NCBI GenBank assembly: GCA_020052615.1
Contig: JAGVOT010000013.1
Location: 1-56,721 of the forward strand
Source: Nitrospirota bacterium
GTDB lineage: Bacteria > Nitrospirota > UBA9217
DNA length: 56,721 bases
Direction: 5' to 3'
Under the pieces are notes generated by a model that saw nothing but the letters and a program-made list of their open reading frames with translations, was not told the origin of the DNA and searched no databases. Position 1 is the first letter of the stretch. Each line of letters begins with the position of its first letter. Made by a program: the position numbers and the translations under genes. Below, one piece after another: positions 1 to 56,721 of the stretch.

Positions 1-537
1 GAACTTGAGCGCTTCTGCGATCTGGTTATTAAAGGCGGTCGGACATTCCTTTGGGGAGGGATGGCCCTGATCAGGAAAGAAATGACGTATGAATTACTGA
101 CCAAGATGAAGAAAGCTGGTTGTTTTAACCTGGCATGGGGAATGGAATCGGGGTGTCAGGAGGTCCTGGATCTCATGCATAAACGCTTCTTTGACATGAC
201 AGTGGCCAAGAAAGTAATCAAAATGCTGCATGAAGTGGGAATACGTCAATCGATCTCCCTGATAGCAGGTTTTCCAGGTGAAACTGAGGAGATGTTTAAT
301 ACGACAAAAGAATTTGTGGCCGAATATAAGGATTATTTTGATATTTCGATCCAGCCAATGATGATCGTTAAGAACTCCCGGGTTCACGACATTCCTGAAG
401 AATATGGAATCAAGCCGGGGAGTGACTGGTTGAAATGGGAAACGATCGACGGAACTAACACTTATGAAACCAGACTTCGAAGGGTCGAGATACTCAGAGA
501 TGTCGTTGGCGGGAAACTTAAGACAATTGATAAATAG
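1..537 (+). CDS. Radical SAM protein, C-terminal part (5' end outside window)
   Basis: The reading frame is open from base 1, so the N-terminus with the CxxxCxxC cluster lies upstream. What remains reads like the second half of a radical SAM TIM barrel of the B12-binding/elongator type. It has LLTKMKKAGCFNLAWGMESG followed by QEVLDLMHKR, the usual strand-helix pair that follows the SAM site, then SLIAGFPGETEEMF, the classic glycine-rich IxGFPGET motif. The last 50 residues are a short C-terminal tail. It lies 5' of polysaccharide genes on the same strand, so a role in modifying a sugar or lipid precursor is likely. The substrate cannot be told from the fragment. Confidence 0.8.
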   Translation, partial: ELERFCDLVIKGGRTFLWGGMALIRKEMTYELLTKMKKAGCFNLAWGMESGCQEVLDLMHKRFFDMTVAKKVIKMLHEVGIRQSISLIAGFPGETEEMFNTTKEFVAEYKDYFDISIQPMMIVKNSRVHDIPEEYGIKPGSDWLKWETIDGTNTYETRLRRVEILRDVVGGKLKTIDK

Positions 538-600
538 CGAATCATCTAATTGAAGTCTCGGGATCAACTCAATCGTCGATTGAAACAGAGTGAAAGGAAT

Positions 601-1437
601 ATGAGTAAAAAGCAACGTCATAATTATGAATATGTGATCGATATCGAGGCGCAAACCGCTCCCGCCAAGGTAGTGCGCATGGTCGGCAGCGATAAAAGGG
701 TGCTCGAGATCGGGGCAGGACCTGGTTCCATCACCAGTCGGCTTCAAGAGAACGGTTGCCGGGTCACAGGAGTGGAAGTTGACGCTTCTGCAATTGAAAA
801 GCTGTCCGCGTTCTGTGAAAAGGTGTTTCAATGCGATCTCAACTCATCCGACTGGACGCGCCACCTTGCCGGTTGCGGCACGTTTGATGCGCTTGTTGCC
901 GCGGATGTCTTCGAACATCTTTATATGCCGCGAAACTGCCTGTCCGCCCTCAGGCCCTTTTTTAAGGAGCATGGCTACCTTGTCATATCTCTTCCGCATG
1001 TAGGGAATAACGCCGTCATTGCCAGTATCATCGATGGTGATTTTGAATATCGTGATTGGGGCCTGTTGGACAGGACGCATATCCGTTTTTTCGGGTTGCG
1101 CAATATGCAGGATCTCGTCGAACAGGCTGGCTATAAAATACTGGAAGCCGAGTTCGTCGTAACTCCACCGGAGCATACCGAACTCGCACCGCACTGGCAA
1201 AGGCTCACAGCGAGGCAAAAGGATGTGCTGGAAGCGAGTACGTTTGGTGCGGTCTATCAGGTAGTCATGAAAGTCGTGCCGGCGGAATTTCCGGGGGCGG
1301 GCATTCGCTTAAAAGAGATGCCGGTACCTGCTTATTCAGCGTCCCTCAAAGCGTCCGTAAATGAGCTGGTGCCGTCGAATGTACGGCCATGGTTGAGGAA
1401 ACAGGTTAAGCGGCTGTTCAAAATAAGATTAAGATAG
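601..1437 (+). CDS. Class I SAM-dependent methyltransferase
   Basis: Rossmann-fold methyltransferase. Motif I is VLEIGAGPGSITSRL, followed by the acidic VTGVEVD that binds the SAM ribose, and the motif IV region is FDALVAADVFEHLYMP. The C-terminal ~90 residues are basic and have no recognised motif. I prefer ATG 601 (GAAAGGA just upstream). An in-frame TTG at 550 would add 17 residues but has no ribosome site. It lies between the radical SAM gene and the glycosyltransferases, so it probably methylates a sugar or a nucleotide-sugar intermediate in surface-glycan assembly. The substrate is inferred from context only. Confidence 0.8.
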   Translation: MSKKQRHNYEYVIDIEAQTAPAKVVRMVGSDKRVLEIGAGPGSITSRLQENGCRVTGVEVDASAIEKLSAFCEKVFQCDLNSSDWTRHLAGCGTFDALVAADVFEHLYMPRNCLSALRPFFKEHGYLVISLPHVGNNAVIASIIDGDFEYRDWGLLDRTHIRFFGLRNMQDLVEQAGYKILEAEFVVTPPEHTELAPHWQRLTARQKDVLEASTFGAVYQVVMKVVPAEFPGAGIRLKEMPVPAYSASLKASVNELVPSNVRPWLRKQVKRLFKIRLR

Positions 1438-1478
1438 TGAAGGATAGACTAGATCACTGAATGGAAGGTTTCAGTCAT

Positions 1479-2735
1479 ATGCAGGCCAACAAAACATCAT
1501 CGCGTAATCCAAAGCTCATAGCGTTCTATCTTCCGCAATTTCATCCCACACCCCAGAACGATCTCTGGTGGGGAAAGGGATTTACCGAGTGGACGAACGT
1601 CACGAAAGCCAGGCCGCTCTTTGAAGGGCATTATCAGCCGCACCTTCCCGCTGATCTTGGTTTTTATGACCTGCGGTTGAGAGAAACCCGCCATGAGCAG
1701 ATCAGGCTTGCCAGGCAGTACGGGATAGACGGCTTCTGCTACCATTATTACTGGTTTTCCGGGGAGCGTATCCTGCACAGACCGATTGACGATATGTATG
1801 CCGATCCGGAATCCGATATGCCCTATTGCTTTTGCTGGGCAAATGAGAACTGGACGCGCAAATGGGATGCGGCAGAGCATGAAGTGTTGATTGCGCAGAA
1901 ATATCAGCCCGACGACGACCTTAATTTTATTAAAGATATGGTGAAGTATTTCCGGGACCCGCGGTATATCAAGGTCGAAGGCGCTCCGTTCCTGATCGTC
2001 TATCGACCGCAGCATCTGCCGAATTCTCGCGAAACGGTCCGGATCTGGCGCGATTATTGTTCAAGCGTTGGTATAGAAAAAATTCACCTGTGTGCCGCGC
2101 TGACGCATGGAAATGAAGATTATGCGCCCTATGGATTTGACAGCGGAGTTGAATTTCCACCGCACAATCCGAAACTCGGGGTCATTAACACTAAAATTGA
2201 TTTTTATGAAACCCACAACGGTTATGTCATCGACTATTGTGACCTTGTGCATTCTTACGTCAAAAGGAAATATTCTTCGAGCAATGTGTTCCGATCTGTG
2301 GCGCCGTCCTGGGACAATACCGCTCGTACCGGCGATCGAGCTTTTATCCTGATCAATTCCAGCCCGAACAACTATCAATATTGGCTTGCTTCTGCTATCA
2401 ATAAAACAAAAGCTGAATTCCCGAATCAAGAACGAATGGTATTTATCAACGCGTGGAACGAGTGGGCGGAAGCATGCCATCTTGAACCTGATCGAAAGTA
2501 TGGGCACCAATTTCTGGAAGCCACGCTGCATACCAAGCTGCATCCGGAACAGTGCCCGGCCATGCAGAAGGCGTTCATGCCGGCCCCTCCTCGACAGCGC
2601 TCATTTTCCAGAGAGATAAGATCCGTTCTGACAACGCATTTGCAGATCTGGTTGAACAAGGTTAAATTGCTTGTCAAAAGATACCCAATTTTAGCGGCCC
2701 TCCTGAGGCCACTATGGAAAGTCGTGCGCCCTTAG
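1479..2735 (+). CDS. WbsX-like protein (glycoside hydrolase family 99-like domain)
   Basis: The protein opens with KLIAFYLPQFHPTPQNDLWW and then GKGFTEWTNVTKARPLF, which is diagnostic of the Glyco_tran_WbsX / GH99-like family found in O-antigen and capsule clusters. Conserved features downstream include DGFCYHYYWFSGERIL, FCWANENWTRKWD and, near the end, FINAWNEWAEACHLEPD. The fold is a TIM barrel; whether members are hydrolases or transferases is often unsettled. ATG 1479 is chosen because GGAAGG sits 10 bp upstream; ATG 1461 is an alternative adding six residues. The C-terminus carries a short basic/hydrophobic tail that could touch the membrane. It is co-directional with the flanking glycan genes. 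Confidence 0.85.
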   Translation: MQANKTSSRNPKLIAFYLPQFHPTPQNDLWWGKGFTEWTNVTKARPLFEGHYQPHLPADLGFYDLRLRETRHEQIRLARQYGIDGFCYHYYWFSGERILHRPIDDMYADPESDMPYCFCWANENWTRKWDAAEHEVLIAQKYQPDDDLNFIKDMVKYFRDPRYIKVEGAPFLIVYRPQHLPNSRETVRIWRDYCSSVGIEKIHLCAALTHGNEDYAPYGFDSGVEFPPHNPKLGVINTKIDFYETHNGYVIDYCDLVHSYVKRKYSSSNVFRSVAPSWDNTARTGDRAFILINSSPNNYQYWLASAINKTKAEFPNQERMVFINAWNEWAEACHLEPDRKYGHQFLEATLHTKLHPEQCPAMQKAFMPAPPRQRSFSREIRSVLTTHLQIWLNKVKLLVKRYPILAALLRPLWKVVRP

Positions 2736-2813
2736 CACGGCTCATCCCGGCGAGTTTGAGTCCCTCAATGTCGTTGAACGGACCTGTTTCCCGAGTGGCT
2801 TAAACAGGAAACC

Positions 2814-4091
2814 ATGAAAAGCATTCTCTTCATCACCAACGATGTCATCGGGGATTCGACCGCCGGACCCGGCATCCGGTATCGTGAGCTGGGAGCGGCG
2901 TTTGCGCGCAGGGGGCACCGGGTAACGGTGATGGGCCGCTGCCCCTCGTTCGCAACACCCCAACCTTTCGCCTACGTTACCCTGTCCGCGTTGAACCTCA
3001 TCAAGCACGTTCGCAGGAACGACTGCGTGGTGTTCCGCGGGGGCGGACCGCTGACCACGCTGCTCCTGATGCTCTTCGCCCGCCGCGCGGTCCTGGTTTC
3101 GGACATCTACGCCTTCACCCAGTTCGAAGTGCCGCACATCATTCCCCGTAGTTTCCGCGAACGGCTGGTGACGGACATACGGAAGCGCTTCCACGTCTTC
3201 AAGATGCAGCTTTACGGCGAGTTCTGCAGGCATTTCTGGGTCGCGAACGAGAGGCAAATGCACTTCCTGCAGGGGATGTTCTACGGGATCGATGCTTCCC
3301 CCGAATCTCGAACGATCACGGTCGTTCCTTTTGGCTATCCTTCCGCGCCTCCGGAACGGACGCGGAACGCGGTTCGGGAGGTCATGGCGGGCATCTTGCG
3401 CGGTGACTTCCTGCTTATCTGGGGCGGCGGTGTATGGGATTGGCTCGACCCGATCACGCTCGTCGAGGCGATGGCGATCGTACGGAAACAGGAGCCGCGC
3501 ATCAAACTACTGTTCCTCGGCATCCAGGCGCCGTCGGGAGGCATTCCCGCCAGGGGGGAGCAACTGGTGCAGAAGGCGCGCGACCTGGGAGTGTTGAACG
3601 TGAACGTCTTTATCAATTCATCGTGGGTGCCTTACAGCGATCGGATCAACTATCTGCTGGAGGCTGACGCAGGTGTGAGCCTGCATCAGCCGTCCCTTGA
3701 AACACGGTACTCCTTTCGGACTCGCAACCTTGATTATCTGTATTGCCGTTTGCCGATGATCCACTCAGACGGAGACGTCTGGGCGGACATCATCAGGAAG
3801 GACCGCATCGGCATCGTCGTCCCTCCCGGGGATGTACAGGCGGTGGCAGACGCGATTCTGAGAATGCACCGGGACAGGGCAATGCTCGCTTCAATGAAGC
3901 AGAACATCCAGCTCCGTTCGCAGGAGCTCACCTGGGATGTAATTGCAGATCGGGCGACAAGGTCACTGGGACCGGATGGCGCGGAACAGAAGCCATCATT
4001 GCCCTGGCTGATCCTCATCCTGGTCCATCGCTACAGCCTGTTCGCCCTGCAGTCGTGCTTTGCGTTCTTGCGGGCCGTGCGCCTGCGCTAG
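2814..4091 (+). CDS. Glycosyltransferase, GT-B fold (GT4-like)
   Basis: N-terminal Rossmann half: MKSILFITNDVIG, then GPGIRYRELGAAFARRGHRV, the usual start of GT4 enzymes (acceptor side). C-terminal half: LLIWGGGVWDWLDPITLVEA, a long donor-binding domain, and GIVVPPGDVQAVADAILRMH, the conserved region after the nucleotide-sugar glutamates. The last 30 residues are hydrophobic (PSLPWLILILVHRYSLFALQ), suggesting peripheral membrane attachment at the site of lipid-linked glycan synthesis. AGGAAACC precedes the ATG. It is the third enzyme of the cluster. The donor and acceptor sugars cannot be assigned. Confidence 0.82.
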   Translation: MKSILFITNDVIGDSTAGPGIRYRELGAAFARRGHRVTVMGRCPSFATPQPFAYVTLSALNLIKHVRRNDCVVFRGGGPLTTLLLMLFARRAVLVSDIYAFTQFEVPHIIPRSFRERLVTDIRKRFHVFKMQLYGEFCRHFWVANERQMHFLQGMFYGIDASPESRTITVVPFGYPSAPPERTRNAVREVMAGILRGDFLLIWGGGVWDWLDPITLVEAMAIVRKQEPRIKLLFLGIQAPSGGIPARGEQLVQKARDLGVLNVNVFINSSWVPYSDRINYLLEADAGVSLHQPSLETRYSFRTRNLDYLYCRLPMIHSDGDVWADIIRKDRIGIVVPPGDVQAVADAILRMHRDRAMLASMKQNIQLRSQELTWDVIADRATRSLGPDGAEQKPSLPWLILILVHRYSLFALQSCFAFLRAVRLR

Positions 4092-4229
4092 TTCATATTG
4101 GCAGGTCCCAACAGCGATGTGACCCTCGGGATCGATTGCGTAAAGGCTTCAGCATATCGGCGTCTTCAACGCAGTCCAGGGGAAAAGCCAGAATAATCAA
4201 TGGGTATTGGTCATCATGGATCTTTCCAT

Positions 4230-4285
4230 ATACCCCATTTATACCCCATCAGTATAGTTGTAATTCCCAACACCTGTGTTATACT
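4230..4285 (+). promoter_or_regulatory. Promoter with tandem ATACCCC operator (site A), upstream of the GT2 gene
   Basis: Two direct heptamers ATACCCC at 4230-4236 and 4241-4247 are separated by ATTT. Ten bases later comes TTGTAA (4258-4263), a 16-bp spacer and TATACT (4280-4285). The same arrangement with the same 4- and 10-bp distances occurs at 34950 and 56316, so a common activator is likely. Expected transcription start is about 4292, leaving a ~70-nt leader before ATG 4361. Confidence 0.6.
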
Positions 4286-4360
4286 ATTCTTCCACAACTT
4301 AGGTCCTCCTGTCGCCGGACGACCGTCACCGGGAGGAGAACGAGGTTATCTCGGTCCGCC

Positions 4361-5275
4361 ATGATCAGCGTCATCATTCCAACACAGAACCCACCCAAGG
4401 AAATCGTCAGCCTCTTTCTCTCCCTGAAAGAGCAGACCGTCCCCAGTGAGATCATCGTGATCGATACCCAGTCGCGCAATGGGTTTGCTGACCTCGCACG
4501 TTCGCACAACGCCGCCTTCATACCCATCAAATACTCCGATTTTGATCATGGCGGCACACGTACGATTGCTGCGCGACAGGCATCTCGCGACATACTCGTG
4601 TATATGACGCAGGATGCCATGCTGGCGGACCGGAATGCGCTCGAACGGCTTATTGAGCCGTTCCACCATGAGCCCCATGTGGCCGCTGCGTTCGGCCGGC
4701 AGCTGCCTGCGGCCAATGCCAACGTAATCGCATCTCATCTCAGATCGTTCAACTATCCTGCGGAATCCTACGTGAGCAGCTTTGCTGATCGTGAGCGGCT
4801 CGGCATCAAGGCCGCCTTCATTTCCAACGGCTTTGCCGCCTACCGTAAGAGGGCGCTCCAGGAAATAGGATGGTTCAAGACCGGCCTTATCCTCAGCGAG
4901 GACACCTATGCCGGCATGCGCCTGCTCTCCTCGGGATACAAGATCGCGTACGTGTCGGATGCCGCGGTCTACCATTCTCATAATTATTCCGTTAAAGAAG
5001 AAGCTCGACGATATTTCGATATCGGTGTGTTCCATAAGGAAGAGCAGGGCTTGTTGAAGGAGTTCGGCATGCCGGAAAAGGAGGGCATCCGCTATGTGCG
5101 ATCAGGGATGTCCTACTTGATCAAGCAGCGCCGCTTCTGGCAGATCCCGGAATTTATTGCACGTGGCGCGACCAAATATCTCGCTTACACGATGGGGCGG
5201 AATTATGAAAAGATTCCGAAATCGATCGCGAAAAGAATGAGCATGCATCAAAACTGGTGGAATAAAACACCTTGA
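4361..5275 (+). CDS. Family 2 glycosyltransferase, rhamnosyltransferase-like
   Basis: Starts MISVIIPTQNPPKEIVSLFL, the GT-A donor-binding strand, with IIVIDTQSRNG after it. FDHGGTRTIAA, YMTQDAMLADRNALERLI (metal-binding region), GFAAYRKRALQEIGWF and LSEDTYAGMRLL follow in the order seen in WbbL/RfbF-type rhamnosyltransferases, and DAAVYHSHNYSV is the conserved late motif. At 304 residues it has family-typical length. ATG 4361 is chosen because the GT2 fold begins there; the frame is open upstream to about 3743, but that part overlaps the GT4 gene and is not protein-like. A GGAGGAG lies ~23 bp upstream, which is distant. The gene has its own promoter (site A). Confidence 0.85.
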   Translation: MISVIIPTQNPPKEIVSLFLSLKEQTVPSEIIVIDTQSRNGFADLARSHNAAFIPIKYSDFDHGGTRTIAARQASRDILVYMTQDAMLADRNALERLIEPFHHEPHVAAAFGRQLPAANANVIASHLRSFNYPAESYVSSFADRERLGIKAAFISNGFAAYRKRALQEIGWFKTGLILSEDTYAGMRLLSSGYKIAYVSDAAVYHSHNYSVKEEARRYFDIGVFHKEEQGLLKEFGMPEKEGIRYVRSGMSYLIKQRRFWQIPEFIARGATKYLAYTMGRNYEKIPKSIAKRMSMHQNWWNKTP

Positions 5276-5325
5276 CCTGGAAATAAACAGTAGGAGCAAG
5301 GTAGTGGCATAGCGTTCAGGTCATT

Positions 5326-5787
5326 GTGTCGGCCTCCCCGGGTGACAAGCTTACAGGCTTGGAGGATACTCTCCAGGCCTTTGCTATTGGTATGCCGGCA
5401 TGACACGCTGTACTTTGTACAGATCGGTCGGGTGTGGTGCCTGACTGGCGACTCGGAGGTGCAAGTTTGCCTTGTGCTATCGATGCCGCAAGGTGTCGAG
5501 ATGGATCGGCAGAAGTCAGCAGAAGCCGTAGCGGCCCCTTAACCAACGGGATGAAGTGCCGAACTGTCGGACTGTCCGAGACCGGATCTCTGCCTGTTCT
5601 GAGTACAAGCTTCGCAAGAGGGCCTGAGCTGGACGTAGCGGACGGAATCCGCGAGGTAAAGCCGGGTGCTTAAAGGACAGGAGGCGACGAGGTCACTGAA
5701 AGAGCGGAAGGACAGGAACCGCCGTATGCGGAACCGTACGACGATGGTGTGGGAGGACGGCGGGGGGCGACCCCGCCTCCTTCCCGA
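5326..5787 (+). mobile_element. ORF-less group II intron (degenerate)
   Basis: This 460-bp non-coding block ends in a recognisable group II intron 3' end. Domain V is GGAACCGCCGTATGCGG..GATGGTGTGGGAGG, followed by a domain VI hairpin (GGCGGGG..CCCCGCC) and a final GAT. Upstream are stretches typical of the same intron type, including GGCAGAAGTCAGCAGAAGCC near 5510. The 5' end is placed at GTGTC (5326) by the GUGYG rule and is approximate. There is no reverse transcriptase gene. Domain V pairing contains at least two apparent mismatches (C-A and A-G), suggesting decay. It sits between the polysaccharide genes and the ABC transporter. Boundaries are uncertain by perhaps 10 bp. Confidence 0.6.
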
Positions 5788-5874
5788 TCAAGTAATAGTT
5801 GCTGACTGTTCAGATGGTTCATGCTATATTTTTTCCTGGTTCGGCACGATATTGCCGGAGATCGGAGCAACGGG

Positions 5875-6609
5875 ATGTCTATCGTATCAGCTCAGCTTCT
5901 GACCAAGGAATATGGCATCATCAAGGCCGTGGACGGCATTGATTTCGTCATCACGCCGGGGGAATGCTTCGGCTTCCTGGGGCCCAACGGAGCGGGCAAA
6001 ACCACGGTAATGCGAATCATCTCGTGTTTTCTCCCGCCCACATCAGGCACCGTCACGGTATTCGGGTTGGAGGTGAACAGCGATCCGTCGGTCATCAAAT
6101 CGCGGCTGGGCGTCATGCCCCAGGACGACAATCTCGATCCCGACCTCTCGGTCTTCGAGAACCTTATTGTCTACGCCCGATACTTCGATATCCCGAAAAA
6201 AAAGGCGGTCCCCATCGCCCATGAGCTATTGGAGTTCGTGGAGCTCCAGGACCGGGGACGGATGAACATCAAGGAGCTTTCAGGCGGGATGAAGCGCAGG
6301 CTCCTGCTCGCTCGGTCCCTGGTGAACAACCCGGAGATCCTTATCCTCGACGAACCGACGACCGGCCTGGACCCCCACAGCAGGCGCGCGGTCTGGGAGA
6401 AATTGAACAATCTCAAGTTCAGGAACACCACGTTGCTCCTGACGACCCACTACATGGAAGAGGCAGAACGGCTCTGCGACCGCGTTGCCATCATGGATTC
6501 GGGGCGTATCATTACGATCGACACGCCGCAGAACCTGATGGAACTGCACGGCGGCGGCAATCTCGAGGACGTGTATCTGAAGCTCACCGGGAGGAACCTT
6601 GCAGATTAA
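5875..6609 (+). CDS. ABC transporter ATP-binding protein (NodI/DrrA-like)
   Basis: Complete nucleotide-binding domain of 244 residues: Walker A GPNGAGKTT (36-44), Q-loop MPQDDNLD, signature LSGGMKRR (135-142), Walker B ILILDEPTTGLD (155-166) and switch TTHYMEE. The Q-loop and GLDPHSRRAVWE match the ABC-2 export subfamily (NodI, DrrA). ATG 5875 is chosen because GGAG lies 8 bp upstream and homology begins at MSIVSAQLLT; an in-frame ATG at 5821 has no support. Its last codons overlap the permease start at 6599, so the two are translationally coupled and form one exporter. The substrate is unknown. Confidence 0.9.
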   Translation: MSIVSAQLLTKEYGIIKAVDGIDFVITPGECFGFLGPNGAGKTTVMRIISCFLPPTSGTVTVFGLEVNSDPSVIKSRLGVMPQDDNLDPDLSVFENLIVYARYFDIPKKKAVPIAHELLEFVELQDRGRMNIKELSGGMKRRLLLARSLVNNPEILILDEPTTGLDPHSRRAVWEKLNNLKFRNTTLLLTTHYMEEAERLCDRVAIMDSGRIITIDTPQNLMELHGGGNLEDVYLKLTGRNLAD

Positions 6610-7354
6610 GCGCGCCTGGCGGGTGCTGCAGCGCCACTGGACCGTGTACACCAAACTCTATAAATCGAGCTTCGCCCTCAACTTCATCGAGCCCGTCCTG
6701 TACCTCGTGGCCATGGGGATGGGGCTCGGCGTGTTCGTCCAGGACATCAACGGCCAGCCCTACATCAAGTTCATCGGCCCGGGGATCATTGCCTCGTCGT
6801 CAATGTTTGCCGCGGTCTATGAATGCACCTACGGCACATACATCCGGATGACCTTTCAGAAGACCTTCGACGCCATCCTGGCCACGCCGGTGAATCTCGA
6901 CGATCTGATCGCCGCGGAGCTCACCTGGGCCGCTATCAAGAGCGTCATCTACGGCCTTACCATCATGCTTGTGGTGGCGCTCTTCGGCCTGGTGGACTCT
7001 CCGCTCCTGCTGCTTGCCATCCCGGTCATCTTCCTGTGCGGCCTGATCTTCGCCGAGGTATCGATGATCACCACGGCGCTGGTCCCGGGCATCGACTCCT
7101 TCAGCTATTTCTACACGCTCTTCATGACCCCGCTCTTCCTCTTTTCGGGTGTCTTCTTTCCTGTCGAGACCCTTCCGCGGGCGGTCGCCGGCATCGCCTG
7201 GTTCACTCCGCTCTATCACCTGGTGAATATCTGCCGGGCCTTCGCTGCAGGAAACACAGACCACATGTTCGGGAGCATCGTATGGATCGTCGTCGTCGCG
7301 GCGGCCCTTGCGCCGGTTCCGTTCAGGCTGATGAGAAGGAGAGTGATTCAGTGA
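6599..7354 (+). CDS. ABC-2 type transporter permease (NodJ-like)
   Basis: An integral membrane protein of 251 residues with about six hydrophobic segments. It shows the family's FIEPVLYLVAMGMGLG near the N-terminus and TPLFLFSGVFFPVETLP followed by FTPLYHLVNICRAF near the end. The start is TTG 6599, inside the last codons of the ATPase gene, preceded by GGGAGGAACC as ribosome site. Together with the ATPase (5875-6609) it makes a two-gene exporter; in this family the complex is a dimer of each subunit. NodIJ exports lipo-oligosaccharides and DrrAB exports drugs, so a glycolipid or hydrophobic cargo is a reasonable guess. Confidence 0.88.
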   Translation: MQIKRAWRVLQRHWTVYTKLYKSSFALNFIEPVLYLVAMGMGLGVFVQDINGQPYIKFIGPGIIASSSMFAAVYECTYGTYIRMTFQKTFDAILATPVNLDDLIAAELTWAAIKSVIYGLTIMLVVALFGLVDSPLLLLAIPVIFLCGLIFAEVSMITTALVPGIDSFSYFYTLFMTPLFLFSGVFFPVETLPRAVAGIAWFTPLYHLVNICRAFAAGNTDHMFGSIVWIVVVAAALAPVPFRLMRRRVIQ

Positions 7355-7648
7355 GGCAGTGCGGAGTGCGGAATGAACGTCAAAGTCTTTGACACTGAAG
7401 ACTCGGAGAACTGCTGCGAAAGAGCATGATCATGAAGCGTCAGCGTCCTCAGTATTTAAAGCAGTCTTTGCGACCTTTGCGGCTTTGCGAGAAAAAAGAG
7501 CCTTACTAGTCTTAGACACTGAAGACATCAGAGAACAGCCGTGAAAGAGCATGATCATGACTCTTCAGGAAGTTAATCTGCATCTTCAGTGTCAAAAGGT
7601 GGTTTGATGCATGATCCGAGTCAGGAACTTGTCTCAGGAGATATCATT
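7355..7648. repeat. Intergenic region with two diverged copies of a ~48-bp repeat
   Basis: No gene is seen. CTTTGACACTGAAGAC..GAGAAC..AAAGAGCATGATCATGA occurs at about 7383-7436 and again, diverged, at 7511-7561. GCGACCTTTGCGGCTTTGCGAG (a phrase that also recurs near 41.3 kb as GCGGCTTTGCGAGAGA) lies between them. These belong to a dispersed intergenic repeat family found at several sites in the window. Confidence 0.5.
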
Positions 7649-8152
7649 ATGGAATTATTGGAAGGTTTGCAGACCCGCAGGAGCATTCGCACCTACACCG
7701 AACGACCGGTCACCCGGGAACAGCTCCATGAGATTATCCACGCCGGTACCATGGCGCCGTCAGGCATGAACAACCAGCCCTGGCGGTTCGTAACGATCCA
7801 GAGCAAGGAAACCCTCCAGAAGCTCGCACAATTCACCAAGTACAGTCAGGTCATCGGAAAGGCAGCGGCCTGCATAGCCGTTTTTGTGGACAAGACCGCC
7901 ATGTACCACGAAGTGAAGGACCACCAGTCCATGGGCGCCTGCATTCAGAACCTGCTGCTTGCCAGCCACGGCATGGGCCTCGGCGCGGTTTGGCTTGGCG
8001 AGATCCTGAAAAGCGCGAAGGAAGTGCGGGAACTGTGCGGCCTGTCGAACGATATGGAATTGATGGCTGTAGTAGCGCTCGGCCATCCGGCGGGGAAAGG
8101 CGGGACCGCGAGTAGAAAAAGTGTGGAGGAAGTGCTGATCAGGGAAATGTGA
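7649..8152 (+). CDS. Nitroreductase family protein
   Basis: FMN-dependent nitroreductase fold, 167 residues. The N-terminal TRRSIRTYTERPVTREQL and AGTMAPSGMNNQPWRFV form the FMN phosphate-binding region, and the C-terminal LGLGAVWLG-type segment reads MGLGAVWLGEILKSAKEV. It ends with the usual VVALGHPAGKG. ATG 7649 is selected because TCAGGAG lies 8 bp upstream and family homology starts there; a frame extension to 7589 is probably leader. Members reduce nitro groups, quinones or flavins with NAD(P)H. No neighbour indicates the natural substrate. It lies 28 bp before the NCS2 permease gene and may be cotranscribed. Confidence 0.88.
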   Translation: MELLEGLQTRRSIRTYTERPVTREQLHEIIHAGTMAPSGMNNQPWRFVTIQSKETLQKLAQFTKYSQVIGKAAACIAVFVDKTAMYHEVKDHQSMGACIQNLLLASHGMGLGAVWLGEILKSAKEVRELCGLSNDMELMAVVALGHPAGKGGTASRKSVEEVLIREM

Positions 8153-8180
8153 AAAGCCGCATCTAACGAGGTGAGATGCT

Positions 8181-9479
8181 ATGGAGAAGATATTTAAATT
8201 GAAAGAGCATGGCACCACGGTCCGGCAGGAGATCATCGCAGGTGCCACGACCTTCGTCACCATGGCCTATATCATCATCGTGAACCCGAAGATCCTCGAA
8301 GCTGCGGGGATGCCCTTCGGGGCCTCCATGGTGGCGACCATCCTGACGGCGTTCATCGGCACGCTTCTCATGGGCGTCTACGCAAAGCGGCCCTTCGCCA
8401 TCGCGCCGTACATGGGTGAGAATGCCTTCGTGGCGTTCACGGTCGTGAAGGTGATGGGCTTTTCGTGGCAGCAGGCGCTTGGCGCCATCTTCGTCTCCGG
8501 TGCCATCTTCGCGGTCCTGACGCTCTTGAACATCCGGACCTGGCTGGTGAACTCCATTCCCGAGAAGCTCAAGATCGGTTTCAGCGTGGGCATCGGGCTG
8601 TTCCTCACGTTCATCGGCCTGAACGAGACGGGCATCGTGCGGATCGGCGTTCCCGGCGCGCCGTTGCATGTGGGGAACTTCACGGAGCCCACGGTCCTGC
8701 TGGCCATAGCTGGATTCATCATAACCGGCCTGCTCATGATCCGGCGGGTGAACGCAGCCTTGTTCCTCGGCATCGCGGCCGTAACGATCCTCGGTATGGG
8801 ACTGGGGACCGTGAAAATACCTGACAGTATTATCAGCACCCCGCCCTCGGTCATGCCGCTCCTGGGAAAGCTGGAGTTCTCGGCCCTGCTGACGGTCAAG
8901 GCCTTTCCGGTTATTCTGACCATGTTCGTCATGATCTTCGTGGATACGATGGGAACGCTCATCGGGTTGTCCATGAAGGCGGGATTGCTTGATACGAGGG
9001 GCAATCTGCCCGAAATCGAAAAGCCCATGCTCTGCGACTCTCTTTCGACCATGGCAGGAGCAGTATTCGGGACCACGACGTCAGGCGCCTACATCGAGTC
9101 CGCTGCGGGGATCGAGGCGGGGGGCAGGACCGGTCTCGCGTCAGTTGTCACGGCGCTGCTGTTTCTTTTGGCGTTGTTCTTCGCGCCGCTTTTCACCGTG
9201 GTGCCGCCCTACGCATACGGACCGGCGCTTATCATCGTAGGAATGCTGATGCTGTCTCCGATGCGGCATCTGGACTATCATGATCTCACCGAGGTGATGC
9301 CGGTCTTTACCATCATCGTGCTGATGAGCTTCACGTACAACGTCGGCATCGGCATGACCGCGGGGTTCGTGGTCTATCCGGTGATCAAGACCTTGTCGGG
9401 AAGGGTGCGGGAAGTTCCGGCGGGATTATGGGTGCTGGGCGCGCTGTCGCTGCTGTTCTTTGTGTTCTATCCGTATTAG
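8181..9479 (+). CDS. NCS2/AzgA-family purine permease
   Basis: A 432-residue polytopic membrane protein. FKLKEHGTTVRQEIIAGATT followed by FVTMAYIIIVNPKILEAAGM is the hallmark start of the guanine/hypoxanthine/adenine permease branch (AzgA, GhxP, PbuG). IAPYMGENAFVAFTV, FSVGIGLFLTFIGL and GTTTSGAYIESAAGIEAGGR are the conserved substrate and dimer-core segments. About 12-14 hydrophobic segments are visible. CGAGGTGAG precedes ATG 8181. It would import nucleobases with protons. Purine salvage is also represented in the window by hpt at 28.2 kb, though the genes are not linked. Confidence 0.9.
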   Translation: MEKIFKLKEHGTTVRQEIIAGATTFVTMAYIIIVNPKILEAAGMPFGASMVATILTAFIGTLLMGVYAKRPFAIAPYMGENAFVAFTVVKVMGFSWQQALGAIFVSGAIFAVLTLLNIRTWLVNSIPEKLKIGFSVGIGLFLTFIGLNETGIVRIGVPGAPLHVGNFTEPTVLLAIAGFIITGLLMIRRVNAALFLGIAAVTILGMGLGTVKIPDSIISTPPSVMPLLGKLEFSALLTVKAFPVILTMFVMIFVDTMGTLIGLSMKAGLLDTRGNLPEIEKPMLCDSLSTMAGAVFGTTTSGAYIESAAGIEAGGRTGLASVVTALLFLLALFFAPLFTVVPPYAYGPALIIVGMLMLSPMRHLDYHDLTEVMPVFTIIVLMSFTYNVGIGMTAGFVVYPVIKTLSGRVREVPAGLWVLGALSLLFFVFYPY

Positions 9480-9638
9480 AAATAGAGACCTGGGACTGCT
9501 TTTCTCCTCACTTTGACAAAGGGAAGGTTGGGTGGGGTCAATGGGCTGGTGGGTGGGGCGGTAGTCACGATATCGTGATGCTAAGAACATCCGACCTCCC
9601 CTGACCCCTCCTTGGCAAGGGGGATGAAGGCGACACCG
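9480..9638. repeat. Intergenic inverted-repeat region
   Basis: Between convergent genes. It contains a GGTTGGGTGGGGTCAATGGG stretch and an imperfectly inverted CCTCCCCTGACCCCTCCTTGG arm, plus a perfect 14-bp palindrome TCACGATATCGTGA near 9566. The long imperfect hairpin may terminate both transcripts. There is no gene. Confidence 0.4.
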
Positions 9639-10508
9639 CTACTTCTTCTCTTTCAGCACCTTGTACACTGCCGTAAAATCCTGTTCTCCCAATCCCGCCC
9701 GCATCGCAAGCGTAAAGAGCTCCTTCGCGCAATTTGCCGCAGGCAGGGCCGCGCCGGTCTCATAGGCCGTTTCCGCAGCCAGATGCAGGTCCTTGTGCAT
9801 CCACTGGAGGGGGAATTCCACGGAGAAATCGTTCTGCTCCATTTTCTTCCGCTTGAAGTTCAGGAACGGCGCCATGACCGGCGAACTGGCCAAGGTGTCG
9901 AACATCGTCTGCTTCGTTATTCCCAGGGATTCCCCGAACACCAGGGCTTCGGAGAAGGCGACCATGGCCTGGCCGAGCAGGAGATTGTTCACCATCTTCA
10001 TGGCCGACCCCATGCCGTGTCCGCCGATGTGGTGCACGGCCTTTCCCATGCATTCAAGCAGAGGCCTCGCTTCTTTGACATCACCGCTGTCGCCCCCGAC
10101 GAAGAACAGGAGCTGTGCCTGCTCGGCCGGCCCCTTGGATCCCGCCACCGGTGCATCGAGGAGCCGCACCTTGCGCTGCTTTGCCTCGACGAACATGAGC
10201 CTGGAGAAGGAAGGGTTAACAGAGCTGCAGTCGATCCAAAGCGAATTTGGGGGCAGTTTGTGCAGGAAAGAGTGCTTTCCCATAAGCGCCACTTCGGCGA
10301 CCGCGTCGGGTTTGGAGAGCATCGTGAAAATGATGTTGACCTGCTTCGCCATGTCAGCAGGCGACCCTGCCCATGCAGCGCCCTGATCGAGGAGCGGCTG
10401 CGCCTTCTCCCTGGTCCGGTTATGGACGATGAGCTCATGGCCTTTCTTGAGAAGATTGGCGGCCATGCGGCTGCCCATGATGCCAAGCCCGATGAATCCG
10501 ATCTTCAT
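9639..10508 (-). CDS. NAD(P)-dependent beta-hydroxyacid dehydrogenase
   Basis: A 3-hydroxyisobutyrate dehydrogenase/glyoxylate reductase family protein of 289 residues. The N-terminus MKIGFIGLGIMGSRMAANL is the GxGxxG dinucleotide site, with HNRTREKAQPL as the cofactor-selective loop; its arginines favour NADP. DAPVAGSKGPAEQAQL is the substrate-binding motif. GMGSAMKMVNNLLLGQ carries the catalytic lysine (second K-type position of the KxxxN motif), and the C-terminal helical domain ends WMHKDLHLA. The start is ATG 10508 with AGGAGG in front. It resembles GLYR1/GlxR enzymes that reduce succinic semialdehyde or glyoxylate. It is monocistronic. Confidence 0.88.
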   Translation of the reverse strand: MKIGFIGLGIMGSRMAANLLKKGHELIVHNRTREKAQPLLDQGAAWAGSPADMAKQVNIIFTMLSKPDAVAEVALMGKHSFLHKLPPNSLWIDCSSVNPSFSRLMFVEAKQRKVRLLDAPVAGSKGPAEQAQLLFFVGGDSGDVKEARPLLECMGKAVHHIGGHGMGSAMKMVNNLLLGQAMVAFSEALVFGESLGITKQTMFDTLASSPVMAPFLNFKRKKMEQNDFSVEFPLQWMHKDLHLAAETAYETGAALPAANCAKELFTLAMRAGLGEQDFTAVYKVLKEKK

Positions 10509-10648
10509 ATCAAACCTCCTTCCTGGCAGCTGGACCAGGAATCGTATGAACACGAATGGCACGAATATATTGAAGGCTGAGCGGTGTACTCACGTCATTT
10601 ATGGCGTCATTCGTATAATTCGTGATCGAATTACTGTCACAAACGGCA

Positions 10649-11083
10649 TCATTTTACGGGCCATCTCACGCTGCACATGAACCCGTTCCCGGAAAATGAC
10701 GCTCCCTGCTCGGTAAAATGCCAAAACCAGTCTCCCATTTTGTCTTTAGTTCCGACATCAGTTCCTTTCGGATCCTCCCGCAGGAGGTATTTCCGCGATC
10801 CCACCGAGCGGGGAGATCCGATCAGGCTGATCGTCATGTTCGTGAGATCGACGGACCACCAGCGGTAGGCGGAGCGGGCGCGGGGAAGATTGATCAGGAA
10901 AAGGGTTTCGTTCCGGAGTTTATGGTAGACCCTGGCATCTGCATAAAAATCCTCATCCTCACCGTAAATGATCGTGAGCGAATGGGTCTCTTCAAGAGGC
11001 TGTGCGCCGAGGGCGAGGAATGCCGCCCACAGGAGGAGGCAAAGGATCGCCGCAGCAGTGAGTATTTTAGCGCCAAGCGTCAT
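10649..11083 (-). CDS. Hypothetical protein with N-terminal membrane anchor
   Basis: I do not recognise this 144-residue protein. Residues 5-27 (AKILTAAAILCLLLWAAFLA) form a signal peptide or single anchor. The remainder is a small domain with alternating beta-like segments, for example THSLTIIYGEDEDFYADA, and several aromatic residues (YRWWSVDL, GDWFWHF). The C-terminal GFMCSVRWPVK suggests a compact beta fold. It is probably periplasmic. It is preceded by a gene-free region carrying a CACGAATGGCACGAAT-like repeat on its 3' side. Function unknown. Confidence 0.6.
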   Translation of the reverse strand: MTLGAKILTAAAILCLLLWAAFLALGAQPLEETHSLTIIYGEDEDFYADARVYHKLRNETLFLINLPRARSAYRWWSVDLTNMTISLIGSPRSVGSRKYLLREDPKGTDVGTKDKMGDWFWHFTEQGASFSGNGFMCSVRWPVK

Positions 11084-11151
11084 TGGTGAGGCGAGTGTAA
11101 CAGAAATATGCTGATGTGTAAACCGGTGCTCACTCAGGCGGCGGAAATAGA

Positions 11152-11180
11152 ACGGCGGGCCCGTTCCTGAGGCCCGCCGT
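11152..11180 (-). terminator. Hairpin downstream of the GYD gene
   Basis: Perfect 10-bp stem ACGGCGGGCC/GGCCCGCCGT with a 9-nt loop, 22 bp past the GYD stop codon. Read on the minus strand it is followed by TCTATTTCC, a weak U-tract, so it is a plausible intrinsic terminator of modest strength. Confidence 0.5.
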
Positions 11181-11202
11181 CTGCGCGATCGGGGATATCG
11201 CG

Positions 11203-11487
11203 CTATTTTATCTTCTTGATGAACTCTTCCACGGGAATAGCCGGGAGGGTCGTCATGGTGACGGAGCCCCGGGATCCGAGTTCGACGGACATTTTCATGA
11301 CCGACTCATTGTCCGGAGCTTCCACGATGTTCACGAAATCGTACATCCCCAGCAGGGCATACTGCTTAAGGACCTTGACGCCCATCGCCTCGATCTCCTT
11401 GTTCACTTCGACGATCCGTTCCGGTTTCTGCTTGATGGTCTTGCGTCCTTCGTCCGTCAAATTGCTCAGGATGATAAAATACGGCAT
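11203..11487 (-). CDS. GYD domain-containing protein
   Basis: A 94-residue single-domain protein of the GYD family. It starts MPYFIILSNLTDEGRKTIKQ and contains LLGMYDFVNIVEAPD, where the family's G-(Y/x)-D motif appears as GMYD. It ends GSVTMTTLPAIPVEEFIKKI. ATG 11487 has a near-perfect AGGAGG eight bases upstream; the frame extends further upstream but without protein-like composition. GYD proteins are small ferredoxin-like alpha/beta proteins of unknown function. The gene stands alone with its own terminator-like hairpin. Confidence 0.85.
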   Translation of the reverse strand: MPYFIILSNLTDEGRKTIKQKPERIVEVNKEIEAMGVKVLKQYALLGMYDFVNIVEAPDNESVMKMSVELGSRGSVTMTTLPAIPVEEFIKKIK

Positions 11488-11618
11488 GGCAATTCCTCCT
11501 TGAGTACGAGAGATGATCAATGGGCCTGTCTGACAGTGATAAAAGTATAGCATAAGATATTTCCCCTGGCATTCATTATTAACCGGCCCCCCCATGACGG
11601 CAATGTGTCCCGTCGAGG

Positions 11619-11646
11619 TTGCTTTTTTCATCACTCGTGATACAAT
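11619..11646 (+). promoter_or_regulatory. Promoter of the DUF3187-like gene, nearly leaderless
   Basis: TTGCTT, 16-bp spacer, TACAAT. Transcription would start around 11653, only about 5 nt before ATG 11658. No Shine-Dalgarno site fits in that leader. Confidence 0.45.
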
Positions 11647-11657
11647 CTGGAAATATC

Positions 11658-12623
11658 ATGAAACGAACGATTTCCACCATCCTCCTCTGCGGATCCCTGC
11701 TCATGCTGCCGGGCACGGTGTTTTCCTTCGACGGCCCCCTTCAGGTGAAAAACCAGTTTCCCCTGTTCCTTTCCCTTGATCCCCCCTTTCTGGAAAGCTC
11801 CCCGGTCCGGGATTCAGTGTCGGTCAGCGTGAGCCATTCCAGCGTATACGTTACGGAGTCTTCTCAGTTCTGGACGGTCAACATGGACCTAGAACTCACG
11901 GAACTGGCGGTCAGGCTCAAGAAGAAGATCGGCGGCCGTTCCGAGATCGGGCTCGATGTCCCGTTCCTGAGGCCCACGGAGGGGTTTCTTGACCGGCCCC
12001 TGGAGAGCTTTCATGATACGCTGAATACGGGAGATTACGGAAGGCATGAGCGGCCTTACAACACCTTTCTCTATGAAGTGCTGCGCCAGGGCAGGCCGGT
12101 GATCCTGCCGGAGGCCGGCAAGGCGGGCGTCGGCGATGTGCGTCTGACGCTCAAACGGGAGGTATCGGATGGTCTGCCTCTGGTCAGTATCATGGGCTCG
12201 CTCGAACTTCCCACGGGTGACGCAAAGGGGGGATACGGAAATGGCAGTTATGACGCATCTCTCGCGGTGCTGGTCGATATCGAATTCGGGAAGTCCTATC
12301 GCGGATACGGCAATGCCGGGGCGGTGTTTCCGGGGGCGCTCAAAGGATACGAGACCGTTCCGATGCGTACCTGCTATTACGGCGGATTCGGGGTCGAGGC
12401 TGCGTGGTGGGAGCGCTTCAGCGTCATTGTCCAGACCCTGGTGGCAACTTCGCCGTATCCGGATACTGGCATCCGCCAGGTCGACTGGCCGGGCATCCTG
12501 CTGGTGGTGGGAGGAAGGTATTCATTTGGCTCGTCCAGCCTCGAATTCTCTCTGACAGAAGACCCGGACACAGCGGGCGCCCCTGATTTCATTTTGAACG
12601 TGACCGGCACGATAACGTTCTGA
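11658..12623 (+). CDS. DUF3187-like predicted outer-membrane protein
   Basis: A secreted protein of 321 residues with a clear signal peptide (MKRTISTILLCGSLLMLPGT then VFSF-DG). The mature part begins PLQVKNQFPLF, similar to the N-Q-x-P start of DUF3187 proteins. It then alternates short beta strands with glycine-rich turns (GGRSEIGLDVPFLRP, MGSLELPTGDAKGGYGNG, GNAGAVFPG) and ends in a phenylalanine (NVTGTITF), the typical last residue of a BamA-inserted beta barrel. Function of the family is unknown. It has no Shine-Dalgarno site and a -10 box 11 bp upstream. Confidence 0.65.
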   Translation: MKRTISTILLCGSLLMLPGTVFSFDGPLQVKNQFPLFLSLDPPFLESSPVRDSVSVSVSHSSVYVTESSQFWTVNMDLELTELAVRLKKKIGGRSEIGLDVPFLRPTEGFLDRPLESFHDTLNTGDYGRHERPYNTFLYEVLRQGRPVILPEAGKAGVGDVRLTLKREVSDGLPLVSIMGSLELPTGDAKGGYGNGSYDASLAVLVDIEFGKSYRGYGNAGAVFPGALKGYETVPMRTCYYGGFGVEAAWWERFSVIVQTLVATSPYPDTGIRQVDWPGILLVVGGRYSFGSSSLEFSLTEDPDTAGAPDFILNVTGTITF

Positions 12624-12699
12624 CGGCGTCCGCTCGAAACGGCCGCATCACGTACACATTCGAATTGTGCGCGGAGCGGGATTGGTGTACCATGAGCGC

Positions 12700-14121
12700 A
12701 TGTCTTCCTTTCTAAGCATCCCGTCGGTATATCTTCTGTATTTCTTCTACGGCGCGGCATTCCTCTTCTTAAGCGCTGCCATCGCCATGAAGGATATGCG
12801 GGCAAGCGATCTGAAGCTCGCCAGAAGCCTCTGGCTGCTCGCGATGTTCGGTTTTACGCACGGCGTGCACGAGTGGCTCCAGATCTATCCCCTGATCGAG
12901 GGCGAACACATCAGCGTGCGAGGGATCTATTATGCGAAGGCGGTAGCTCTCGGTCTCTTCGTCATATCGTTCCTCTTCCTCCTGCAGTTCGGATCGGCGC
13001 TGATCCGTGCTGTTCACGCCCGGAGGATGCCATGGCTTGCGGCGCTCCCTGCGGTCCTCTTTCTTCTCTGGTTCGCCTATGTCGCGCACCACGGTTTCAC
13101 CATAGACCTGCAGTTCCTTCGTCAGGCATCGATCGGAGTTCGGTACACCTTCGGTCTCATGGGAGGCGCCCTGACCGCCTACGGACTGATCGCGTATTCC
13201 CGAGAGATCGGTCATCTCAGCCGGTTCGTGGCGAGGAGGCTGCGCTACGCAGGGGTCACGTTCGTCTTCTATTCAGTTTTTGCCGGCGTCTTTTCGTCGA
13301 GTTTCACGCTCTTCCGCCTTCCCGTGCCTGTGGAAATACTCCGCGGCCTGTCCGCAATCCTGATCACCTATTTCATCGTCAAGGCGCTCAATATATTCGA
13401 TATCGAGATGCGGAAAAAGATCGAGCAACAGTCGCGGCGCATAGTACAAGCGGAAAAGCTGACTTCGCTGGGGCAACTTGCGGCCGGCATCGCGCATGAG
13501 ATCAACAATCCGCTGACCAACGCGTCACTGGGGATACAGACCTTGAGAAACCGGATCGACAGCGGCGCGGGCGGCGATGTTGCGGAAAGGCTGGATGCCG
13601 TCGAAAGGAACATCGACAAGGCGTCGGCCATCGCGAGGGAACTGCTGCTTTTTTCGCGCCAGAAGGAAGGAGAGTATGTGCCGCTCAATATCAACGCTAT
13701 AATTCGCGGAGCGTTGACCCTCCTCGAGTACAAGCTGAAGGCCGTCTCGGTTCACGCGGAGCTTGGCGACGTCCCGAACATAATGGGCGACCCCGGCAGG
13801 CTCGAACAGGTCTTCATCAACGTCCTGGCCAATTCCGTGGAAGCGATGCCGAAGGGCGGGAGGCTAACCATAACGACCGGATTCGACGGCAGGAGCGTCC
13901 ATGTCCGCGTCGACGATACCGGGAGCGGGATCTCTGATGATCACCTGTCGCGGGTGTTCGATCCGTTCTTTACGACGAAGGAAGTGGGCGCCGGCACCGG
14001 CCTCGGTCTTTCGATCTGCTACGGCATCGTGAAACAACACAACGGGACGATCGAGCTGACAAGCGGCGTCGGCAAGGGAACGACCGTGACGATCGGGCTT
14101 CCCGTCAGGGAGGGATCATGA
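12700..14121 (+). CDS. Membrane sensor histidine kinase
   Basis: The N-terminal ~220 residues contain about seven hydrophobic helices (YLLYFFYGAAFLFLSAAIAM, then LGLFVISFLFLLQF, and so on), a 7TM-type sensor module. A HisKA dimerisation domain follows with phosphoacceptor His266 in LAAGIAHEINNPLTNA, and then a HATPase_c domain: N box EQVFINVLANSVEAMP, G1 VDDTGSGI, F/G2 DPFFTTKEVGAGTGLGLSIC. ATG 12700 is used; a GTG at 12667 would add 11 residues, and neither has a strong ribosome site. The stop overlaps the response regulator start (ATGA at 14118), so the two form a coupled pair. Confidence 0.9.
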   Translation: MSSFLSIPSVYLLYFFYGAAFLFLSAAIAMKDMRASDLKLARSLWLLAMFGFTHGVHEWLQIYPLIEGEHISVRGIYYAKAVALGLFVISFLFLLQFGSALIRAVHARRMPWLAALPAVLFLLWFAYVAHHGFTIDLQFLRQASIGVRYTFGLMGGALTAYGLIAYSREIGHLSRFVARRLRYAGVTFVFYSVFAGVFSSSFTLFRLPVPVEILRGLSAILITYFIVKALNIFDIEMRKKIEQQSRRIVQAEKLTSLGQLAAGIAHEINNPLTNASLGIQTLRNRIDSGAGGDVAERLDAVERNIDKASAIARELLLFSRQKEGEYVPLNINAIIRGALTLLEYKLKAVSVHAELGDVPNIMGDPGRLEQVFINVLANSVEAMPKGGRLTITTGFDGRSVHVRVDDTGSGISDDHLSRVFDPFFTTKEVGAGTGLGLSICYGIVKQHNGTIELTSGVGKGTTVTIGLPVREGS

Positions 14122-14774
14122 AAAAGATACTGATCGTGGATGACGACAAGGAATTGCGGGCGCATCTGGCCGACATCCTGGGCGGGGCGGGCTACGAGGT
14201 CGACGCGGCGGCATCGGGACCGGAGGCGATCGAGAGGGCCATCGATACCGATTTCGATCTTGTGCTCCTTGACCTCATGATGCCGAAGATGAGCGGCGTC
14301 GACGTGCTGCAGGAACTGCGGAAAGTGGCTCCCCGCGCGCGGATCATCATGCTTACCGCGTTCGCGACCGTCGAGAACGCCGTCGATGTGATCAAACGCG
14401 GCGCGAGCGATTACCTGATGAAGCCGTTCAAGATCGACGATCTGCTGGTGCGAATACGGCGGGTTATTGAAGAGGCGGGATTCGACTCCTGCTCCGTGAA
14501 GGGGGACCTCGACGGTATCCTGGGCTCCCTCTCGAACAGCATCAGGAGGCGGATTATCCAGATCCTATCGACGAGGAAGACCATCAGACTCATGGAACTC
14601 GCCCGTGAACTCCAGGTAGAGGACCATACGAAGGTGATCTTTCACCTGAAGATCCTGCGGGAGGCTGGCATGGTAGAGCAGGACAAAGGGCGATCGTACT
14701 CGCTGACGAAGGACGGAGAAAGGACCATGAACTGCCTGAAGATCCTTGAGAACCACCTGACGCCGAATCAGTAA
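14118..14774 (+). CDS. Response regulator with ArsR-like winged-helix output
   Basis: Receiver domain at residues 1-120: acidic pair D8-D10 in ILIVDDDKE, phosphoacceptor D52 in LVLLDLMMP, T80, and K102 in LMKPF. The C-terminal part (about 130-218) is not OmpR, NarL or Fis type. It reads LSNSIRRRIIQILSTRKTI, LMELARELQVEDHTKVIFHL and KILREAGMVEQDKGRSYSLT, which is an ArsR/MarR-like winged helix (helix-turn-helix plus wing). This pairing of a receiver with an ArsR-type head is uncommon. It is translationally coupled to the histidine kinase 12700-14121, which is therefore its likely partner. No target site is evident. Confidence 0.88.
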   Translation: MKKILIVDDDKELRAHLADILGGAGYEVDAAASGPEAIERAIDTDFDLVLLDLMMPKMSGVDVLQELRKVAPRARIIMLTAFATVENAVDVIKRGASDYLMKPFKIDDLLVRIRRVIEEAGFDSCSVKGDLDGILGSLSNSIRRRIIQILSTRKTIRLMELARELQVEDHTKVIFHLKILREAGMVEQDKGRSYSLTKDGERTMNCLKILENHLTPNQ

Positions 14775-15013
14775 TCGCCACGATACATATTATCGCTGCA
14801 ATAATTCTTTTCCTTTTCCCTGATTCATTTCCGTTGTTTCCCTGCAGGCCTATCATTCCCCGATGTGAAATTTCCTTCACCACCTGCCGATTTTTGTGAA
14901 ATTAAATTAACTAGTATATTCAATCACTTCGCACGATAATTAGATCCAGCTAACGTGCGACTGTGAGCCATCGCATCGCATTGGCACTATGCCATGATCG
15001 AGGAAAGGACGTC

Positions 15014-15274
15014 TTGGAGGTTACGGTAAAAGACGCAAACTACGAACGCGTAGTGATTGCTCTGGACAGCATCCTTCGGAAACAGGGTTACGAAATCTGC
15101 GCCTGCCCGCAGTGCGTCAATGCGGTCGTTGCAACGGCGCTGAATTGCATGACTCCGCATTACTATACGGATCCAAAATGGAACGATTGTGCGGGTTCGC
15201 CCTGGGAAATCATCGAAACGGCAGTCCTTGATGCGATCAGGGAGAATCCATGTCATCGGAGGGAGGGCTTCTAG
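15014..15274 (+). CDS. ComFB family protein
   Basis: A small alpha-helical protein with the late-competence ComFB pattern: NYERVVIALDSILRKQGYEI, the paired cysteines CACPQC, then VNAVVATALNCMTPHYYT. In studied members this cysteine motif holds zinc and some ComFB-domain proteins bind cyclic dinucleotides. The start is uncertain. TTG 15014 has AGGAAAGGA just upstream and matches family length (86 residues); GTG 14963 would add 17 residues without a ribosome site. An AT-rich stretch with TAGTATATT near 14911 may hold its promoter. c-di-AMP synthase is encoded 9 kb away, but no functional link is shown. Confidence 0.75.
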   Translation: MEVTVKDANYERVVIALDSILRKQGYEICACPQCVNAVVATALNCMTPHYYTDPKWNDCAGSPWEIIETAVLDAIRENPCHRREGF

Positions 15275-15367
15275 AGGGTCATTTGGAACGCCGGGAGGTG
15301 ATGGAAGGGAGCGGATACGGACGGGAGGGAGAGAACGTTTATTCTATTTAAAAAGGAGATCGCGTAC

Positions 15368-17383
15368 ATGAGAAAAGGGAAATGGATTTCTGTTGTTGCC
15401 GTCACGGTTTTGATGACGGTAATAGCCCTCACGGGCTGTGGGGGTGGAGGCGATAGCGGCGGCGGTGTTGGTATAACGCCTATCAAACCGACGTTTCTTG
15501 TTACGGACACATCCGGGTCGGTGGTTGTCGGCGCGACGGTTTACGCTGTTCCATCGACCGACGTGGCTGCGCTGACGGCAACATCGCTCGACTCCACGGT
15601 AACAGCGACATCGGGCAATTACTCCGCTTCAGCCCAAGCGGCAGATGAGCCCCTGGAAGATTTGATTTCGGCCAATTCCGGCACGTACCTGTCTGCAGTA
15701 ACGGATTCCACGGGCAAAGCGGTTTTTGCCGACAACCTTGCTGCATCGGACACGTTCTTCATTGCCGTCAAGCCGAGCACCGCGGACCACCTGCCCGGCG
15801 GCAGCAAATGCCGGGATGCCGTGACCGGCTCATCCCTGAACAATGCGACCACTGCGATCGAAGTTTCCACTACGCCGTCGGCATCCGCAACATTCGTAGG
15901 CACCAGCGCCTGTCTGGGCTGCCATTCTGGGTATGCAACGGTGAAGCAGACCATGCATAAACTCGGATTCATGGCGCCGGACGCGCCCAGCGGGCTGCAG
16001 GACCGCAGTGAATTTGACGCAGATAACGGCATTTACAACATGTCTGCGGGACTAGCCAAGTACTCGGCCGGCGATGCCGCCTCCGGCGGAACCACGGTCT
16101 ACTTCTACGATTACGATTCGACCCGCAAGTTCGACAAGTTCAAGACCCTGGAAAGCGCGCCGACCGGCACCGTGTATGCAACGGTACGCCTCTACAGGGA
16201 TACAGCGGACAATAAGTACAAAGCACAGTTTACGAACGTCATCAACCCGTCTGACCCCAACAGCGGCATGATCCACGAAGCAGTGCTCACCTACGGCGGC
16301 GGGGTCTACAAGCAGCGCAATATTACGAAAGTCGACGACAGCCTCTTCATGATTCCGCTCCAGTTCAACCAGCAAGGCAGCGACGCCTCTACGGACCGGA
16401 CCAGGAAGATCTGGCGCGATTATCACATGGATTGGTGGGTCAGTTCGGCGACCCCGACCACGATGACGTTCAAAGCAAAGCCTGCCGCGAGTGCGAGCGT
16501 GGATGTCCAGTGCGCGCCCTGTCACTTCAATGGCTACAAGCTCACCGCTAGCGCAACGTACACGGGCTATTACACAGCCGAGGGCGTAGCGGACGCTAAC
16601 GGCGAGATACACCCGGTAACGGGAGTGGCACAAGAGCTCAACATCGGGTGCGAGACCTGTCACGGTCCCGGTTCCGAGCATGTTGCCGCGAGCGGCAACG
16701 GCGCCAAGATAGTCACCCCGCAGAACATCACTCCTGAGCGGGCCAACATGATCTGCGGCCAGTGCCACAGCCGGCCCCAGGGCAATGGTACTTTCAAGAA
16801 TGATTCCCCGCTCAACTCGTCGAACAAAATGATGATCGCCGGCGCGAGCAGGGCCGACTTCCTGGCAAACCAGACAAGCCGCCATGACGCATCGGCCACT
16901 GCGGGCGACTTCTGGGGAGACAAACTGCACTCGAAGTCTCACCACCAGCAGTATACCGACTTCATCAAGACGGGCAAGTACCGGAACGGCACATCGCTCA
17001 AGACCTGCGCGTCATGCCACAATCCGCATGGGCCGGGCGTTGGTGTCAGGCACCAGCTCAAGGGAGCCACAAGCGACAACAGCCTCTGCACCTCGTGTCA
17101 CACAGTGGAAGTCGTTGCGCATATGACGGCGAAGACCGGGGTTAGCATGGGTGCAGGCACGCAGTGCATCCAGTGCCATATGCCCGAGACGTCGAGCAGC
17201 GGAGCAGGCAGCAACGCGACGACGCCGGAGACTGGCGGTACGTCGGCGGCAAAATATTACCAGGGGGACATCAGCTCCCACCTGTTCGACGTGCCCCTGA
17301 AGACCAGCATCTCGTCGACCAACACCATGCCCGTTCCGTATACCAACAACTGCGGCGGTTGCCACGACTTAAGCAGCTTGTAA
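15368..17383 (+). CDS. Eight-heme c-type cytochrome lipoprotein
   Basis: 671 residues. A lipoprotein signal (VLMTVIALTGC, lipobox LTGC) is followed by a Gly/Ser linker, so it is exported and lipid-anchored. A carboxypeptidase-like beta domain (FLVTDTSGSVVVGATV) occupies roughly residues 40-160. Eight CxxCH sites follow: C182, C382, C428, C463, C547, C574, C600 and C662. The first is isolated by 200 residues from the rest, and the second and third flank a YTGYYTAEGV insert. The arrangement resembles multiheme cytochromes used in extracellular or periplasmic electron transfer by Geobacter-like bacteria. AAAAGGAGAT precedes ATG 15368. A strong terminator follows. Confidence 0.9.
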   Translation: MRKGKWISVVAVTVLMTVIALTGCGGGGDSGGGVGITPIKPTFLVTDTSGSVVVGATVYAVPSTDVAALTATSLDSTVTATSGNYSASAQAADEPLEDLISANSGTYLSAVTDSTGKAVFADNLAASDTFFIAVKPSTADHLPGGSKCRDAVTGSSLNNATTAIEVSTTPSASATFVGTSACLGCHSGYATVKQTMHKLGFMAPDAPSGLQDRSEFDADNGIYNMSAGLAKYSAGDAASGGTTVYFYDYDSTRKFDKFKTLESAPTGTVYATVRLYRDTADNKYKAQFTNVINPSDPNSGMIHEAVLTYGGGVYKQRNITKVDDSLFMIPLQFNQQGSDASTDRTRKIWRDYHMDWWVSSATPTTMTFKAKPAASASVDVQCAPCHFNGYKLTASATYTGYYTAEGVADANGEIHPVTGVAQELNIGCETCHGPGSEHVAASGNGAKIVTPQNITPERANMICGQCHSRPQGNGTFKNDSPLNSSNKMMIAGASRADFLANQTSRHDASATAGDFWGDKLHSKSHHQQYTDFIKTGKYRNGTSLKTCASCHNPHGPGVGVRHQLKGATSDNSLCTSCHTVEVVAHMTAKTGVSMGAGTQCIQCHMPETSSSGAGSNATTPETGGTSAAKYYQGDISSHLFDVPLKTSISSTNTMPVPYTNNCGGCHDLSSL

Positions 17384-17413
17384 CGGCGGATCGGACGGGA
17401 TACAGCGATCAAG

Positions 17414-17443
17414 GCCCCCCGGGAACTTCCGGGGGGCTTTTTA
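17414..17443 (+). terminator. Intrinsic terminator of the cytochrome gene
   Basis: A 9-bp G/C stem GCCCCCCGG/CCGGGGGGC with a 6-nt loop is followed directly by TTTTTAT, 30 bp after the cytochrome stop codon. It has all parts of a factor-independent terminator. Confidence 0.9.
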
Positions 17444-17631
17444 TACAGTCAATACATTCACAACTTCGCAACGTCGCACAGAATGATGCCCCGAGGAGCA
17501 GGCTAGTAGAGGTACATTCTGCCTCCCGCCGATAATCCCGCATATCCGACCCGCAGTTCCGCACGGATCTATTCAAGCCTCATATTTCGGTGTTTCCCCT
17601 GCCGTATTTCGCTTACAGAAGAGAAGTTGTC

Positions 17632-17660
17632 TTGCCATTGTGCGGCCGCTGTGGTATACA
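17632..17660 (+). promoter_or_regulatory. Sigma-70-type promoter of cooT
   Basis: TTGCCA, 17-bp spacer, TATACA. The start codon GTG 17712 lies about 45 bp past the expected transcription start, with GGGAGG in between. Confidence 0.55.
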
Positions 17661-17711
17661 AGTACAGGTATACACCCGGCCCGGTTTGAAAGCCCGGAAG
17701 GGAGGTTAAGC

Positions 17712-17900
17712 GTGTGCGATCTCAAGGCATATGTATTGAACAACGATAAAGAGGAGCTCCTCCTGGAGTCGGTGAACCATGTGCGCTCTGAAGGGGGGGA
17801 GGTCGTCCTTCGGAACCTCTTCGGTGAGGAAAAACGCGTACAGGGGGAGGTCCGTGAGGTCTCCCTCGTGAAGAACCGCGTCATTGTCGTGCCGCGATAG
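17712..17900 (+). CDS. cooT: CooT family small protein
   Basis: 62 residues, beginning MCDLKAYVLNNDKEELLLES with the Cys2 that binds nickel in characterised CooT, and continuing VVLRNLFGEEKRVQGEV and VSLVKNRVIVVPR, an Sm-like small beta barrel. The GTG start 17712 is supported by GGGAGG six bases upstream and by the need for Cys at position 2. In Rhodospirillum CooT assists nickel insertion into CO dehydrogenase. There is no CO dehydrogenase in this window, and many CooT homologues are orphans, so its client is unknown. Confidence 0.8.
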   Translation: MCDLKAYVLNNDKEELLLESVNHVRSEGGEVVLRNLFGEEKRVQGEVREVSLVKNRVIVVPR

Positions 17901-18017
17901 GGCATGCATCGCTGCCCGGGAAAGGTTCTTTTCCCGCGAGAATCGTTGAACGGACCTGCCGACGTTTCATGGTCGAGCTTTTCCCTGGACGGACCCCTTA
18001 TTCCGGCCTCAAACAGC

Positions 18018-18046
18018 TTGACAAAAATAACTACTTGATTTATAAG
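18018..18046 (+). promoter_or_regulatory. Strong sigma-70 promoter of the LysR gene
   Basis: TTGACA, 17-bp spacer, TATAAG: close to consensus. The start ATG 18099 lies about 46 bp beyond the expected transcription start. Single ATACCCT (18079) overlaps the leader but lacks the second heptamer seen at the three operator-type promoters. Confidence 0.7.
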
Positions 18047-18098
18047 TACTCATCACCGATGCACCCGCTGGAAGTTCCTATACCCTCGCTAACCATTT

Positions 18099-19007
18099 AT
18101 GGAAGATCACAAATTAAGAGTCTTCTGCGCTGTTGCAGAAACGAAGAGCTTCTCGAAGGCATCGGAGCTCATTCATCTGACCCAGCCCGCCGTGAGCCTG
18201 CAGATCCAGGCCATGGAGGAGCTGTACGAGACGCGTCTGTTCGACCGGTCCGGCAACTCCATCAACCTTACGCCGGCAGGCGAGATCCTGTACAAGCGCG
18301 CCAAGGAGATCCTCGCGCTCTACGCCGAGGCGCAGCAGAACATCAGCGAGATCACCGGCGCCATCAAGGGGTCGCTTTCCATCGGTGCAAGCTCCACGAT
18401 CGGCAATTATCTCCTGCCGCATATCATTGCCGCTTTCAAGAAGAAGGTCCCCCAGGTGAACATCTCCCTCGTCGTGAGCAATACCAAGACCATCACCGAA
18501 CGGCTGAACGCGGGAGAGATCGACATTGCCCTGGTGGAAGGGGACGTCAGCAAACAGCGCTTCTCCGTGGAAACGCTCATTTCCGACGAACTCGTGGTGA
18601 TCATGTCGCCTGCCCATCCCTGGTCCGACCGGCGGAACGTGCCGGCGATCGATCTGACGAAGGAACCGATCATCATGCGCGAAGAGGGTTCCGGCACGCG
18701 CCAGATCATCCTCAAGCACCTGGAGGAGCACGGCATCAAGCTTGACCAGCTCAAGATCGCCCTGGTCATGGGCAGCACCGAGGCCATCAAAGGGGCCGTG
18801 GAAGAAGGGCTTGGCGTGTCCATCGTGTCCGGCTGGGCGGCAAGGAAGAACCTGAAGCAGGGCCTTATCAAGACGACTACGTTCAAGGACCTCAAGTTCC
18901 ACCGGAACTTCAGCATCATCTCGCCAAAGCGGAATTACAGCACTCACACGGCCAAGGAATTCCTTAACTTCCTGAGGGTCTATCCGATCAAATCCCCGTT
19001 GTCCTGA
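18099..19007 (+). CDS. LysR family transcriptional regulator
   Basis: 302 residues. The N-terminal winged helix is LRVFCAVAETKSFSKASELI then HLTQPAVSLQIQAMEELYET, followed by a linker helix and a two-lobed effector-binding domain (SLSIGASSTIGNYLLPHIIA, IDIALVEGDV, EEGSGTRQIILKHL). The effector domain resembles the CysL/CbbR branch and the second LysR of this window (45044). A consensus promoter precedes it. Its last 20 bp overlap the 3' end of convergent comEC, so antisense interference is possible. The neighbours do not identify its effector or target. Confidence 0.88.
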   Translation: MEDHKLRVFCAVAETKSFSKASELIHLTQPAVSLQIQAMEELYETRLFDRSGNSINLTPAGEILYKRAKEILALYAEAQQNISEITGAIKGSLSIGASSTIGNYLLPHIIAAFKKKVPQVNISLVVSNTKTITERLNAGEIDIALVEGDVSKQRFSVETLISDELVVIMSPAHPWSDRRNVPAIDLTKEPIIMREEGSGTRQIILKHLEEHGIKLDQLKIALVMGSTEAIKGAVEEGLGVSIVSGWAARKNLKQGLIKTTTFKDLKFHRNFSIISPKRNYSTHTAKEFLNFLRVYPIKSPLS

Positions 19008-21528
19008 GAACCATCCTGTCCCAGTTGTTCCGCTCGATCGACCACCAGTCATCGCGTTCTGAAGGCGAAATTCTCCTGAGCATGAGCTCCGACCAGGTCA
19101 GCACTTCCCGTCCCGTCGAAGAGATCTTCACCATAACGGCCCCCTGCCTGTCCGTCCGAAAGACGCTGCTTCCCGCACGAAGGTATCGTTCAACGACCTC
19201 CTCGGAAGGATGCCGGTAGACATTCCCGCCGCCAACGGTGATCACCGCCACCTCCGGCCTGACCGCTGCGATGAACTCCCTGGTGCTCGAGGTCCTGCTT
19301 CCGTGGTGCGGGACCTTCACGAGATCGACGGCGAGGTCGGGGGTGTTCCGGAGCAGGGCTGTTTCGCCTGAACCGTGGATGTCGCCGGCGAACAGGAGGG
19401 ACGAACCCTGCGCCTTCAACCGTATCACCAGGGAACGGTCGTTCTCCGCGGCATAGGGCCTGTTTGCCTTTTGCGGAAAGGCCGGCCGGGGATGCAGAAC
19501 ATCGAGCTGCGCATTCCCGATCCGCGCGCCATGGCCCGCCGACACGGTCTTGAAGGGAATGGCCCGATCATTGATGAGGCGCTGAAATCCCTCGTATCCC
19601 GGCAGAGACGTATCCAGACCCGAACTCCAGACCTCGCGCACCGTAAAGCCCTGCATGACCGCAAGAAGGCCGTTCATATGGTCGGGATGAGGATGGGAAA
19701 GGATCGCGACGTCGATGGTCCTGATCCCCCGGTCCCACAGGTAGGGAGCAAGCACGCTGCGGCCGATGTCGAACCGGTTGTCACGGGTACCGCCGCCGTC
19801 GATCAGGATGTTTCTGCCCGAGTCCGTTTCCACGACGGCGCAGTCTCCCTGTCCCACATCGAGGAACGTGATCCTTGTTTCCCGATCACGGAAGAAGGGG
19901 AACGCCACGGCCGCGACGATAAGGACAGCCGATGCAGCCAGGGCCGCCGCTGCCCTCCGGGGGGCGCGAAACGAAAATTCCAGCGGGCGGTACGCCGCCA
20001 GGAGGCGGGCGCGGAGCAACAGGGCCGAAGAGGTGATCAGGATGAAGTAGCCTGCAGCGAAGAGAGCGCCCGGCGAGGGCAGGTGAATGCTGGAGGAGGG
20101 GATCCGGGCGAAGAACGAGACCAGGGAAACGAACAGACCGGCGATGAACTGATTGACCGCCGCCAGCGGGAGGGATCCCGTCAGGAGCGAAAGGAGACCG
20201 CAGAGGAACCCCAGGGGAACCACGACGGCCCCCGCGAACGGCACGACGACCATGTTCGCGACGACGCCGACGAACGAGAGCTGGTTGAAATAGAACGCCA
20301 CGAGCGGACCGGTCACGAGCGTTGCGGCGCAGGAAATGACGAACAGCAGCAGGGCCTGGTTCGCCGTCCTTCGGGCGAGCGTGGCCGCCGGGGCGGCCAG
20401 CGCATTCCAGGTCGATGCGACGAACACGACGGACAGAACGGAAAGGTAGGAGAGCTGGAATGAGATGTCGAAGAGTGCCTGCGGATCTATCAGCAGCGTG
20501 ACCAGCGCTGCAAGGGAAAGCGCCGGGAGCAGGTCACGCTCCCGGTCCAGGACCACGGCCGCGAGAGCGGCAAGTATCATGATGAGCGAACGGATCGTGG
20601 CGGTCTGGCCCCCGGCAAGAAAGGCGTAGAAGGTGACCGGGACAACGGTCGCCAGCGCAGCGATCTTCCGGGGATCGGCATGGATCGTGATCCAGTGGTA
20701 GGTCCGCTCAGGAAGGAGGAACAGGGCATGCCTCGTCATCCAGAAGCAGAGTACGGCCACCATCCCCAGGTGAGACCCGGAAATGGAGATGATATGGGTG
20801 ACCCCGGCAGCCATGAAGCGCTCCCTGAGGTCATCGGTGAGGCCGCCCTCTTCGCCGATGGTCATGGCAAGAAGGATCGCCGCTCCCTCGCCCTTGACGG
20901 CGGCGAGGTATGCCTGTCGGATGCGTTCTCGCAGGGCCTGGACGGTGCGCAGGATGCCCGCGCCCTGTTCAAGGATGCGGACGTCGGAACCGTTCTTGAT
21001 GCTCAGGACGGCGTACACTCCCTGCCGTGAGAGGTGCGCCGGATAGTCGAAGCCTCCCGGATTTCGGAAACCCCGGGGAGGATGGAGTCTGCCCGTGAGA
21101 GAAACGCGGTCATCATATGCCGCAGGGAACGCATCGTCCCGCACGGTGACCCTGAGCTTCCCGGCAGCTGCCCTGCTGTCGATGTGATCGACGGCCAGCA
21201 TGAACGCGGTCCTTCCCGGGTCCCGGTCCAGAGGAGAGGATATCCTCCCGGTAACGGTATGGAGGCTGCCCTCCCCGAGGGAAAGCAGGGTGTAGTGGCC
21301 CGAGGGAAGCGAGGTGGCCGCCGAAACCAGCAGGACCGCGCCGGCGAAGGTCGCTGAGCCGGTCATGATGAACTGGTGCATCGAGAGGCGGTGCCGGTAC
21401 GCAGTGACGCCGATGGCTCCGGCAAGAGCGCTGAGCAGGATCGACGAACAGGGGAAATAGAGGAAGGCCTGTCCCAGCAGAATGCCGGCAGCAAGTGCCA
21501 GGGCAAGGAGATTGACCGGTTTGTTCAT
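18988..21528 (-). CDS. comEC: ComEC/Rec2 DNA uptake channel protein
   Basis: 846 residues with the full domain order: N-terminal membrane segments and an OB-like DUF4131 region, the competence domain (GVTHIISISGSHLGMVAVL, then many transmembrane helices), and a C-terminal metallo-beta-lactamase domain (ITFLDVGQGDCAVVET, LIDGGG, SHPHPDHMNG, VPHHGSRTSS). ComEC forms the inner-membrane channel for single-strand DNA; the C-terminal domain is thought to degrade the other strand. ATG 21528 has no strong ribosome site. It closes the minus-strand run led by tilS. With a ComFB protein also present, natural transformation is possible, though no pilus genes are seen here. Confidence 0.93.
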   Translation of the reverse strand: MNKPVNLLALALAAGILLGQAFLYFPCSSILLSALAGAIGVTAYRHRLSMHQFIMTGSATFAGAVLLVSAATSLPSGHYTLLSLGEGSLHTVTGRISSPLDRDPGRTAFMLAVDHIDSRAAAGKLRVTVRDDAFPAAYDDRVSLTGRLHPPRGFRNPGGFDYPAHLSRQGVYAVLSIKNGSDVRILEQGAGILRTVQALRERIRQAYLAAVKGEGAAILLAMTIGEEGGLTDDLRERFMAAGVTHIISISGSHLGMVAVLCFWMTRHALFLLPERTYHWITIHADPRKIAALATVVPVTFYAFLAGGQTATIRSLIMILAALAAVVLDRERDLLPALSLAALVTLLIDPQALFDISFQLSYLSVLSVVFVASTWNALAAPAATLARRTANQALLLFVISCAATLVTGPLVAFYFNQLSFVGVVANMVVVPFAGAVVVPLGFLCGLLSLLTGSLPLAAVNQFIAGLFVSLVSFFARIPSSSIHLPSPGALFAAGYFILITSSALLLRARLLAAYRPLEFSFRAPRRAAAALAASAVLIVAAVAFPFFRDRETRITFLDVGQGDCAVVETDSGRNILIDGGGTRDNRFDIGRSVLAPYLWDRGIRTIDVAILSHPHPDHMNGLLAVMQGFTVREVWSSGLDTSLPGYEGFQRLINDRAIPFKTVSAGHGARIGNAQLDVLHPRPAFPQKANRPYAAENDRSLVIRLKAQGSSLLFAGDIHGSGETALLRNTPDLAVDLVKVPHHGSRTSSTREFIAAVRPEVAVITVGGGNVYRHPSEEVVERYLRAGSSVFRTDRQGAVMVKISSTGREVLTWSELMLRRISPSERDDWWSIERNNWDRMVLRTTGI

Positions 21529-21584
21529 GGGCGATCAGGAATGTCCGGGGGAGGGACCCATCCGGAAGGAGTGAGCCCTCGTAG

Positions 21585-22019
21585 TTAGGTGCCGATCATC
21601 GCGACATCCTTGACGGCCGTGGTTACGACCAGGATCTTGGTATTATTGCTGTCCTCGTCCACCGGAATGATAGTGAACGCTTTTTCCTTCATCGAATCGA
21701 GAAAGAAGCCTTTTTGCCAAGGGACCTCGCCCTCCATGTTGCCCATGATCGTCTCGCCGTCTCTGAACTTGACGAACACCCGCTTCGGTCCCGGCCGGGT
21801 GCCGGAAAAGGCCTTCTTCTCCTGATGGCCCCGCTCACCCTCGAACTTCTTCACATAGAAGATCGCCTTGAGCTCCTTGAGCCGGACCTTGAGCTGATGG
21901 TTGGATTCGTCCTCAAGGTACAGATATTCCTCGGCGATCTTGAGGTCCCTGATGAAGCCTTTCAGCATCTTTCCATTGACAAATCGAAGTATGACCTTCT
22001 GGTTCTCTTCCGACATCAT
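21585..22019 (-). CDS. Conserved hypothetical protein with two small beta repeats
   Basis: 144 residues. QKVILRFVNGKMLKGFIRDL near the start and KRVFVKFRDGETIMGNMEGE later are two copies of the same motif (strand, x-x-(N/D)-G, strand), suggesting a duplicated Sm- or PilZ-like beta barrel. Between them is KVRLKELKAIFYVKKFEGER. Proteins of this type with a VxVRFxDGxxxKG motif occur in Geobacter- and Nitrospira-like genomes without known function (DUF6982-like is my tentative match). It lies between glmM and comEC. There is no signal peptide, so it is cytoplasmic. Confidence 0.6.
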   Translation of the reverse strand: MMSEENQKVILRFVNGKMLKGFIRDLKIAEEYLYLEDESNHQLKVRLKELKAIFYVKKFEGERGHQEKKAFSGTRPGPKRVFVKFRDGETIMGNMEGEVPWQKGFFLDSMKEKAFTIIPVDEDSNNTKILVVTTAVKDVAMIGT

Positions 22020-22093
22020 CCTGTCTCCTTGCCCTTCCGGGAAATTCCGGCCACTGCGGTCAGTGTAGCACAGGAAGGGGAAAAATCAACCGT

Positions 22094-23443
22094 TCAGCCG
22101 ATATATTTCCGGACCAGCACCGCCAGTTCGTCGGCGTACCGCGTGATCTCGGTCTCGTCATCGCCCTCGATCATGATCCGGAGCTTGAGCTCGGTGCCTG
22201 AATACCGGATAAGCAGACGTCCGGTGCCTTCAAGCGTCTTTTCGATGCCGGCAATACGCTGCGCGATCTCCGGCAGGGACGCCAGGTCGCGCTTCTCCTT
22301 CACCTTCACGTTCACGAGGACCTGGGGATAGGTGCGCATGCAGGCTGCAAGCGCGGAGAGGGGCTTCCCGTCCTGTTTCATGATCGAGACGATCTGCAGG
22401 GCGGTGATAAGACCGTCGCCGGTGGTGTTATGGTCCAGGAAGATGAGGTGCCCGGACTGTTCTCCCCCCAGGTTGTACCCGCCGTCGAGCATCCGCTCCA
22501 TGACATACCGGTCTCCCACGGCAGCGCGGACCAGGGTGCCGCCGGCCTCCCGGAGAGCGAGTTCGAGGCCGAGGTTGCTCATGACCGTTGCCACAAGGGT
22601 ATTGTGCTTGAGCCTGTTCTGCCGGATCATGTGGAGGGCGCAGATGGCCATGACTGCGTCGCCGTCAACGATCTTTCCGTTCTCGTCGCACAGGATGACG
22701 CGGTCGGCGTCTCCGTCGTAGGCGATACCGATGTGCGCCCGGTTGGCGATCACGGCGCGGGAGATCACCTCGGGATGGAGCGATCCGCATCCCTGGTTGA
22801 TGTTCATCCCGTTCGGCTGATCATAGAGCGAAATGACGTCGGCGCCGAGCTCCAGCAGGACGCGCGGGCCGATCTTGTAGGCGGCGCCGTTCGCCGAGTC
22901 CACCACCACCCGGAGCCCCGTGAGGTCCATGCCGCGAGGGATGGAGGATTTGACAAATTCATTGTATCGACCGATGGCGTCGTCGATCCTGACGGCCTTG
23001 CCGATCTCGGAGGCCGTGGGGCGGATGGCGTCGATGGCGCCCGAGAAGATGAGCTCCTCCATCTTGGCCTCGAGCGCGTCGGGAAGCTTGAACCCGTCAC
23101 GGCCGAAGAACTTGATGCCGTTGTCCTCGTAGGGATTGTGGGAGGCGGAGATGACCACACCTGCGTCGGCCCGCAGGCTCCGGGTCAGGAACGCGATGCC
23201 CGGCGTCGGGACGGGGCCCACGAGCAGCACGTCGATGCCCATGGAACAGAGCCCGCTGGTGAGGGCGCTTTCGATCATGTAGCCGGAGAGGCGCGTGTCC
23301 TTCCCGATCACGACGCGGTGGCGCCTCGAGGAATCACGGAAGATATGTGCCGCCGCCCTCCCGATGCGCATCGCCATCTCCGAGGTCATGGGGTCCTGGT
23401 TGGCGACCCCCCGGACACCATCGGTGCCGAAGAGCTTTCTCAT
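22094..23443 (-). CDS. glmM: Phosphoglucosamine mutase
   Basis: 449 residues, full length. It starts [20 protein letters not shown]. The phosphoserine loop [17 protein letters not shown] has catalytic Ser101, the metal loop is YDGDADRVI, the sugar loop [10 protein letters not shown] and the phosphate-binding loop [13 protein letters not shown]. It converts glucosamine-6-phosphate to glucosamine-1-phosphate for UDP-GlcNAc, feeding peptidoglycan and lipopolysaccharide. AGGAGC precedes the ATG. The start overlaps the cdaR stop by 4 bp. In Gram-positive bacteria CdaA and GlmM proteins interact and GlmM inhibits c-di-AMP synthesis; the tight operon cdaA-cdaR-glmM here suggests the same control. 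Confidence 0.96.
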
Positions 23444-24096
23444 GGGCGCTCCTTTTGAATGCCGATAGTGATATATACGTCCGGCTCGACGACCTTGACC
23501 GGACTGCCGCGGTAGTCGATCCGGGGAGCGACCGTTACAGGCTCCTTCATCCCCTTAATATCGATGGGCATGGTCCGGAGCGCGGTCAGGGTCCCGAGGG
23601 AGCTCAACGGGCCCTCGAGGGTGAGCCTCGGGGGAGAGACGGAAACGCTCACGAGCCGGTATCCCGCCGCCGGTTTCCCGCTCAGGACCGGTCTCAGCCG
23701 GATGGTCCTGCGGACGATCCGGTCAAGCTTTACGGTGATCTCGTAGGGCGCAATATGGGTCACCGTGACCCCTGAGGGCTTCCGGATGTCATCGGGCGAA
23801 ATGCGGATGATGTTCTCGCCTTCCTTAACGAGGGAAAGGTCGATGGCGCCCACCACTTTCTTTCCGGCGGCGATATCGCGGAGGGCACGTTCCTGGCCCT
23901 GGAAACGGGCTTCAACGGCGCCCGGCACGTCTCCCACCACGGCCATTCCCTGAGGAATGTTGCGGAGCTCGAGCGGCACGGTAAGGGACATCTCGGTCTT
24001 GCCTTTCGAAGTGACATAGAACCAGAGGCTCACGGCCAGGAGCAGGGACGCGAGCTTGATGGGCCAGTTTTCGAGGAATATCCTGCGCAGGTCCAT
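23440..24096 (-). CDS. cdaR: CdaR/YbbR-like regulator of diadenylate cyclase
   Basis: 218 residues. An N-terminal transmembrane segment ([20 protein letters not shown]) is followed by two YbbR repeats outside the membrane: the first includes [20 protein letters not shown], and the second runs from about residue 115 and includes [20 protein letters not shown]. Known YbbR/CdaR proteins bind the membrane part of CdaA and modulate c-di-AMP output. It overlaps glmM by 4 bp and sits 1 bp past cdaA, with GGAGGG before its ATG. It is shorter than four-repeat Firmicutes CdaR, as usual for this lineage. Confidence 0.88.
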
Positions 24097-24097
24097 A

Positions 24098-24895
24098 TTA
24101 TGCCCTCCGCTCCTGTTTCTGCCTCGCGAAGATGTCCGAGATCGTCTTCCGGAGCCTTGGAGCGTCCAGATCGGGATCGATCACTCCGTTAATGACCACC
24201 GAGATCTCGCCGGTCTCCTCCGACACCACCACGACCACGGCGTCCGTTTCTTCGGTGAGGCCCACAGCCGCGCGGTGCCGGGTCCCGAGGGTCTTGGCGA
24301 TGTTCGGAGAGAGCGTCAGCGGCAGGAAGCATCCCGCCGAGGTGATGCGGCCGCTGCGGATGATGGTTGCTCCGTCGTGGATGGGCGAATAGGGAAGGAA
24401 AATGCTCGTCAGGATCTCCTTCGATACCCTGGCGTCCAGGTTCGTTCCCATTTCCACGATGGTCGTCAGGTCGGTCTCCCGTTCGAGCACGAGGAGGGCG
24501 CCGATCCGTTTGTTCGCCATGGATACCGACGCCTTGACGATCTCCTCGATGAATTTCGAGCTTTCCACCGGCGACAGTGTCCTGAAAAAGCGGCGCTCGC
24601 CCATCTGGGCCAGGGCGCGGCGGATCTCGGGCTGGAACAGGATGACCGCGGCGATGACGATCTGCGACCAGAAGCTGTGGATCAGCCAGTCGAGCGTGTA
24701 GAATTCCAGGGCCTGCGAAGCAATGAACACAAGGACGATGAGCCCGATTCCCAGAAGCATCTGGAACGCGCGGGTGCCCTTGATGATCAGGAGAAGGCGA
24801 TAGCAGATATAGTAGACCAGGGCTATATCAACGGTATCCTGGAACCACCGGTAATGCGTCAGCGCCTCTCGTATTTCGATGAAGTTATTGAACAT
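24098..24895 (-). CDS. cdaA: Diadenylate cyclase (c-di-AMP synthase)
   Basis: 265 residues. Three N-terminal hydrophobic segments (IALVYYICYRLLLIIKG, FQMLLGIGLIVLVFIASQAL, WSQIVIAAVILFQPEIRRAL) precede a DAC domain with the two catalytic motifs DGA (174-176, in SPIHDGATIIR) and RHR (206-208, in GTRHRAAVGL). It makes c-di-AMP from two ATP. The order cdaA-cdaR-glmM is conserved from Firmicutes. It follows ftsH-folP on the same strand, after a 260-bp gap containing repeats and a recombinase scrap, so it may have its own promoter there. The ribosome site at ATG 24895 is weak. Confidence 0.95.
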   Translation of the reverse strand: MFNNFIEIREALTHYRWFQDTVDIALVYYICYRLLLIIKGTRAFQMLLGIGLIVLVFIASQALEFYTLDWLIHSFWSQIVIAAVILFQPEIRRALAQMGERRFFRTLSPVESSKFIEEIVKASVSMANKRIGALLVLERETDLTTIVEMGTNLDARVSKEILTSIFLPYSPIHDGATIIRSGRITSAGCFLPLTLSPNIAKTLGTRHRAAVGLTEETDAVVVVVSEETGEISVVINGVIDPDLDAPRLRKTISDIFARQKQERRA

Positions 24896-24905
24896 GGATT
24901 CATGA

Positions 24906-24979
24906 AAGTGATTGAGTAATTAGTTATTAAGTTATTGAGGGAGGCAGATGTTCTCTCATAACTCAATCACTAATCACTT
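24906..24979. repeat. Imperfect inverted repeat upstream of cdaA
   Basis: The arm AAGTGATTGAGTAATTAGTT..TTATTGAG is answered by CTCATAACTCAATCACTAATCACTT on the other side of a ~14-bp centre. The 74-bp element starts 10 bp upstream of the cdaA start codon on the minus strand and could form a hairpin in its leader. It is followed by the TAGTGTCCGG end of the recombinase remnant. Confidence 0.45.
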
Positions 24980-25038
24980 GATTACATCAGTAGTGTCCGG
25001 CTGTAATTTTTAATTTTACCGTAAAAGCCTATGCCAGC

Positions 25039-25155
25039 GTGCGTGAAAGCGATGTCCTGTTTGGTTTCGATTCCAAATTTACCAAATATTTGCTCTCATT
25101 AAAATCAGAGGGTTACAGTCGCGAAAGTCGCGTTTTTGCGTTTAAGATTACTTAA
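25039..25155 (+). pseudogene. Remnant of a tyrosine recombinase N-terminus
   Basis: A 38-codon open stretch (GTG 25039 to TAA 25153) reads VRESDVLFGFDSKFTKYLLS then LKSEGYSRESRVFAFKIT. This is like the N-terminal SAM-like core-binding helix pair of integrases (F..YL..LK..GYSR.S). The catalytic domain is absent. A TAGTGTCCGG sequence at about 24991 may be the element's outer end. It ends exactly where the folP stop codon begins on the other strand. Identification rests on a short match and is tentative. Confidence 0.35.
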
Positions 25156-26304
25156 TTACTGTTTTTGCTTCACAACCGCATCGGTCATGCGCGCCACCTT
25201 CGTCATATGTCCCACGTCATGCACCCGGACGATACGGGCGCCGCGCTGGATGCCGAGGGCAACGGTGGCCGCGGAACCTTCGACGCGGTCCCTTGGCTCA
25301 GCGATGTCGAGGACCGTCCCGATGAAGCGCTTTCGCGAAGTTCCGAGGACGATGGGGAAACCCAGGGCGCGGAACTCATCCAGACGGTCCAGGATGGCAA
25401 GGTTGTGTTCCAGGGTCTTCCCGAAACCGATCCCGGGGTCGATCATGATCCTGTTCCGGCCGACGCCCGCTTTCAGGGCAATGGCGGCGCTTTCATCGAG
25501 GTATTCCATGATCTCGCCGATGACATCGCCGTAGACAGGGTTTACCTGCATGTCCCTCGGAGTCCCCTTGATGTGCATGATCACAACTGCGGCAGCGCTG
25601 TCTGCAACCACTTGCGCCATATCAGGCGAGAAGCGGAGGCCGCTGATATCGTTAACGATCGATGCGCCGGCATCAAGGGCCTTTTTTGCCACTGACGACT
25701 TATAGGTGTCGACCGAGATGGGTGCCGCGATCTCGGTCGAAAGCCGTTCTATGATCGGGACGACCCTGCGGAGTTCCTCCGCTTCGGTGAGAGGTGCTGC
25801 GCCGGGCCGCGTGGATTCACCGCCGATGTCAATGATGTCCGCCCCCTGGGAGACCATCTCCCGGGCGTATTCCAATGCCCGCGCAGGGTCGGCATACAGG
25901 CCGCCGTCGGAAAAGGAGTCGGGGGTCACGTTCAGGATCCCCATGATGTGCGTGCGGCTGCCGAGGTCGAGGAGTTTCCCTCTGCAGTCAATCTTATAAT
26001 CCGAGCGCAGATAGTTGTCAAGCAGAGACTCGATCGTTTGCGCAAGACCGGCGGGGATCCGCGGTTCGCGGGCGAGAAGAGGGGAGAGACGCTTCAGCTG
26101 GTCAGGCGTGCCGGTCAGTATGGTCTCGTTGACCGGATCCCCGGAGCGTTCGCGGCATGATAAAGAAATAGGAGCAGGCTGCAAGCCCGCTCCTATCTGT
26201 GGTGTTCGGATATATGTTGCCAGGACGGCCGTCTCGCCCGCAGCGAGCCCTTTCAGGGTTATGGCGAGGGCCCCGTGGCCGGAAATCCGGAGAGCAGGCC
26301 CCAT
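25156..26304 (-). CDS. folP: Dihydropteroate synthase with N-terminal extension
   Basis: 382 residues. The enzyme core begins about residue 115: HIMGILNVTPDSFSDGGLY, DIGGESTRPGA, DTYKSSVAKKALDAGASIVN and IDPGIGFGKT are all present. It condenses 6-hydroxymethyl-dihydropterin pyrophosphate with p-aminobenzoate in folate synthesis. The N-terminal ~110 residues match the extra domain seen in related phyla only loosely. They include IGAGLQPAPIS, encoded by a REP-like palindrome (26168-26196). ATG 26304 has AGGAGGAAGG in front and lies 9 bp after the ftsH stop, so the genes are cotranscribed. Confidence 0.93.
   Translation of the reverse strand: MGPALRISGHGALAITLKGLAAGETAVLATYIRTPQIGAGLQPAPISLSCRERSGDPVNETILTGTPDQLKRLSPLLAREPRIPAGLAQTIESLLDNYLRSDYKIDCRGKLLDLGSRTHIMGILNVTPDSFSDGGLYADPARALEYAREMVSQGADIIDIGGESTRPGAAPLTEAEELRRVVPIIERLSTEIAAPISVDTYKSSVAKKALDAGASIVNDISGLRFSPDMAQVVADSAAAVVIMHIKGTPRDMQVNPVYGDVIGEIMEYLDESAAIALKAGVGRNRIMIDPGIGFGKTLEHNLAILDRLDEFRALGFPIVLGTSRKRFIGTVLDIAEPRDRVEGSAATVALGIQRGARIVRVHDVGHMTKVARMTDAVVKQKQ
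26168..26196. repeat. REP-like palindrome inside folP
   Basis: The 29-bp sequence ATAGGAGCAGGCTGC..GCTCCTAT is a near-perfect inverted repeat (one A/C mismatch per arm). It has the form of dispersed intergenic GGAGC..GCAAGCC..GCTCC palindromes, but here it is read in frame as IGAGLQPAPI of the FolP N-terminal extension. Confidence 0.65.
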
Positions 26305-26313
26305 ACCTTCCTC

Positions 26314-28110
<1,797 letters not shown>

Positions 28111-28182
28111 TTAGTAAAACCTCCTACAAGATATAATACAATTTTTGAATAGTAACATATGCCGCGCCGCCTGACAACAGCT

Positions 28183-28728
28183 TTATCCCCGTATGCCTTC
28201 CCGCTCGTCATGGGGCAGCACGGCGATGTACGGCAGGTTCCGGTAACGGTCCTGGTAGTCAAGACCGTATCCCACGACGTACTTGTTCGGGATGCGGAAG
28301 CCCGCGTAGTCCGCCTCGATCTTCACCTTCCTGCGGTCCGGCTTGTCCAGGAGCACGCAGACCTTCAGGGAGGACGGCCCCCGGTCCTGCAGCATCTTCT
28401 TGAGATAATCGATGGTAACGCCGGAGTCCATGATGTCCTCCACGAGCAGGACGTCCTTGCCCCGGATGTCCTCCTTCATGTCGGCGAGCATCGTGACGGG
28501 GCTGCTGCCTTTGGAAGCGGAACTGGTGCAATGGATGAAGTCCATGCGTACCGAGATCCGGAGCGAACGGAGCAGATCGGACATGAAGAAGAGCGCGCCT
28601 TTGAGCACGCCGACGACGAGCAGGTCCTTCTCGGCGTATTCCGTCGAGATGCGGGACCCCAGTTCCTGGATTTTCCGCTGGATCTCCTCGCGGGTGAAGA
28701 GCGGCTTCCCAAAATCTATTCCTACCAT
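28183..28728 (-). CDS. hpt: Hypoxanthine phosphoribosyltransferase
   Basis: 181 residues. It shows the phosphoribosyltransferase PRPP loop LLVEDIMDSGVTIDYL, the flexible-loop region FIHCTSSASKGSSPV, the purine-binding KYVVGYGLDYQDRYRNLPYI and the typical LLVVGVLKGALFFMSDLLR. It salvages hypoxanthine and guanine with PRPP. GGAGG stands 7 bp before ATG 28728. Linked to tilS upstream (across the heptamer repeat) and ftsH downstream. In Firmicutes Hpt and TilS also work together as regulators of ftsH; the conserved linkage could mean the same here, though this is unproven. Confidence 0.95.
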   Translation of the reverse strand: MVGIDFGKPLFTREEIQRKIQELGSRISTEYAEKDLLVVGVLKGALFFMSDLLRSLRISVRMDFIHCTSSASKGSSPVTMLADMKEDIRGKDVLLVEDIMDSGVTIDYLKKMLQDRGPSSLKVCVLLDKPDRRKVKIEADYAGFRIPNKYVVGYGLDYQDRYRNLPYIAVLPHDEREGIRG

Positions 28729-28750
28729 GCCTGAACCTCCATAAAATCTC

Positions 28751-28879
28751 GTGATACGTGATACGTGATACGTGATACGTGAGGCGTGAGGCGTTCGACG
28801 TTAGAAGTGAGGCGTATTGCCTCTGAAATCAGCCACTTTTCTCTTCTCACGTCTCACGTCTTACCTCTTACCTCTAACG
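28751..28879. repeat. Heptamer tandem arrays in inverted orientation
   Basis: The left array 28751-28792 is four GTGATAC units plus two GTGAGGC units. The right array 28845-28879 is two TCTCACG, two TCTTACC and one TCTAACG, which on the other strand read as CGTGAGA/GGTAAGA-type units. The arms can therefore pair imperfectly. The tilS reading frame ends inside the right array (stop at 28854), so the last ~9 residues of TilS are encoded by heptamers. Not CRISPR-like: units are 7 bp without spacers. Confidence 0.8.
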
Positions 28880-30260
28880 GCCTTACCGTCACCACCAGCA
28901 ACTTCGTTGTTCCCGGCCCCGGCAGGAAACGGCCATCGGTCCGCATGCCCATGATCCAGACAACGTCCAGTTCGGTTGCCAGAAGGGGAGCGGTGTTTCG
29001 TCGCACCCGAGGGACCTTCTCGTCCACGAAGAAGTCCTGGAGCTTCTTGCTCCTGCCACCCATCCCGGCAGGACAGAACCGGTCGCCCGGCCGTCTGCTC
29101 CGCAGGTATAAAGGCAGCGACATCTTATCATAATCAAATACCGCCTGCCAGAGATAATTTCCCCTGTCGGCACCGGGAAAGGGGGGGGGGGCCAGGATGA
29201 CGGTCTCTATGGCCAGGCGGGCGGCGGGTGCCATGGTCCCGCCGGGGACGGCAAGGGGGACGCAGAAGACCATCTCCTGCTCCCGTGTACGAATGACCAG
29301 GTCGTCATATTCCCGCTCCAGGAGCAGACCTCCCGGAACCTCCATGCTCCTGCCGCTCTGGGCGGCCGTCATGAAGCCAAGGGCCTCTTCGGTCCTGATC
29401 CAGGAATGATCGACAGCGTCGTCACCGGCGGCCAGTTCAAGGGCTTTTCTCAGAACCCGTCGCCGGAGCGCGGGCAGGAGGGCGTTGAACCGATCACGCC
29501 GGATATGGACGGCTTCTCCTTCCCGTCGCATGACCTGTTGCATGACCGCCGGGAGCGTCGCTTCAATGGCCTCGTTCTCGTCCCGGAGCATGTCCGCTTC
29601 GGCAGCGAGGGCTTCTACGATGCGCGGGTTGAACCGCTCGAGGACCGGCAGCACCTCCTGACGGACGCGGTTCCGGGTATATACCGGTCTTCGGTTGGAA
29701 GGATCGGTCCGAAAATCGAGCCTTTCATGCTGCAGAAATGCCAGGACCTCGTCGCGGGTTATGGCGATGAGCGGCCTGATGATGTTCCCCCGCACCGGCG
29801 GGATGGAGGAAAGCCCCGAAATGCCCGCCCCCCGGACGAGCCTCATGAGAAGCGTCTCGGCCTGATCGTTCGCCGTGTGGCCAAGGGCGATACAGCGGGC
29901 GCTCGTTGCCTTTGCGCATTGCTGGAGGAACGCGTACCGCACCTCCCGCGCACCCGCCTGCGCCGACAGTCCCCTCTCGGCGCAGTAGGCGGGGACGTCG
30001 CGGCTTTCGACGGTCGCGGCGATCCCGAGCCCCTTTGCCAGCCCTTCGACGAACCGCGCTTCTTCGGCGGATTCCTCCCCCCGGAACCGGTGGTCCAGGT
30101 GGGCGACGTGGAGTATCAGGTCGAGGTCCTTTGCCAGGTCATGGAGAACGCTCAGAAGGCAGACCGAATCCGGTCCGCCCGATACCGCCACAACGACCCG
30201 GTCACCACGGCCCAGCATGCCGTATTTCTTGATCGTTTCTCTGGCCTTCGCGATTAGCAT
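28854..30260 (-). CDS. tilS: tRNA(Ile)-lysidine synthetase
   Basis: 468 residues. The PP-loop ATPase site is VAVSGGPDSVCLL (SGGPDS 27-32), with the domain continuing LHVAHLDHRFRGEESAEEAR and CIALGHTANDQAETLLMRLVRGAG. The C-terminal TilS domain has LYLRSRRPGDRFCPAGMGGRS followed by KKLQDFFVDEKVPR. It converts the wobble C of the CAU-anticodon isoleucine tRNA to lysidine, so that AUA is read as Ile. Its final residues run into the heptamer array, which suggests that an older stop codon was displaced. A CAU-anticodon tRNA gene lies 92 bp upstream. Confidence 0.95.
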   Translation of the reverse strand: MLIAKARETIKKYGMLGRGDRVVVAVSGGPDSVCLLSVLHDLAKDLDLILHVAHLDHRFRGEESAEEARFVEGLAKGLGIAATVESRDVPAYCAERGLSAQAGAREVRYAFLQQCAKATSARCIALGHTANDQAETLLMRLVRGAGISGLSSIPPVRGNIIRPLIAITRDEVLAFLQHERLDFRTDPSNRRPVYTRNRVRQEVLPVLERFNPRIVEALAAEADMLRDENEAIEATLPAVMQQVMRREGEAVHIRRDRFNALLPALRRRVLRKALELAAGDDAVDHSWIRTEEALGFMTAAQSGRSMEVPGGLLLEREYDDLVIRTREQEMVFCVPLAVPGGTMAPAARLAIETVILAPPPFPGADRGNYLWQAVFDYDKMSLPLYLRSRRPGDRFCPAGMGGRSKKLQDFFVDEKVPRVRRNTAPLLATELDVVWIMGMRTDGRFLPGPGTTKLLVVTVRPLEVRGKT

Positions 30261-30351
30261 GATCGGTGCGCGGCGTGCCCCCTAAAATGAAGCCGTCAGC
30301 GTGCTTACTATTATACAGGAATATTTCGATGAGAAAAGCGGGGAAAAAGAA

Positions 30352-30427
30352 TGGTGGCGGTGCAGGGACTCGAACCCCGGACACAGGGATTATGATTCCC
30401 CTGCTCTACCAGCTGAGCTACACCGCC
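30352..30427 (-). tRNA. tRNA-Met(CAU), elongator type (Ile2 not excluded)
   Basis: 76 nt including encoded CCA. The acceptor is GGCGGTG/CACCGCC, the D arm AGCTCAGCTGGTAGAGC, the anticodon arm GGGGA-ATCATAA-TCCCT with CAT in the loop, and the T arm ends GGGGTTCGAGTCCC. It lacks initiator features (no C1-A72 mismatch, no GGG/CCC anticodon stem). CAU also occurs in the TilS substrate tRNA-Ile2; a G4-C69 rather than C4-G69 pair argues for Met, but the assignment is not certain. Confidence 0.9.
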
Positions 30428-30572
30428 ACGAGTGGAATTGCAGATGGCTAAAATACTAAATCACGGCTTTCTTGTCAAGAAAAACCTCAAGATCCTCTCG
30501 ACAGGACGACCAGATACTGATCAAACTGATGCCACCATCCCGTCGGTCCTGTTCGTCAAGTACGCAATGGGC

Positions 30573-31184
30573 TTACTCTTTGAACCGGGTCTCTTCTTTC
30601 TGTATCTTTTCCAGTTCTTCCCGGCGTGTCTTGCACTCGATGCAGTACCGGGCAAGGGGGTTCACCTCAAGGCGCTTGATGCTGATCTCGCCGCCGCATT
30701 CTTCACAGATGCCGTAGGTGTTGTTCTCCAGCTTCCGGAAGGCATCGGCGATGTCCTTGTACTGCTCATACTTCATTTCGAGCAGGGAATAGTCGATGCC
30801 CTGATCAACGTCCTGGGCCGACTGGTCGGCGCTGTCCATGGCGGAGTCGATCTTCTGTCCGGTCTCTTTGACGAGCTTGCGGCCCATCTGGGCCTCAAGA
30901 CCGCGTACTACATCATTGCGCTTTTTGAGCAGAAGGCCCTTGAGCACGTCCTTCCGCTTTGACACGGCAGCCGGCATCCGCTGAGGGGCCGGAGAGGCGG
31001 CTGCGGCCCTTTTCACTGCTTTCTTCGCGATCTTCTTTGCGGCCTTCTTTGCGGTTTTCTTAACGGTCTTCTTGACCGGCTTTTTCTTCACGGTTTTCTT
31101 TGCGGCGGTACGGACAGTTTTTTTGGCCGTTCTCTTTGCCGCTGATTTTGCAGCCTTTTTCCGGGCTTTCTTTTTTACTGCCAT
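30573..31184 (-). CDS. DksA/TraR-type zinc-finger protein with histone-H1-like tail
   Basis: 203 residues in two parts. Residues 1-65 consist of Lys/Ala/Thr/Val repeats of AAKK and VKKT type, like bacterial histone-H1-like proteins. Residues 75-203 are a DksA-like coiled coil (LLLKKRNDVVRGLEAQMGRK) and a C4 zinc finger: C160, C163, C181, C184 in GICEECGGEISIKRL and ARYCIECKTRREE. DksA relatives bind in the secondary channel of RNA polymerase; the basic tail would add nonspecific DNA affinity. GGAGGAATGAAGG precedes the ATG, and a near-consensus promoter lies at 31278-31306. Confidence 0.88.
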   Translation of the reverse strand: MAVKKKARKKAAKSAAKRTAKKTVRTAAKKTVKKKPVKKTVKKTAKKAAKKIAKKAVKRAAAASPAPQRMPAAVSKRKDVLKGLLLKKRNDVVRGLEAQMGRKLVKETGQKIDSAMDSADQSAQDVDQGIDYSLLEMKYEQYKDIADAFRKLENNTYGICEECGGEISIKRLEVNPLARYCIECKTRREELEKIQKEETRFKE

Positions 31185-31277
31185 GGTCCTTCATTCCTCC
31201 TGACGCGATGACGGCTCTCGTGTGATGTCATGGACATCGGGGCTTCGTCGAGAGTCCGTCTTTTTTGAATGCCGCAT

Positions 31278-31306
31278 ATTATAGTAATCTATCATAGCAA
31301 ATTCAA
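31278..31306 (-). promoter_or_regulatory. Promoter of the DksA-like gene
   Basis: On the minus strand: TTGAAT (31306-31301), 17-bp spacer, TATAAT (31283-31278). This implies a ~85-nt leader before ATG 31184. The rest of the 31185-31528 interval shows no gene. Confidence 0.7.
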
Positions 31307-31528
31307 GACAATTTATCTCCATGGGAAAGAAATAATGACGATCCTTCACCGGCAGCAATGATCAGGACTGTTCTGAAAGTAATGGCTAAGTATGCGTAAA
31401 TTTGGTAGTATTGAAGCTTGATGCGGAAAATCCGCAGGGAATCTTCGATCGTCAAAGTAGGATCGTTCATGCCAATCGCCCGCTAACCTGCGGAAAACTG
31501 ACCGCCCGGTGAAAGGAACCGAATCCCT

Positions 31529-34500
31529 ATGAAGTACTGTTCTATCATTATTTTACTATTCCTGCTCCTGCCCTTGATCGTCCTGGCAGGCGAGCCATCC
31601 AGGACGGACCTCCGGGAGTACCGGCTTGACGTTTCCTTTGAGGTTCCCCGTTCCAGGATCACAGGGAACCTCAAAGTACCGGTGCGTGCGGGCCAGGAAT
31701 CGGCGTTCAGCATCGGGCACCTTGCCGTGGGCTCCGTATCCCTGAACGGCCGGGACATGAAGTCCGCGGTCAAGGACGGCAGGCTGACGATCAAGCCTCT
31801 CGAGGACGGGATCGCGGAAGTCCGGTACGAGGGAACTTTCAAGGGTGGCGTCATGGAGGGCGACCGGAACTACGGCGTCGTGTCGAGCACCATCGATGAA
31901 CGGGGCATTTCGCTCACCGGGGCCTGGTATCCCCAGCCCGACGGGCCGGCGCGGTGGAAGGTCACGGCGCAGCTGCCGGCGGGATACGAGGCGATATCGG
32001 AGGCCGAGACCATCGCCAGGGAAAAGAAGGGAGAGGGAGTGCTGTTCACCTTCGACTTTCCCCATCCCGTCGACGGGCTTTCCCTGGTCGCCACGGACCG
32101 CTATGAGGTCACCCGGGAGCGCCACGGCACGATCGAGCTCTTCGCGTACTTCTTCAAAGAGGACCGTGAGCTTGCCCGGACCTACCTGCAATATGCAAAG
32201 AACTATTTCGAGCAGTACGAGAAACTGCTCGCTCCCTATCCCTATAAACGGTTCTCCATCGTCGAGAACTTCCTGCCCACCGGCTACTCCATGCCGACCT
32301 TCACCCTGCTGGGGCAGGAAGTGGTGCGTCTCCCGTTCATCGTCGAAACCTCGCTGGGCCACGAGATCCTCCACCAGTGGTTCGGAAATTCGGTCTATGT
32401 TGATTACGACCGCGGCAACTGGTGCGAGGGCCTGACCACCTACCTGTCGGACCATCGCTACGAGGAGCAGAAGGGCAAGGGGGCGGAATACCGCAAGCAG
32501 CTCCTGGTCAATTACGCGGCCTACGTGAACGAGAAGAACGAAACGACGCTCCGTGAGTTCCGAAGCCGGACGGACCTGGCCTCGCGTTCCATCGGCTACG
32601 GCAAGTCCGCCATGGTCTTCCATATGCTCCGGACCCTTACCGGCGACGAGCAGTTCTTCGCGTCGCTGAAGCAGCTTATCGCGGAGAAGAAGTTCCGGCC
32701 GGCCTCGTGGGACGATATCGAGGACGCCTTCGAGAAGCGGTCCGGAAAGGACCTGTCGGCGTTCTTCAAACAGTGGCTCGACGGAAAAGGTCTGCCGGAT
32801 ATTCGCGTGGAGCATGCGTCGGTCCAGAGGAAAAGCGGGAAATTCGAGATAACCATCGAAGTAGTGCGAAAGAACAGCGCCATTCCCCTCGATTTGCCGG
32901 TTGCTGTCTCGTACTTGCGGGGGGGCGAAAAGACGGCCGTAGCGGTCCTCGACGCCGACAAGAAGAGCATTTCGCTCGTGATGGACGAGGAGCCGGTAAC
33001 AGCGGTCATCGATGGAGGGTATGATCTGGCCCGGAAACTGACGGCCGACGAGATGCCGCCGGTGATCGCCCGGCTGCTGGGGGACGAGGCGCCGGTGATC
33101 GTCGCGACGGAGGCGGGAATCACCAGTTACCAGGCTGTCGTTATTGGTTTTGCCAGGCAGGAGGAGGGGCGGACGGAGAGGAAGGGGGAGAAGGGCAAGG
33201 GCCTGACGGACGCCGTTCTCAAGGCGTCAAACCTCGTCGTCCTCGGTGCCGACAACCCCGTGCTTAGCCGGCTGTTCGGAGCGACGGCTGCTCCCGCCGC
33301 GGGGTTCAGCGTCGAGATGCGGAAGAACCCCTGGAATCCCGAAAAGGTCGTGGGAATATTCCATTCGGCATCTGCCGGGGAGGCCGACGCGGCGTTCCCG
33401 AAGATATCCCATTATGGGAAATACAGCAGTCTCGCGTTCGTGAGGGGGAAAAATGTGGACAAGAAGATCGCCCCTTCAGAGAGGGGGATCATCATGGAAC
33501 TCCGGGAGGAACCGCCCGTCGTCGACCTTTCCCTGCTCAGGAGGCTTTCCGATGTCATCGAAAGCGCTGCCGCAAAGAAGATCGTGTACATCGGCGAGTA
33601 TCACGACCGCTTCAGCAACCACGCAGTCCAGATCCAGATGATCCGGGCGCTGCAGGGCAGGAACACCCGGTTCGCAATCGGCATGGAAATGTTCCAGCGG
33701 CCTTTCCAAAAGACCCTTGATGACTATATCAGCGGCGCCATCGATGAGCGGGAGTTCCTGAACCGGTCGGAATATTTTAAGCGCTGGGGCTTCGACTACA
33801 ACCTGTACAAACCGATCCTTGATTTTGCCCGGAAAGAAAGGGTCCCGGTCGTTGCCCTGAACGTGAGAAAAGAGATCACCGAAAAAGTGTCCAGGGAAGG
33901 CATGGACGCGCTCACCGATGAGGAACGGAAGGAGCTTCCGCAGGAGACCGATTTTTCCGACGAGGACTACCGTCATCGCATCCGGCAGATCTTCGACCAG
34001 CACAAGGGCTCGGAATCGAAGAACTTCGATTATTTCCTGCAGGCGCAGGTCCTCTGGGACGAGACCATGGCCGAGTCGATCGATGAGTACTTCAAAAAGA
34101 ACCCTGACCACCAGATGGCGGTGATCGCCGGAGGGGGGCACCTGGCCTATGGCATGGGCATACCGAAGCGGTCCTTCCGGAGGAACGGCCTTTCCTATAC
34201 CATCATCCTGAACGACGGGGATATCGAACCGGACATCGCCGACTTTATCATCTTTCCGCAACCCCTCGACGGCATGACGTCGCCGAAGCTTATGGCCACC
34301 TTCAAAGAGGAGAAGGGGAGGGTGCTCTTCAATGATTTTATCAAGGACAGCCCGGCCAGGGCGGCCGGGATCAGGGCCGACGACCTGCTGGTCTCCCTGG
34401 ACGGGATCGCGGTGAAAGGGATACCGGACATCAAGACGGCTCTTTTTTTCAAGAACAAGGGTGATATAATGAAAATAAGGGTCGCCCGAAAGCGGTTTCT

Positions 34501-34540
34501 TTTAGGAGAGGCGGAGTTGGAGTTCGAGGTGAGGCTGTAG
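31529..34540 (+). CDS. Secreted M1-like peptidase / ChaN-like / PDZ fusion
   Basis: 1003 residues with a signal peptide (IILLFLLLPLIVLAG). Residues ~25-430 are an M1-type metallopeptidase: LGHEILHQWFGN (HExxH) and NWCEGLTTYL supply the zinc ligands, while the GAMEN exopeptidase motif is replaced by TGYSMPTFTLLG. A ~230-residue region with no recognised motif follows. Residues ~665-900 are a ChaN-like (DUF399) domain: KIVYIGEYHDRFSNHAVQ, AIGMEMFQRPFQ, MAVIAGGGHLAYGMGIP. In ChaN this fold binds heme. Residues ~920-1003 are a PDZ domain (DSPARAAGIRADDLLVSLDG). The product is likely periplasmic. The combination suggests peptide or heme-protein turnover at the envelope; its substrate is unknown. 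Confidence 0.88.
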   Translation: MKYCSIIILLFLLLPLIVLAGEPSRTDLREYRLDVSFEVPRSRITGNLKVPVRAGQESAFSIGHLAVGSVSLNGRDMKSAVKDGRLTIKPLEDGIAEVRYEGTFKGGVMEGDRNYGVVSSTIDERGISLTGAWYPQPDGPARWKVTAQLPAGYEAISEAETIAREKKGEGVLFTFDFPHPVDGLSLVATDRYEVTRERHGTIELFAYFFKEDRELARTYLQYAKNYFEQYEKLLAPYPYKRFSIVENFLPTGYSMPTFTLLGQEVVRLPFIVETSLGHEILHQWFGNSVYVDYDRGNWCEGLTTYLSDHRYEEQKGKGAEYRKQLLVNYAAYVNEKNETTLREFRSRTDLASRSIGYGKSAMVFHMLRTLTGDEQFFASLKQLIAEKKFRPASWDDIEDAFEKRSGKDLSAFFKQWLDGKGLPDIRVEHASVQRKSGKFEITIEVVRKNSAIPLDLPVAVSYLRGGEKTAVAVLDADKKSISLVMDEEPVTAVIDGGYDLARKLTADEMPPVIARLLGDEAPVIVATEAGITSYQAVVIGFARQEEGRTERKGEKGKGLTDAVLKASNLVVLGADNPVLSRLFGATAAPAAGFSVEMRKNPWNPEKVVGIFHSASAGEADAAFPKISHYGKYSSLAFVRGKNVDKKIAPSERGIIMELREEPPVVDLSLLRRLSDVIESAAAKKIVYIGEYHDRFSNHAVQIQMIRALQGRNTRFAIGMEMFQRPFQKTLDDYISGAIDEREFLNRSEYFKRWGFDYNLYKPILDFARKERVPVVALNVRKEITEKVSREGMDALTDEERKELPQETDFSDEDYRHRIRQIFDQHKGSESKNFDYFLQAQVLWDETMAESIDEYFKKNPDHQMAVIAGGGHLAYGMGIPKRSFRRNGLSYTIILNDGDIEPDIADFIIFPQPLDGMTSPKLMATFKEEKGRVLFNDFIKDSPARAAGIRADDLLVSLDGIAVKGIPDIKTALFFKNKGDIMKIRVARKRFLLGEAELEFEVRL

Positions 34541-34656
34541 GAAGAAGTCGTGGAACAGCCGCGAGGCAGTCGTAAAGCAGTCAAGAGGCTGTCAAGCGGC
34601 TGCCGACTTATGACCTATATCATAGCTTTTATCGCGCCCAGAGGTATAATCAGATC

Positions 34657-34905
34657 ATGGGTATATTCAGTGAAGGCTGCCCCGGCAGCTCAGAGATACG
34701 CACCCCGAAGCCGGAGGATATCCGGTGCCAGAAGTGCGGCGAAAAGATGGAGATCTGGACCGACGAGCCTGATTCGGCGTGCAAGAAATGCGGCCATATC
34801 AACGCGAGGCCCATGGGCACGTCCTGCGTCGAATGGTGCGCCTTCGCCAAGGACTGCGTCGGCGCCGAGAAGTACGAACGACTCATGAAGGCTGTGAAGA
34901 AGTGA
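34657..34905 (+). CDS. Small zinc-ribbon protein
   Basis: 82 residues with two CxxC pairs, IRCQKCGEKMEIW and SACKKCGHI, separated by an acidic WTDEPD, followed by a second cysteine cluster TSCVEWCAFAKDC and VGAEKYERLM. The first four cysteines form a rubredoxin-like zinc ribbon; the later three (CVEWCAFAKDC) could hold another metal. Such proteins are often found beside HD-domain phosphohydrolases, absent here. TATAAT (34645-34650) lies only 6 bp before ATG 34657 and there is no ribosome site, so the mRNA is probably leaderless. Function unknown. Confidence 0.75.
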   Translation: MGIFSEGCPGSSEIRTPKPEDIRCQKCGEKMEIWTDEPDSACKKCGHINARPMGTSCVEWCAFAKDCVGAEKYERLMKAVKK

Positions 34906-34949
34906 TCCTGTAGTTTCTCGTTTCCTGTTCCGGCTGAATCTATCCCCCC

Positions 34950-35006
34950 ATACCCCGAAAATACCCCACTTATTTTATTGCCAAATGACGGATTCCCTGT
35001 TATCTT
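34950..35006 (+). promoter_or_regulatory. Promoter with tandem ATACCCC operator (site B), upstream of the receiver gene
   Basis: ATACCCC (34950-34956), GAAA, ATACCCC (34961-34967), ten bases, TTGCCA (34978-34983), 17-bp spacer, TATCTT (35001-35006). Spacing is identical to sites A and C up to the -35 box. The leader to ATG 35069 is about 55 nt. Confidence 0.65.
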
Positions 35007-35068
35007 TATAACAATAAAAAACAGTTAAGGCATTAAAAAATGTTTAAATGGTAAGGAATGAGGTAGAA

Positions 35069-35482
35069 ATGTTTAAAAAACAATTAGATACGGAATTACT
35101 GCCAAGGGAGGCAATAGTGGATGATGGACCTACTGTGCTGGTCGTGGATGACGACCAAGAGATGAGAGACAGCCTGCAGTACGCACTAAGCTCCTACAAT
35201 ATGCAGGTAACGCTGTGTGAGAACGCCACCGAGGCGCTGTTGGCCGCAATGGGGGGATCATTTGATTTCATAATAACCGATTACAAGATGCCGGGAATGG
35301 ATGGCATCGAGCTCGTAAGGCGGCTCAGGGCCCAGCAGCCGCCCCTTACCGTGATCATTGGGATGAGCGGCATGAGCGTGGGCAGGGTTTTTCTTGAGGC
35401 GGGGGCGAACGATTTTCTCTTGAAGCCTTTTGTGCCCTATGACCTGGCCATGATGATCGATGGCGGCGACATCCTGGCATGA
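35069..35482 (+). CDS. Single-domain response regulator (receiver only)
   Basis: 137 residues. After a 20-residue leader comes a receiver domain: TVLVVDDDQEMRDSLQYALS, phosphoacceptor D71 in FIITDYKMPGMDG, and the conserved lysine in FLLKPFVPYDL. The switch Thr/Ser position is within GMSGMSV. There is no output domain, as in CheY- or Spo0F-like relays. ATG 35069 has GAGGT six bases upstream; ATG 35048 is an alternative. It is expressed from operator site B, which ties it to the GT2 gene and to the gene downstream of the large histidine kinase. It may act in a phosphorelay with one of the window's kinases, but this is inference. Confidence 0.85.
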   Translation: MFKKQLDTELLPREAIVDDGPTVLVVDDDQEMRDSLQYALSSYNMQVTLCENATEALLAAMGGSFDFIITDYKMPGMDGIELVRRLRAQQPPLTVIIGMSGMSVGRVFLEAGANDFLLKPFVPYDLAMMIDGGDILA

Positions 35483-35524
35483 ACGCGGCGATCCCATGAG
35501 CGATGGTTGGGGCGGGGTACTGCC

Positions 35525-36568
35525 ATGACGAGAATGTTCATAACTGCGAAGCTCCTCTTCCTCGCGACATGCGTCCTGCTGATTGCCGGCCGGGCGCATG
35601 CCGCAAAGGTCGAGTTCGTGAAGGAGCACGTTTACCGGGCAGGCGACATGGACAGTAAGGTGTCGAGCCGGGCCATCGCGCTCATGGAGGTGAAGCGGGC
35701 GCTCCTGGAGCAGCTGGGCACGTACTTGGTGAGCGAGACCGAGGTCAGGAACTACCAGATGACGAAAGACCATGTCAGCCTGCTCACTGCCGGGATCGTG
35801 AGCGCCGAGGTACTTGAGGAACGATGGGACGGGAAGGAGTTCTACCTGAAAGCCAAGCTCGTGGTTGACCCGCAGGAGGTGGCGGAGCATGTCAAGACCA
35901 TGAGCCGCGACCGCGAGCGGACACAGGAGCTCAAGGAAGCGAAGAAACGCACCGACCAGGCGTTCCGGGAGGTCGAGCGGCTCAGGAAGGACATGGGGCT
36001 CGCCCGGCCGGACATCCAGGGCCAGGTGGACCGGCAGGCGGACTACTCGCGGGCCGTGCAGGAGCTGGGCACCGACGACTGGTACTCTGGCTTTCGTTTC
36101 CTGATGAAGGACGGCAGTGCATTCATCTGGACGAACTACGAGGAGTCCGTTGACAGCTACTGCACCTGGCTGAACGCGGGCCGGATCTGCGTTCCCATGA
36201 AGGACGTTGCCTCGATCAAGCGGGGGGCCTACCCGGAGAACACCGAGGTGATATCGGGAAAACCGGCCGACAAGCGCAGCCAGCGCAAGGCAGAGCGGGA
36301 CTGGCATGCAACGCAGAAGGAGAACGAGCGGACCCGACGGTCCCTCGAGTGCCAGCGGAGGCTCGACGGTCTGCGGCAGCTAAGGCGCGATTCGGCCGAG
36401 TATGAGGCGCAGTATGATGACTACAGGAAGACCTGCTCGGCCCTGAAGGGTGCCCCGGCGCCAATGCGCAGCGGGAGCGGGACAACGTCCGGTCTCACGC
36501 GGAAGGACGGGAAGCAGGGGGATATGGACAAGATCATGCGGAACGCAAAGGACAGGTCGGCGTTCTGA
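35525..36568 (+). CDS. Secreted protein with FlgT_N-like domain and coiled coil
   Basis: 347 residues, signal peptide (TAKLLFLATCVLLIAGRAHA, cut after HA-A). Residues ~25-125 resemble the FlgT N-terminal/LPP20-like domain: SSRAIALMEVKRALLEQLGT, YLVSETEVRN and EFYLKAKLVVDPQEVAEHVK. A charged coiled coil follows (RDRERTQELKEAKKRTDQAF), then a small domain with WYSGFRFLMKDGSAFIWTNY (an SH3-like strand pair) and a low-complexity Arg/Lys/Ser tail. It is probably periplasmic or outer-membrane-associated. It follows the receiver gene by 42 bp and is likely cotranscribed from site B. Function unknown. Confidence 0.7.
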   Translation: MTRMFITAKLLFLATCVLLIAGRAHAAKVEFVKEHVYRAGDMDSKVSSRAIALMEVKRALLEQLGTYLVSETEVRNYQMTKDHVSLLTAGIVSAEVLEERWDGKEFYLKAKLVVDPQEVAEHVKTMSRDRERTQELKEAKKRTDQAFREVERLRKDMGLARPDIQGQVDRQADYSRAVQELGTDDWYSGFRFLMKDGSAFIWTNYEESVDSYCTWLNAGRICVPMKDVASIKRGAYPENTEVISGKPADKRSQRKAERDWHATQKENERTRRSLECQRRLDGLRQLRRDSAEYEAQYDDYRKTCSALKGAPAPMRSGSGTTSGLTRKDGKQGDMDKIMRNAKDRSAF

Positions 36569-36945
36569 TCGTTCCGAATGTATGCATCTTTACCCTTTAT
36601 TGATATCATGGGCTCTTTGACCGGACCAAGGGGGGCCGGTTCAGGCCGGCCGTGGGCAAGCGGCCAGTCGTCGGGGTTCGCGCTGTCCGACGTCGTTAAG
36701 CCTGTTGACTGAAGGAATAAGGGTCTCTCACCTGCTGTCGCTGAGGTCATGATCTACGACAATTGCCAGGGTGTCATGCTGGCCTGGGGCATAGCGCGTT
36801 TCCTGTCCTGGCCGGAAGAGGACCTGACCGGGGAACGATCATCCGATCCCAAGCCGGGAGAACGCTGTGTCTGCACATGCGAGTAGCGGTGAGACCTCAG
36901 CGGTCTTCGGCTGGAGACACTGTGTGGGGAGGCCTGGTCTTACGC
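36569..36945. other. Gene-poor interval with one possible 45-codon ORF
   Basis: No gene of normal size. An inverted G/C-rich element (GGGGGGCCGGTT..GGCCGGCC) lies near 36628-36652. An ORF from ATG 36749 to TAG 36886 encodes 45 residues with five cysteines: MIYDNCQGVMLAWGIARFLS, then WPEEDLTGERSSDPKP and the C-terminal GERCVCTCE. GAGG lies too close to the ATG for a good ribosome site. Composition is protein-like, but there is no match I recognise. No riboswitch pattern was recognised. Confidence 0.3.
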
Positions 36946-37287
36946 TCAGCACGTGATATGAAGCGCCGCTATTACGGTCTTCGCTCCCTCCAGGTCATTG
37001 TATGCCGCGACCGCCTTTGCCGTACGTTCCACCTTTACCTCGATCCCCCGGGAGGCGATCCTCTCGACGGTCTCGCGGGGAACGCGCATGACGCCGGAAT
37101 AGCCCGTGCCGATGACGAGCACGTCCGGCTTCGCCCGGAGCGCTTCCGCAACGTCCCCGGGCAGGAGCAGATGTCCTTCCTTCCGCCGCCACGAGGCATC
37201 TACCCTGCCGGGATAAATGATGACATCGGAGGTATAGGTCTTTCCGTCGATGACGATCCTGCCGAAGGAATAGGAATCGATCTTCAC
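36946..37287 (-). CDS. Mth938-like domain protein (DUF498)
   Basis: 113 residues of the Mth938/NDUFAF3-like fold: MKIDSYSFGRIVIDGKTYTS, DVIIYPGRVDASWRRKEGH, KPDVLVIGTGYSGVMRVP and IEVKVERTAKAVAAYNDL, in the order typical for the family. Function in bacteria is unknown; the human relative NDUFAF3 is a complex I assembly factor. Its start overlaps the rtcA stop by 4 bp, so the two are translationally coupled, an arrangement worth noting because it links the protein to RNA-end repair here. Confidence 0.87.
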   Translation of the reverse strand: MKIDSYSFGRIVIDGKTYTSDVIIYPGRVDASWRRKEGHLLLPGDVAEALRAKPDVLVIGTGYSGVMRVPRETVERIASRGIEVKVERTAKAVAAYNDLEGAKTVIAALHITC

Positions 37288-38384
37288 GGGCTTTCTCCCT
37301 TCTGTTCACGTGATCCTGCTTCCCCGGGGAGGACCTGGACCCGGCCTTCCTCTCCCTCGCCGCCCTCGACCCGGACATCGATATCCATGAATTGCCCTAT
37401 GACCCAGAGGTTCGTGAGCAGATGCCGGGTGACGCGGCTGGTGGTGAACTCGGACGGGCCCTGGCAGAAGGCGAGCCAGGGAGCGACCTGGTCCGCCAGA
37501 TGCGGGTCCAGCGCGCCCCGCGCCCGCAGATGGGAAAGCAGCCCGCCGCACGCTTCATCAGCCACCTCCTCGGCCCGCTTGCCGATGGCGCCGAGTCCGC
37601 CGAACCCTGCCGTGACGCGCTCGAACTCCGCGGCGAGGAAGAGGCAGGAGCCCTTGCCAGCTGACGGCGCCGACAGGATCTCGATGGAGGCATCGATGCC
37701 CTGCCTGCCGAGGACCGCGATCGCCCGGTCCCGCTGGCGCAGAGCAATGTGGCCGGGAAGGTTCGAGACCGCCGAGAGGCCGAAGACGCGCAGAAGCCTG
37801 CCCCGTTCGGTCAGTTTGAGCGGGAGCAGCGCCGGCGTCGGCGTGATCCGCGCGGAGACTTGACCTCCCCCCATGGGGTACCAGCCCCAGGAAGCGATGG
37901 AGAATTCAGCATGTACGCCGAGGCGGGAGAGCAGGGGGGCGACGATGGCTTGCAGATAGTGGAACGACGGGCTCCAAGGCACATGGGTACCGCCGGTAAC
38001 GGTGACGAGGGATGCCTGTTCCGTAAAGGAGAGGGGCAGCAGGATGGTCTGGAGCACAAGGCTCGTGCTTCCGGCGCTGCCTTTTTTTTCCGCCACATCG
38101 AGGTGATAGGTCCCGTGGCTGGTCCTGTTCGGCCGGAACCGGAGCGATGTTGACGAGAGCTCAGCTCCCTGGACCTCTGCGCCGGCAACGGACGCCGCAG
38201 CAAGGACCGCAGTGACATGCTGCGGCTGGAGACCGGGCTTCTTTCTATCCTTGCGGATATTCGTGATCTCCATCGGTGTTCCGAGCACGCAGGACAGGGC
38301 GAGCGACGTGCGCAGGATCTGGCCCCCTCCTTCGCCAAAGGAGCCGTCGATGTGTACCCAATCGGGAGCGGAGGGGCCGTTCAT
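37284..38384 (-). CDS. rtcA: RNA 3'-terminal phosphate cyclase
   Basis: 366 residues. The N-terminal HIDGSFGEGGGQILRTSLAL is diagnostic. It contains QPQHVTAVLAAASVAGAEV, the inserted domain around 185-275, and His295 in DPHLADQVAPWLAF, the position of the histidine adenylated in E. coli RtcA. HLLTNLWVIGQFM follows. It converts RNA 3'-phosphate to 2',3'-cyclic phosphate using ATP. There is no RtcB ligase or RtcR regulator in the window. It is the first gene of a two-gene minus-strand unit with the Mth938-like gene and is divergent from the broken nfi gene. Confidence 0.95.
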   Translation of the reverse strand: MNGPSAPDWVHIDGSFGEGGGQILRTSLALSCVLGTPMEITNIRKDRKKPGLQPQHVTAVLAAASVAGAEVQGAELSSTSLRFRPNRTSHGTYHLDVAEKKGSAGSTSLVLQTILLPLSFTEQASLVTVTGGTHVPWSPSFHYLQAIVAPLLSRLGVHAEFSIASWGWYPMGGGQVSARITPTPALLPLKLTERGRLLRVFGLSAVSNLPGHIALRQRDRAIAVLGRQGIDASIEILSAPSAGKGSCLFLAAEFERVTAGFGGLGAIGKRAEEVADEACGGLLSHLRARGALDPHLADQVAPWLAFCQGPSEFTTSRVTRHLLTNLWVIGQFMDIDVRVEGGEGEEGRVQVLPGEAGSREQKGESP

Positions 38385-38509
38385 ATTCCCATTATAGATG
38401 CTTTTATCCCGGGCAGGGCAGGCAGCGAGCGCCTGAAAGGGGAAAACGGCGGAATAAACGCAGTAATTTCCATTTTAGTATCTTTATTATCGTGGGAAGG
38501 TTGAAGCGC

Positions 38510-39130
38510 GTGAAATGGCCGGGAGACATAGCTGAAGCGAAGGCGGCGCAGGTGCTTCTGCGCAAGAAGGCCAGGATCGCTCTGTTCCGCAGCCGGCCGC
38601 ACTTTGTCGACGGCGTGGACGCGGCCTTCTCTTCTTCTCAGGTGTTTGCCGCGGCATGCCTCTATCATTCCCGACCTGGCCTGCGCGGAGCAGGTGACGG
38701 CTGTCCAGGACCTGCGCTTCCCCTATGTCCCTGGTCTGCTCTCGTTCCGCGAGGGGCCGGCCGTCATCGAAGCACTCGGCAGGCTCACGCAGCGGCCCGA
38801 TGTCATCCTTGTGGACGGACAGGGCATTGCCCATCCCCGCGGGATAGGGCTCGCGTCGCACCTCGGGGTCGTGCTGGGCATCTCCGCGGTCGGATGCGCG
38901 AAGCAGCGGCTGGTCGGCGATCATGAGGAGCCCGGGGCGAAAAAGGGGAATGAGAGCTGCTGAGATATCATGCTGTCGAAAAGGATCAAGCGTACCATCG
39001 CGGGGTCAGGCATGGCAAGGTAGGGACAGCCCCGGTGTATCGGGGTGCCGATTTAAACGGGATGCTGGATCGGGGCTTGGGATGCGACTACCCGCCGCTG
39101 AGATTCCCGGATCCGGGCCTGGCTTCTCCA
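38510..39130 (+). pseudogene. nfi: Endonuclease V gene, frameshifted and decaying
   Basis: The N-terminal part from GTG 38510 (GGGAAGG nine bases before) reads VKWPGDIAEAKAAQVLLRKK and FVDGVDAAFSSSQVFAAACL. Near 38660-38672 the frame must move by one base to continue as IPDLACAEQVTAVQDLRFPY, VPGLLSFREGPAVIEALGRL and DGQGIAHPRGIGLASHLGVV, which are core endonuclease V motifs with the catalytic DGQGxAHPR. That frame stops at 38963. Beyond it, scraps such as APVYRGAD and CDYPPLRFPDP in other frames look like the lost C-terminus. The enzyme normally cuts next to deoxyinosine. One shift could be a sequencing error; several argue for a pseudogene. Confidence 0.75.
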
Positions 39131-39242
39131 GGGCGAATAACCATCAGACTTGATTTGTTTGACCAGGTGCTCTTCCCGCCTCGCACACTTCTCCCGCACC
39201 ATCTCCGACGCGTTCGCGATGGGGCGGGTCCTGAGCGACGTT

Positions 39243-41162
39243 CTATCCCTTGCTCATTTTCCCGCCAAACAACTCCACGATCTTCTTTACCAACGCAGGC
39301 AGCGACGGGTCCCGTGCTCCCATGACAAGAATGCAGTCTTCCGGCCTCGCATCGGCCTGCAGTCTTGCCAGCAGGTCATCGCGATCCCTCACTGCTTCAG
39401 CCTTAAATGTCACTGCGCCCAAGTCGTCGATGATATCGTCTGATGAAATGTTCTTTTGCGCAGTGCCTCCGGCATAATAGATCGGCAGGAGATAGAGCGA
39501 GTCATCCGGCTGGAACGTGGCTTTGAAGGTCGCGATATATTCATCCTTCAAGAACCGCGTCGGGGCGAATCCGTGGGGCTGGTAGACGGCCAGAATGCGC
39601 CCCGACAGGCCCCGGCTGGCGCGGACAGCGGCCGCTATCTTTGCCGGATTGTGCGCAAAATCGTCAACCACATGGACATTCCGCTTCGTCGAGGTCACCT
39701 GAAAGCGCCGCGCCACGCCCTCATACAACGTTACCGCATCGGCAAGCGCTGTGGGCTCGCATCCGAAATGCTCGCACACGCAGAGCGCCGCGGACAGGTT
39801 CTCAAGGTTGTGTTCGCCCGGGAGCGGCAGATGATATTCAACGCCGTCCTTCACCAGTTTGACCGAGGTCGGAAGAAGCTCTGCCCGGTCCGGCCGCCAC
39901 GAGCCCGAACCATTCCGGCCGAAGCGCACGGTCGCGGGAAGGGAAGCGAGGACCGGATCGTCGGCATTGGAAGCCGTCCAGGGAGTGTTTGACGCAAGCG
40001 TTTCGAAGAGCGCTTTTATCTCGTCGATGCTTTTGTGGTCCCTTGAAACATTCAGGAAGACCGCGGCCTCGGGACGATATTTGACCAGCGTTCCGTCGCT
40101 TTCATCGGCCTCGACGACCAGCAGATCGGAACCTCCTCCGTAGGCATTGCCGATGAGCCCCTGCTTTTCAAGCCTGCGCAGGCCCGCGCCGCTCAGGAGC
40201 GAGGGCGATTGTCCGCATGCGGTCAGGAACTCGAATATCATCGCGGTCACCGTCGACTTTCCGCTCGTGCCGGCGACGGCGATGGTCCTTTTCGTCCCGA
40301 TGACAGCTGCAAGCAGGTCGGAGCGATGGATGACGGGAATTCCCCGGTCACGGGCAGCGGCGATGTCGGGATTTGAGTCCTCTATCGCCGTCGAGACGCA
40401 GACGACGTCAGTGTCCTCACCGATGCCCGAACCGTCCTGCGGAACGACGGCGCACCCCAGCCCTTCGAGCGATCGCCCGATGGCGGCGGTATCGTCGCTC
40501 CCGTGAAAGCGGTCGGAACCCGATACCGTGATGCCCTGAAAGCGCAGGTATTGCGCAAGCGCGCTCATGCCGCTACCGAAGATGCCGGTGAAATGGACGC
40601 TGCGGCAGGGGCGTTCGCCGACGACGACGGGGGGAGGGTCGATGTAGACGAGCGTGCCTTCCTTCACCGTGTCAAATAAACGGATGACGTCGAGATTGCG
40701 CATGCAGATGCAGCCGTGGGACAAGGGAGAGCCGATGAGGTCCTCCCGGCCCGTGCCGTGGATATAGATGTAACGCTCATAGGAATCCACGCTGCCGCTC
40801 TTGTTGATCCCCTCCTCAAGGCCTTCGAGCCGCAGGATGCGCGTCAGGATCAGGTTGTCCCCGGTCAGGCTGTGGTCCCAGTCTTCGCCCGTGTCCTCGC
40901 GGTCCCTGAAGACACGGCCGGGAGGCGCGTCGGCCCCGAACTTCTCCCTGATCCGGTGAAGACCGAGCGGCGTCTTGAGGGAGTTCTCCCGGTTGCCATG
41001 GCCGAAGCGGGAGGTCGATGCGTCGTAGCGTTCCACGATGGCGCCCTTCGCGCAGACGAAGAGTGCCTGTTCTTCGATGGACACGACGAGATAAAGCCCT
41101 TCGGGGTCGGTAAGAATCGGGGCCAGTTTATTATGAATGCGATGTAATCGAGATGATTCCAT
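39243..41162 (-). CDS. L,D-transpeptidase (YkuD) fused to a MurC/Mpl-like Mur ligase
   Basis: 639 residues. Residues ~20-178 are a YkuD domain: LYLVVSIEEQALFVCAKGAI, TPLGLHRI, YIYIHGTGRED, then LIGSPLSHGCICMRNLDVIR with His149 and catalytic Cys151. Residues ~188-639 are a Mur ligase: VHFTGIFGSGMSALAQYL, P-loop AVAGTSGKSTVTA (298-304), EADESDG (351-357), GEHNLENLSAAL, and DDFAHNPAKIAAAV, closest to Mpl (DDFAHHP). No signal peptide or transmembrane helix is visible, so the transpeptidase half should be cytoplasmic, unlike ordinary exported YkuD enzymes. This suggests murein-peptide recycling or editing of precursors before export. It is monocistronic. Confidence 0.9.
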   Translation of the reverse strand: MESSRLHRIHNKLAPILTDPEGLYLVVSIEEQALFVCAKGAIVERYDASTSRFGHGNRENSLKTPLGLHRIREKFGADAPPGRVFRDREDTGEDWDHSLTGDNLILTRILRLEGLEEGINKSGSVDSYERYIYIHGTGREDLIGSPLSHGCICMRNLDVIRLFDTVKEGTLVYIDPPPVVVGERPCRSVHFTGIFGSGMSALAQYLRFQGITVSGSDRFHGSDDTAAIGRSLEGLGCAVVPQDGSGIGEDTDVVCVSTAIEDSNPDIAAARDRGIPVIHRSDLLAAVIGTKRTIAVAGTSGKSTVTAMIFEFLTACGQSPSLLSGAGLRRLEKQGLIGNAYGGGSDLLVVEADESDGTLVKYRPEAAVFLNVSRDHKSIDEIKALFETLASNTPWTASNADDPVLASLPATVRFGRNGSGSWRPDRAELLPTSVKLVKDGVEYHLPLPGEHNLENLSAALCVCEHFGCEPTALADAVTLYEGVARRFQVTSTKRNVHVVDDFAHNPAKIAAAVRASRGLSGRILAVYQPHGFAPTRFLKDEYIATFKATFQPDDSLYLLPIYYAGGTAQKNISSDDIIDDLGAVTFKAEAVRDRDDLLARLQADARPEDCILVMGARDPSLPALVKKIVELFGGKMSKG

Positions 41163-41503
41163 AAGTTGGCGGCTATTTATATTTACGCAAGACCGAAAAG
41201 TTCTTTGACACTGATCACGGCGGATGTTAACGTCGGATAAAATCGGATTTTAAAGAGGTCGCCAAGCTCGAAAAGAAGGGCTATCTCCTTGGGTTGTAAA
41301 AACAGTAATTTGAGATTTCCTTTGCGGTCTCGCTTAGAAGCGCCTACTTTTGGTTGCGGCTTTGCGAGAGATACCTTTTCCGTTTTGGTTTGTCGGGTTC
41401 CGGTCGATGACCATAATGACTATTGATACTTTTCTTTATCAGCTCTTATCATATTTTAAATCCGATTCTTCCGTGTCAAAGGTTCTTTTTCTTCCGATCT
41501 GTC
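41163..41503. repeat. Gene-free interval bounded by inverted dispersed repeats
   Basis: Left copy at about 41200-41254: AGTTCTTTGACACTGATCAC, then CGTCGGATAAAATCGGATTT. Right copy at about 41447-41492, inverted: TTTTAAATCCGATTCTTCCG then TGTCAAAGGTTCTTT. Between them are GCGGCTTTGCGAGAGA (shared with 7.48 kb) and AT-rich sequence. It could form a long imperfect hairpin. No gene is seen. Confidence 0.6.
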
Positions 41504-42178
41504 CTATCCCGCCCACAACCCGTACAGCACGATCAATACCAGCGCCGGCAGCATGTCGATGGTCTTCGTCTGCTTCACGTTCAGGAGATTGAGGCCGATG
41601 GCCAGGACGATGATACCGCCCACCCCGTCGATGTTGCTCATCATCCGGGGCGCCGTGAGGAAGGTCAGGTGCTTCGCGAACAGCGTGAGGCCGCCCTGGA
41701 TGACGAACACGGTCACCGCCGAGAACGCAACGGAAACGCCGTAATGCGACGTGAGCAGGAACGCGGCGAACCCGTCCATGACGGATTTGGTCCGGATGAG
41801 CGTTCCGTCGCCCGAAAGGCCGTCCTTCAGCGAGCCGATGATGGTCATGGACCCCACGCAGAACAGCGTGCTCGCCACCAGGAATCCCTCGGTATCGTAT
41901 TTCCCGGCGAGATACGCCCCGTTCAGCCGCTTCAAGGCTTCGCTGGTCCGGTCTTCCAGCCGCAGGGCGCTTCCGGCGATCGTCCCCAGCGCCAGGCTGA
42001 AGACGATGGGGATGACGTCCGTTCCGTTCAGTCCCATCTTAAGGCCTACGTACAGCGTTACGAGCCCCAGCACATTGAACACGGCATCCTTTACCCCGTC
42101 GGGAACCTTCTTTCCGGCGAGCAATCCAAGCATGCTCCCGGCAAGGACGAGGGAACTGTTAAAGAGGTAGCCTTTCAT
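41504..42178 (-). CDS. DUF554 family membrane protein
   Basis: 224 residues, about seven hydrophobic segments. The start MKGYLFNSSLVLAGSMLGLL and GLVTLYVGLKMGLNGTDVIP are characteristic of DUF554 (YqgA-like) proteins, as are VASTLFCVGSMTIIGSLKDG and MSNIDGVGGIIVLAIGLNLL. Inner-membrane location; proposed to be a small-molecule transporter, but no substrate has been shown. Single gene, divergent from the lysine-rich peptide gene. Confidence 0.88.
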   Translation of the reverse strand: MKGYLFNSSLVLAGSMLGLLAGKKVPDGVKDAVFNVLGLVTLYVGLKMGLNGTDVIPIVFSLALGTIAGSALRLEDRTSEALKRLNGAYLAGKYDTEGFLVASTLFCVGSMTIIGSLKDGLSGDGTLIRTKSVMDGFAAFLLTSHYGVSVAFSAVTVFVIQGGLTLFAKHLTFLTAPRMMSNIDGVGGIIVLAIGLNLLNVKQTKTIDMLPALVLIVLYGLWAG

Positions 42179-42330
42179 GGAGCGGTATTATAGCCCCGAT
42201 TCCGGCCTCGGGCAAGTAAAAGGAGAAGGAAATTCCTTGATTTATCGTGGTGGTTGGTCTATTATTGTGCGGCTTGCCAAGCGATATATCATATCGTGAA
42301 TTCATGATGGACGAAACAGGAGGGTGTACT

Positions 42331-42549
42331 GTGGTAAAGGTCAACCAGGAAGAACTTGCAGCGAAGATAGCAAAGCTGAAGGCGAAAGCAAAAGAGAAGA
42401 CAGCGAAGAGCGCGGGCAAACGGGGAGATCCCGAGGCGCGCACGGCCATCAAGAAAGTGAAGCGCGCCCAGCGGAAACTCAACGTTGCGAAGAAATACAA
42501 GACCGGCGGCAAAAAGGCGAAGAAGGCCGCTGCTCCGGCGTCGGCATAA
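42331..42549 (+). CDS. Small lysine/alanine-rich basic protein
   Basis: 72 residues. GTG 42331 has CAGGAGGG six bases upstream; an in-frame ATG at 42304 is less well supported. The sequence is MVKVNQEELAAKIAKLKAKA followed by further Lys/Ala helices (TAIKKVKRAQRKLNVAKKYK) and a C-terminal KKAKKAAAPASA tail. Predicted as one or two amphipathic helices with high positive charge, it could bind nucleic acid or act as an H1-like chromatin peptide, like the N-tail of the DksA-like protein at 30.6 kb. No family is recognised. It lies 22 bp before rlpA and is probably cotranscribed. Confidence 0.7.
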   Translation: MVKVNQEELAAKIAKLKAKAKEKTAKSAGKRGDPEARTAIKKVKRAQRKLNVAKKYKTGGKKAKKAAAPASA

Positions 42550-42571
42550 TTCCGCTCCGGGAATCCTCTCG

Positions 42572-43243
42572 ATGAAGCGGCTCGCAGGCTGGATACTTGC
42601 CGTCGGGATTGTGCTCATCATAGCGTCCTGTGCCGGGAAGGCGACCCCTGAGGTCCCGGCCACCCCCGACATTCCTTCACCTGTCCCGCCGAAGATCCCT
42701 GACACGGTCTATCGGGAAACCGGTGTGGCCTCCTGGTATGGCAGGGACTTTCAGGGCAGGACCACGGCGAGCGGCGAGATCTTCGACATGAACGGCATTT
42801 CGGCTGCCCACCGGACCCTGCCCCTGGGGACGGTCCTGAGCGTCACCAACCTCGACAATTTCAAGAGCATCAAGGTCAGGATCAACGACCGGGGACCTTT
42901 TGTGAAGAGCCGGGCGCTCGAACTTTCTTTTGGCGCAGCGAAGGAACTCGGTTTTGCCTCGCAGGGCACGGCTCGGGTGAAGATCGAGAGCCTTGACGGC
43001 ATCAGGGACCTTGCGGTGTTTTCGGTCCAGGCAGCGGCCTTTGCGGAAGAAGAGAATGCCAGGACCCTCAAGGCGCGGCTTCAGCGTAAATATGAGACGG
43101 TGTATATTGTTCCTTACGAGTCGAACGTCGGGAAGTTCTACCGCGTCCGGGTCGGGGCATATCCCAGCGAGGAAAAGGCCGAACGCATAGCGGCCAAGCT
43201 GACCCTGGACGGGCTGGAGCCGGTGGTGGTGAGAAAAGACTGA
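42572..43243 (+). CDS. rlpA: RlpA-type septal lytic transglycosylase lipoprotein
   Basis: 223 residues. A lipoprotein signal ending in IIASC is followed by a Pro-rich linker. The double-psi beta-barrel domain is ETGVASWYGRDFQGRTTASG, AAHRTLPLGTVLSVTNL and VRINDRGPFVKSRALELSFG, with the catalytic Asp in INDRGP. A C-terminal SPOR domain (FSVQAAAFAEEENARTLKAR to YRVRVGAYPSEEKAERIA) binds denuded glycans at the division site. In characterised members RlpA cleaves such glycans during daughter-cell separation. It is anchored to the outer membrane and is one of several envelope genes in this part of the window. Confidence 0.92.
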   Translation: MKRLAGWILAVGIVLIIASCAGKATPEVPATPDIPSPVPPKIPDTVYRETGVASWYGRDFQGRTTASGEIFDMNGISAAHRTLPLGTVLSVTNLDNFKSIKVRINDRGPFVKSRALELSFGAAKELGFASQGTARVKIESLDGIRDLAVFSVQAAAFAEEENARTLKARLQRKYETVYIVPYESNVGKFYRVRVGAYPSEEKAERIAAKLTLDGLEPVVVRKD

Positions 43244-43258
43244 CGAAGACGGGACAAG

Positions 43259-43396
43259 GTCTTTGACACTGATAACGTCGGATCTTTTATGATCAAGGCG
43301 GATAAGGCGAAGGATAAAGCCATTCAAGTGTAAAGTCCAGTTTGCCGTATCAGCCGTTATCATAGGCATCTTATCCGCATTGATCAGTGCCGAAGG
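43259..43396. repeat. Long imperfect inverted repeat of the TTTGACACTGAT family
   Basis: The left arm GGTCTTTGACACTGATAACG continues GATCAAGGCGGATAAGG. The right arm, inverted, reads TATCAGCCGTTATCATAGGC then CTTATCCGCATTGATCAGTG. It lies between rlpA and pepA and may act as a transcript-end hairpin. It shares the TTTGACACTGAT core with 7.38 and 41.2 kb. Confidence 0.6.
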
Positions 43397-43437
43397 TTAT
43401 TAGTCGTTTGATAGTAAATAATACTGAGAGTGGTGCA

Positions 43438-44937
43438 ATGAAGATAACCGTCAAGACCGGAAAACTGGAAACGATGCGTACCGACGCAGCAGTGATCATG
43501 ATCGTCGAAGGCGAGAAGCCCGGTCCCGTTGCCAGCCGGGTGGATCAGGCGCTGGGCGGGATGGTCCAGCGGCTGATCAAGCGCGGCGAGTTCGCCGCCA
43601 AGCCCGGCAGTGTCTGCCTTCTCTACCCCGAAGGGAAGATCGCGGCCGAGCGGCTGATCGTGGTCGGGCTCGGCAAGCGTGCCGACCTTACTCCTGACCG
43701 GCTTCGTCTTGCCGCCGGCAAAGCGGCTGCCTCGGGCCGCAGCGCCGGTGCGAAGAACATCGTTATTGCACCGGAAGGATATACCTTTGATGCCGCCGAG
43801 GCCGGACAGTCGCTGGCCGAGGGCAGCACGCTCGGCCTGTACCGGTTCCTGAAATACAAGTCCAGGGACGAGAACAACGGGAAAAAAGAGATCGCTTCGA
43901 TCACGGTCCTGACGGAAAAGGCATCCACCCTCAGCGCGATCCAGAAGGGCGTCCGGACCGGCGAGGTCATCGCGGCCCAGGCCGCAATGGTGCGCGACAT
44001 GGTCAATTCTCCGTCCGCCGATATGACCCCGACGGCCATCGCCGGGATCGCGAAAGGACTGGCAAGAAAACACCGCTTGAAGGTCCAGGTGCTGGAGCGC
44101 GACCGGATGCGGAAGCTCGGCATGGGCGCGCTCCTGGGCGTGGCGTCGGGCAGCGTCCAGCCGCCCAAGTTCATCATCGCGGAATACCGCGGCGGCGGGA
44201 AGAAGCCCTTCGTCGCCCTTGTCGGCAAGGCCATCACGTTCGATTCCGGCGGCATCTCCATCAAGCCGTCGGAGAACATGGACAAGATGAAGGACGACAT
44301 GAGCGGCGGGGCGGCAGTGCTGGGCGCCATCGCGAACGCGGCCGCGCTCAGGCTCCCGCTCAACATCGTGGCTCTCGTACCGTCAACGGAGAACATGCCG
44401 AGCGGCAGCGCCTACAAGCCGGGCGACGTGCTCCGGACAATGTCGGGCCAGACCATCGAGATCCTCAACACCGACGCCGAGGGCCGGCTCATCCTGTCCG
44501 ACGCCCTGGCCTATGCCTGCCGGTACAAACCTGCCGTGATCGTGGACATCGCGACGCTCACCGGCGCGTGCAGGATCGCCCTGGGCCAGGAGGCATCGGG
44601 CATGCTTGGGACGAGCGATACGTTCAAACAGAAGATGCGCCTTGCGGGGGAAAAGACCGGTGAGCGCGTCTGGGAGCTTCCGCTCTGGGACGGCTACCAG
44701 GACCTCATCAAGAGCGACATCGCCGACATGAAGAACGCCGGCGGCAGGGACGGCGGCGTCATCACGGCGGCCTGCCTTCTCTCCAAGTTCGTGGAAGCGT
44801 ATCCCTGGGTCCACCTCGACATCGCCGCCACGGCCTGGACCGACAAGGACCGGCCCTACACGCCCAAGGGCGCCACCGGCATCGGATGCCGGCTCCTGAC
44901 GCAGTTCCTGCTGGACTACGAAAAGGAAAGAAGGTAA
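43438..44937 (+). CDS. pepA: Leucyl aminopeptidase (M17)
   Basis: 499 residues. The N-terminal domain is diverged. The catalytic domain contains VGKAITFDSGGISIKPSENM (Lys/Asp metal site), MKDDMSGGAAVLGAI and the family signature NTDAEGRLILSDALAYA, and ends GATGIGCRLLTQFL. It is a hexameric two-metal enzyme releasing N-terminal residues; in E. coli it also binds DNA. ATG 43438 is used because M17 homology begins MKITVKTGKLE; the ribosome site (GAGAGTGG) is modest. Monocistronic, downstream of a repeat hairpin and upstream of the second LysR gene. Confidence 0.94.
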   Translation: MKITVKTGKLETMRTDAAVIMIVEGEKPGPVASRVDQALGGMVQRLIKRGEFAAKPGSVCLLYPEGKIAAERLIVVGLGKRADLTPDRLRLAAGKAAASGRSAGAKNIVIAPEGYTFDAAEAGQSLAEGSTLGLYRFLKYKSRDENNGKKEIASITVLTEKASTLSAIQKGVRTGEVIAAQAAMVRDMVNSPSADMTPTAIAGIAKGLARKHRLKVQVLERDRMRKLGMGALLGVASGSVQPPKFIIAEYRGGGKKPFVALVGKAITFDSGGISIKPSENMDKMKDDMSGGAAVLGAIANAAALRLPLNIVALVPSTENMPSGSAYKPGDVLRTMSGQTIEILNTDAEGRLILSDALAYACRYKPAVIVDIATLTGACRIALGQEASGMLGTSDTFKQKMRLAGEKTGERVWELPLWDGYQDLIKSDIADMKNAGGRDGGVITAACLLSKFVEAYPWVHLDIAATAWTDKDRPYTPKGATGIGCRLLTQFLLDYEKERR

Positions 44938-45043
44938 GACGTTAAGAAGGTAGGAGGGTAGGAAAGTTAGAAACAGGAAAATCCTTTGGCCGTGCCGTTT
45001 GCATACCTTCATTCCCTCTAACGTTCTTCCCCGCGAGCACCAC

Positions 45044-45937
45044 TTGGACCTCCATCAGATCGAAATATTCTGCGCCATCGTCGAGTACCGCAGTTTCTCC
45101 CGTGCGGCCGAGACGCTTTTTCTCACCCAGCCGACGGTGAGCGGCCACATGAAGAACCTCGAGGCCGAACTGGGCGTGAAGCTCCTCGACCGCCTGGGCA
45201 AGCGCGCGCTTCCCACCGAAGCCGGCGACATCCTCTTCCGCCACGGCACCCGTCTGCTGGAGGAGCGCGACCGGGCGAAACAGGAGATCGAGAAGCTGTC
45301 GGGGCGGATCAGCGGCAAACTGATCATCGGCGGCAGCACCATCCCGGGAGCCTACCTCCTCCCGCCGCTCATCGGTTCGTTCAAAAAGAAGAATCCCGGC
45401 GTTTCGGTCCAACTGAGCATCGACGACACGGCGAAGATCACCGATGCCGTGCTCGCGGGCAGCTTGTGCATCGGCGTTGTGGGAGCCCGCGTCGCCGAAC
45501 CGCAGCTCGAGGTCCATCCCTTCCAGACCGACGAACTGGTCGTCGCGGTGCCTTCCCGCCATCCCTGGGCACGAAAGCGGACCGTTGCTTCCGGGGAACT
45601 TGCCGGACAGCCGTTCATCCTGCGCGAGCAGGGCTCGGGAACCCGGAAGATCATGGAGGACCGGTTCGAGAAGGCGGGTCTTTCGATCGCCGACCTGAAC
45701 ATCGAGGCCATCATGGGGAGCAGCGATGCAGTTCGCCAGGCCGTCAAGGCCGGGCTCGGCATCTCCATCCTGTCCAGCCGGGCGCTCAAGGACGACCTGG
45801 AGGCGGGCCGTCTCTCCGCCGTCCGCGTTGCAGGCATCAAAATGGAGCGGCACTTCTACGCCATTCTTCTCAAAGGAAGGAGCCGCTCCCCTCTCTGCAA
45901 ATCGTTTCTCGACTTTATCCTCAAAAAAACCCGATAG
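45044..45937 (+). CDS. LysR regulator, selenium-metabolism-associated type
   Basis: About 298 residues. Winged helix: DLHQIEIFCAIVEYRSFSRA, AETLFLTQPTVSGHMKNLEA. The effector domain starts GKLIIGGSTIPGAYLLPPLI and includes REQGSGTRKIMEDRFEKAG. The IPGxYLLP segment and overall pattern recall the LysR group that accompanies selenium-utilisation genes; with tRNA-Sec and a YedF-like gene 3-5 kb downstream I favour that role, but it rests on recall. TTG 45044 is chosen since LysR proteins usually begin at this point; TTG 44999 would add 15 residues. It resembles the first LysR (18099) throughout. Confidence 0.8.
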   Translation: MDLHQIEIFCAIVEYRSFSRAAETLFLTQPTVSGHMKNLEAELGVKLLDRLGKRALPTEAGDILFRHGTRLLEERDRAKQEIEKLSGRISGKLIIGGSTIPGAYLLPPLIGSFKKKNPGVSVQLSIDDTAKITDAVLAGSLCIGVVGARVAEPQLEVHPFQTDELVVAVPSRHPWARKRTVASGELAGQPFILREQGSGTRKIMEDRFEKAGLSIADLNIEAIMGSSDAVRQAVKAGLGISILSSRALKDDLEAGRLSAVRVAGIKMERHFYAILLKGRSRSPLCKSFLDFILKKTR

Positions 45938-46054
45938 TCTTCGAACTATCCGTTGTGCATTCATCCGGAGAATGCATCTTTCCGCACCTTTCCCCTGCCG
46001 CTCCAGTATTATTCTTTTCAATGCAAACGCCCTCATTCCATCAGTATTAGCGAT

Positions 46055-46083
46055 TTGACTCGCCGGTTCTCCTCCCCTAAGAT
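46055..46083 (+). promoter_or_regulatory. Promoter of the double-rhodanese gene
   Basis: TTGACT, 17-bp spacer, TAAGAT, about 28 bp before ATG 46112, with AGGAGG between. The -35 box is close to consensus. Confidence 0.55.
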
Positions 46084-46111
46084 GCCTCTACGACACAATA
46101 GGAGGCCATGC

Positions 46112-46852
46112 ATGCATCCCGAAAAGAAACAGTTCTTCTTGCACCTGTTCGCCGTCATTGTCATTCCCGCCGTTGCATTTGCGGCGGAGGCCGGGTTCCG
46201 CGTCATTGCGACGGCAGATCTCAAGGCCCTGATGGACGAGAAGAAGGACCTTGTCCTCGTGGACAGCCGGACGCCCGAGGAGTTCCAGGAGGCTCATATC
46301 AGGGGCGCCATCAGCATCCCCGAGAAGGTGTTCGAGGAGAAAATATTCCTGCTCCCGCCGGACAAGAAAGCACCGGTCGTGCTGTACTGCAACGGCGTCA
46401 AGTGCGGAAAGAGCAAGAAGGCCGCGAAGAAGGCTGAAGCTGCCGGATACAAAAATCTGAGCATCTATGCCGAGGGATTTCCTGTCTGGGAGGAGAAGGG
46501 ACTTGCCATCGTCGCCGGTCCGGAGCATGCGACGAAGATCGAGACGGCGAAGCTCAAGCCAGCCGAGATCAGGCAGCTGCTGGACGCAAAGAGCAGCGAC
46601 ATCGTCATCGTCGACGTGCGCGACGAATCGGAGTTCAAAGAAGGCCGCATCCCGACTGCCATCAACATCCCGGTGGAGACCTTCGCTCTCCGGTCCGAGG
46701 TGCTGCCCAAGGAAAAGAAGATCGTCGTATACTGCAACACCGGCGGCAGGAGCTATAACGCGTACCGGAAGCTCATGAAGTTGGCCTACCCGAGCATCTT
46801 CCAGACGACCTTCGCCGAATGGAAGGAAGCGGGCATGCCGGTGGAAAAGTGA
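46112..46852 (+). CDS. Exported protein with two rhodanese domains
   Basis: 246 residues. A signal peptide (FFLHLFAVIVIPAVAFA) targets it to the periplasm. Domain 1 (~30-130): DLVLVDSRTPEEFQEAHIRG, IPEKVF and active loop VLYCNGVKCGKSK with the catalytic Cys. Domain 2 (~150-246): DIVIVDVRDESEFKEGRIPT, INIPVETF and VVYCNTGGRSYNAY, again with Cys. Both active sites look intact. Rhodaneses move sulfane sulfur (or selenium) as persulfides. It is placed between the LysR gene and tRNA-Sec. AGGAGG lies six bases before ATG 46112; the ATG at 46108 is out of frame. Confidence 0.9.
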   Translation: MHPEKKQFFLHLFAVIVIPAVAFAAEAGFRVIATADLKALMDEKKDLVLVDSRTPEEFQEAHIRGAISIPEKVFEEKIFLLPPDKKAPVVLYCNGVKCGKSKKAAKKAEAAGYKNLSIYAEGFPVWEEKGLAIVAGPEHATKIETAKLKPAEIRQLLDAKSSDIVIVDVRDESEFKEGRIPTAINIPVETFALRSEVLPKEKKIVVYCNTGGRSYNAYRKLMKLAYPSIFQTTFAEWKEAGMPVEK

Positions 46853-46853
46853 T

Positions 46854-47342
46854 ATGAAGGTGCACGCGGGCTCTCATTCGTCTACACATGACCTGTGGAT
46901 ATTCGAAGAACAGCCGGAACGGAAAGGTTGGTTTCCCGCAGCAGTGCTCCTGGCACTGCTGACCGCAGGCGCCGTGACCATCGGTCTGACGGGAATGTGG
47001 CGTGGCGTGCTTCCGGTTGTCGTCATCCTGTCGGCTGGTGTGCTAGTCATCGCACTTCGCTGGCTGGTTCGAAAGACCGTGGTGATCGACCGCCAGAAGG
47101 GCATTGCAAGCGTTGCATCTGGCTGGCATTTGTGGCGCCGGAGGCAGGTCCGTGCACTTGATGAGTTCGACCGGGTCGCGGTATGGGAGCGAAGGACCCC
47201 GATCGATGCAGGCTATTTCGCCTCGCTGTACTCGATCGTGCTTGTCGGCGGGAAAGGGCCTTTGCCGCTTCTGACGACCGATGACGAGAAGGATGCTTCG
47301 GCTGTCCGGGATGAGGTGGCTGCATTTCTGCGTTTCAGGTGA
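46854..47342 (+). CDS. Hypothetical membrane protein
   Basis: 162 residues. Two adjacent hydrophobic helices (PAAVLLALLTAGAVTIGLTG and VLPVVVILSAGVLVIAL) are followed by a cytoplasmic domain with TVVIDRQKGIASVASGW, LDEFDRVAVWERR and ASLYSIVLVGGKGPLPLL, which has the strand pattern of a pleckstrin-like (bPH/YdbT) domain. I do not recognise a specific family. ATG 46854 overlaps the end of the rhodanese stop region (1 bp gap), so it is in the same operon and may be a partner of the rhodanese at the membrane. Confidence 0.65.
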   Translation: MKVHAGSHSSTHDLWIFEEQPERKGWFPAAVLLALLTAGAVTIGLTGMWRGVLPVVVILSAGVLVIALRWLVRKTVVIDRQKGIASVASGWHLWRRRQVRALDEFDRVAVWERRTPIDAGYFASLYSIVLVGGKGPLPLLTTDDEKDASAVRDEVAAFLRFR

Positions 47343-47354
47343 GCTGTCCGGATC

Positions 47355-47906
47355 ATGGCGGGAGAATGGATCATGCTTGATACTCATGAACAGGCATATG
47401 GGTTGCGCGCGCTCTACCGGGATCCGTTGTTCGACCGTACCCTCGCGGAGCTCCGTTCTCATGGCGGCTATGCAGCCGTCGCGGCTGACAAGGCAGAGGA
47501 GTTCATCGGCATCCTGACCGGAAAAAATCCTGCTGAGGGACGCGCCAGGTTCCGGTTCACCCGAAAGGGGGAGTATCGCATCAAGAACTGCCGGAAAGTG
47601 GACCTGGGGTGCGGCTACCGCATTGTCTGCATCCAGAAGGACCAGCGGCTCGTCCTGCTGTATCTGGGTACGCATGACGATTGTTTTCGATGGATCGAAC
47701 GCCACCGTACTGCGGAGTATGACCTGGACAGCGTGTCGGAGAGCGCCTGGATCGAAATTGGGGGAGCCCATCCTGTCGAGAGGACATCATGCGGGCTGAT
47801 ATGCGAGGAGGACCGTTTCGCCGAAGAGTACGAGGCGTCCGTGATGGGTCAACTCGACGATGCGGCGCTGCGAAAGGTTTTTTCCGGATTGATCGAGCGT
47901 CGCTAG
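47355..47906 (+). CDS. RelE-like fold hypothetical protein
   Basis: 183 residues. The central part, RFTRKGEYRIKNCRKVDLGC then GYRIVCIQKDQRLVLLYLGT and HDDCFRWIERHR, resembles the core of RelE/ParE-type toxins, where the same strand-strand-helix ends in G-x-H-D-x-(A/C)-x-x-W. It lacks a small adjacent antitoxin gene, and its N- and C-terminal extensions (~70 and ~60 residues) are unlike a free toxin. It may be a solitary RelE-fold RNA- or nucleotide-binding protein. It lies 12 bp past the membrane protein gene on the same strand. Confidence 0.55.
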   Translation: MAGEWIMLDTHEQAYGLRALYRDPLFDRTLAELRSHGGYAAVAADKAEEFIGILTGKNPAEGRARFRFTRKGEYRIKNCRKVDLGCGYRIVCIQKDQRLVLLYLGTHDDCFRWIERHRTAEYDLDSVSESAWIEIGGAHPVERTSCGLICEEDRFAEEYEASVMGQLDDAALRKVFSGLIERR

Positions 47907-47996
47907 CGATTTACCGCATAACGGAATTTCAGGAAAGAAGACAATGGTGCTCGCCGTGATCAAGTCGGTGATGAAGTAAGTTGACATGCATGCATT

Positions 47997-48091
47997 GACT
48001 GGCTGTGTCGGCTGGCGCCGGCTGCAGGCTTCAATCCTGCAGGACTGCCGTGCATGGCATGTCATCGGTTCGATTCCGAAGTCAGTCTCCA
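47997..48091 (+). tRNA. selC: tRNA-Sec(UCA)
   Basis: 95 nt. The 8-bp acceptor stem is GACTGGCT/AGTCAGTC (one G-U). GT is at positions 8-9. The 6-bp D stem GTCGGC/GCCGGC has a 4-nt loop TGGC. The 6-bp anticodon stem TGCAGG/CCTGCA has loop CTTCAAT, anticodon TCA at 48031-48033. A long variable arm GACTGCC..GGCA-T-GTC (7 bp, one bulge) follows. The T arm TCGG-TTCGATT-CCGA has 4 bp (or 5 with an A-A mismatch). Discriminator T and encoded CCA complete it. The long acceptor, 6-bp D stem and long variable arm fit only selenocysteine tRNA. Confidence 0.88.
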
Positions 48092-48392
48092 CTTCGTGAA
48101 ATGCATTGCGCGGGAAGTCAGGTCATTCGGATGCCGGCGGTGCATCGGGAACAAGAACGTGGCGTCATAATAGCCGGTACGAGTTTAGAATACGCCAGGC
48201 GATTCAATAATGAGCGAAGTAGAATGAATATCCCTGATCTGATGCGAAAATCCCAGGATGGTAAACGACAATCACCGACGGAGTTTATGCAGCAGCTTTC
48301 TCAGCCGCCTGATTCTTCCGAACTGAAGTCGGAGCCAACCCCCGAGACACGAAAGAGAAAACCGAAGAAGGCAGGGGCGAAACAGTGGAGAG
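48092..48392. other. Interval after tRNA-Sec with a possible small ORF
   Basis: From ATG 48224 the frame reads MNIPDLMRKSQDGKRQSPTE and FMQQLSQPPDSSEL, then a Lys/Arg-rich segment ETRKRKPKKAGAK, before running into the activase remnant in another frame at about 48385. The N-terminal 55 residues look coding but match nothing I know. They may be the start of a protein whose rest has been lost. No promoter is evident. Confidence 0.3.
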
Positions 48393-48825
48393 TTGGAGAT
48401 CATGGCGATGTCCCTCGGCATCCCGCTTGGCGAGTTAGGCGGGGAGGCGCTTCTGGGGACCTCCGAGATCAGGGTGAACAGCATGTGCACGGTCTTCGCA
48501 GAGTCCGAGGTGATCTCTTTAAAGAACCAGGGCGCATCGCCGCGGGACATTGCCCGGGCCGTTCATCTCTCGGTGGTGGAAGTGGCTTGCCGCCATGCTG
48601 CACCGCATCGGATATGGCGGCACGGTCGTTTTTACCGGAGGCGTGGCCAGGAACCACGCCATGGTGCAACTGCTCCGGGCGTAGCTTGAAATAACCGTTC
48701 TGGTGCCTTCCGCGCCGGACATCGCAGGCGCCCTGGGCGCGGCCCTGTACGCCTTGGAAACAGTGGATGTAGAGGTAGAGGAATGCAAGACAATTCAACT
48801 AGTTTGCGTAAGGAGGTCCCGATGA
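48393..48825 (+). pseudogene. Remnant of an acyl-CoA dehydratase activase (BadF/BcrD/HgdC type)
   Basis: Only the last ~140 codons survive and they are broken. The frame at 48393 encodes LEIMAMSLGIPLGELGGEAL then RVNSMCTVFAESEVISLKNQ, the conserved cysteine region that ligates the 4Fe-4S cluster. After about 48590 the frame changes to LHRIGYGGTVVFTGGVARNH, the second ATPase phosphate motif, which is interrupted by TAG at 48682 and continues VLVPSAPDIAGALGAALYAL. The N-terminal ATPase half is missing. The intact protein would activate a 2-hydroxyacyl-CoA dehydratase. A good ribosome site (AAGGAGGT) follows for the next small ORF. Confidence 0.7.
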
Positions 48826-48902
48826 AAGGAGATAAGTCTGCAGTGTGGACGGCAGGTCCGATAACCCGCGGAGAATGGAGAGCGGCCGGACGTTATCATT
48901 AA
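48822..48902 (+). CDS. Possible 26-residue peptide with strong ribosome site
   Basis: AAGGAGGT, five bases, ATG 48822, 26 codons, TAA 48902: MKGDKSAVWTAGPITRGEWR AAGRYH. It overlaps the activase remnant by ATGA. The ribosome site is perfect, but the product has no recognised match. It may be the truncated start of a longer gene that once followed the activase. Confidence 0.3.
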   Translation: MKGDKSAVWTAGPITRGEWRAAGRYH

Positions 48903-48921
48903 TCCAGAAGCGAGCGCATTT

Positions 48922-49013
48922 CCCGTAGCTTGCTGCGGGATTAGCGAGCGATTAGAATAAATGGTACTACCCTGAGGATCGAAGATCCCTGCTGCTTGCT
49001 GCAGGGCTCTTCG
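48922..49013. repeat. Two GCTTGCTGC-type hairpins before the Hdr-like gene
   Basis: Hairpin 1 (48922-48939): CCCGTAGCTTGCTGCGGG. Hairpin 2 (48980-49013): CGAAGATCCCTGC..GCAGGGCTCTTCG with the loop TGCTTGCT. Both share the GCTTGCTGC core, as in dispersed REP-like palindromes. Hairpin 2 ends 11 bp before ATG 49025 and leaves little room for a ribosome site. Confidence 0.55.
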
Positions 49014-49024
49014 ATGAAATAAGC

Positions 49025-50167
49025 ATGAAGAGTACGCATTCCGGCCGACAAGCTATTACCCTGCAATCGATAGATTCGGAGGTAGGGGACTTTCTCGACC
49101 GATGCACGTCCTGCGGCGCCTGTACCAGTGCGTGCTCGTTTCTCGGGCAGCGCGGTACTCCCGATCGGCTTATTGCCCAAAACGATCCTGACGTGTTCCT
49201 CTGCACGGGATGCGGCGCCTGCGCTGACTTCTGCCCGGAGGGGCTGCTGCCGGGTGATGCGCTGCTGCAGGCAAAGCACCGCCTGATCGAGGCAGGACAG
49301 CTCCCTCACCGCGTGTTGAGAGCCGTTCGTGCGGCGCGGCGCTATGTCCGGTGGGGGCATTCCTTTCCTTTTGCGCACTATTCCCGGACGGATACGGTAT
49401 TCTGGCCCGGGTGCTCGCTGGCCGGCATGTCGCCGGAGGTGGTGCACAAGACGCAACAGCTCCTGACCGACAAGCTCGGAAAGAAGGTTGGGATCGCGCT
49501 GGACTGCTGCTCCGATCCTGCGTATCAGATAGGCGACATAGTTACGGTTCGCCGCGGATCGCGGCGTGTCAAGAAGGCGCTTGAGCAGCACGGGATAACA
49601 TCCATCATCGCGGCCTGTACGAACTGTATGAAGGTATTCAGCAAACATTTGCCTGGTGTTAGCGTGAATCACGTTCTGGAATTCCTTCCCCGTACGTCGG
49701 TGCGGCCACTGGACGGACAAGAATGCTATCTCCATCATCCTTGTCCGACCTATCGTTTTGACGCAGTACAGGCGGGGGCAAGGAGCCTTCTCGCTGAGCT
49801 TGGGGCCGGCGTTGTCGAACAGACGCGTCCCCGCTGCTGCGGATTCGGCGGGAACGTGCATGCGCTTGCACCGGAACTGGCCGATGCATCGACTGACGAG
49901 GTCCTGGCTGCCGCGGGCAACGCCGCCATTGTCACCTACTGCATGGCCTGCAAAGACCGGTTCCTTTCGAAAGGAAGAAAGGCAAGCCACATCCTGGAGT
50001 TGCTGGTTTCCACCACACCGGCATCGAGAGCCATCTCGTCGGCGCATAAATGGTTCAACCGGTTTGTATTAATACTGAACAATAGGTTACGGGGAAGAAG
50101 GGTAAGTACGTCATCGTCATCACCCATGGAGGCAGCGATCCCAACCGGGCGATCTGGGCACTTTTGA
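49025..50167 (+). CDS. Heterodisulfide-reductase-like Fe-S protein (4Fe-4S + CCG domains)
   Basis: 380 residues. Two ferredoxin clusters: C27, C30, C33, C37 (CTSCGACTSAC) and C60, C63, C66, C70 (CTGCGACADFCP). Two CCG (HdrB/D-type) domains follow: domain 1 has CSLAG, DCCSDPAY (C161-C162, with Ser replacing the usual Gly) and ACTNC; domain 2 has HHPCPTY, RCCGFGGN (C271-C272) and YCMACKDRF. Such proteins handle disulfides or noncubane clusters and pass electrons to partners. The last ~55 residues after SHILELLV are low-complexity and overlap the DsrE-like gene, so the true stop may have been lost by frameshift. It lies in a region of gene decay. Confidence 0.85.
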   Translation: MKSTHSGRQAITLQSIDSEVGDFLDRCTSCGACTSACSFLGQRGTPDRLIAQNDPDVFLCTGCGACADFCPEGLLPGDALLQAKHRLIEAGQLPHRVLRAVRAARRYVRWGHSFPFAHYSRTDTVFWPGCSLAGMSPEVVHKTQQLLTDKLGKKVGIALDCCSDPAYQIGDIVTVRRGSRRVKKALEQHGITSIIAACTNCMKVFSKHLPGVSVNHVLEFLPRTSVRPLDGQECYLHHPCPTYRFDAVQAGARSLLAELGAGVVEQTRPRCCGFGGNVHALAPELADASTDEVLAAAGNAAIVTYCMACKDRFLSKGRKASHILELLVSTTPASRAISSAHKWFNRFVLILNNRLRGRRVSTSSSSPMEAAIPTGRSGHF

Positions 50168-50496
50168 TGGCGGAGACGATCCAGATGAAGGGGATGGACG
50201 GTGTCCATGTCTGGATGACCATCGAGGGCGCCGACCTGTGCAAGAAGAACGTTCCCGAGAAGATCGTCTCTCCCATATTCTCCAAGTTCGGCAGTGCCAT
50301 GCAGATCATGGACCGCGTGCGGCAAGGGCCGGTCGAGTGTAAGCCGACCGGCCCCATTTTGTACAAAGTCCAGGAACGGGAGGTTGACTATGCAAAACGT
50401 ATCGCAAGGGGCCGGCTGCGGCGCCGGCGCTCTGGGGGGAGGGGCGGTTCCTGGTGCGGTGGACACGGGAAAGCGGCTTATGCTCATCATCGGTAG
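50089..50496 (+). pseudogene. DsrE-like protein gene without a start codon
   Basis: A continuous frame encodes GKKGKYVIVITHGGSDPNRA, IWALLMAETIQMKGMDGVHV and WMTIEGADLCKKNVPEKIVS, a DsrE/DsrF-like fold seen with sulfur- and selenium-relay proteins. The expected initiator position (50089) is ACG, and no ATG, GTG or TTG exists before TTG 50164 in the middle of a helix. From about 50326 it enters a terminator-like hairpin and then overlaps the YedF-like gene in another frame, so its 3' end is also abnormal. It overlaps the Hdr-like gene by 79 bp. Best read as recently inactivated. Confidence 0.6.
50326..50359 (+). terminator. Terminator-like hairpin inside the DsrE-like frame
   Basis: A 10-bp perfect stem GGGCCGGTCG/CGACCGGCCC with a 9-nt loop is followed by CATTTTG. 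The short T-run makes it a weak terminator at best. It separates the Hdr/DsrE unit from the YedF-like gene. Confidence 0.4.
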
Positions 50497-50811
50497 CGAT
50501 GCGCTCGGAAAGGACGAGACCATCGGCAAGGTCCTCATCAAGGGCTTTTTTTTTTTTTTGAAACGATGAAAGTGCATAAACAGCTTCCCCATACGATGTT
50601 CTTCCTGAACGCAGGTGTGAAATTGACCACGGTGCACCGGGAGATCGTGCCTATCCTGAAGGAGATCGAGGCGATGGGCGTCGAGATCTATTTCTGCGGC
50701 ACCTGCCTGAAGCATTATGACCTTGAGTCGTTCCTCAAGGTCGGACGACGCGGAACGACCAATCACATCGTCGAAGGCCTTCAGGATTTCGAGAAGGTCG
50801 TTTGGATCTGA
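50390..50811 (+). pseudogene. yedF: YedF-like selenium-metabolism protein, split by a poly-T tract
   Basis: ATG 50390 (GGGAGG seven bases before) begins a frame containing DTGKRLMLIIGSDALGKDET and IGKVLIKGFFFF. At a run of 14 T (50546-50559) the frame is lost and stops at 50569. The next frame continues ETMKVHKQLPHTMFFLNAGV, VPILKEIEAMGVEIYFCGTC and HIVEGLQDFEKVVWI to 50811. Joined, this is the DsrE-like domain of YedF-type proteins, with the conserved FCGTC cysteines; the TusA domain of full-length YedF is absent. One more or two fewer T would restore the frame. It could be phase-variable, rescued by polymerase slippage, an assembly error or a pseudogene. Confidence 0.75.
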
Positions 50812-50967
50812 CAATACTATGCTATTTGTTATTCTTTTGCGCAAACACCGTTATATTTTCTGCTACGCTTCAACCATCACTCCAGTCTTGTGTCACATCA
50901 TCAGTATAATATGATCCCCACGCTCTCCAAGGGAGGGGAGCATGGCCGGGGAAAAGGAGGATGCGGC

Positions 50968-51471
50968 ATGAAAAAGTTGGCGGGTATTGTTATGGCAGCA
51001 GTAGTGGTGATGGCGTTTGCATCGGTTGTGTTCAGCCAGCCCTGGCAGGGCTGGAAGGACTGCGGCGGCTGGTGCCGGGAGAACGGCGGCGGGCAGGCCG
51101 GAAAGGCGGGTGGCGGGCCGGGAAGGATGTATGACCCGGCCAAGGCCGAGACCGTGCAGGGTGAGGTCACGGCGGTCGAGAAGATCGGCGGCAACCGGAG
51201 GATGGGACCGGGCATCGGCCTGAAGCTCAAGACGGCATCGGGTGAGCTGGCCATCAACCTGGGACCGCAGTGGTACATCGAGCGGCAGGGCGAGATCCCG
51301 ATCAAGGCGGGCGACACCGTCGAGGTGAAGGGCGTCAAGGCGTCGAGAGGCGGGCAGGAGTTCTTCCTCGCCGGCGAGGTGAGGAAGGGCGGCGATGTCC
51401 TGAAACTGCGCGACGAGAGCGGCGTGCCGCTCTGGGCGGGCTGGCGCCGGGGCGGTCCCGCGCAGAAGTAG
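50968..51471 (+). CDS. Secreted OB-fold-like protein
   Basis: 167 residues. The signal peptide is KLAGIVMAAVVVMAFASVVF. A Gly/Cys-rich segment (WKDCGGWCRENGGG) with two cysteines follows, then an OB-fold-like beta domain: AETVQGEVTAVEKIGG, GIGLKLKTASGELAINLGPQ, AGDTVEVKGVKASRGGQEFF, LAGEVRKGGDVLKLRDESG. Relatives with the same EVRKGxxVLxLRDxxGxPxWxGWRR ending occur widely in Geobacter-like genomes, often annotated only as DNA-binding or magnetosome-like. AGGAGG precedes ATG 50968. Its own terminator follows (51521-51551). Function unknown; location periplasmic. Confidence 0.75.
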   Translation: MKKLAGIVMAAVVVMAFASVVFSQPWQGWKDCGGWCRENGGGQAGKAGGGPGRMYDPAKAETVQGEVTAVEKIGGNRRMGPGIGLKLKTASGELAINLGPQWYIERQGEIPIKAGDTVEVKGVKASRGGQEFFLAGEVRKGGDVLKLRDESGVPLWAGWRRGGPAQK

Positions 51472-51520
51472 GATCCCGCGGGACGCGCGCGTACAGCAAG
51501 GTGGACATAGCATGGAGAGA

Positions 51521-51551
51521 GGCCGGCCCCGGACGGGGCCGGCCTTTTTTT
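51521..51551 (+). terminator. Intrinsic terminator after the OB-fold gene
   Basis: A perfect 10-bp stem GGCCGGCCCC/GGGGCCGGCC with a GGAC loop is followed by seven T. It is a strong factor-independent terminator. Confidence 0.93.
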
Positions 51552-51575
51552 GCCTGAAGGGCGCGTACAAAATCC

Positions 51576-51604
51576 TTGACTCTTTCCCGCTGTGCTTCTA
51601 CAAT
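51576..51604 (+). promoter_or_regulatory. Promoter of the kinase-like gene
   Basis: TTGACT, 17-bp spacer, TACAAT, about 30 bp before ATG 51634. No clear Shine-Dalgarno site lies in the short leader. Confidence 0.6.
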
Positions 51605-51633
51605 GACTGCACTTTGAGCGGCACGGGCGGATT

Positions 51634-52263
51634 ATGTACCGGGAAATGACCTATGCCGATGCCGTTTCGGGCGTCGAAAAACACATCACCAAGGGCCGGT
51701 TCGCGAAAGCGGACATCTTTCTCTCCGCGTATCGGGGGCAGCGCTTCATCGTCAAGGACTTCGGGAAGCGGGGGTTCTGGGAGCGGAACCTCATCGGCCG
51801 TATCGTCATTGGCCGGGAGTCGCGGGCCTACGTGGTCCTTGCCGGCATTGAGGGCCTTCCGGCCCGGTTCAAGCGGTTATCGCCCTATGCACTGGCCATA
51901 GAATATCTCGAAGGCAGGGACCTCGGGGGCGTGGAGCGCCACGAGATCGGGCCGGGTGTCATTCGGCAGTTCGAGCGGATCATCAACGATCTTCATGAGC
52001 GGGGGTGGGTCCATCTGGACCTGCAGCGCCGGTCCAACATCCTCCTGGTGAACGACCGGGTGTTCGTCGTGGACCTGGCCTCTGCGTTCCATCCCGGAGG
52101 GGTCCCCCTGGTGGGCCGGCTGCTGGTCCGCCTCCTGGGGTTTGCCGACCGGTTGTCGCTCATCAAGATGAAGACCATCTTCGCGCCTGAACTGCTGACG
52201 CACGATGACCGGAGACTGATCAGGATACGGAACCGCTTCATGCCCACGACGTGGGAACTGTAA
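51634..52263 (+). CDS. Lipopolysaccharide-kinase/RIO-like protein
   Basis: 209 residues. It resembles the compact protein-kinase-like fold of WaaP/KdkA/InaA: an N-lobe with FIVKDFGKRGFWERNLIGR (lysine in VKDF) and RLSPYALAIEYLEGRDLG (hinge), then a C-lobe with DLHERGWVHLDLQRRSNILL (catalytic HxDxxxxN) and RVFVVDLASAFHPGG (metal-binding DxA). Such kinases phosphorylate lipopolysaccharide core sugars, or act as small protein kinases. It is short for the family but both catalytic motifs are intact. Monocistronic, with its own promoter. Confidence 0.8.
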   Translation: MYREMTYADAVSGVEKHITKGRFAKADIFLSAYRGQRFIVKDFGKRGFWERNLIGRIVIGRESRAYVVLAGIEGLPARFKRLSPYALAIEYLEGRDLGGVERHEIGPGVIRQFERIINDLHERGWVHLDLQRRSNILLVNDRVFVVDLASAFHPGGVPLVGRLLVRLLGFADRLSLIKMKTIFAPELLTHDDRRLIRIRNRFMPTTWEL

Positions 52264-52455
52264 GGCCGACGCGGACACTGTCATTGACGCAGAAGAGGCG
52301 GCTTGGTACTACGATAAAGGCGGAAGAATCAATCAGGTCCTGATGCTTCTCGCAATTCTTTGGTTTCGCAGTATCCCGCCGGGATCAGATCTTTATCAGG
52401 GTAAATCAGGGTCAAAGGTTCTTTGTAGGCCGGGAACCGGACAAAGGAGACGCGC
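52264..52455. repeat. Gene-free interval with a TTTGAC-type dispersed repeat
   Basis: GATCTTTATCAGGGTAAATC followed by AGGGTCAAAGGTTCTTTG (52387-52424), the inverse of the TTTGACxCTGAT family seen at 7.4, 41.2 and 43.3 kb. No coding potential is seen before the methyltransferase-like gene. Confidence 0.5.
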
Positions 52456-53025
52456 ATGGCAGTGAAGGACACCGTACACTACAAATTGACCAAGGTGACG
52501 ACGAAGACGGTCCTCGCCGGCATCGTGGGCATCGTCATGTTCTTCCTGGCGAAGGACAAGGACCTTGCACCTGTCTGGTTCATTACGGGCGCCGCCGTCA
52601 CGCTCGCCGGTGAATGGCTCAGGCTGTGGGCCGCCGGCCACCTTCGAAAGAACAAGCAGCTGACCACGACGGGGCCTTACTCGTATGTGAAGAACCCTCT
52701 CTACATCGGTACGCTGCTCATCACTATCGGCTACAGCGCCATGGCCATGAACATATGGATCATGGTCGCGGGCTTCATCTGGTTCTTCATCTACTACGCG
52801 CCGTATAAGAAGAAGCAGGAGAACGAGAAGCTCATCGGCAGCTTCGGCGCCGCCTGGACCGAGTTCGACAAGGCCGTGCCGGATTACCTCCCGCGCATCA
52901 CCCCGTACCCCGGCAGGGGAACGAGCCGCTGGAGCTGGGAGGTCGTGAAGGAGAATTCCGAGCACGAGACCGCCGCCGCCGTTTTCGTCGGCTTCGCCGT
53001 CATGCTGTACCTGCTGGTGCGGTAA
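52456..53025 (+). CDS. Isoprenylcysteine carboxyl methyltransferase-like membrane protein
   Basis: 189 residues. Three or four transmembrane segments (TVLAGIVGIVMFFLAKD, WFITGAAVTLAGEWLRLWAA, IWIMVAGFIWFFIYYAPYKK and a C-terminal AAVFVGFAVMLYLLV). The family motif TTTGPYSYVKNPLYIGTLL and the later EFDKAVPDYLPRI show it belongs to the ICMT/PEMT-like group, where this segment binds SAM. Bacterial members methylate lipids or unknown membrane substrates. AAAGGAGA precedes ATG 52456. Monocistronic. Confidence 0.87.
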   Translation: MAVKDTVHYKLTKVTTKTVLAGIVGIVMFFLAKDKDLAPVWFITGAAVTLAGEWLRLWAAGHLRKNKQLTTTGPYSYVKNPLYIGTLLITIGYSAMAMNIWIMVAGFIWFFIYYAPYKKKQENEKLIGSFGAAWTEFDKAVPDYLPRITPYPGRGTSRWSWEVVKENSEHETAAAVFVGFAVMLYLLVR

Positions 53026-53132
53026 CGACCATCAGGCTTCCCCGTGCCGCCCTCGGCGGTCCTGTCGTGATCGACGGGGAACGCGCTGCTTGGGGATACT
53101 CGCATCACCCTGTTCCGAAGGGGTGGTCCGCA

Positions 53133-56100
53133 ATGAACAGTGCCCAGATCCTCGGTTATCCCCTGCTGCTGCTCTCGGCGCTCGAGCTTTTCCTCGGCAT
53201 TCTGCTGCTGAGGCAGAATCCCCGCAACAGCCCCGTCAATAAGGCCACCGCAGCCTGTGCCTTCGCGGCCGCTCTCTGGTCCCTTAGCGCCGCCTTCATG
53301 TATATCCGCGTTTCCCTCGGAATGGACTTCATCTTCTTCGCCCGGGCGAGCTGGATAGGGTGGTTCACGGTCCCCACGGCGCTCCAGACCGTCCTGTTCC
53401 TGAGGGATGAACAAAGCCGCAAGGCACGCATGACGGGGTATGTCCTGTATCCGTTCTGGTTCGCGGTGCTCTGTCTCTGCCTGTTCACCGACCTGATCGT
53501 CACGGACGGCTATGTGCCGATCCCGTACAGCAACAGCCCCGGCCCTCTGGAGATGTATTTCCGCCTTGTCGGCGGACTGATGGTGTTCTGGCTCATCTTT
53601 GAGATCGTCCGGCTCAGGCGGCAGGTCACGGGATACCGGCGCTTCCAGCTCAGCTATTACCTCTATGGCACGGTCATCTTCGGGACCGGCGGCGCCGTCG
53701 TCGGCGGTTTTTTGCAATTATTCACCGGGCACGGTCTTGAGCCGTCGCTCAGCGCCTACACCAGCTTCCCCTGGGTCCTGATGATCTTTTACGCCATCTC
53801 CCGGCACCGTCTTTTCGACATCCGTCTCATCTTTTCCCGCACCGTATCCATCCTGCTCCTGTCGTTCTTTATATCAGCGCTGCAGTTCGAGCTCTTTAAA
53901 CTGCTGGAGCCCATTGCCGGCGCCGTTGCGTCCATCTTCATCTCGGTCCCGATCATCGGGGTCATCTTCTTTGCCACGCCGCTCAGCAGGAACGTGCAGC
54001 GATGGATCAACGACCTGGTTCTCGGCGGCCGGTACCAGTACCAGAAGATGCTGAAGGAATCGGCCAACGCCATGATCACCATCCTGCATCGCGACGAGCT
54101 CCTCCGGTATATCGTCGAAAGCGTCCGGAGCGGACTGGGCGTCAAGGAGGCCCTTCTGTACCTGGCAGGGCCGAACGATGTCTATTCAACGCGCAACTGC
54201 GCAGAGGTCAATGTGGATACGGTTGACGGGTGCGTCCTGCCGCATAATATTGTGGAGTGTCTCAGGAACACCGGGCAGCCGATCATCAGCGAGGAGATAG
54301 CACTCAGCGCACCCGCCGCGGGCGGTCTGGTGGAGACGATCGGGAGGATGCAGGCGGAGCTGATCCTCCCGCTGACCTCCAAGGGGCAGATGCTGGGCGT
54401 GCTGACCCTGGGGAAGCGGCAGAACGGAGACCCCTATCTCCAGAGCGATATCGATGTGCTGCAGACGGTCGCCGGCCACGCGGCGGTTGCGATCGAGAAT
54501 GCCCATCTGTTCGAGGACGCCGGCAAGGCCCGGGCGAACCTCCGGGAGAGCGAGAATATCTTTCGCACCCTGGCGGAAACGACGACCGCCGGCATCTTCA
54601 TCCTCCGGTCGGACCGGATCCTTTATGCCAACAATGCCAGCGTTCGTTTGAGCGGATACAGCATCGATGAACTGCTGACCATGAGCCCGTGGGTCATCAT
54701 CCATCCGGAGCACCGAAGCGCTACGCGCGAGCGCGGAAGCGCGATCCTGCACGGTCAGCCGATCTCGCCCCAGAACGAGTTCAAGTTCATTACCAAAGAG
54801 GGGATGGAGCGGTGGGCGTTGTCGACCTCGGCTGCCATCGATCTGCAGGGGGATCCCGCTCTCATCACGACCCTCGTGGACGTTACGGACCACAAGAAGG
54901 CAGAGGAGGATCGGGCCAAGCTGTACCGGGAGAACGAAAAATACTATCGCGATCGGATCGCGGAGCAGGAGCGGTTCAGCGCCGTCCTGAGCGCGACGAG
55001 TGACGGGTTCCTGATCGTGAATGAACAGAACAGGATCGTATTCGTCAACGACGCCTATTGCCGGATGTCCGGATACGGCCGCGATGAACTCCTGAAGAGG
55101 TCGATCGCCGACCTGGAGGCTGAGGAAAGCCCGGACGTCGTCAGGGAGCATATTGACCGGATACGGGATAAGGGATATGACCGGTTCGAGACGCGGCACC
55201 GTCGCAGGGACGGCACCTTGATCGACCTTGAGATCAGCGTGAACCGGTACCGGGATGAGCGTACGTTCTTCTCGTTCCTTCGCGACATCACCGACCGCAA
55301 GCAGGCAGAATTGGAGAAGGCCAGGCTGGATGAGGAGAATCTCAGGTTCTACCAGGAAAGGATCGCCGAGCAGGAGCGCCTTGCCGCGGTGCTGCGCGCG
55401 ACGAACGACGGCTTCTGCATCATGGGGAACGACACCCGGTTCCAGCATGTCAATGATGCCTGGTGCCTGATGATGGGGTACACACGCGACGAAATGCTGT
55501 CCCTGACCATTGCCGACCTGGAAGTTCAACAGTCACCGGACGATGTCCAGCGGCATCTCCAGGATGTTCGCGATCATGGGCACGGCCTGGTCGAGACACG
55601 GCACCGGCGCAGGGACGGCACGGAGATCGATGTGGAGATCAGCATCAACTATTACAGCAAGGAGAATGTTTTCTTCTCGTTCCTCCGGGACATTTCGGAA
55701 CGCAAACGGTCCGAGCGTGAGCGCGAGCGAATGGTTGCGGAGAAGGAGAAGATCCTGAAGGACCTTCACGACGGCATCGGCGGGTTGACGTCGAACATCA
55801 ATCTGCTGGCCGAACTGGCACGTAAGAATGATGATCTTCAGTCGGTCAGGAATTCCCTGGCCACGATCTCCGATCTGTCCCGTGAGAGCCTTTCGGAGAT
55901 CCGTTCGTTCATTCAAAGCCTCGATGCAAAGGAGCTGAGCTGGCATGCGATCGCTGCCGAGTTCCGGAGCCTGGGGAACACGATCATTGTGCCCCATGGC
56001 ATGGCTTTCTCTCTCGACGCGCAGGTGGTTGCGCAGACCGGCGGACCGAGCAGCACGGTCAGCATGAACCTGTTCCGGATTTACAAGGAATCGCTGGCGA

Positions 56101-56324
56101 ACGTCATCAAGCACGCGAAGGCATCGGTCGTCGCTGTTGCATTTACCGTCGGCAGTGGACGAGTGGTCCTCGAAATCCGCGACAACGGCATCGGGCTGGA
56201 CGGCAGGGGCGTAAGCGGACGGGGCCTTCCGAACATGAAAAGCCGCGCCGAGGAAATGGGCGGATCCCTCGCCGTGACCTCGAACAGCGGGACCCGGGTC
56301 CATCTCGAACTGCCCATACCCTGA
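53133..56324 (+). CDS. Multi-PAS sensor histidine kinase, NarL-type (HisKA_3)
   Basis: 1063 residues. An N-terminal sensor with about eight membrane helices (to ~residue 300) precedes a GAF domain (~320-445) and three PAS domains. PAS 2 and PAS 3 are near-duplicates; both contain GFxI, DxETRHRRRDGT and FFSFLRDI. Then comes HisKA_3 with KILKDLHDGIGGLTSNINLL (His ~877), and HATPase_c with FRIYKESLANVIKHA, VLEIRDNGIGLDG and GRGLPNMKSRAEEMGGSL. HisKA_3 kinases usually pair with NarL/FixJ regulators, none of which is encoded in the window. ATG 53133 is used; the frame is open from 53067. Its stop codon overlaps operator site C. Confidence 0.93.
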   Translation: MNSAQILGYPLLLLSALELFLGILLLRQNPRNSPVNKATAACAFAAALWSLSAAFMYIRVSLGMDFIFFARASWIGWFTVPTALQTVLFLRDEQSRKARMTGYVLYPFWFAVLCLCLFTDLIVTDGYVPIPYSNSPGPLEMYFRLVGGLMVFWLIFEIVRLRRQVTGYRRFQLSYYLYGTVIFGTGGAVVGGFLQLFTGHGLEPSLSAYTSFPWVLMIFYAISRHRLFDIRLIFSRTVSILLLSFFISALQFELFKLLEPIAGAVASIFISVPIIGVIFFATPLSRNVQRWINDLVLGGRYQYQKMLKESANAMITILHRDELLRYIVESVRSGLGVKEALLYLAGPNDVYSTRNCAEVNVDTVDGCVLPHNIVECLRNTGQPIISEEIALSAPAAGGLVETIGRMQAELILPLTSKGQMLGVLTLGKRQNGDPYLQSDIDVLQTVAGHAAVAIENAHLFEDAGKARANLRESENIFRTLAETTTAGIFILRSDRILYANNASVRLSGYSIDELLTMSPWVIIHPEHRSATRERGSAILHGQPISPQNEFKFITKEGMERWALSTSAAIDLQGDPALITTLVDVTDHKKAEEDRAKLYRENEKYYRDRIAEQERFSAVLSATSDGFLIVNEQNRIVFVNDAYCRMSGYGRDELLKRSIADLEAEESPDVVREHIDRIRDKGYDRFETRHRRRDGTLIDLEISVNRYRDERTFFSFLRDITDRKQAELEKARLDEENLRFYQERIAEQERLAAVLRATNDGFCIMGNDTRFQHVNDAWCLMMGYTRDEMLSLTIADLEVQQSPDDVQRHLQDVRDHGHGLVETRHRRRDGTEIDVEISINYYSKENVFFSFLRDISERKRSERERERMVAEKEKILKDLHDGIGGLTSNINLLAELARKNDDLQSVRNSLATISDLSRESLSEIRSFIQSLDAKELSWHAIAAEFRSLGNTIIVPHGMAFSLDAQVVAQTGGPSSTVSMNLFRIYKESLANVIKHAKASVVAVAFTVGSGRVVLEIRDNGIGLDGRGVSGRGLPNMKSRAEEMGGSLAVTSNSGTRVHLELPIP

Positions 56325-56373
56325 AAATACCCCGCCTTTCTGTTTGACGCACCCGTTACTTTTGTGTTACAAA
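56316..56373 (+). promoter_or_regulatory. Promoter with tandem ATACCC(C/T) operator (site C)
   Basis: ATACCCT (56316-56322), GAAA, ATACCCC (56327-56333), ten bases, TTGACG (56344-56349), 17- or 18-bp spacer, TTACAA/TACAAA. The first heptamer covers the kinase stop codon. It drives the secreted protein starting at 56603, implying a long (~220-nt) leader with no gene. Confidence 0.6.
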
Positions 56374-56602
56374 CGTAAACTATTCTTTGCGACCTGCCTT
56401 GAGCAAGCATTACTGCATTAAGCGTTACAAAACCGAATAGATAGTTAAAGAACCGTTGCAAGGGCTTTTTTCGCATGGGAAGGGTCATTTCAGCTGCTAC
56501 GTTTTATTTCTGATGGAACTTCTTTCCGTTTGTCCAGCGCGAACATCTCGTCCTGTAGTTACGAACGGATCGGCACGCTATTTTGATTTGGGGGAGGTTT
56601 CT

Positions 56603-56721
56603 GTGGGGAGGCTTTGTCTTAGCGGGAGAGCTGTGCGTTCATCGCTGCTGTCCATGGCAATGGCAGCATGTTGTCTGATCGTTCCTCAGCCAGCCTTGGC
56701 CGACGTCGCAGACCTCGAGAA
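56603..56721 (+). CDS. Secreted protein, N-terminal fragment (runs off window)
   Basis: GTG 56603 has GGGGGAGG five bases upstream. The 39 visible residues begin VGRLCLSGRAVRSS and contain a signal peptide, LLSMAMAACCLIVPQPALA, with a likely cut after ALA, leaving DVADLE. The rest lies outside the window, so the family cannot be named. It is expressed from operator site C, and by analogy with site A may belong to surface polysaccharide export or matrix. Confidence 0.6.
   Translation, partial: MGRLCLSGRAVRSSLLSMAMAACCLIVPQPALADVADLE

Follow-up and report, generated by a model that had tools for sequence, protein, structure and literature searches.

The fused gene and its surroundings

We analysed a stretch of 56,721 nucleotides (the window, positions 1 to 56,721 of contig JAGVOT010000013.1, forward strand) from a Nitrospirota bacterium of the lineage UBA9217 (assembly GCA_020052615.1; 3.99 Mb, 135 contigs, 97.8% complete). 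On its reverse strand lies a gene for a protein in which a YkuD domain is followed by a Mur ligase:

39243..41162, reverse strand: fused gene, 639 aa, with ATG at 41162 and TAG at 39245-39243 (open reading frame and orthologues)
40641..41093, reverse strand: YkuD domain, putative ElsL-like L,D-carboxypeptidase, residues 24-174 (Pfam, ElsL profile, conservation)
40602..40640, reverse strand: linker between the halves, about residues 175-187 (matches the overlap or junction of the separate Fibrobacterota genes)
39312..40598, reverse strand: MurC/Mpl-like ligase of three domains, residues 189-617 (Pfam, motifs, alignment)

The gene is a single frame of 639 codons with no internal stop, and we found four Pfam domains in it, all over their cut-offs: YkuD (24-174, E 5.7e-20), Mur_ligase (189-289), Mur_ligase_M (296-463) and Mur_ligase_C (485-617). 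The YkuD half carries the motif SHGCICMRN with Cys151, which together with His135 is the predicted catalytic pair. The ligase half carries GIFGSGM, the P-loop GTSGKST (298-304), EADESDG (351-357), DDFAHNP (500-506) and QPHGFAPTR (528-536), and AlphaFold2 modelled the whole chain with a pLDDT of 89 and a pTM of 0.86. Hence, the YkuD-Mur ligase fusion with intact catalytic motifs that a first-pass annotation had described is confirmed as one open reading frame.

That annotation had also read the protein as cytoplasmic and free of an export signal, which we judged from the hydropathy of the N-terminus and the upstream frame. No stretch of the N-terminus is strongly hydrophobic (the highest Kyte-Doolittle value over 15 residues is 1.5, compared with 2.4 for the exported YkuD protein of the same genome), and the 29 extra in-frame codons upstream of the ATG add no such stretch. 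A hidden upstream signal is ruled out by this upstream hydropathy and by the relative L011, in which a stop codon stands just before the equivalent Met. The signal peptide or anchor of exported L,D-transpeptidases is thus lacking; the only other YkuD protein of the genome (L002) has a signal-like N-terminus and no ElsL match. Hence, of the two YkuD enzymes encoded in this genome, one appears to be exported and the other cytoplasmic, and a cytoplasmic location of the fused protein fits both the missing signal and the ElsL type of the YkuD half.

The genes adjoining the fused gene (RtcA, DUF554) gave no functional lead, and Rfam finds no riboswitch or structured RNA upstream of it. Elsewhere in the window, a 1002-aa protein (31529-34537, forward strand) combines peptidase M1, ChaN/Tiki haem-binding and PDZ domains, an unusual mix, and a DksA/TraR zinc-finger protein (30576-31184, reverse strand) has a long lysine/alanine-rich N-terminal tail of histone-like make-up. 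A folP-cdaA-ybbR-phosphoglucomutase (glmM-type) cluster with ftsH (22097-28110, reverse strand) is an ordinary c-di-AMP cyclase neighbourhood of a common kind. At 5477-5559 (forward strand), Rfam reports a group II intron D1-D4-1 match of 44.7 bits, perhaps an intron remnant; it also reports a selenocysteine tRNA gene (tRNA-Sec) at 47997-48087 (forward strand), so the organism may use selenocysteine.

Conservation, gene pairing and origin

The fusion is present in 9 of 13 related Nitrospirota assemblies (eight whole, one cut by a contig end), and these orthologues are 77-85% identical. The four family genomes without it are 74-89% (G006, G012) and 94-95% complete (G003, G010). Across the nine fused relatives SHGCICMRN, GTSGKST, EADESDG and DDFAHNP are almost invariant; one relative has SQGC and still keeps Cys151 and His135. 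Neither residue varies across 58 YkuD sequences (12 from fusions, 26 from pairs or contig ends, 20 lone), and Lys302 of the P-loop is likewise kept. Since the fusion is intact and conserved in independent assemblies, it is neither an assembly error, such as a frameshift at the junction, nor a product of decay, and two of the weak points foreseen in the first-pass annotation, a broken junction in other assemblies and inactive YkuD residues in homologues, are cleared.

Scanning GTDB genomes with the YkuD half returned 44 loci. Outside named Nitrospirota, the closest are a fused protein of 'Deltaproteobacteria bacterium UBA2221' (68%) and YkuD proteins of Fibrobacterota/Chitinispirillia whose genes adjoin that of a ligase 49-59% identical to that of the window. 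We found such a YkuD protein in 39 of 168 genomes of the phylum Fibrobacterota. We retrieved 30 Fibrobacterota loci: in 27 the ligase gene immediately follows the ykuD gene, in two the genes are fused (L118, 643 aa; L131, 672 aa), and one breaks off at a contig end. Hence, the same domain order, whose wider occurrence had been proposed as a check, recurs beyond the family.

The two genes overlap in 23 of the 27 pairs, by about 17 nt and in the +1 frame (L120-L147). The likely start of the ligase in these pairs is TTG (once ATG), 14-20 nt before the end of the ykuD stop codon, and a Shine-Dalgarno-like site lies inside ykuD, within the codons of a conserved E-G-T motif. As nearly all pairs share the +1 frame, we considered a programmed +1 frameshift that would make a fused protein; inspection by eye showed no shared slip site, and with a Shine-Dalgarno-like site and a start codon inside ykuD, re-initiation is the simpler explanation. 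This strikingly conserved overlap looks like a pattern of translational coupling. The lone, distant ElsL-like genes of Gammaproteobacteria, Bacteroidota and Verrucomicrobiota have no Mur ligase within 4 kb on either side. The existence of the overlapping gene pair in another phylum strongly suggests that trimmer and ligase work together.

In trees from quick searches, whose root is uncertain, the 12 fused ligases group together as a single clade (SH-aLRT 99 and 100), and so do the 12 fused YkuD halves (SH-aLRT 92); both clades fall within the spread of the Fibrobacterota pairs. Hence, the fusion has a single origin, and the simplest reading would be one fusion event in or near Fibrobacterota followed by transfer to the Nitrospirota family.

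Affinities of the two halves

The best curated match of the YkuD half is the ElsL model NF040925, with an E-value of 4e-38 and 131 bits across 150 residues, far above the roughly 22 bits reached with models of exported L,D-transpeptidases. The score is under the NF040925 cut-off of 270 bits, and standalone ElsL-like proteins of Gammaproteobacteria, Verrucomicrobiota and Fibrobacterota also score just 119-152 bits. Hence, this cut-off looks narrow. The half has the catalytic His and the SHGC Cys of the ElsL type and, as noted, no secretion signal. ElsL of Acinetobacter baumannii is a cytosolic YkuD enzyme and a selective L,D-carboxypeptidase, which cuts M4 to M3 and is inactive on M5; it acts ahead of Mpl, and without it Mpl reuses tetrapeptide, which leads to aberrant lipid II (PMC8649774). 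A cytoplasmic YkuD trimmer ahead of Mpl is therefore an established idea, and the proposal of the first-pass annotation that the fused protein marks a new step in murein recycling does not stand.

Turning to the ligase half, its best curated match is murC (TIGR01082) at 280 bits, under the cut-off of 335.1, and it reaches 108 bits against Mpl (TIGR01081), for which the cut-off is 388.7. A separate true MurC (565 bits) is encoded elsewhere in the genome, and no further Mpl-like protein was found there. An alignment against MurC, Mpl, MurD and MurE of E. coli showed that three groups of ligases (the fused proteins, the paired ones and the standalone ones of Nitrospirota) share the signatures GTSGKST, D[FY]AHNP and QPHGxxPTR, which are in neither MurC nor Mpl. 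The signature motifs of Mpl include (S/T)AFFDKRSK and GI(C/G)GTFM (PMC3060825); in the alignment, AFFDKRSK, GTFM and EPRSNT are absent from the fused proteins and from their paired and standalone relatives. Structure matches of the model place the MurC structures 1p31 and 1p3d first (TM by target 0.8) and Mpl 3hn7 next (0.75).

MurC of H. influenzae holds L-Ala with Arg377 and Arg380 (PMC3060825). The equivalents are Gly531 and Pro534 in all fused proteins, and Gly/Pro replaces the arginine pair throughout the ligase clade; within the rest of the L-Ala-binding set (H. influenzae numbering), Tyr346 becomes Phe502, and His376 and His348 are kept. Hence, what had been called an Mpl/MurC-like ligase is indeed a MurC-like three-domain ligase, but by sequence it is neither MurC nor Mpl and is an unnamed third clade. 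That the L-Ala site is lost while the genome has a separate MurC points to an acceptor other than L-Ala, and a recycled peptide would be the natural candidate. With the Mpl motifs missing and 108 bits against a cut-off of 389, tripeptide is a putative acceptor.

Standalone ligases of the same clade occur in many other Nitrospirota (L018-L037), are 36-41% identical and have EACESD in place of EADESD. We found no YkuD gene within 1.5 kb of these lone ligases and, by eye, no shared neighbour.

Proposed role in peptidoglycan recycling

We consider it likely, with a probability of about 0.7, that the fused protein is a cytoplasmic bifunctional enzyme of peptidoglycan recycling, which trims tetrapeptide and ligates tripeptide to UDP-MurNAc. 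The ElsL-like YkuD domain (His135/Cys151) would cleave off the terminal D-Ala of murein tetrapeptide that has been imported, the ligase half would then attach the resulting tripeptide to UDP-MurNAc, and tethering of the two would favour reuse of tripeptide over tetrapeptide and so avoid dead-end lipid II. This model predicts the two activities, which peptide is accepted, which step comes first, and channelling. MurF cannot extend a UDP-MurNAc-tetrapeptide product, and murein peptide ligases take tetrapeptide slowly; hence, coupling a trimmer to the ligase makes sense. For example, PaMpl uses tripeptide about 44-fold faster than tetrapeptide (260 vs 5.9 per min), and Mpl enzymes take tetra- and pentapeptide at a low rate (PMC3060825). 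Trimming of the peptide before ligation to UDP-MurNAc, which the first-pass annotation had envisaged, fits the ElsL-type half, the gene pairing, the absence of LdcA and the separate MurC, although the trimming step itself is the one already known from ElsL.

None of the 14 family genomes, the source genome included, encodes an S66 LdcA, and among 10 genomes with the fusion or the pair we found two partial, weak matches only. Of 46 other Nitrospirota tested, 42 lack it as well. Hence, the suggestion that the fused protein replaces Mpl and LdcA is compatible with the gene content (no LdcA, no further Mpl-like protein), but LdcA absence is weakly diagnostic in this phylum and weak as proof of replacement.

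An AmpG-like permease is encoded in 11 of the 14 family genomes, including the source genome. Nine of the family genomes reach a completeness of at least 90%; seven of them encode the fusion together with AmpG, and the other two encode neither (Fisher p 0.028, ignoring kinship). One genus has both states (G004 with fusion and AmpG, G010 with neither). AmpG is weakly associated with the pair in Fibrobacterota (13/39 vs 2/20, p 0.047), and the fused Fibrobacterota genomes G407 and G408 have no AmpG match. A NagZ-type GH3 enzyme is present in the source genome and in every family genome at least 90% complete. Only one of the 14 family genomes has an AmpD-type amidase (Amidase_2, PF01510), although most have AmpG-like and NagZ-type proteins. 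This leaves a gap in the classical pathway and speaks against a textbook E. coli-like route; recycling without AmpD would need another amidase or the import of free peptides.

The main rival explanation, which we regard as unlikely, reverses the order of the steps: the ligase would attach tetrapeptide (or a longer peptide), and the YkuD half would then trim UDP-MurNAc-tetrapeptide to the tripeptide form as a post-ligation proof-reader, so that the protein would still serve recycling. It has the same genetics as trimming first, and E. coli LdcA accepts UDP-MurNAc-tetrapeptide. The low-rate use of tetra- and pentapeptide by Mpl agrees with it too, but PaMpl prefers tripeptide, which speaks for trimming first (PMC3060825).

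It is very improbable that the ligase half is a second MurC, which adds L-Ala and was fused by chance to a carboxypeptidase. Although murC is its best curated match (280 bits) and MurC structures are its best fold match (TM 0.8), it scores under the cut-off of 335, a full MurC is encoded elsewhere, the arginine pair is Gly/Pro clade-wide, and the conserved pairing of ElsL-like proteins with the ligase argues against a chance fusion. Least probable of all is exchange of the terminal D-amino acid, another suggestion of the first-pass annotation, in which the YkuD half would be a cytoplasmic transpeptidase that swaps D-Ala for another D-amino acid and yields edited precursors: YkuD enzymes are generally capable of this and residue 153 beside the catalytic Cys differs from that of lone ElsL, but ElsL, the nearest homologue to have been studied, acts selectively as an L,D-carboxypeptidase (PMC8649774), and none of the nearest genes was seen to encode a D-amino-acid racemase; exchange found no support.

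As far as the literature searched shows, recycling L,D-carboxypeptidases and murein peptide ligases have been reported as separate enzymes only, and we found no published YkuD-Mur ligase fusion in that literature, which included few subscription papers. Neither the fused architecture nor the coupled gene pair nor the unnamed clade of ligases seems to have been described before; their parts are related to known families. More tentatively, at slightly less than even odds, the ligases may constitute a third, undescribed class of UDP-MurNAc peptide ligase in Nitrospirota and Fibrobacterota, which with an ElsL-like trimmer, as coupled pair or fusion, would give a recycling step in one protein or one complex without LdcA and, in UBA9217-type Nitrospirota, without AmpD. 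The fusion and the conserved overlapping pair show a link between the two steps and bear on how cells keep tetrapeptide out of the ligase, and the fusion would allow channelling to be measured within one protein. In addition, an unnamed clade of MurC-like ligases gains a testable function, and recycling would be extended to poorly studied phyla.

Compared with ElsL, the YkuD half shares a YkuD fold without a signal, a full-length match, the catalytic His and Cys, and a predicted role in recycling at the step directly before a UDP-MurNAc peptide ligase. In contrast, ElsL is a single-domain protein and its model is matched at 131 bits against a cut-off of 270, and residue 153 is mostly Cys in the coupled (fused or paired) proteins and Arg in lone ElsL-like proteins. 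The Fibrobacterota pair has the same two proteins in the same order (about 47-65% and 44-61% identical to the fusion) but as two genes, which usually overlap by about 17 nt in the +1 frame.

Like Mpl (TIGR01081; PDB 3hn7), the ligase half is a three-domain Mur ligase with DDFAH and a second MurC-like ligase beside a true MurC; unlike Mpl, it lacks AFFDKRSK, GTFM and EPRSNT, is 20% identical to 3hn7 and scores 108 bits against 389. It is closest to MurC (TIGR01082; PDB 1p3d) in sequence and fold, with 29% identity, and differs from it in the Gly/Pro that replaces Arg377/Arg380, in the P-loop (GTSGKST rather than GTHGKTT) and in a score under the MurC cut-off.
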